Shown here piece after piece: positions 1-20,036 of a stretch of 20,036 nt of DNA (within the stretch, counting starts at the first letter, position 1; each line of letters starts with the position of its first letter). This stretch comes from a virus. The translations under genes and the position numbers were made by a program. The notes beneath the pieces were generated by a model. It had not been told where the DNA came from. It searched no databases and saw only the letters and a program-made list of their open reading frames with translations. Location of the stretch: IMG/VR virus record IMGVR_UViG_3300048586_000042, positions 1-20,036 of that record; one strand, 5' to 3'.

Positions 1-151
1 GACCAAGCCGAAGCGCTGAGCCGTGCCGAGCGCGAAGCCGGGGTGCGTCGGCTGACCGCTGCGCTGCAAGAGTCCGGCTCATGGGAGTGCGCAGACTGCG
101 GCGAGGCGCTGCGTCGGGTGCCAGGCTGCGCACGAAAGGGGGCGGGGGTGA
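1..151 (+). pseudogene. TraR/DksA-like zinc-finger gene, 3' end, with internal deletion and frameshift
   Basis: The reading frame is open from base 1 and gives an acidic/Ala-rich helical stretch followed by CADCGEA (to about base 108), which looks like the first half of a phage TraR/DksA-type C4 zinc finger. The expected second half is not in that frame. It appears one frame over from base 110 as CVGCQAAHERGRG and ends at TGA 149-151. About a dozen residues of the usual linker between the two Cys pairs (R-rich, ending PG) are missing, so a deletion that is not a multiple of three fits best. The TGA overlaps a GTG at 148 in a GTGA junction, the usual coupling in this phage, which supports this as the original gene end. 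The true start lies outside the window. TraR-like proteins bind RNA polymerase; this copy has probably lost its finger. A sequencing error could explain the frameshift but not the missing linker. Confidence 0.55.
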
Positions 152-2082
152 GATATCTCTCCATCTGCTCCGGCATCGAGGCTGCATCCGTCGCGTGGCA
201 CCCGCTGGGCTGGCAGCCTGCCGGGTTCAGCGAGATCGAGCCCTTCCCGCGGGCCGTGCTGGAACAGCGGCTGGGCGCGGTCCCCGTGGACTGGGATCAC
301 CGGCATCGGCCGGGCAGCAACACCGTTCCCCTGTTCGGGGACTTCACCAAGATCGAGGCGCACCATGTCGGACCAGTTGACCTTCTTGTCGGCGGAACTC
401 CCTGCCAGTCGTTCAGCGTCGCAGGAAAGCGGCTTGGCCTGGACGATCCGCGCGGCCACCTCACCCTTGAGTTCCTGGCGCTGGCTCAACGAGTTCGCCC
501 CCGCTGGATCGTTTGGGAGAATGTCCCCGGCGTCCTGTCGGACGATGGAGGACGGACGTTTGGAACCTTCCTCGGGCTTCTGGGGGAACTCGGGTATGGG
601 TGGGCCTACCGAGTGCTTGACGCTCAGTTTGCAAGAGTGGGTGGTTTCGAGCGAGCTGTCCCACAACGCCGGCGTCGTGTGTTCGTTGTCGGACATCTTG
701 GAGACCCGTCCCGTGCCGCAGCGGTATTATTTGACCGCGAAAGCCTGCGCGGGAATCCTGCACCGCGCCGCAAAGCGGGGGAAGGAACTGCCGGCACAAT
801 TGGCGCGCGCACTTGCCGCAGTATCGGGGCCGACGATGCCGCCAATGGACACCTGATTTCCCTTTCCAGCGGCCAAGCCAATGCCGAGATCCGCACCGAC
901 GGCGGCGCCCCCTCGCTGACTTGCCTGCACGAAGCACCGATCGTTGCCCATAGCCTTCGGGCCGAAGGCTTTGACGCGAGCGAGGACGGGACGGGACGGC
1001 AGAACCTGGTGCCCATCCGGCGCTACAACTGCCCGAACTGCGGCTTCGGCATGGACGCTGAGCATCACTGTTGCCCGTGCTGCCTCATCGCCTTTGACAC
1101 CACGCAGATCACCAGCCCGGCCAACCGCAGCAATCCGCAGCCCGGCGATGCGTGTCACCCGCTGGCGGCGGGCGCCCATGCGCCAGCGGTGGCCTTCAGC
1201 TTCAAGGACAGCGGGAACGACGCGACGGTCGAGACAAGCCCGACACTGCGAAGCCTTGGGGCCTATTGCGCGAACGGCGGCAGCCAGATGGCGGTGGCGT
1301 TTGCCACAACCATTGAAACAGTGTATGGTGACAACCATGCCGATGCCGATGAAGCCGACGCCTATCAAGCACTGCGAGCATTGCGGGAAGCAGTTGGAGA
1401 GGAAGCGTATTCCAAGTGGTGCACTGGAATCCTTGCTGCATTTCGGACGCCGGAAGTTTTGCGATCAAAAGTGCATGGGCGCAGCGTTCGATGGGCGCGA
1501 GACGACTGGCACGAGCTGGGCGACGACGCACTACCACGCCCGGAAACTGGCGGCGCCTGGGCCGTGCTCACGCTGTGGGAAGCCGGATGCGTCGGACGTG
1601 CACCACGAGGATGGAAACCATCTGAACAACTCGCCCGGCAACTTGTCGCGCATCTGTCGCGGCTGCCACATCAAGGTGCATCGGCCGAAAGGTTCCTGCA
1701 CGATCTGCGGCGAGCCTGTGAAGGGCTTGGGCTTCTGCGAGAAGCACTATCAGCGGTTCAAGAGGCATGGCGATCCGAACGTCGTCAGAAAGAACCAGCA
1801 CGGCTAGGCTGGGCTGTCAGGCGGCTCACTCCGGTTGAAGCGGAGCGCCTTCAGGGCTTCCCCGACAACTTCACGCAGATCCCTTGGCGCGGAAAGCCTG
1901 CCGAGCAGTGCCCCGATGGTCCCCGCTACAAGGCGCTGGGCAACAGCATGGCAGTTAACGTGATGCGGTGGATCGGCCAGCGGATTGCAATTGTCGATGC
2001 CGCAACTGCGATTGAGTCCGCCGCGCCTTGGACAACGCGCTGCGTCGGCTGCCAGCAGAAACATGAAAGGAAGGCGCGGTGA
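148..2082 (+). CDS. DNA cytosine-C5 methyltransferase (phage type) with embedded genes
   Basis: This enzyme transfers a methyl group from AdoMet to C5 of cytosine in DNA, probably to protect phage DNA from host restriction. From GTG 148 (644 aa) the C5 motifs are in order: CSGIEAAS (motif I, near residue 7), GGTPCQSF with catalytic Cys86, ENVPG with Glu124, QRRRRVFVVG from Gln173, and at the C-terminus RLTPVEAERLQGFPD and YKALGNSMAVNV. A four-Cys ribbon (CPNC...CPCC, about 295-312) interrupts the variable region. GTG 148 is chosen because it overlaps the stop of the upstream zinc-finger remnant (GTGA) and follows a G-rich Shine-Dalgarno; the frame itself runs open from base 1. Residues about 393-553 are the shadow of an HNH gene, making the protein longer than relatives. 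The last 20 or so residues resemble half a TraR finger. Activity is uncertain because of the internal shadow segment. Confidence 0.9.
   Translation: MRYLSICSGIEAASVAWHPLGWQPAGFSEIEPFPRAVLEQRLGAVPVDWDHRHRPGSNTVPLFGDFTKIEAHHVGPVDLLVGGTPCQSFSVAGKRLGLDDPRGHLTLEFLALAQRVRPRWIVWENVPGVLSDDGGRTFGTFLGLLGELGYGWAYRVLDAQFARVGGFERAVPQRRRRVFVVGHLGDPSRAAAVLFDRESLRGNPAPRRKAGEGTAGTIGARTCRSIGADDAANGHLISLSSGQANAEIRTDGGAPSLTCLHEAPIVAHSLRAEGFDASEDGTGRQNLVPIRRYNCPNCGFGMDAEHHCCPCCLIAFDTTQITSPANRSNPQPGDACHPLAAGAHAPAVAFSFKDSGNDATVETSPTLRSLGAYCANGGSQMAVAFATTIETVYGDNHADADEADAYQALRALREAVGEEAYSKWCTGILAAFRTPEVLRSKVHGRSVRWARDDWHELGDDALPRPETGGAWAVLTLWEAGCVGRAPRGWKPSEQLARQLVAHLSRLPHQGASAERFLHDLRRACEGLGLLREALSAVQEAWRSERRQKEPARLGWAVRRLTPVEAERLQGFPDNFTQIPWRGKPAEQCPDGPRYKALGNSMAVNVMRWIGQRIAIVDAATAIESAAPWTTRCVGCQQKHERKAR
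365..856 (+). CDS. Overlapping gene inside the methyltransferase, unknown function
   Basis: This 163-residue frame lies wholly inside the methyltransferase gene, one frame over, from ATG 365 (a weak GAGG lies 8 nt upstream) to TGA 854-856. It does not read like a shadow. It begins MSDQLTFLSAELPASRSAS, has a Trp/Ser-rich middle with SGRMSPASC-like and SGMGGPTECLTL stretches, and ends in a compact basic helix region, SLSDILET followed by VPQRYYLTAKACAGIL and KRGKELPAQLARAL. I recognise this pattern as a recurring hypothetical protein in phages, found overlapping C5 methyltransferases, where the C-terminal SLSDILE/ACxGILRRAxKRGKxLP block is conserved. Its role is not known to me. It overlaps the catalytic part of the methyltransferase (PCQ to QRRR and beyond), so both frames are constrained. 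It is likely made by internal initiation on the same mRNA. Confidence 0.65.
   Translation: MSDQLTFLSAELPASRSASQESGLAWTIRAATSPLSSWRWLNEFAPAGSFGRMSPASCRTMEDGRLEPSSGFWGNSGMGGPTECLTLSLQEWVVSSELSHNAGVVCSLSDILETRPVPQRYYLTAKACAGILHRAAKRGKELPAQLARALAAVSGPTMPPMDT
1325..1807 (+). CDS. HNH endonuclease nested in the methyltransferase gene
   Basis: This 160-residue protein is read one frame over from the methyltransferase. It has an N-terminal zinc ribbon (CEHCGK and FCDQKC), a central CSRCGKPDASDVHHEDGNH block with an HNH core (His94, Asn106, His115 in VHHEDGN...NLSRICRGCHIKVH), and a C-terminal CTICGEPVKGLGFCEKHY finger ending in a basic RFKRHGDP tail. This domain order is typical of free-standing phage HNH homing endonucleases, which cut DNA to spread their own gene. 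ATG 1325 is the first start; ATGs at 1337, 1343 and 1349 are alternatives, and none has a strong Shine-Dalgarno. It sits between the variable region and the RLTP/LGNS end of the methyltransferase, where homologues hold short, divergent sequence. Codon use is GC3-rich. The nuclease assignment is strong; whether it is active as a homing enzyme is inferred. Confidence 0.85.
   Translation: MVTTMPMPMKPTPIKHCEHCGKQLERKRIPSGALESLLHFGRRKFCDQKCMGAAFDGRETTGTSWATTHYHARKLAAPGPCSRCGKPDASDVHHEDGNHLNNSPGNLSRICRGCHIKVHRPKGSCTICGEPVKGLGFCEKHYQRFKRHGDPNVVRKNQHG
2011..2082 (+). other. TraR-like zinc-finger C-terminal half fused to the methyltransferase end
   Basis: After the last methyltransferase motif the protein ends in IESAAPWTTRCVGCQQKHER, the usual second half of a phage TraR/DksA-type finger (hydrophobic-Pro-Trp, Cys-x2-Cys-Gln, then His-Glu-Arg). 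No first Cys pair precedes it. Bases 2041-2082 match the upstream remnant at 110-151 at 29 of 42 positions by hand alignment, and both end in a GTGA junction with the next gene. This looks like a second zinc-finger copy that lost its N-terminal half and was joined in frame to the methyltransferase. Confidence 0.55.
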
Positions 2083-3686
2083 CGCTATCCCTTCGACCCT
2101 ATCAGGAAGCTGCGCTCTCCGGCCTGTGGAACTGGTTTGCGAGCCGAGACGGCAACCCGCTCGTCGTGCTGCCCACTGGCGCAGGGAAAAGCCTCGTCAT
2201 CGCGGAATGGTGCAAGCTGGTGTTCGACACCGACCCCGGTGCGCGCATCCTGGTCCTCGCCCACGTCCGCGAACTCATCGCCCAGAACTTCGCCGAGCTG
2301 ATCGGCCTCTGGCCCGATGCGCCGGCAGGCATCTATTCCGCCGGGCTCAACCGACGCGACTTGCGCGCCCGGCTGCTGTTCGCCTCGATCCAATCCATCC
2401 ATAAGCACGCCTACGACCTGCAGCAGGTCGACATGGTGCTGGTTGATGAAGCACACCTCATCCCCCGCGACAGCGACACCATGTATAAGCGCTTCCTGGA
2501 GCAGCTGCGCACCATCAACCCAGCGCTCAAGATCATCGGCCTCACCGCCACCCCGTTCCGCCTCGACAGCGGCCGTCTGGACGAGGGCGATGGCAGGATG
2601 TTCGACGGCATCGCCCACGAAACCAAAGTCGGCGACCTGATCCACGACGGCTATCTCGCACCGCCCATCAGCCGCCGCCAGAAAGCCCAGATCGACACCA
2701 CGGGCGTCGGAACACGCGGCGGAGATTTCATCGCGTCCCAACTCGAAAGCGCGGCGCTCGACCCGGAAGTCGTCGCCGCAATCGCGGACCGCATTGTCGA
2801 GGAGGGGCGGGATCGGCGCGGATGGCTGATCTTCGGCTGCACCGTGAAGCATTGCGAAGTGCTAGCCGAGGCCTTGCGCGATCGCGGATACGACGGAGCA
2901 GGCGTGTTCGGCGACACGGAAAAACGGGACCGCGACCGGCTCATCGCCGACTTCAAGGCCCAGCGTCTGCGCTTCCTGGTCTCACAAGGCGTGCTGACGA
3001 CAGGCTTCAACGCCCGGCATGTCGACCTGATCGCGCTGGCACGGCCCACAAAGTCAACCGGCCTCTACATCCAGATGGTCGGACGCGGCACCCGCCTTTC
3101 GCCGGAGACGCACAAGGAGGACTGCCTCGTCCTCGACTTCGGCGGAAACATCACCCGGCACGGCCCGTTCGACGATCCCTTCATCCCGGCGAAGAAGCCG
3201 AAAGGGGAGGGCATGGCGCCGTTCAAGGAATGCCCGGAATGCCAGACCGCGTGCGGCACCATGACCCGCATCTGCCCCGGATGCGGCTTCGAATTCCCGC
3301 CGCCGGAGCGCGTGGTGCACGCCGCACCAGACGACAAGCCCATCCTCTCCGTCGAGCCGGAATGGCTGGACGTGGTCGAGGCCAACTACCGGCGGCACGA
3401 GAAGGCCGATGGCGGCCCGGTCTCGATGCGGGTTGAATATCGCGTCGGCCTGTCATGGCACCGCGAATGGGTGTGCTTCGAGCATCAGGGCTATGCCCGC
3501 ACCAAGGCGGAAAGCTGGTGGCTCCGCCGCGCACCTGCACCCGTTCCGCGCACCGTTGCCGACGCCATGGCGCGGGCGGCCGAGATCGCGGTGCCGTCGC
3601 ACATCCGGGTGAAGCGGAACGGCAAGTTCGACGAGGTGATCGCGTTCCGGTTTCCGCCGGCAGGCGAGCGGGCGGAGGCGGCATGA
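2079..3686 (+). CDS. DEAH-type superfamily 2 helicase
   Basis: An ATP-driven DNA or RNA helicase of the phage SF2 family, probably acting in replication or recombination. The motifs run in order: PTGAGKS (Walker A, Lys37), LVLAHVRELIAQN (Ia), VDEAH (Asp123-His126), GLTATPFR (III), LIFGCTVKHCEVLAEAL (IV), LVSQGVLTTGFN (V) and IQMVGRGTR (VI, from about Gln332). A zinc ribbon follows (Cys385, Cys388 and ICPGCG near 400), then a C-terminal domain of about 100 residues rich in Trp and basic residues that may bind nucleic acid. The 535-residue length is normal for this phage family. GTG 2079 overlaps the methyltransferase stop (GTGA), showing translational coupling, and its end overlaps the next gene by ATGA. 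Confidence 0.93.
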   Translation: MTLSLRPYQEAALSGLWNWFASRDGNPLVVLPTGAGKSLVIAEWCKLVFDTDPGARILVLAHVRELIAQNFAELIGLWPDAPAGIYSAGLNRRDLRARLLFASIQSIHKHAYDLQQVDMVLVDEAHLIPRDSDTMYKRFLEQLRTINPALKIIGLTATPFRLDSGRLDEGDGRMFDGIAHETKVGDLIHDGYLAPPISRRQKAQIDTTGVGTRGGDFIASQLESAALDPEVVAAIADRIVEEGRDRRGWLIFGCTVKHCEVLAEALRDRGYDGAGVFGDTEKRDRDRLIADFKAQRLRFLVSQGVLTTGFNARHVDLIALARPTKSTGLYIQMVGRGTRLSPETHKEDCLVLDFGGNITRHGPFDDPFIPAKKPKGEGMAPFKECPECQTACGTMTRICPGCGFEFPPPERVVHAAPDDKPILSVEPEWLDVVEANYRRHEKADGGPVSMRVEYRVGLSWHREWVCFEHQGYARTKAESWWLRRAPAPVPRTVADAMARAAEIAVPSHIRVKRNGKFDEVIAFRFPPAGERAEAA

Positions 3687-4039
3687 CCCGCCCGTCGCCT
3701 CCCTACGCTCCGAAGCGAATGTGCTTCTGCGGCCGGCAGGCCCGCGGCTTCATCTTCCGCCTGCCACAGACCCCCACCGTCCACACCTGCTCAATGCCCT
3801 GCCTCGACATCGCCCACGCAAGGAACGGCAACATGGCCCTCACCACACTCACGAATGACGAATTCGACAGCATCATGGCCGCCTCGCCCGAGATCGGCGC
3901 TTACCTCGAAAGGATCGGGAAGTCCGACCTCGCCGCCATGTCGCAGGTCGAGTGGCTGGACTTCCTCGCCCACGCCTACAGCACCATCTGCGAGTTAAAC
4001 CGGGCCAAGTGGCAGGCCGCCGACGCGGTGCCGTTCTGA
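3683..4039 (+). CDS. Small Cys-containing protein, DUF6511-like
   Basis: This 118-residue protein is coupled on both sides: ATG 3683 overlaps the helicase stop (ATGA), and its TGA (4037-4039) overlaps the primase start (TGATG). The N-terminus, MCFCGRQARGF and then CSMPCLD, suggests a small zinc site. The rest is acidic and helical, with YLERIGKSDLAAMSQVEWLDFL, close to the pattern I associate with the DUF6511 family found beside phage helicases and primases (IG-K/R-T/S-DLA, then E-W-hydrophobic-x-F). Its role is unknown; position suggests an accessory factor for helicase or primase. The frame is open further upstream in the helicase, but the coupled ATG and Cys motif support this start. The family name is a recollection, not a search result. 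Confidence 0.75.
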   Translation: MTRPSPPYAPKRMCFCGRQARGFIFRLPQTPTVHTCSMPCLDIAHARNGNMALTTLTNDEFDSIMAASPEIGAYLERIGKSDLAAMSQVEWLDFLAHAYSTICELNRAKWQAADAVPF

Positions 4040-6423
4040 TGGCCGCCCCCGCATTCGATGCGCTGAGCGCGCGCGAACTGTTCGCGCACCTCAGCCAAAT
4101 CCACCTCGTTTTCATCCATCCCAACGGCCTCAGCGTGCGCGGCCGCGATTTCGGAAAGGACGCAGACGCCGCGATCGATGCCGCCAGCGCGGCGAACGCC
4201 GAGGGATACAACATCTACTGGACCGTCAACCAGGTCCGGCCCGGGCTCAACACCAAGCCGAAGAAAAGCGACATCACCGCCGCCCGATTCGTGCATGTCG
4301 ATATCGACCCACCGAAGACCGGAGGCGCGTTCGACAAGCCCTGCATCATCGAGGCGCTGACAGGGCTCGGAAATGGGCGCGCGCTGCCGCCCAGCTTCAT
4401 CATCGACAGCGGCGGCGGCCTGCAAGCCTTCTGGCGTCTGGACGCGCCTTGCGAAAACCTAGCCTCCATCGAGGCCATCAACCGGCAGGTGCAGGATTAC
4501 TGCGACGCCGATAGCTGCTGGAATATAGACCGGCTCATGCGGGTGCCGGGAACGGTCAACCACCCGGACGCCCGCAAGCGCGCGCGGGGGCGCGTCGCGG
4601 CACTTGCCACATGGGCCATCCCCGACGATGGGGTGTGCTACGAGCCCCACGCGCTGGCCGCCGCCTTCCCGCCGGAACGCCCGCGCGCTGCAAGCAACCC
4701 GGACACGGCACTCGCCTTGCCGGAAAACGTCGATCCGCTGACAGCGGATGGCCTCGGGCTTTCCGAGTTCGATCCGATCCGGTTCGCAATCGAGCAGCCG
4801 CCGGGGCACGACCGCAGCGGCGATGGGCTGGCCTGCGCCCGCCTGATGGCCAACGCCGGGCACACCGATGCCCAAATCATGGGCGTGCTGCTCAATGCCG
4901 ACAACGCCGTTTCCGCCCACTACCTCGGGCAGCGCGACCCGCGCCGGGCAGCCGCGCGCACCATCCAGCTCGTCCGATCGGACGGGCCGCCATCGGGCGA
5001 GGTGCGGCATGAAACCGTGCCGATGATTCCAGACGATCAGTTTGCGCTTTTCGTCGCCAGGATGAAAGACAAGGTGCGAAAGGCGATGGTGCCGGCCGAG
5101 TTCAAGGTGCCAGAGCCAGACGAGAACATTGCCGAGGCACCGCGCATCGGAGTTCCGGGATGGCGGCGCGACCTTGGCGATGGGGCCATTGCCCAGTTCA
5201 TCGATCATGTCGTCTCAACCGCTCCAAGCCCGCAGCCATGGCTGACGCTGGGGGCCGCGCTCCCCATGTTCGGGGCGGCAGCAGGCCGCCGCTATGCCGG
5301 ACCAACAAACCTGCGCACCAACCTCTACAGCATCGGGATCGCCCGGAGCGGTGGCGGAAAGGATCGCCCCCTCAGCGCCTGCACCGAACTGATGATCGCG
5401 GCCGGGCTGGCAAACCATGTCGGCTCCAGCAAGATCGCATCCGGCTCCGGTCTCATCACCGCCGTCACCCGTAACCCATCCATCTTCTTCCCGATCGACG
5501 AGATCGGGTTCCTCGTCTCCGCCGCATCCGACCGCCGCCGCGCGCCGAAGCATATCGTGGAGATCATGGACATCTTCACCGAGTTTTACCCACGAGCGAA
5601 CGGCACATTCCTGGGAACCGCCTATGCGAACGACAAGGAGCGCCCGCGCGAGGTGATCGAGCAGCCATGCCTGTGCCTGTTCGGCGTCACCACGCCGCGC
5701 GTTTTCTGGGGCGCGCTCTCCAGCGCCAACCTTGAGGACGGATCGCTCGCGCGCATGATCATCTTCGAGAGCGAGAACGACTACCCTGACCTGCAACACA
5801 ACCTGACGCCGAAACACATGCCGGAGCAGCTGGTCGAGATCACAAAAGCCATCGCCAATGGCGCAGACGGGCACAACCCGTTTCCGATCGGTAACGCCGC
5901 CGCCATCGCCCCCAAACCCTACACCGTTCCATATGCCGACGCCAGCGCGGCGGCCATGTGGATCGAGATGCGGGAGACACAGCTCTCCCTGTCCCGCGCC
6001 AACGACAATGACGCCATCTCAGGCGTGATTGCCAGACTTGCCGAAAACGCCGCCAAGATCGCGCTGGTTAAGGCCATCAGCGACAATCCGCGCGCTCCGG
6101 CCATCACTGTCCGCGACCTGGAATGGGCTATGAGCATCGCCAAGCGCAGCGTCGACACGCTGACTCAGGCGGCCAAGGAGAATGTCGCCGACACTGAGCA
6201 CGAAACCCTGTCCAAGCGGGTTTTCCGCTTGATCGCCGATGCCGGGCAGGCGGGCATCGACGGGACTTCGCTCAGCCGGAAAACCCAGTTCCTGGACCGC
6301 AGGCGGCGCGCCGATATTCTGGCCGGCCTGGCCGAAGCCGAAATGATCCGGGTGATGGAAATCCCGCGCGCCGATGGAAAGAAATTCGGAACCCCGAAAT
6401 ATCTCTACTTCGACATCACGTGA
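4039..6423 (+). CDS. Primase-helicase: AEP/RepB-like primase fused to a DUF3987-like ATPase
   Basis: A 794-residue replication protein. The N-terminal part carries archaeo-eukaryotic-type primase signatures: VHVDIDPP with Asp88 and Asp90 (metal ligands), IDSGGGLQAFWRL from about residue 122, and RLMRVPGTVNHPD near 164-176. A linker containing a helical GHTDAQIMGVLLNADN block leads to a C-terminal P-loop module with an odd Walker A, IARSGGGKDRP (Ser437-Asp442, Lys441 followed by Asp rather than Ser/Thr), and Walker B FFPIDEIGF (Asp487, Glu488), then a helical tail with a winged-helix look. This pairing synthesises primers and loads or drives a helicase at the phage origin. ATG 4039 overlaps the previous stop (TGATG). 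It is the last gene before the AT-rich repeat region, which fits an origin next to its initiator. Confidence 0.85.
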   Translation: MAAPAFDALSARELFAHLSQIHLVFIHPNGLSVRGRDFGKDADAAIDAASAANAEGYNIYWTVNQVRPGLNTKPKKSDITAARFVHVDIDPPKTGGAFDKPCIIEALTGLGNGRALPPSFIIDSGGGLQAFWRLDAPCENLASIEAINRQVQDYCDADSCWNIDRLMRVPGTVNHPDARKRARGRVAALATWAIPDDGVCYEPHALAAAFPPERPRAASNPDTALALPENVDPLTADGLGLSEFDPIRFAIEQPPGHDRSGDGLACARLMANAGHTDAQIMGVLLNADNAVSAHYLGQRDPRRAAARTIQLVRSDGPPSGEVRHETVPMIPDDQFALFVARMKDKVRKAMVPAEFKVPEPDENIAEAPRIGVPGWRRDLGDGAIAQFIDHVVSTAPSPQPWLTLGAALPMFGAAAGRRYAGPTNLRTNLYSIGIARSGGGKDRPLSACTELMIAAGLANHVGSSKIASGSGLITAVTRNPSIFFPIDEIGFLVSAASDRRRAPKHIVEIMDIFTEFYPRANGTFLGTAYANDKERPREVIEQPCLCLFGVTTPRVFWGALSSANLEDGSLARMIIFESENDYPDLQHNLTPKHMPEQLVEITKAIANGADGHNPFPIGNAAAIAPKPYTVPYADASAAAMWIEMRETQLSLSRANDNDAISGVIARLAENAAKIALVKAISDNPRAPAITVRDLEWAMSIAKRSVDTLTQAAKENVADTEHETLSKRVFRLIADAGQAGIDGTSLSRKTQFLDRRRRADILAGLAEAEMIRVMEIPRADGKKFGTPKYLYFDIT

Positions 6424-6433
6424 GAGGCAGGCG

Positions 6434-6453
6434 TTGAAGACTTAAATCTTCAA
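6434..6453. repeat. Inverted repeat TTGAAGA/TCTTCAA just after the primase gene
   Basis: TTGAAGACTTAAATCTTCAA is a near-perfect 20-nt palindrome: 7-bp arms with TTAA at the centre and one mismatched pair. It starts 11 nt after the primase stop and shares the core TTGAAGA with the iterons 200 nt downstream, so it may bind the same protein. It could also act as a weak RNA hairpin at the transcript end. Confidence 0.6.
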
Positions 6454-6536
6454 GCTCTGACTTCAAACGCATAAGCTATTGATAAAATAGGCGTAATGTT
6501 AAAATTCAAGACTTCAATCAACCCATGTCTCTTATA

Positions 6537-6551
6537 TCCCCCATAGGGGGA
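6537..6551. repeat. Short palindrome TCCCCCATAGGGGGA
   Basis: Six-bp arms around an ATA centre form a G/C-only island in AT-rich DNA. It could be an operator half-site pair or a short hairpin. There is no T-run after it, so it is not a classic terminator. Confidence 0.4.
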
Positions 6552-6606
6552 CACGGTAAGACACATGCCATAATATATATATTGAATTGAATTCTTGAAT
6601 TTTAAT

Positions 6607-6619
6607 GTATTTTTAATAC
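6607..6619. repeat. Short palindrome GTATTTTTAATAC
   Basis: Five-bp arms (GTATT/AATAC) around TTT, located 20 nt before the tandem repeats and overlapping the weak -35 of the candidate promoter. A repressor or initiator site is possible; chance occurrence in AT-rich DNA is not excluded. Confidence 0.35.
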
Positions 6620-6639
6620 AAAACAACAACTTGTATGAT
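6611..6639 (+). promoter_or_regulatory. Candidate promoter driving the packaging and head genes
   Basis: TATGAT at 6634-6639 is a good -10 match, with TTTTAA at 6611-6616 as a weak -35 at 17-nt spacing. Transcription would start inside the tandem repeats that begin at 6640, so a protein bound there would control it. Direction and position fit a late promoter for the genes from 6793 onward, but alphaproteobacterial or phage polymerase preferences may differ. Confidence 0.3.
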
Positions 6640-6672
6640 TTGAAGATTGGTTGAAGATTGGTTGAAGATTGG
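6640..6672. repeat. Three tandem 11-bp iterons, TTGAAGATTGG
   Basis: TTGAAGATTGG is repeated three times without change or gap at 6640, 6651 and 6662. An 11-bp period is close to one helical turn, so three protein molecules would line up on one face of the DNA. Such iterons are typical of origins bound by an initiator or of cooperative operators. The primase-helicase gene immediately upstream makes an origin plausible. Confidence 0.75.
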
Positions 6673-6779
6673 AAGTTTTGCGCTGGCGGGAAAAATCGGG
6701 CCGATCGTGCTGATGCCGTCAGGGATTTGCGGCGGTAGCTCCGCAATGCTATCAGCAACGCCGACGCCACGATCTCCGC

Positions 6780-6787
6780 AAGGAGGT
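6780..6787 (+). promoter_or_regulatory. Consensus ribosome binding site AAGGAGGT that fixes a TTG start
   Basis: AAGGAGGT is a full match to the 16S anti-Shine-Dalgarno and ends 5 nt before TTG 6793. No ATG or GTG in that frame sits at a suitable distance, so TTG is the likely start of the next gene. Strong site plus rare start codon may set a moderate, fixed expression level. Confidence 0.75.
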
Positions 6788-6792
6788 CATCA

Positions 6793-7092
6793 TTGCCAGC
6801 AGCTGTCGCCGTCGTGCCACGACGCGCCCCTGACACCGGCCTCGTGCGCCCATACCGGCCCGCGCCCGCCGACTTCCGCGAAGTCTATCTCCGGATGGGA
6901 TGGGACGGCATCGCCGACCACTACCGCACCAACTGGCGCGTCATCCGCCGGTGGATCGAAGAATGCGGAGGCGAGGAGCTGCGCCAAGAGCGCTTCGCCA
7001 TCGCCGGCGCCAAGGTCGGCGGAAAGCTGCGCACCAACCGCCGCAGCGCCTACGTGCTGGGCAGAACGCTGACGGCGAAGGTGAGCAAATGA
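6793..7092 (+). CDS. Small HTH-like phage protein, possible regulator
   Basis: A 99-residue basic protein. After an unstructured N-terminus (PRRAPDTGLVRPYRPAP) comes a helical block, DFREVYLRMGWDGIADHY followed by NWRVIRRWIEECGGEELR, which looks like a helix-turn-helix: a GWDGIADHYRTNW turn and a recognition-helix-like VIRRWIEE. The tail is rich in Arg/Lys (KVGGKLRTNRRSAY). I recall similar short proteins immediately before terminase genes in alphaproteobacterial phages, without an assigned function. The TTG start is supported by a consensus Shine-Dalgarno. Its stop overlaps the terminase small-subunit start (ATGA), so the two are translated together. It may regulate late genes or assist packaging-site recognition; both are inferences. 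Confidence 0.75.
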   Translation: MPAAVAVVPRRAPDTGLVRPYRPAPADFREVYLRMGWDGIADHYRTNWRVIRRWIEECGGEELRQERFAIAGAKVGGKLRTNRRSAYVLGRTLTAKVSK

Positions 7093-7541
7093 GTTGGCAG
7101 GAACGCTTCATCCGGCCCGATAGCCGGTTCCCGCTCGAAATCGTCGAAGAGCTTCTGGAAGCCCTGCGAGACGGCCGCTCTATGCGGGAAATCTGCGCCG
7201 ACGAACGGATGCCGTCCCGCGAAACCGTCAGGCAGTGGGCGGAGGCGGACGACGACCTTGCCTTGGCCATAACGCGTGCGCGCGAAGTCGGCTTCTTCGA
7301 TCGTGCGGAGCGCGCCGTGGAGGACGCGAAGGCCGCCAAGGATCCGCAGAAGGGCCGCCTTGCGTTCGACGCCGAGCGCTGGTTCCTGGGCAAGGTCTCC
7401 AAGGCCTTCGCGGACAAGACCGTGATCTCGGGCGACCGGGAGAACCCGCTGACTCACGACCATCGCGTCGACCTCTCCGGAGCGCCCGAAGAGGTGATCC
7501 GGTATCTGGCCGGGCAGAAGCTGCCGAATGAAGGTTCCTGA
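7089..7541 (+). CDS. terS: Terminase small subunit
   Basis: A 150-residue protein that would recognise the phage packaging site and hand DNA to the large subunit. The N-terminal third has an HTH of the small-terminase type, IVEELLEALRDGRSMREICADERMPSRETVRQWAEADDDLA, where SMREICADE and SRETVRQW are the two helices. The middle is helical and charged (RAREVGFFDRAERAVEDAKAAKD) and leads into FDAERWFLGKVSKAFADKT, the oligomerisation-like segment common in this family. It starts at ATG 7089 within an ATGA overlap with the HTH-like gene and overlaps the large-subunit gene by 14 nt. Gene order and the sequence agree, so confidence is high. Confidence 0.85.
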   Translation: MSWQERFIRPDSRFPLEIVEELLEALRDGRSMREICADERMPSRETVRQWAEADDDLALAITRAREVGFFDRAERAVEDAKAAKDPQKGRLAFDAERWFLGKVSKAFADKTVISGDRENPLTHDHRVDLSGAPEEVIRYLAGQKLPNEGS

Positions 7542-8985
7542 TGCCTATGTGCTGGCCGCCCGTCGGGAGTTGGCCAGTCGCTCACTCGCCGAGTTCGCGC
7601 GACAGGCATGGCATGTGCTGGAGCCTGCGACCGATCTGAAATGGGGCTGGGCCCTCGATGCGATTTGCGAGCACCTTGAGGCCGTGACGCGGGGCGAGAT
7701 CAAGCGGCTGCTGATGAACGTCCCGCCCGGCTCGATGAAGTCGCTGCTGACCGGCGTGATCTGGCCGGCGTGGGAGTGGGGGCCGAAGGGGATGCCTGCG
7801 ACCCGCATTCTCGCCACGGCGCACAAGCAGGATCTGGCCGTCCGCGACAACATGAAGTGCCGGCGGTTGATCCAGTCGGCATGGTATCAGCGCCTGTGGC
7901 CGATCGAGTTGACCAGCGATCAGAACGCCAAGACGAAGTTCGAGAACAGCGCGACCGGGTTCCGCGAGGCGATGGCCTTCACCAGCATGACCGGCAGCCG
8001 GGGCGATCGCGTGATCCTGGACGATCCGCATAGCGTCGATGACGCGAACAGCGTGGCGAAGCTGGAGGGCGATATCCGGACGTTCCGCGAGGCGCTGCCA
8101 AGCCGGGTGAACAATGATAGATCCGCAATCGTCATCATCATGCAGCGGCTGCACGAGAAGGACGTTTCAGCCGTCGCGCTGGAATTGGGATACGAGCACC
8201 TGTGCATTCCGATGCGGTTCGAGGTGGAGCGGCGCTGCACCACGTCAATCGGGTGGACGGACCCGCGCGAGGTGGACGGCGAACTGATGTTCCCGGAGCG
8301 CTTCCCCGAGGCGCAGGTTGTCGAGCTTGAAAAGACGCTTGGCAGCTACGCGACGGCGGGACAGTTGCAGCAGCGTCCAGCGCCTCGGGAGGGCGGACTG
8401 TTCAAGCGCCATTGGTTCGACTTCCTCGGCGCTGTTCCGGCCGGCCATCGCAAGCGCGTCCGGGCTTGGGATTTGGCCGCGACCGAAAAGGCAACCTCGA
8501 CCGATCCGGACTGGACTGCTGGCGTCCTCATGTCGCGGGGCGAAGAAGGCCTGTTCCTGATCGAGCATGTCGAACGGCAGCGCGGCTCACCGATGGCGGT
8601 CAGCCAGACGATCAAGCTGCGTGCCGCGACAGATGTTCGAGGCACCATAATCCGAATTCCGCAAGACCCGGGACAGGCCGGAAAGGGGCAGGCTCAGACC
8701 TATGTGAAGGAGCTCGCCGGCTACACTGTGAAGGTCGAGCGCCCGACAGGCGACAAGGCTGCGCGGGCGACACCGGCGGCTATTCAGGCTGAGGCCGGCA
8801 ACATTCGCATCCTCAAAACTGGCAACCCGGACAGGGACGCGTGGATCGAGCCATTTCTCGACGAGGTATGCCTGTTTCCCGGCGCCGCACATGACGACCA
8901 GGTCGACGCCTTGTCCGACGCCGTGAACGAGCTCGCGCTCGGCACGGGCTACGACTATCGCGGCGCAGCCTCGCGGGGCCTCTGA
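7528..8985 (+). CDS. terL: Terminase large subunit (ATPase-nuclease)
   Basis: The packaging motor, 485 aa. Walker A is NVPPGSMKS (Lys71), an atypical form usual in large terminases. Walker B is RVILDDPH (Asp165, Asp166), followed by a coupling motif region around IVIIMQRLHEKD. The C-terminal RNase H-like nuclease has its first acidic residue in RAWDLAATEK (Asp315) and the last cluster in AAHDDQVDALSDA (Asp456, Asp457, Asp460). The order and spacing are those of the Terminase_6-type family. ATG 7528 lies within the small-subunit gene, a 14-nt overlap. The stop TGA (8983-8985) is the first three bases of a 14-nt repeat that recurs after two other genes. Nothing in the protein appears truncated. 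Confidence 0.95.
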   Translation: MKVPDAYVLAARRELASRSLAEFARQAWHVLEPATDLKWGWALDAICEHLEAVTRGEIKRLLMNVPPGSMKSLLTGVIWPAWEWGPKGMPATRILATAHKQDLAVRDNMKCRRLIQSAWYQRLWPIELTSDQNAKTKFENSATGFREAMAFTSMTGSRGDRVILDDPHSVDDANSVAKLEGDIRTFREALPSRVNNDRSAIVIIMQRLHEKDVSAVALELGYEHLCIPMRFEVERRCTTSIGWTDPREVDGELMFPERFPEAQVVELEKTLGSYATAGQLQQRPAPREGGLFKRHWFDFLGAVPAGHRKRVRAWDLAATEKATSTDPDWTAGVLMSRGEEGLFLIEHVERQRGSPMAVSQTIKLRAATDVRGTIIRIPQDPGQAGKGQAQTYVKELAGYTVKVERPTGDKAARATPAAIQAEAGNIRILKTGNPDRDAWIEPFLDEVCLFPGAAHDDQVDALSDAVNELALGTGYDYRGAASRGL

Positions 8986-8996
8986 CGGCGGTAACG
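8983..8996 (+). repeat. Stop-codon-linked 14-nt repeat, copy A
   Basis: TGACGGCGGTAACG begins with the terminase stop codon and gives a second in-frame stop two codons later (TGA CGG CGG TAA). Identical copies are at 12460 and 15472. The next start codon (portal, 9028) is 45 nt from its first base and has no clear Shine-Dalgarno. Confidence 0.8.
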
Positions 8997-9027
8997 GAGC
9001 GCGCGCATCCGGCATAGCCATGCCAGC

Positions 9028-10935
9028 ATGGCAATTCGCACCATGTTCGACGGCCTGATCAACGCCCTGTCCGGAATGGGCACCACGACCGACGTGCGGA
9101 CGCGGACTGGCTATGCTTTCGTGCCGCTCGACCGGGTGCAGATCGAGGCCGCCTATCGAGGCTCCGGGCTCATCCGCAAGATCATCCGCATCCCGGCCGA
9201 TGACATGGTGCGAGAGTGGCGCGACTGGCAGGCCGAGCGCGATCAGATCACGGCGCTGGAGGCGGAGGAGCGCCGCCTGAATGTGCGCACCAAGGTGCGG
9301 CAGGCCGAAATCCTGCGCGGACTTGGCGGCGGGGCGCTGATCCTCGGCGCGCCCGGCGATCCGGCGCAGCCGCTGCCGACGAACATGGGCGTCGGCTCGC
9401 TCGCCTACATCCACGTCGTGAACCGCTGGCAGCTTTCGTTCAGCGCGCTTGTCGACGATCCGGTTGACCCGCTGTTCGGCGGCCCGCCCATGTTCACCAT
9501 GCCGACCACGCGCGGCCAGCGGCAGATTCACCCGTCCCGCGTCGTCTGTTTCCGGGGCGACCCGCTTCCAGAGTTGACCGGCACGGCGCGCACGGAAGAC
9601 AGCTTCTGGGGCGAAAGCCGCATCGAGGCCATCCTTGACCCGGCGAAGGATGCGGACGCGGCGCGGCAGGCCTTCTCTGCGCTGATCCAGAAGGCGCGGC
9701 ATACCCGCATCGGCATTCCGGGCCTGCTGGAGATCGCGGCGACGCAAGAGGGGGAGCAGATGATCTCCCGGCGGTTCCAGGCCCTCGCGCTGTCGGAGAG
9801 CAACTACAACGTCACCCTGTTCGACGCCGGGATGGACGGCAAGGACGGCGAGGCGATCACCGACCATCAGGTCACATGGACCGGCATTCCGGAGATCATG
9901 AACGCGTTCGCCATGTTCCTCGCCGCCGTGGCCGATATCCCGGTCACGCGGCTGATGGGGCGTGCGGCGGAGGGCATGAACGCCAGTGGCGACAGCCAGC
10001 AGCGAGACTGGGCGAAGGCGATCAAGGCGCGGCAGACGCTGCAGCTGCAGCCCTGCCTTGACCAGCTGGATGCTGCACTCATCCCGTCGGCGCTTGGGAG
10101 CCGCCCGGCTGAGGTGTGGTGGGAGTTCGCCTCCCTCGATCAGCCGACGGACAAGGAGGAAGCCGACCGCTTCGCTACGTGGATGGGCGCGATGGAGAAG
10201 CTTCAGGCAACGGCGGCGATTCCGGAGGTTGCGTTTGCCAAGGCGATTCAGACCGGCATTGTCGAGAATGGCTGGGCTCCCGGCCTTGAAGGCGCGCTGG
10301 ACGAAATCCCCGAGGCCGACCGCTATGGGATCGAGCCGGACGAGGACGACGGGACGGACCCGAGCGCGCTGACGCAGCGGCCGGACACTGACGAGCCTGA
10401 CGAGGACGAGGCGGACGAAGGGGCGCGCACTGCAAATGACGCGGCGGCATGGATCGCCGATGGCGAGCCGAAGCCGCTCTATGTGCAGCGCAAGCTCGTT
10501 AACGCAGCCGAGTTGATCGCTTGGGCTCGCGCAAACGGCTTCGAGACGACCCTGTCAGCGGCAGACATGCATGTGACGGTGCTTTACAGCCGCGCTCTCG
10601 TCGATCCGATGAAGATGGGCCGGGACTGGCGCGAAGATGAGCGCGGCGAAATCGCGGTCAGACCGGGCGGTCCTCGTGCGATTGAGCGGCTTGGCGAGAA
10701 TGCAGTGGTGCTGCGGTTTGCCTCGCCCGATTTGGAATATCGGCACAAGGATCTGATAGAAGCCGGTGGCAGCCACGACTATCCCGACTATCAGCCCCAC
10801 GTCACGCTAAGCTATACGGTGCCGGACAGCTTAGACCTGAACGCGATCAGGCCGTTCAATGGCGCGCTGCGGTTCGGCCCTGAAATCTTCGAGACGCTCG
10901 ATTTGGATTGGAAGTCGAAGATCAGGGAAGCCTGA
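9028..10935 (+). CDS. Portal protein (DUF1073 type) with C-terminal Acb1-like 2H domain
   Basis: A 635-residue portal that would form the ring through which DNA enters and leaves the head. The N-terminal ~430 residues match the DUF1073 portal type, with IRKIIRIPADDMVREWRDW and IPVTRLMGRAAEGMNASGDSQQRDW from about residue 304. A very acidic linker (about 436-470) leads to a separate domain starting PLYVQRKLVNAAEL. That domain has two HxT motifs, HVTVLYS (His515, Thr517) and HVTLSYT (His591, Thr593), the signature of 2H phosphoesterases and of the anti-CBASS nuclease Acb1, which degrades cyclic oligonucleotide signals. Databases link DUF1073-type proteins to Acb1 for this reason. The portal role rests on position and motifs; enzyme activity of the tail domain is an inference. 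Its stop overlaps the next start (TGATG). Confidence 0.88.
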   Translation: MAIRTMFDGLINALSGMGTTTDVRTRTGYAFVPLDRVQIEAAYRGSGLIRKIIRIPADDMVREWRDWQAERDQITALEAEERRLNVRTKVRQAEILRGLGGGALILGAPGDPAQPLPTNMGVGSLAYIHVVNRWQLSFSALVDDPVDPLFGGPPMFTMPTTRGQRQIHPSRVVCFRGDPLPELTGTARTEDSFWGESRIEAILDPAKDADAARQAFSALIQKARHTRIGIPGLLEIAATQEGEQMISRRFQALALSESNYNVTLFDAGMDGKDGEAITDHQVTWTGIPEIMNAFAMFLAAVADIPVTRLMGRAAEGMNASGDSQQRDWAKAIKARQTLQLQPCLDQLDAALIPSALGSRPAEVWWEFASLDQPTDKEEADRFATWMGAMEKLQATAAIPEVAFAKAIQTGIVENGWAPGLEGALDEIPEADRYGIEPDEDDGTDPSALTQRPDTDEPDEDEADEGARTANDAAAWIADGEPKPLYVQRKLVNAAELIAWARANGFETTLSAADMHVTVLYSRALVDPMKMGRDWREDERGEIAVRPGGPRAIERLGENAVVLRFASPDLEYRHKDLIEAGGSHDYPDYQPHVTLSYTVPDSLDLNAIRPFNGALRFGPEIFETLDLDWKSKIREA

Positions 10936-11777
10936 TGCGCTACGATCTGGCCGCGATAACCCGTCGGGCAGGAAAGCGAAGGCGCGGCCGCGTCATCATC
11001 CGCGACATCGCGCCGCCCTCGACGCTTGCGACAGACCTGTTCCGGAACTGCTACCTGCCCGTCATCGACCTGTGGGAGCAGGCGCTGCCGGGGATCGAGG
11101 CGGAATATGCGCGCGCGCTGTCGCAGATGGTGACCGACAGCGCTGACGACGTGCAGGTTCGGATTGATGCCGCCGATGGGCTGTTCCAGCGCCTACTGAT
11201 AACGCTGACCTGGCGGCTGCGCGACTGGGCGATCCGAACCGAGGCATGGCAGCGCGGCCGCTGGCGCGGCGCGGTGCTGTCCGCGACTGGTGTCGATGCC
11301 GGAACGCTTATGGGGCCTGAGCCGGTTCGCGCGCCGCTTGAGGCCGTGGTGCGGCGCAACGTGGCGCTGATCAAGGACGTGCATGCGCAGGCGCAGGGCA
11401 AGATTGCGGATGCTGTGTTCCGGGGGCTGACGCAGAGGCGCCCGGTGGCGGAGGTGGCGAAGGATATCCGTGAAGCTGTGGCGATGGGACGCGCGCGGTC
11501 GAGGCGGATCGCGAGCCACCAAATGGCAGCTTTGACGAGCAGCCTTGCAGACGAAAGGCGCAGGGAGGCCGGAATAACCGAATGGCAATGGGTCCACTCG
11601 GGAAAACTGAATCCGCGCAAGTTCCATCTGGAGCGGGACGGCAAGGTCTACACTGATGATCCGGAGCGTGTAGGCGAAGAAATAAACGGCAAGAAGATCA
11701 GTGAGGCGCCAGAAGACAGGCCCGGTCAACTGCCCGCATGTGGGTGTCGTTCGCGCTCTGTGATTGATTTGTCTTAG
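10935..11777 (+). CDS. Mu F-like / SPP1 gp7-like head morphogenesis protein
   Basis: A 280-residue minor head protein made next to the portal, as usual for this family, which is thought to be packaged inside the capsid. The family signature is the C-terminal region: RSRRIASHQMAALTSS, then ITEWQWVHSGKLNPRKFHLERDGKVY and finally PGQLPACGCRSRSVIDL, with the His and paired Cys typical of the Mu F domain. The first half is helical and Arg-rich. ATG 10935 is preferred because it overlaps the portal stop (TGATG); an in-frame upstream start at 10908 lies inside the portal gene. The gene ends at TAG 11775-11777, followed by the inserted HNH gene and its hairpin leader. Confidence 0.88.
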   Translation: MRYDLAAITRRAGKRRRGRVIIRDIAPPSTLATDLFRNCYLPVIDLWEQALPGIEAEYARALSQMVTDSADDVQVRIDAADGLFQRLLITLTWRLRDWAIRTEAWQRGRWRGAVLSATGVDAGTLMGPEPVRAPLEAVVRRNVALIKDVHAQAQGKIADAVFRGLTQRRPVAEVAKDIREAVAMGRARSRRIASHQMAALTSSLADERRREAGITEWQWVHSGKLNPRKFHLERDGKVYTDDPERVGEEINGKKISEAPEDRPGQLPACGCRSRSVIDLS

Positions 11778-11796
11778 GATTTCAGGCAGAAAAGGC

Positions 11797-11855
11797 GGGC
11801 CGCAACGGTGCTACCAACACCGCGCGGCCCTTACCACCACGCGAAAGGGCCGCGC
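11797..11855 (+). promoter_or_regulatory. Two mutually exclusive hairpins before the HNH-AP2 gene
   Basis: A central strand GCGCGGCCC (11822-11830) can pair in two ways. Upstream, 11797-11803 (GGGCCGC) pairs with 11824-11830 and 11806-11810 (CGGTG) with 11818-11822, giving a 7+5 bp stem around a 7-nt loop. Downstream, 11847-11855 (GGGCCGCGC) pairs perfectly with 11822-11830 for 9 bp around a 16-nt loop. The second form ends 1 nt before the HNH start codon at 11857 and buries the AAAGGG ribosome site. This looks like an attenuator or translational switch. Leader hairpins that hide ribosome sites are known for phage homing endonucleases. Confidence 0.65.
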
Positions 11856-11856
11856 C

Positions 11857-12462
11857 ATGGCTAGCCGAGCCGATATCACCCCTGACCTGTGCCGCCAACT
11901 GCTCCGCTATGAGCCAGAGACCGGCAAACTGTTCTGGAAGCCGCGTCCGGCGAGCATGTTTGAGGACAGTCCCTACCGTGGTGGCGTTCGAACTGCGGAG
12001 TGGGCTTGTAATGCCTGGAACTCCAAGTGGGCTGAGGCGGAAGCGTTCACGGCGTCGAACGGCGCCGGTTATCGGGTTGGGGCAATCGCCGGAGTCAATT
12101 TTCGCGCCCACCGGGTTGCCTGGGCAATCGTCCATGGCGAGTGGCCGGCTGACCAGATTGACCACATCAATGGCGACAGAAGTGACAACCGGCTCGATAA
12201 TCTGTTGCCTGTCACCAATGCCATCAATCACCAAAACGAAGGCCTGCCGAAGAACAACACAAGCGGCGTCGCCGGTGTTTACTGGTGTAAGCACACCGGT
12301 AAGTGGAGGGCATTGGTCAAGGTGAATTACAAAAGCAGGTGCCTTGGTCGGTATGCCACGATTGCGGAAGCACAAGCGGCCCGAAAAGCCGAGTTGGATC
12401 GGCTTGGGTTCGCTGAAGGTCATGGGCAACGAAGGGCTTGGTCGCCCCCCCCCAAATCCTGA
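11857..12462 (+). CDS. HNH homing endonuclease with AP2 DNA-binding domain
   Basis: A 201-residue free-standing endonuclease. The nuclease core is QIDHINGDRSDNRLDNLLPV, then NAINHQN (His103, Asn115, His125), preceded by the FRAHRVAWAIVHGEWP helix-strand typical of HNH_3 enzymes. An AP2-like three-strand domain follows from about residue 133: NNTSGVAGVYWCKHTGKWRA, then GRYATIAEAQAARKAEL. ATG 11857 follows AAAGGG; the open frame upstream is non-coding leader. It interrupts the head operon between the Mu F-like gene and the protease gene and brings its own hairpin leader, so it is a mobile passenger. Codon use is less GC-biased (AAT, AAC, GTT frequent) than in the head genes, consistent with later arrival. 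A run of nine C lies near its end. Confidence 0.9.
   Translation: MASRADITPDLCRQLLRYEPETGKLFWKPRPASMFEDSPYRGGVRTAEWACNAWNSKWAEAEAFTASNGAGYRVGAIAGVNFRAHRVAWAIVHGEWPADQIDHINGDRSDNRLDNLLPVTNAINHQNEGLPKNNTSGVAGVYWCKHTGKWRALVKVNYKSRCLGRYATIAEAQAARKAELDRLGFAEGHGQRRAWSPPPKS
12445..12453 (+). repeat. Run of nine C near the end of the HNH-AP2 gene
   Basis: Nine consecutive C encode the prolines of SPPPKS, directly before the stop. A one-base change would move the frame past the normal stop and the 14-nt element into the next region. It is a slippage-prone or error-prone tract. Confidence 0.9.
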
Positions 12463-12473
12463 CGGCGGTAACG
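12460..12473 (+). repeat. Stop-codon-linked 14-nt repeat, copy B
   Basis: TGACGGCGGTAACG, identical to the copies at 8983 and 15472, beginning with the stop codon of the HNH-AP2 gene. The next start (12505) is 45 nt from its first base, the same distance as at copy A. Confidence 0.8.
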
Positions 12474-12504
12474 CGCCAAATTCGGCCGGGTTACCAGATG
12501 GGGC

Positions 12505-13623
12505 ATGCAATTCTGCGACGCCCTCACGCTGGACGCGCCCCGCCGCACAAAGGACGGCTATCTCGTCGTGCGCGCCAAGGCGGCGCGGACCGGCGTCTAT
12601 GAATACACCGGCCGCGAGATCGATCCGCAGAACAAGCACGGCTTGCGGGACACGGCTGTCGTCAAGGTGCTGCGCGATGACGCCACCGTGTTCGACGCCG
12701 CCGCCGTCCGCAGCTTCATCGGCAAGCCCGTCACAGACGACCACCCGGCCCAGCCCGTCACTGCCGACAACTGGCGTCAGCACGCGCGGGGCGCTGTCAT
12801 GGGCGCGATGCGGGATGGGGAATATCTCTCGTTCGACCTGATGCTGGCCGACGCCTCCGCCATTCGGAAGGTCGAAGGCGGCAAGCGCGAACTGTCGAAC
12901 GGCTACGCGGCCGAGATCGAATTCGGTGATTTCGCCGCGCCGGACGGCACGAAGTGCCAGGCCCGGCAAGCCCGCATCATCGGCGGCAATCATGTCGCCC
13001 TCGTCGATCGGGGCCGCGCTGGCCCTGACTGCGCGATCAAGGACCGCTTTGCGGTCTGCGACGCGAACCCAGAGGCCATCGCGCCTCTTTCCAACCACAA
13101 GGAGACGCCAGCGATGGCAGGAACAATCATTGTTGACGGCCTGCCCGTGTCGCTGGCCGATGAGGCGGCGGTTCGCGCCGTGCTCGCCAAGAAGGACGCC
13201 GCCATCGAGGCGGCTGACAAGGCTGTGGCCGATGCGAAGGCTGTGGCCTCTACGCTGAGCGGCGAGAAGGCGGCCCTTGAGAAGGCGCTGGCCGACGAGA
13301 AGGCCCGCACCGAACCGGCTGCACTGGACAAGCTGGTTGCCGATCGCGCCGACCTGGTGGCGAAGGCCAAGGCCGCGAAGTCCGATATCGTGACGGACGG
13401 CAAGACCGACGTGGAAATCCGCCGCGCCGTGGTCGAATCCGCCCTGGGTGATGCCGCCAAGGGCATGGACGACGCTGCGATTTCCGGCGCGTTCGCTGTC
13501 GTCACCAAGGACGCCAAGCCCGGCACCGCCACGGCAAAGGCCGACCCCATCGCCCGCCCCGCGAGCTTCGCGGACACGGCTTCCATCGCCGCCGCTGCCC
13601 GCGCCGGCCGCTACGCCAACTGA
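12505..13623 (+). CDS. DUF2213 prohead protease fused to a scaffold domain
   Basis: A 372-residue protein with two parts. Residues 1 to about 190 match the DUF2213 phage family, a predicted head-maturation protease: YLVVRAKAARTGVYEYTGREI, GKPVTDDHP, RGAVMGAMRDGEYLSFDLMLAD, ELSNGYAAEIEFGDFAAPDGT and IIGGNHVALVDRGRAGPDC. Residues about 204-372 are Ala/Lys/Asp/Glu-rich, helical and coiled-coil-like, typical of scaffold, with a C-terminal helix ending AARAGRYAN. Prohead proteases commonly carry scaffold as a C-terminal domain; an internal start (13114) would make scaffold alone. The start has no clear Shine-Dalgarno but is placed 45 nt after a 14-nt stop-linked repeat, as at the portal. It precedes the cement and capsid genes, the usual order. 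Confidence 0.85.
   Translation: MQFCDALTLDAPRRTKDGYLVVRAKAARTGVYEYTGREIDPQNKHGLRDTAVVKVLRDDATVFDAAAVRSFIGKPVTDDHPAQPVTADNWRQHARGAVMGAMRDGEYLSFDLMLADASAIRKVEGGKRELSNGYAAEIEFGDFAAPDGTKCQARQARIIGGNHVALVDRGRAGPDCAIKDRFAVCDANPEAIAPLSNHKETPAMAGTIIVDGLPVSLADEAAVRAVLAKKDAAIEAADKAVADAKAVASTLSGEKAALEKALADEKARTEPAALDKLVADRADLVAKAKAAKSDIVTDGKTDVEIRRAVVESALGDAAKGMDDAAISGAFAVVTKDAKPGTATAKADPIARPASFADTASIAAAARAGRYAN
13114..13623 (+). CDS. Probable separate scaffold product from an internal start
   Basis: ATG 13114 is in frame with the protease gene and lies behind AAGGAG (13099-13104) at 9 nt, the best ribosome site in the 1.1-kb gene. It would give a 169-residue product beginning MAGTIIVDGLPVSLADEAAV, exactly at the boundary between the protease domain and the Ala/Lys-rich coiled-coil part. 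This is the arrangement of lambda C/Nu3, where one gene gives protease-scaffold fusion and free scaffold. The site is visible; its use is inferred. Confidence 0.55.
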   Translation: MAGTIIVDGLPVSLADEAAVRAVLAKKDAAIEAADKAVADAKAVASTLSGEKAALEKALADEKARTEPAALDKLVADRADLVAKAKAAKSDIVTDGKTDVEIRRAVVESALGDAAKGMDDAAISGAFAVVTKDAKPGTATAKADPIARPASFADTASIAAAARAGRYAN

Positions 13624-13634
13624 GGAGCTGACCC

Positions 13635-14090
13635 ATGGCAGTCGTGCAATCCGTCTATCTCGATCAGCCCGCCGGGGCTTATGCCGGTCTCGTCGCCAGC
13701 GGCGAGACGTCGAACATCATCAGCCGCACCGTGGTGGATGCTGCCGGCATCGGCTTCGGCAAGGGCGCCTACCGCTCCGGCGATACCGGTGTGACCGGCA
13801 CCCCGGCCGCTGGCGTCGGCAACTTCCTCGGCTTCACCGTGGCGCATGAAGCGCTGCCGCTGCTGGCCGGCGGAACGGCCGACACCTACCCCCAGTATGA
13901 AACCGCCGCGATCATCTCGAACGGCGCAATCTGGGTGACGGCGGGCGAGGACATCACGCTGGGTGCGCAGGTCTATGTGACCGGCGCAGGCGCGATCGTC
14001 GACACGGTCGGTTCCAACACCATCGCAACCGGGTGGTTCTTCGACACCACCGCCCTCAACGGCGGCCTCGTCCGCATCGCCAAGCGCTAA
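13635..14090 (+). CDS. Capsid cement/decoration protein (gp24-like)
   Basis: A 151-residue beta-rich protein located between the scaffold and major capsid genes, where cement proteins usually lie. It contains GAYAGLVASGETSNIISRTV, GIGFGKGAYRSGDTGVTG, FLGFTVAHEALP and AIWVTAGEDITLGAQVYVT, alternating short strands and Gly turns of the structural cement gp24/DUF2190-like type. The protein would stabilise the expanded capsid by binding between capsomers. ATG 13635 follows GAGGAG overlapping the previous stop, so the ribosome site is good and the two genes are coupled. The assignment rests on position and composition, with moderate family recognition. Confidence 0.75.
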   Translation: MAVVQSVYLDQPAGAYAGLVASGETSNIISRTVVDAAGIGFGKGAYRSGDTGVTGTPAAGVGNFLGFTVAHEALPLLAGGTADTYPQYETAAIISNGAIWVTAGEDITLGAQVYVTGAGAIVDTVGSNTIATGWFFDTTALNGGLVRIAKR

Positions 14091-14105
14091 GGAAGGGCCT
14101 GCCCC

Positions 14106-15182
14106 ATGAACGCAATGACGCACCAGTTTGTTGATGCCAAGGGCGAGATCGATTTCGCCGCATGGCGCGCCCATGACGCCAAGCTGGCCGCCAGCTTCGG
14201 TGATCGCGTGGACGATTTCATCGCCGGTGACATCCTCACCCGCGACCAGATCGGCCGCGCCTTCCTGACCCCGCAGCTGCACCGCATCGAATCCGAAGTC
14301 TACATGCGGAAATATCCGTCGTTCGACTTCGCCAGCCTCATGACCGTCAACACCGATGGGGACATGTGGGACGTCGGCACGGTGTTCTATTCGATGGACA
14401 ATGTCGGTCAGGCGCAGTTCCTGAGCGGCAAGGCCTTCGACATGCCCTACGCCTCCAACCTGGCCGAGCAATACAGCCGCGGCTTCCACCTCGCCGGCAT
14501 CGGTTACGAGTGGTCGCTTCAGGAGCTGCAGCGCGCTGCGAAGCTGGGCCGTTCGCTGGGTGCGGACAAGGCGATGGCCGCTGATCAGGTGGCGCAGTCC
14601 TTCCTCTGGTCTGTCGCGATGACGGGCCGGACGCCGGGCGCTGCTGCATCGGAGAAGAACTGGACCGGCCTCGTTAACGACGCCAACGCCCCTTCGGCGC
14701 AGGTGGCGGCGGACGGCTCCGGCTCCTCGCGTCTGTGGAGCTCCAAGACTGCCGATCAGATCCTCCGGGATGTGAACGACGCCCTGGAAGCGGTGTTCAC
14801 CGGCACGAAGGAAACCCACGCGGCGAACACGCTGCTGCTGCCGACGAGCTCGTTCCAGCAGATCGCTCGCACCCGACTGGGCGATACGACCCAGACGGTT
14901 CTGGCGTTCCTGCAGGCGAACAACAGCTACACCGCGATGACGGGTCAGGCCCTCACCATCCGCGCCACCCGCGCGCTGGAGACGGCGGGCACGTCGAGCA
15001 CCAAGCGGCTCGTGGCCTATGACAACAGCCGTGAGGTTGTTCGCTTCCACCTGCCCGGCCCGTTCCAGTTCCTGCCGGCCTATCAGAAGTCCAGCATGGT
15101 CTGGGAAGTGGGCGGGATCATGAACACGGGCGGCACCGAAATCCGGCTGCCGAAGGCCGTGGTCTATCGGGATTCGTTCTGA
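14106..15182 (+). CDS. Major capsid protein (DUF2184 type)
   Basis: A 358-residue protein of the DUF2184 major capsid family. Features include FLTPQLHRIESEVYMRKYPSFD, MWDVGTVFYSMDNVGQAQFLSG, the AGIGYEWSLQELQRAAKLGR stretch near residue 135, AANTLLLPTSSFQQIA, and the C-terminal LPGPFQFLPAYQKS and IMNTGGTEIRLPKAVVYRDSF. Conserved RYPxxD-like and TGGTEIRxPxA-type ends are usual. It is expected to form the icosahedral shell. ATG 14106 follows AAGGAAGG, a strong ribosome site as needed for the most abundant virion protein. A G/C-rich UUCG hairpin lies just after the stop and may stabilise or reduce downstream transcript. No cleavage site was identified. Confidence 0.9.
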   Translation: MNAMTHQFVDAKGEIDFAAWRAHDAKLAASFGDRVDDFIAGDILTRDQIGRAFLTPQLHRIESEVYMRKYPSFDFASLMTVNTDGDMWDVGTVFYSMDNVGQAQFLSGKAFDMPYASNLAEQYSRGFHLAGIGYEWSLQELQRAAKLGRSLGADKAMAADQVAQSFLWSVAMTGRTPGAAASEKNWTGLVNDANAPSAQVAADGSGSSRLWSSKTADQILRDVNDALEAVFTGTKETHAANTLLLPTSSFQQIARTRLGDTTQTVLAFLQANNSYTAMTGQALTIRATRALETAGTSSTKRLVAYDNSREVVRFHLPGPFQFLPAYQKSSMVWEVGGIMNTGGTEIRLPKAVVYRDSF

Positions 15183-15197
15183 GGACATCGGAGAGCG

Positions 15198-15221
15198 TGG
15201 GGCGGGCTTCGGCTCGCCCCA
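15198..15221 (+). terminator. Strong UUCG hairpin after the capsid gene
   Basis: GGGGCGGGC and GCTCGCCCC form a 9-bp stem (one G-U) around a TTCG loop closed by C-G, plus an outer T-A pair. UUCG hairpins are very stable. No T-run follows, so it is more likely an mRNA-stabilising or partial-termination element that raises capsid over connector expression. Confidence 0.5.
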
Positions 15222-15240
15222 TCCGCATGTGGAGACGATC

Positions 15241-15474
15241 ATGCAGGTCAAGAACATCAGCACCGGCCCGCGCGGCATCTGGGCGAAGGGCGGCGAGCTT
15301 GTGATGCTGGAGCCCGGCGAGGTTCAGGACATCGACCTGGCCGACGGCGAGGAAGCGGGCGAGTGGTTCGAGTTCGGCGGTTCGGACGCTGGAGGCAAGC
15401 CCGCCAAGCGCGGCAGGAAGGCGGCAGAGGCGGCTGCCGGGGAAGAACCGGACGTTCAGGCAGACGCCGACTGA
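15241..15474 (+). CDS. Small acidic protein in the head-connector cluster, unknown function
   Basis: A 77-residue protein beginning MQVKNISTGPRGIWAKGGEL, then a VMLEPGEVQDIDLADGEEA stretch, and an Ala/Lys/Glu-rich tail. The N-terminal half looks like a small beta domain followed by a disordered tail. Short proteins of this pattern (KNISxGPRG and then LxPGE) are frequent after the capsid gene in such phages and have no assigned role; a virion accessory or chaperone is possible. ATG 15241 follows GGAGA at a good distance; an in-frame GTG at 15229 would add four residues but lacks a ribosome site. The stop is the start of the 14-nt repeat, copy C. Confidence 0.75.
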   Translation: MQVKNISTGPRGIWAKGGELVMLEPGEVQDIDLADGEEAGEWFEFGGSDAGGKPAKRGRKAAEAAAGEEPDVQADAD

Positions 15475-15485
15475 CGGCGGTAACG
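15472..15485 (+). repeat. Stop-codon-linked 14-nt repeat, copy C
   Basis: TGACGGCGGTAACG, identical to the copies at 8983 and 12460. It begins on the stop of the small connector-cluster gene and lies 43 nt before the next start (15515), whose upstream end GGGGC is shared with copy B. Confidence 0.8.
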
Positions 15486-15514
15486 GGCCTGCCTGTTTCG
15501 GGTGATGACGGGGC

Positions 15515-15925
15515 ATGGCCCACACCGTTCCGACCGCTGCTGACCTGAAGGCTCGCTACCCGGGCTTTGCGGCCGTGCCGGATGCGACGGTCAATTACTG
15601 GATCACCGATTCCCAGCGGATTGTGACGTCGGCCTGGATTGAGGCGGATTATCCCATCGCCCTGATGCTGCTGGCCGCGCACGAGCTGGCGATGGCCGGG
15701 CTTGAGGCCGGGGAGGCGGCTGGTCTGCCGCAGGGCGTCACGCGCTTCAGCTCCGGCTCGATGGACGTGGCCTTCGCGGAAGGGCTGGCGAGCGCGACCA
15801 GCTATGGCTCGACGCGCTATGGCCGCGAGTTCCAGACGCTGCTGCGGCGGAACCGGGGCGGTGCGATCGTGACGGCGCCGGGCACGGTTCCGACTGGCAC
15901 TGTCGCGCCGGGGTTCGGCGCATGA
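15515..15925 (+). CDS. DUF4054-like head-tail connector protein
   Basis: A 136-residue helical protein matching the DUF4054 pattern: AADLKARYPGFAAVPDATVNYWI, then RIVTSAWIEADYPIALMLLAAHEL, then a Gly-rich loop and the YGSTRYGREFQTLLRRN helix. Proteins of this type are head-completion adaptors that dock below the portal. The Trp-Ile-Glu-Ala-Asp-Tyr region and LLAAHELA helix are the most diagnostic. The start is ATG 15515, preceded by GACGGGGC rather than a good Shine-Dalgarno, 43 nt after the 14-nt repeat. Its stop overlaps the next gene (ATGA), so translation is coupled. Confidence 0.8.
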   Translation: MAHTVPTAADLKARYPGFAAVPDATVNYWITDSQRIVTSAWIEADYPIALMLLAAHELAMAGLEAGEAAGLPQGVTRFSSGSMDVAFAEGLASATSYGSTRYGREFQTLLRRNRGGAIVTAPGTVPTGTVAPGFGA

Positions 15926-16467
15926 GCCTCGCCATTCGCCTGACCCGCATTGCGCAATCGGTTTCCGAGCGGATCGGTGCCGGCTTCTGGCCCGGCGTGG
16001 TGCACACCAGCGGTGGCGCGACCTATGACACCGGCGGCAGCATTGTCGCTCCGGGAGTGACGACCGAGCGCGACTGCCTTGTGCAGGTAGATTTCGTGAC
16101 GCAGGCGATGCGGGCCACCGAGGGCTATGCCGAGGGGGATGTGCGCCTTCTGGTGCTGGCCGGCAGCCTGAGTGGCGGCCTGACGGCGGATGATCGCGTC
16201 GAGGTGACGTCTGGGCCCCATGCCGGGCTCTACAGCGTCCGCAGCGCGGTGCTGGACGTGGCCGCGACGCATTGGGATTGCAGGGGCCGACCTGAGTTCA
16301 CGGTGCCGCCTGAGCCGCTGCCTTATGTCCCCCGGCTCGATTTCAGCGACCCGCGCAACAGCATGTATCTCGCCATTCCGTTCGGCACTCCGTCCGCCGT
16401 TCCTGTCGGCGCCCGGCTGGACTTCGGCGTGGCCGCGAACAGCCAATTCATCCCCCTGATTTCATAG
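15922..16467 (+). CDS. Head-completion or neck-type protein, unrecognised
   Basis: A 181-residue protein coupled by ATGA to the DUF4054-like gene. The N-terminal about 125 residues (MSLAIRLTRIAQSVSERIGAG, then TERDCLVQVDFVTQAMRATEG and DRVEVTSGPHAGLYSVRSAV) look like a small beta-barrel of the head-closure type: a hydrophobic N-terminal helix, strands and a turn typical of the DxV-x-V-x-S-G-P-H motif seen in neck proteins. Residues about 133-181 (PPEPLPYVPRLDFSDPRNSM and so on) form a separate extension rich in Pro and hydrophobics. I do not recognise a named family with confidence. Its place between the connector and the surface proteins supports a neck role. Confidence 0.65.
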   Translation: MSLAIRLTRIAQSVSERIGAGFWPGVVHTSGGATYDTGGSIVAPGVTTERDCLVQVDFVTQAMRATEGYAEGDVRLLVLAGSLSGGLTADDRVEVTSGPHAGLYSVRSAVLDVAATHWDCRGRPEFTVPPEPLPYVPRLDFSDPRNSMYLAIPFGTPSAVPVGARLDFGVAANSQFIPLIS

Positions 16468-16478
16468 GAGCCTGATCG

Positions 16479-17390
16479 ATGGCGCTGCCGACAATTCCTG
16501 TGCTGGACGGAAATGGTGACCCCATCAACGTCAACACGCTGAACAGCGGCCGAAGGGCTGCGACCGACAGCGCGGCCATGGTGCTTTCGACCGAGGACTT
16601 CGCGGCCCTGACTGCGGTTCGCCCGGTGACGCAATCCGGCGCTTGGATGGTTGGCCTGAGCGGCGCGATCCCGGCTGGAACGAACCCCATCGGCTCGGTG
16701 ACGGTCTCTGGTTCTGTCGCGGTGACGGGGGCGCTGACGGATGCGCAGCTTCGGGCGACGGCTGTTCCTGTAAGCGCCACATCGCTTCCGCTTCCCACTG
16801 GCGCGGCGACGGCTGCGGCTCAGGCGACCGGCAATGCGTCGCTGACGAGCATCGACGGCAAGCTGGCAAAGGGGCAGGCGACAAAGGCTAATTCTCATAG
16901 CGTTGTCTTTGCCTCCGACATTGACCCGATGACGATTGCGGGGACGGTGACGGCGAGCTTCTCCGGCTCCCTTCCGGCAGGCGGGAATACCATTGGCGCG
17001 GTGACGCAATCCGGCGCTTGGATGGTTGGCCTGAGCGGCGCGATCCCGGCAGGCAACAACAACATTGGGGACGTTGACGTTGCGAGTGTGCCGCAGATTG
17101 CCACCACGACGCGGGCGCTCGACTATGCGAACGGGGTCACGGTGACGGCGGGGGCGGCTTCCAGCGCATCTGCGGCCATCGCGGCGGCTGAGATTTGCGT
17201 TCACAACGCGGGAACGGTTCGCGCCTATATCCGGCAGGGTTCCGGCACGCCGACTGCATCGGTTGCAGCGACGAGCCTTCCGCTTGAGGCGGGGGAGAAA
17301 ATCTGGCTGCGGCACACGTCGGGCCATGCGGTTGCCGCGATCCGGGACGGGGCGAGTGACACGGCCATCCGCATCATCCCGGTGGCCTGA
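16479..17390 (+). CDS. Repeat-bearing virion surface protein, likely fibre-type
   Basis: A 303-residue protein, Thr/Ala/Gly/Ser-rich with short beta strands, typical of phage fibres and collar proteins. It begins MALPTIPVLDGNGDPINVNT and holds a repeated module TQSGAWMVGLSGAIPAGTNP (again near residue 175, ending GNN) and the TVSGSVAVTGALTDAQLRAT block. The C-terminus, EICVHNAGTVRAYIRQGSG, then EKIWLRHTSGHAVAA, resembles the beta domain often fused to fibre ends. The module repeat is exact at the DNA level for 52 nt (16624-16675 and 16999-17050), so it is recent. ATG 16479 follows TAGGAG overlapping the previous stop. The function is inferred from composition and place. Confidence 0.65.
   Translation: MALPTIPVLDGNGDPINVNTLNSGRRAATDSAAMVLSTEDFAALTAVRPVTQSGAWMVGLSGAIPAGTNPIGSVTVSGSVAVTGALTDAQLRATAVPVSATSLPLPTGAATAAAQATGNASLTSIDGKLAKGQATKANSHSVVFASDIDPMTIAGTVTASFSGSLPAGGNTIGAVTQSGAWMVGLSGAIPAGNNNIGDVDVASVPQIATTTRALDYANGVTVTAGAASSASAAIAAAEICVHNAGTVRAYIRQGSGTPTASVAATSLPLEAGEKIWLRHTSGHAVAAIRDGASDTAIRIIPVA
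16624..16675 (+). repeat. 52-nt direct repeat, copy 1
   Basis: Identical base for base to 16999-17050 and in the same reading frame. Encodes the TQSGAWMVGLSGAIPAG module. Exact identity in a region where codon wobble would have diverged implies recent duplication or gene conversion. Confidence 0.85.
16999..17050 (+). repeat. 52-nt direct repeat, copy 2
   Basis: Second copy of the element at 16624-16675, separated by 375 nt (125 codons) from start to start, so the frame is kept. Recombination between the copies would remove one module in frame. Confidence 0.85.
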
Positions 17391-17393
17391 GCC

Positions 17394-19049
17394 ATGCTGG
17401 TTTCGCCCGGCACGATGATGCAGCAGCGGCGGCGGCAGCCTGCCGCCGCGCCTGTCATTGAAAACCTGAAGCTGCCGGTCATGTCGGGCGCGGATTATGT
17501 CGGGCAGACAAAGGCCATCGGGCCGGGATATTGGGGCGCGTCTTACACTTCGCTGACCAAGCAATGGCAGCGCGGCGACACGTCGAGCGGCCCCTGGACA
17601 AACATCAGCGGCGCGACGGGCGACTTCTACACAGTTCAGTCAGCGGACAATGGGAAGTATCTTCGCTGCGAGGTGACGGTTTCGGACGGGGTACTGACCG
17701 GCGTTGCGGCGAGCCTGCCCGGTGCGGCTGTTCAGACCATGACGACGGCGATCCCGACCGGCGTTTCAAATCCGGTTATCGCCCAGCTTGGCGCGTCGTT
17801 CGAGGAAGCGGTCACGCGGGGCAGCGGATCGACGGCGGACCGGATTGCACACTGGCTGCGCCCTGCGATCTTCGGGCGGTTCATGCTGGGCAACAAGCGG
17901 ATGCAGTGGAAGTTCACTGTTTCCGGCAGCTCGGTCAGCGCGCCATATCTCGACGCCGTGGCGGGCGCTTCGGCAACGGCGGTGGCGTCGCAGGCAACCG
18001 CGCTAACGTCTGACAGCGCGTATCTGGCCGAAGCCGCCCATGCGATTTTCATCAACTTCGGCTCCAACACGCTGGATACCGGCCCGACCGGCGGGACAAG
18101 CTGGCTTGCGACCGCAAACAGCGCACTCGGCGCGCTGCGGTCGGCCTATCCGTCTGCGCTCATTATTGTGCCGGAGCAGATGATGCGCTCGGAGGAAGTG
18201 GCGCAATGGCAAGCTGGCGGATACGCACGGGCGAACGTGTTGCAGGTCAACGCAGGGCTAGGCGCGATTGCGAGCAGCCATGGGGCTATCGTGGTGCCCT
18301 GGTATGCGCGATCCGGCGACCCGTCGAACGCGCTGGAAGGCCGGGATTATCCGTGGCGTTCCGAAACGGACTTAATCCACCCGGCGGGCGGGCGCGGCTG
18401 GGAAATGTCGCGCTCGTTCGCGGCGGCTGTCGCGCCCTATCTGGTTGACCTTGGCGACGAGCCGGATGCGACTGTTGACCTGACCTCGGTTGGCGCGGGC
18501 ACGGGCGGCACAATCACGAACGGCTCCGGCGATATCTGGGGCGGATGGACCGTTGAGGGCGGCACCGGGTTCAACACGGTCGGGACGGTCGTGAGCGGGA
18601 CGCAGCGGCTTGTGGCGACGGCGACGGCGAACACCAGCACCAGCGACCGGATTTTCCGCTTCCGCCGTGCGACGGGCGGGTTCGTCGCGGTGACGCCATC
18701 GGTGGCCTACACGATGCGCTTCAAAATGCGCATCCGCTCGACGAGTTACCTGCCAGCCTATGTGCGGGTCGGCCTCTCGAACAATGCGACATTGATATCG
18801 TCGATTGAAATGGGGGCGATGTGGCCGGGCAACCGCAACGGCGGGTTCCTGATTTCGACGACGACGAGCGGCGCGATCCTGCTGACCGAGGAATGGACGG
18901 AGCTGGATCTGCGCAGCGTTCCGATGACGCGGCCTTCGACCATCAACGTCACGCCGCTGATCGAGGTTGAGACGCGGGACGTGGCGGGTGGTGCGACCAT
19001 CGGGCAGTCGCTTGAGGTCGAGATCATCAAGGTAACGGTGGAACACTAA
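17394..19049 (+). CDS. Virion protein with Ig-like and SGNH hydrolase domains
   Basis: A 551-residue protein. An N-terminal Ig-like module (about 30-110) contains TKQWQRGDTSSGPWTNISGA and GKYLRCEVTVSDG. The middle is an SGNH/GDSL-type hydrolase: block I IAQLGASFEEA with Ser135, block III FINFGSNTLD with Asn225, and block V DLIHPAG with Asp326 and His329. The Gly-Ala-Ser block I replaces the common GDS. The last 200 residues look like a beta-sandwich of a carbohydrate-binding kind. Such tail or fibre proteins remove acyl groups or cut surface polysaccharide to open the route to the receptor. It starts at ATG 17394, 3 nt after the previous stop. The family assignment of the hydrolase is good; the substrate is unknown. 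Confidence 0.75.
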   Translation: MLVSPGTMMQQRRRQPAAAPVIENLKLPVMSGADYVGQTKAIGPGYWGASYTSLTKQWQRGDTSSGPWTNISGATGDFYTVQSADNGKYLRCEVTVSDGVLTGVAASLPGAAVQTMTTAIPTGVSNPVIAQLGASFEEAVTRGSGSTADRIAHWLRPAIFGRFMLGNKRMQWKFTVSGSSVSAPYLDAVAGASATAVASQATALTSDSAYLAEAAHAIFINFGSNTLDTGPTGGTSWLATANSALGALRSAYPSALIIVPEQMMRSEEVAQWQAGGYARANVLQVNAGLGAIASSHGAIVVPWYARSGDPSNALEGRDYPWRSETDLIHPAGGRGWEMSRSFAAAVAPYLVDLGDEPDATVDLTSVGAGTGGTITNGSGDIWGGWTVEGGTGFNTVGTVVSGTQRLVATATANTSTSDRIFRFRRATGGFVAVTPSVAYTMRFKMRIRSTSYLPAYVRVGLSNNATLISSIEMGAMWPGNRNGGFLISTTTSGAILLTEEWTELDLRSVPMTRPSTINVTPLIEVETRDVAGGATIGQSLEVEIIKVTVEH

Positions 19050-19052
19050 GCC

Positions 19053-20036
19053 ATGTCCTTCACCATGTCCCTTTCGATCGTGAGCGCGTCGCTGACGAGC
19101 CCTGATGTGGGCGGCGCATCGCCTGCGATTGTCTCGGCTGGCACGATTTCCGGCACGCGCGGGGACGGCAACAGCATTTCCGGCACGGCGGCGACGGCGA
19201 GCGGTGATCCTGCCCCGACGCTGGCCTATCAGTGGCAGGCGTATAGCGGGTCTTGGGGCGATATCGTTGGGGCGACGAGCGCGGACTATACGGACACCGC
19301 ACTGACGGCCGGGCTGCTGCTGCGGCGCAAGGTGACGGCCTCCAACGCGGGCGGCTCAGCTGAGGGCTATTCCAACACGCTGGCGGGCCTTGTGGTGGCA
19401 ACCGACCTGCGGCTTGTGAGCCTTCCGACGCGAGACTGGCCCGATACGGCGACGGCCGGGGCAACCCTGTCCGCGCTCTCCGGCGTTCCTTCGGGTGCGA
19501 CGGTTTCGGTTTTCCTTGAGGGCTATCTGATCGGGGATCACGTCGAGGTTTCGGGCGGCAACATCGTGGCGGCGGCGGATTGGGCCGATCTGCCGATTGG
19601 CGATCATGCCATCACCATCGCGGTGAGCAAGAGCGGTGTCACCAAATACAGCGAAACGGTGATTTACAAATATTCGGACGGCGCGGCGGATGCGACCTGC
19701 GACACCGAAGGCGAGTTTACGGCGGCCCTTGCGGCTGCGGCTGTCGGCAGCAGCGGCGTCTATGTGATCGAGCTTGACCCGGCGGTTGAATGGGGCCGCC
19801 GCTGCATGGAGGACGGCAACGCGCTGGAACTGTCGCTGTCCGGCACGCGGCAGGTGGTGATCCGCTCGGCGGGTGCTGACCGCATCGGCGGGACGCAGGC
19901 GAAGATCAACCTGGTTGACGAGCGCGTGGGCACGGGCGGGCGCGGGCTGGTGTGGCAGAATGTGCGCCGCCAGCACCGCATGACGGGCGCGGAATGGCGC
20001 GCTGGCACCTATGTCCGGGCCACTGTGATGTATTCC
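19053..20036 (+). CDS. Ig-domain virion protein, runs off the window end
   Basis: From ATG 19053 (TAA of the previous gene ends 3 nt before) an open frame runs 328 codons to the last base with no stop, so the 3' end is missing. The N-terminal Ig-like module contains TLAYQWQAYSGSWGDIVGATS, then LLLRRKVTASNAGGS, closely similar in pattern to the module of the preceding protein. A second beta-rich segment (DLRLVSLPTRDWPDTATAGA, then VSVFLEGYLIGDHVEVSGG) follows. The last third (ELSLSGTRQVVIRSAGADRI, then RGLVWQNVRRQ) hints at the start of a right-handed beta-helix. A tail fibre or receptor-binding role is likely. Thr/Ala/Gly/Ser-rich composition and position agree; the fold of the C-terminal part is a guess. 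Confidence 0.7.
   Translation, partial: MSFTMSLSIVSASLTSPDVGGASPAIVSAGTISGTRGDGNSISGTAATASGDPAPTLAYQWQAYSGSWGDIVGATSADYTDTALTAGLLLRRKVTASNAGGSAEGYSNTLAGLVVATDLRLVSLPTRDWPDTATAGATLSALSGVPSGATVSVFLEGYLIGDHVEVSGGNIVAAADWADLPIGDHAITIAVSKSGVTKYSETVIYKYSDGAADATCDTEGEFTAALAAAAVGSSGVYVIELDPAVEWGRRCMEDGNALELSLSGTRQVVIRSAGADRIGGTQAKINLVDERVGTGGRGLVWQNVRRQHRMTGAEWRAGTYVRATVMYS

Follow-up and report, generated by a model that had tools for sequence, protein, structure and literature searches.

The repeated word and the genes around it

The question raised by this locus is why one short word closes three genes of a phage and each time stands at almost the same distance from the start of a structural gene, and at which level it acts. 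The window, that is, the whole stretch of DNA analysed, is the entire 20,036-base IMG/VR record, and its genes include those for a DNA methylase, helicase, primase, terminase, portal, head morphogenesis protein, HNH endonuclease, protease, cement protein, major capsid protein and connector. A scan of the window found CTGACGGCGGTAACG (15 nt) in three identical copies, all on the + strand, at 8982-8996, 12459-12473 and 15471-15485, compared with about 0.0003 exact copies expected from the base composition; when up to three mismatches were allowed, 13 matches were found compared with 2.4 expected. The preliminary description, which had reported a 14-mer at 8983, 12460 and 15472, was thus confirmed, and the C that precedes the 14-mer in all three copies extends the shared word to 15 nt.

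The other positional claims of that description also held. The TGA of the element is the stop codon of the TerL gene (7528-8985) in copy 1, of the HNH endonuclease gene (11764-12462) in copy 2 and of an open reading frame (15229-15474) in copy 3, and the reading TGA CGG CGG TAA places a second in-frame stop inside the element each time. From the T of the element to the next ATG there are 45, 45 and 43 nt, which correspond to offsets 46, 46 and 44 counted from the C. These ATGs open the portal gene (9028-10935, +), for which a leaderless start is predicted, the head maturation protease/scaffold gene (12505-13623, +; DUF2213, phrog_530) and the gene of a connector/adaptor-like virion protein (15515-15925, +; phrog_302), and none of the three has a Shine-Dalgarno site. 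The CGG lying 13 nt after the element, which had been noted as a common feature, does follow each of the three window copies; relatives do not conserve it, and we rejected it as a coincidence of the spacer.

Several other features of the window were recorded. Another 14-mer, GAGCGGCGCGATCC, is present in exactly three copies, at 16658, 17033 and 18866, within coding sequence; with one mismatch permitted, 0.08 matches would be expected. The C-terminus of the portal protein matches the anti-CBASS protein Acb1 (PF23474, residues 483-630, E 4e-39); the shorter portals of several relatives match only the front part, and in Synechococcus phage Yong-M3-232 the Acb1-like region is annotated as a separate overlapping ORF. 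The HNH/AP2 endonuclease gene (11764-12462), which ends on the TGA of element copy 2, is an insertion that separates the head morphogenesis gene from the protease gene and has 59% GC, compared with 64-68% in its neighbours. Between the primase gene and the small gene fam12, positions 6424-6790 are AT-rich (42% GC in a 65% GC record) and contain three tandem 11-bp repeats, TTGAAGATTGG, at 6640, 6651 and 6662; this stretch looks like a replication origin with iterons.

Distribution of the element in related phages

Relatives of the portal were drawn from viral contigs and named bacterial genomes, and their genes were called with a hexamer model, because the first caller had picked antisense ORFs in GC-rich DNA. 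The search found 88 element copies across 15 related phages and prophages of sphingomonads, nearly all of them on the late-gene strand and before head and tail genes. The named carriers are mainly Sphingomonadales (Stakelama, Rhizorhabdus, Novosphingobium, Sphingomonas and Sphingobium), together with one unclassified alphaproteobacterial bin. Near-complete relatives typically have 5-9 copies per genome, while the reversed word occurs 0-2 times. The same targets recur among the 15 phages: the portal gene in 13, the protease gene in 13, one tail-region gene in 11 and another in 10. Variants are coherent within a lineage: one phage has TGACGGAGGTAA at every site, another has TAACGGCGGTAA at most of its sites, and a third has TGACGACGGTAA. 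The overlap with an upstream stop codon, which had seemed characteristic of the element, recurs in 35 of the 88 copies; it is not obligatory and does not define the element, and starting on a stop codon is a space-saving coincidence shared by about 40% of the copies.

A bipartite motif with fixed spacing

When 98 copies were aligned on the box alone (the stricter set comprises the 88 copies), no conservation was seen upstream, and a single downstream peak appeared at offsets 33-34 (T in 61/98, A in 76/98). A TA at offset 32-35 was present in 67/88 copies, compared with 5.6% of random positions (binomial P about 4e-65), and an ATG opening an ORF at offset 42-48 in 48/88 copies, compared with 4.7% of random positions; at offset 44-46, an ATG was found in 46 of the 88. 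Of the window copies, the first two carry the TA at offset 33, within the -10-like hexamers TAGCCA (9015-9020, +) and TACCAG (12492-12497, +), of which the former can be compared with the -10 TANNNN of Zymomonas sigma-A (PMC7566282). Copy 3 reads GATGAC at this position (15504-15509, +), so that the A of the TA is kept and the T is not; this copy is the weakest of the three and speaks against the promoter model.

The starts behind the 88 copies fall into two classes, 53 at offset 43-47 and 24 at 57-69 behind a Shine-Dalgarno site; 11 copies fit neither class, and some of these are probably chance matches inside genes. The TA stays at offset 33 in both classes. Since the box keeps its distance to the TA while the start moves, the element goes with a -10 box and not with the start codon, and it is this constant distance that tells a promoter apart from a translational element.

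The spacing was also examined in 2.9 million viral contigs of IMG/VR, some of which are also in the training set, so that the scan serves as a control of spacing more than as a fresh sample. A spaced pattern was used for these contigs, many single matches to an unrestricted 15-mer being expected by chance. Box + N20 + TA + N10 + ATG was found in 34 stretches, compared with 11 when the ATG was shifted by 3 nt and 0 when the TA was shifted by 4 nt.

Probable late promoters with predicted leaderless starts

Around the element, initiation also differs from that of other genes. A Shine-Dalgarno-like 4-mer precedes 4 of the 54 element-proximal starts, compared with 214 of 321 other genes (P 4e-17) and 14% of random positions, and the element-proximal start codons comprise 47 ATG and 6 GTG, as is expected for leaderless starts. 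Zymomonas mobilis belongs to the Sphingomonadales, and its mapped sigma-A promoters have the form TTGNNN-17-TANNNN; their discriminator measures 6 bp, a T at -7 is not conserved, and 119 of the transcripts of this bacterium are leaderless (PMC7566282). The element agrees with this sigma-70-type -10 in having TANNNN at a fixed distance from the start. A TTGNNN 17 nt before the -10 is absent, and positions 10-15 read TAANNN in nearly all copies. With TANNNN at offsets 33-38 and the geometry of Zymomonas, the transcript is predicted to start at offset 45, on the A of the ATG.

In our view, the word serves as the upstream box in a family of late promoters of these phages, with predicted leaderless starts, and we give this reading a probability of about 0.85. 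The box CTGACGGCGGTAA would lie at about -45 to -33 and would be followed by 20 nt, a minimal -10 hexamer TANNNN and a 6-nt discriminator, with transcription starting at offset 45 ± 1. At the portal, protease and connector genes, the transcript would start on the A of the ATG and give leaderless mRNAs, and at other late genes the same transcript start would open a 12-24-nt leader with a Shine-Dalgarno site. Copy 1 (8982-8996) is predicted to be the activator or -35-region box in the promoter of the portal gene. Because the box occupies the place of the -35 (TTGNNN) and has TAA there instead of TTG, host RNA polymerase would probably depend on an activator encoded by the phage or on a substitute reader of the -35. 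The promoter nature, the transcript start, the leaderless translation and the phage-encoded reader are all inferred from sequence, and late promoters giving leaderless mRNAs are the most likely explanation of the elements. The missing Shine-Dalgarno sites would then result from leaderless initiation and not from a translational function of the element. The preliminary description had suggested control of initiation, transcription or cassette exchange; the bipartite promoter-like motif, placed at 5-9 sites per near-complete genome, favours transcription.

Other words in the same layout

Where relatives lack the word, a different one stands at the same place before the portal and protease genes. 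In six phages this word is CGTCCGTAG, with 30 copies and a start 31-37 nt after the word in 24/30; the TA is at a fixed place in only about 7/30 copies of this lineage, which is a gap in the promoter model. In one phage, CGAACCTACA is followed by a TA 19 nt after the word, and the copies that look true have their starts at 29-33. GCCGTAA is the replacement word in one phage and AGCGGCGGGAA in a Synechococcus phage. Caulobacter hibisci prophage L232 has CGTCGAGATGACGCC five times with at most one mismatch (7867, 9912, 13990, 18864 and 20028, one of them on the opposite strand), before the portal and protease genes. Among the Rhizobiales relatives, most lack a box of this kind, and their starts are of the Shine-Dalgarno type.

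Candidate readers of the box

Among 18 phages searched for genes with sigma-70 region 4, PF08281 gave no match above the cut-off and PF04545 gave one in a single phage (1/18). As a refinement of the promoter reading, we tentatively considered that the specificity for the box lies in fam12, acting as a late activator from the terminase operon, a reading that we hold to be possible and nonetheless short of an even chance. In the window, fam12 (6793-7092, +) encodes a small basic putative helix-turn-helix protein. It begins with TTG behind AAGGAGG (6780-6786), a Shine-Dalgarno site, and its stop overlaps the start of the terminase small subunit gene (7090-7541, +), whose start we re-assigned to about 7090. 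The family, mostly basic proteins of 60-100 residues encoded beside the terminase genes, was found in 28/32 portal-related records, about 2-3 kb upstream of the portal, and in iterative profile searches it was the sole non-virion family in all 26 genomes profiled. Its structural model is a three-helix bundle with a core pLDDT of about 90, and comparison with Pfam, PHROGs, PDB sequences, and PDB and viral-model folds gave no significant match. These points make fam12 a candidate late regulator with putative DNA binding. As a box-binding activator of the Mu C type, fam12 is a candidate that is universal among the 26 genomes but does not co-vary with the word beyond phylogeny: the partial Mantel test of fam12 against the word given portal distance gave r = -0.02 (P = 0.64), very different fam12 subtypes share the same word, and similar subtypes go with different words. 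Word similarity follows the portal phylogeny (r 0.68), and fam12 adds nothing beyond it. A packaging role would account for the universal presence too. The broader proposal that the clade keeps the layout and a universal fam12, which directs RNA polymerase as an activator, while the box word is swapped at every late promoter between lineages, is in our opinion more doubtful still.

Multi-module putative helix-turn-helix proteins related to fam12, with a shared C-terminal domain (AGQAADYLRRFGPV...), are encoded at 12825-13397 of L210 and in relatives, and in phages G009 and G024 the AGQAADYLRRFGPV-type C-terminal domain is fused to fam12 itself.

Reading of the word by an alternative sigma factor or an activator of the host appears improbable to us, even though the search of the 18 phages found no phage sigma factor and the word is common to phages of one bacterial order. 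In named host genomes with the cluster, at least 26 of the 31 exact 12-mers sit inside a prophage, which makes a host regulon unlikely, and related phages with the same layout carry different words.

Less probable than a host reader is an action of the word in the mRNA, as a site for the ribosome or an RNA-binding protein or through stop-start coupling. The overlap with the upstream stop in the 35 copies and the position of the word before starts without Shine-Dalgarno sites would suit it, but over half of the copies have no such overlap, the distance to the start shifts from 45 to 57-69 nt while that to the TA is constant, and the spacing across IMG/VR depends on the TA. Recombination or cassette exchange at module boundaries, which the location of the word at gene boundaries and beside the inserted HNH gene might suggest, is hardly credible given the fixed spacing to the TA and the start, the single strand, and words that are uniform within a phage and replaced at all sites of a lineage, and this part of the preliminary description is not supported.

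Comparison with known systems

The promoter reading is strongly supported by these sequence comparisons, and the late promoters would be of a known general kind. Those described in PMC4461284 likewise occur several times in a genome; they share an upstream box beside a poor -35, have a host-type -10 and need a phage activator, which is only inferred here. The predicted promoters of the sphingomonad phages differ in having 5-9 copies, many of them predicted to be leaderless, and in the wholesale replacement of the word between lineages. The leaderless sigma-A promoters of Zymomonas mobilis (PMC7566282) share the -10 TANNNN, the discriminator of 6 and the start on the start codon, which is predicted here, whereas their -35 TTGNNN is replaced here by a 13-nt phage word.

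In the gene transfer agent cluster of Caulobacter, also an alphaproteobacterium, the phage-derived regulators GafY and GafZ, together with IHF, assist the sigma-70 of the host at capsid genes whose -35 is degenerate (PMC11150451), as a phage-encoded reader would do at the box. There, the GafY site lies at about -120, IHF is needed, and one main promoter works with anti-termination, whereas the box described here borders directly on the -35 region and is repeated at intervals of a few kb. Similarly, the SAS/ESAS of cluster K mycobacteriophages (PMC3203893) is a short word in one orientation before many genes, almost absent from the host, and sometimes contains the upstream stop codon. In contrast, the SAS is separated from the start by 3-7 bp, includes AGGAG and is found at non-structural genes; the word of the window stands 45 nt before the start, lacks a Shine-Dalgarno core and belongs to structural genes. 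The replacement of the -35 by a phage-specific word, the mostly leaderless structural genes and the wholesale replacement of the word between lineages would together be an unusual combination. We found no earlier description of it in the open-access literature searched, which is not proof of absence, and a literature search for the word itself returned nothing relevant.

The element can serve as a sequence signature by which to recognise late promoters and true start codons among sphingomonad phages of a large and mostly uncultured group, and the lineage-specific words provide a set of natural cases in which a regulatory word was replaced at many sites at once. The work also draws attention to fam12, small phage proteins that form a conserved family not represented in Pfam or PHROGs. 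If the promoter reading is confirmed, the capsid and tail operons of these phages would be driven largely by leaderless mRNAs.

Follow-up and report, generated by a model that had tools for sequence, protein, structure and literature searches.

A phage portal protein with a C-terminal domain assigned to the Acb1 family and a predicted intact catalytic site

We analyzed a stretch of viral DNA of 20,036 nucleotides (IMG/VR record IMGVR_UViG_3300048586_000042, positions 1 to 20,036), hereafter called the window, and found that its portal protein ends in a domain of the 2H phosphoesterase type. Profile searches and a predicted fold support the assignment of this domain to the Acb1 family, with a catalytic site that appears intact in the sequence. 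We think it rather probable that the domain is an active cyclic-oligonucleotide phosphodiesterase, which would be made together with the late head operon and would act against CBASS in the cell that produces the phage.

The 20-kb window is a virus fragment with a packaging and head operon. The operon contains the genes for the small and large terminase subunits, the portal, a MuF protein, an HNH protein, a DUF2213 protein, a cement protein and the major capsid protein, and the portal gene comes after the gene of the terminase large subunit. The features used in this study are as follows.

9028-10935, plus strand: portal gene with the predicted C-terminal Acb1 domain, 635 amino acids (open reading frame, Pfam and model)
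9139-10197, plus strand: portal core, residues 38-390, Phage_portal_3 (DUF1073; Pfam E 7e-97)
10336-10437, plus strand: acidic linker, residues 437-470, predicted disordered (pLDDT under 50)
10474-10917, plus strand: predicted Acb1 domain, residues 483-630 (PF23474 E 3.9e-39; fold match to 7t27, Z 16.9)
10570-10578, plus strand: putative first catalytic motif, HVT 515-517, aligned to the first HxT (HTT) of FBB1 Acb1
10798-10806, plus strand: putative second catalytic motif, HVT 591-593, aligned to the second HxT (HIT) of FBB1 Acb1
10882-10884, plus strand: E619, probable equivalent of Acb1 E141, placed by its offset from the second motif and not by coordinate superposition
10935-11777, plus strand: MuF-like head morphogenesis gene, starting inside the portal stop codon (PF04233 E 1.4e-8)
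12505-13623, plus strand: DUF2213 gene in the protease/scaffold slot (Pfam); its relatives in Bosea prophages bear an N-terminal Acb1

The DUF2213 protein shows, by eye only, an H...S...H pattern (DDHPAQ, ELSNGY, GNHVALV) like that of assemblin-type prohead proteases. Between the MuF and DUF2213 genes (11764-12462) lies a homing-endonuclease-like protein with an HNH_3 match and a weak AP2 match. Positions 43-2082 hold an open frame of a C5-cytosine methylase, of which the Pfam match is split in two stretches. Inside this frame, in a different reading frame, there is a zinc-ribbon/HNH-like ORF (944-1807, best part 1352-1807) whose HNH_3 and DZR_2 matches are weak and below the cut-off.

The original prediction had described paired HVT motifs 76 residues apart in the portal protein, and both were found exactly at residues 515-517 and 591-593 of the 635-residue frame. 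It had also described a separate domain after an acidic linker. The linker is acidic, its residues 437-470 are predicted to be disordered, and the Acb1 match follows at residues 483-630. The domain had been given as the last 160 residues; it is indeed there, but its proper start is near residue 480, slightly inside the earlier start. In the predicted model of the full-length protein, an ordered portal part, which matches the portal of phage Pam3 (8hds_A, Z 27.6), is followed by the disordered linker and by an ordered domain, once more with a match to Acb1.

The linker ends in a short RRAAND-like motif, as in the related loci L149, L151 and L197; in the window, residues 468-470 are the AND of ARTANDA. 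The motif was seen in 35 of 47 portals with Acb1, in 19 of 27 without it and in roughly half of the portals of Mu type, and we take it to resemble the beginning of the ssrA degradation tag (AAND...). We also considered an internal start that would release a free Acb1. No SD-like start of this kind was present near the beginning of the Acb1 domain in the window, the relatives showed no excess over a control stretch (26 versus 35 of 172), and the idea was abandoned.

The domain alone matched the Acb1 profile PF23474 with an E value of 1.7e-40 and 138.5 bits, about five times the cut-off of 27. A chance match is ruled out by the E values of the portal core and the Acb1 part listed above. PHROG 755, which bears the name RNA ligase, spans the same stretch as the Acb1 match, and the NCBIfam and PADLOC searches returned no Acb1 match. 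Among PDB sequences, the protein matched the Pam3 portal from end to end (E 1e-30), the Acb1 of FBB1 (E 1e-10) and the Acb1 of Burkholderia phage BCSR5. An AlphaFold model of the domain, calculated with 54 related domains as input, had a pLDDT of 92.1. The structure closest to this model was a solved Acb1 and not a different fold, namely that of FBB1 (7t27; Z 16.9, 1.9 A over 134 residues). The BCSR5 Acb1 followed with a Z of 14, and the LigT-type 2H enzymes were clearly lower (Z 10.9).

The domain shares with Acb1 (T4 gp57B, FBB1, BCSR5; PF23474) the sequence family, the 2H fold and the HxT/HxT tetrad, and probably also the equivalent of E141 and the C-terminal Trp. In contrast, T4-like Acb1 is a free protein whose gene stands beside that of the tail fibre chaperone 57A, whereas the Acb1 domain of the window is fused to the portal through a disordered linker and is encoded in the head operon.

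In Acb1, catalysis involves H44, T46, H113 and T115 together with stacking aromatic residues, and E141 touches the adenine (PMC9117128). Our initial relatives had been found with patterns that demanded HVT and were unusable for a test of conservation. The viral contigs were therefore searched again with the portal core alone, because the pattern search would have been circular. The resulting sample consisted of 80 loci, of which 50 had an in-frame Acb1 (47 complete), 27 were complete without Acb1 and 3 were cut off.

All four catalytic residues were intact in 44 of the 47 complete domains; some loci are near-duplicates, so these 47 do not amount to 47 independent events. In the first motif His and Thr were each kept in 46 of 47, and in the second motif His was kept in 46 and Thr or Ser in all 47. 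The three losses each concerned a single residue: L180 has H591Y, L184 has H515Y and L209 has T517A. No variation was seen at the positions of Y485 and E619 (47/47), an aromatic residue stood at position 585 in 46 of 47, and W628 was present wherever the sequence reached it; by alignment offset, these residues would correspond to the adenine-contacting Glu and the base-stacking aromatics of Acb1. The catalytic columns ranked among the most conserved of the domain in the 47 relatives, and the median dN/dS of the domain was 0.19 over 868 pairs, which are not independent of each other. As judged from the sequences, the conservation of the catalytic residues together with the low dN/dS is what one would expect of an enzyme in use. 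The profile match, the predicted fold, the retention of the catalytic residues and purifying selection thus all speak for the proposed Acb1-like 2H phosphoesterase domain at the end of the portal.

Portals without Acb1 mostly terminate directly after the same kind of linker. The DNA of L149 and L151 is 96% identical up to the domain boundary and 98% identical past it, with Acb1 present in only one of the two. Among Mu-type portals, in which an inserted Acb1 separates the core from a conserved tail, portals with cores 93% identical also differ in having it, and the contig L162 has kept the two ends of the domain but lost what lies between them. Blocks of about 520-560 nt are common to portals that are merely 34-45% identical. 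For example, a stretch of 526 nt that coincides with the Acb1 domain is 93% identical between L013 and L017, whose portals are 34% identical; the pairs L015/L017 and L217/L189 show the same pattern of domain-sized similarity between distant portals. The reverse was found for L015 and L217, whose portals are 97% identical and whose Acb1 domains are 45% identical. As for the window itself, its Acb1 domain is nearest to that of L016 (78%), of which the portal is only 37% identical to the window portal, and its portal is nearest to that of L148 (62%), with Acb1 domains 54% identical. In these comparisons, the Acb1 domain behaves as a swappable cargo cassette and not as a part of the portal.

Two further candidates were set aside. 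The pair L030/L035 was dropped as an example of a swap, because its DNA is similar throughout. A natural split between portal and Acb1 seemed to exist in Synechococcus phage Yong-M3-232 (L002, OM868076.1), where the frame is broken by an exact tandem duplication of 127 nt. Its near twin Ssp-JY40, whose gene is fused, has a record shorter by exactly 127 bases, and the duplication that splits the portal gene (1559-1720 of OM868076.1) is probably an untrimmed assembly overlap.

Acb1 was also found in the C-terminal part of two other portal families, Portal_Mu (L083, L117 and their relatives) and the HK97-type Phage_portal (L111, with L118 and L121 assigned by similarity). It lies at the N-terminus of DUF2213 (L140, L142) and of the S78 prohead protease (L132); in L141 it stands between NUDIX and an XkdF-type protease. 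With the DUF1073 portals included, the partners comprise three portal families and three proteins of the protease slot. A tree of 83 Acb1 domains had 10 changes of partner label, part of which were due to cut or broken contigs, and in this tree, made with a quick method that carries a long-branch warning, the fused domains stood apart from T4-like gp57B. The portals of L078 and L116 have about 190-220 extra residues C-terminal of Acb1 that belong to no recognised family.

The same portal tail may also carry PBECR3-like nuclease domains, alone in L157, L181 and L187 and after Acb1 in L079; of these domains only that of L181 scored above the Pfam cut-off, and the assignment in L065 was made by visual inspection. 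The PBECR fusions to portal and MuF proteins likewise place an effector domain at this site in relatives, but PBECR has another fold and is a predicted RNase. Virion-delivered effectors of the polyvalent or MuF type have their effector domain joined to a head protein, and the window portal shares this architecture. We tentatively entertain, at somewhat less than even confidence, the idea that Acb1 is a mobile cassette which has been grafted repeatedly onto proteins of the procapsid interior and which would serve either virion delivery or placement on the assembling head, of which one part, the prohead protease, is reportedly sensed by CBASS. The prohead protease of phage Bas13 is reported to interact with a CBASS sensor, as relayed in PMC12409349, which cites Richmond-Buccola 2024. 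A functional link between the Acb1 domains on protease-slot proteins and the sensing of the prohead protease by CBASS is only a hypothesis.

We next consider whether the domain might have only a structural or assembly role in the portal, a 2H enzyme being no more than its ancestor. It does sit on a structural protein, and the few copies with one lost catalytic residue agree with such a role. Against it, the catalytic columns are among the most conserved, the same domain moves among unrelated partners, and 27 of the 80 sampled portals are complete without Acb1, some of them near-identical to portals that bear it. The Pam3 portal (8hds) is also informative, as it is a homologue of the window portal over its whole length including Acb1 (37% identity there, with HIS as the second motif), and its solved chain is the portal part only. 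That is, 442 residues were modelled out of a sequence of 621; the structural match to the portal part stops at about residue 432, and none was obtained for the Acb1 part (464-619). The unbuilt part is therefore probably flexible or gone, outside the ordered ring, which makes a structural role unlikely. We regard such a role as very improbable. The comparison clearly leans to a domain that would be active, and we prefer this because near-identical portals occur without the domain.

If the domain is active, we suppose the following course of events. The Acb1 domain, with its putatively intact catalytic site, would hang on a flexible acidic tether at the end of the portal and would be produced together with the late head operon. 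It would cleave cyclic di- and trinucleotide alarm signals, for example 3'3'-cGAMP, inside the infected cell, and the CBASS effectors would stay off until the phage is assembled and the cell lysed. We infer the catalysis, the substrate, the timing and the action in the cell where the phage is assembled. T4 Acb1 becomes active some 15 min after the start of infection, at the time when the late CBASS response also begins (PMC9117128), and for this reason action in the producing cell is favored. There are points against this reading. A late enzyme bound to the portal would be weak against a CBASS system that fires early, a position inside the procapsid would hide the assembled copies from the cytoplasm, and in 3 of the 47 relatives one catalytic residue has been replaced.

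It had also been predicted that the domain would be present in every virion and could be delivered or act early. This part fared less well, the portal being in the late head operon and the Pam3 domain being unbuilt, a finding compatible with a flexible tether as well as with removal; the virion might deliver the domain. Portal C-termini point into the capsid interior, and portals remain with the emptied capsid outside the cell, so delivery would require release of the domain from the portal. In such a scheme, fusion to procapsid-interior proteins would be the loading mechanism, and a domain in the capsid lumen, freed at the linker by, for example, the prohead protease, would be ejected with the DNA and would pre-empt CBASS in the next cell. 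Every fusion partner found is a head protein, PBECR3-like nuclease domains occur at the same site, packaging and injection have already been proposed for such fusions, and an unbuilt domain in the Pam3 virion portal would be expected if it had been cut off. On the other hand, no cleavage site was seen, a flexible tether accounts equally well for the unbuilt domain, and a particle would hold only a dozen copies. We consider this course, the main alternative, unlikely, but far from negligible.

It may also be asked whether the substrate is RNA, that is, whether the domain acts like LigT on 2',3'-cyclic phosphate ends or tRNA fragments and not on CBASS signals. The name of PHROG 755, the common fold of the LigT-type enzymes and the mention of RNase among the 2017 suggestions for portal-2H fusions (PMC5512222) speak for it. 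The LigT-type structures nevertheless match the model clearly less well than Acb1 does, the invariant E619 and W628 appear to match features of Acb1, and all 10 Acb1 proteins tested, including that of T4, cleaved CBASS signals (Hobbs 2022). An RNA substrate thus appears improbable.

As to the hosts, a SMODS match above the cut-off occurred in 16 of 36 genomes bearing Acb1. Among 299 Sphingomonadaceae genomes, 31 had SMODS and 9 had Acb1 above the cut-off, and no association between Acb1 prophages and CD-NTase genes was seen in these small numbers; with a single overlap, no host association is shown. The frames that hold the nine Acb1 matches were all 615-701 residues long, which corresponds to the length of portal fusions.

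Fusions of portal and 2H domains are already a known type. Fusions of 2H domains with portal and MuF domains were reported by Iyer et al. (2017), who proposed a possible degradation of nucleotides of counter-invader systems (PMC5512222), a survey of 2022 restated the portal-2H proposal and added packaging and injection (PMC9503650), and Pfam already names the domain Acb1. These fusions have the same architecture as the window portal, and the same idea of action against nucleotide-based immunity was put forward, but they were predictions made before or without the Acb1 assignment. In the literature searched, which covers subscription papers poorly, we found no paper linking Acb1 to portals by name. 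The present analysis adds the membership in the Acb1 family, an active-site count unbiased by the motif, the exchange of the cassette, the partners in the protease slot and the unbuilt domain of Pam3. If the domain is active, an enzyme of immune evasion would be tied to an essential structural protein, so that its production would be in step with head assembly and it would perhaps be packed in every particle. Isolated phages, for example phiPSA1, RHEph04 or Pam3, would then offer a direct test of a virion-borne anti-CBASS activity.
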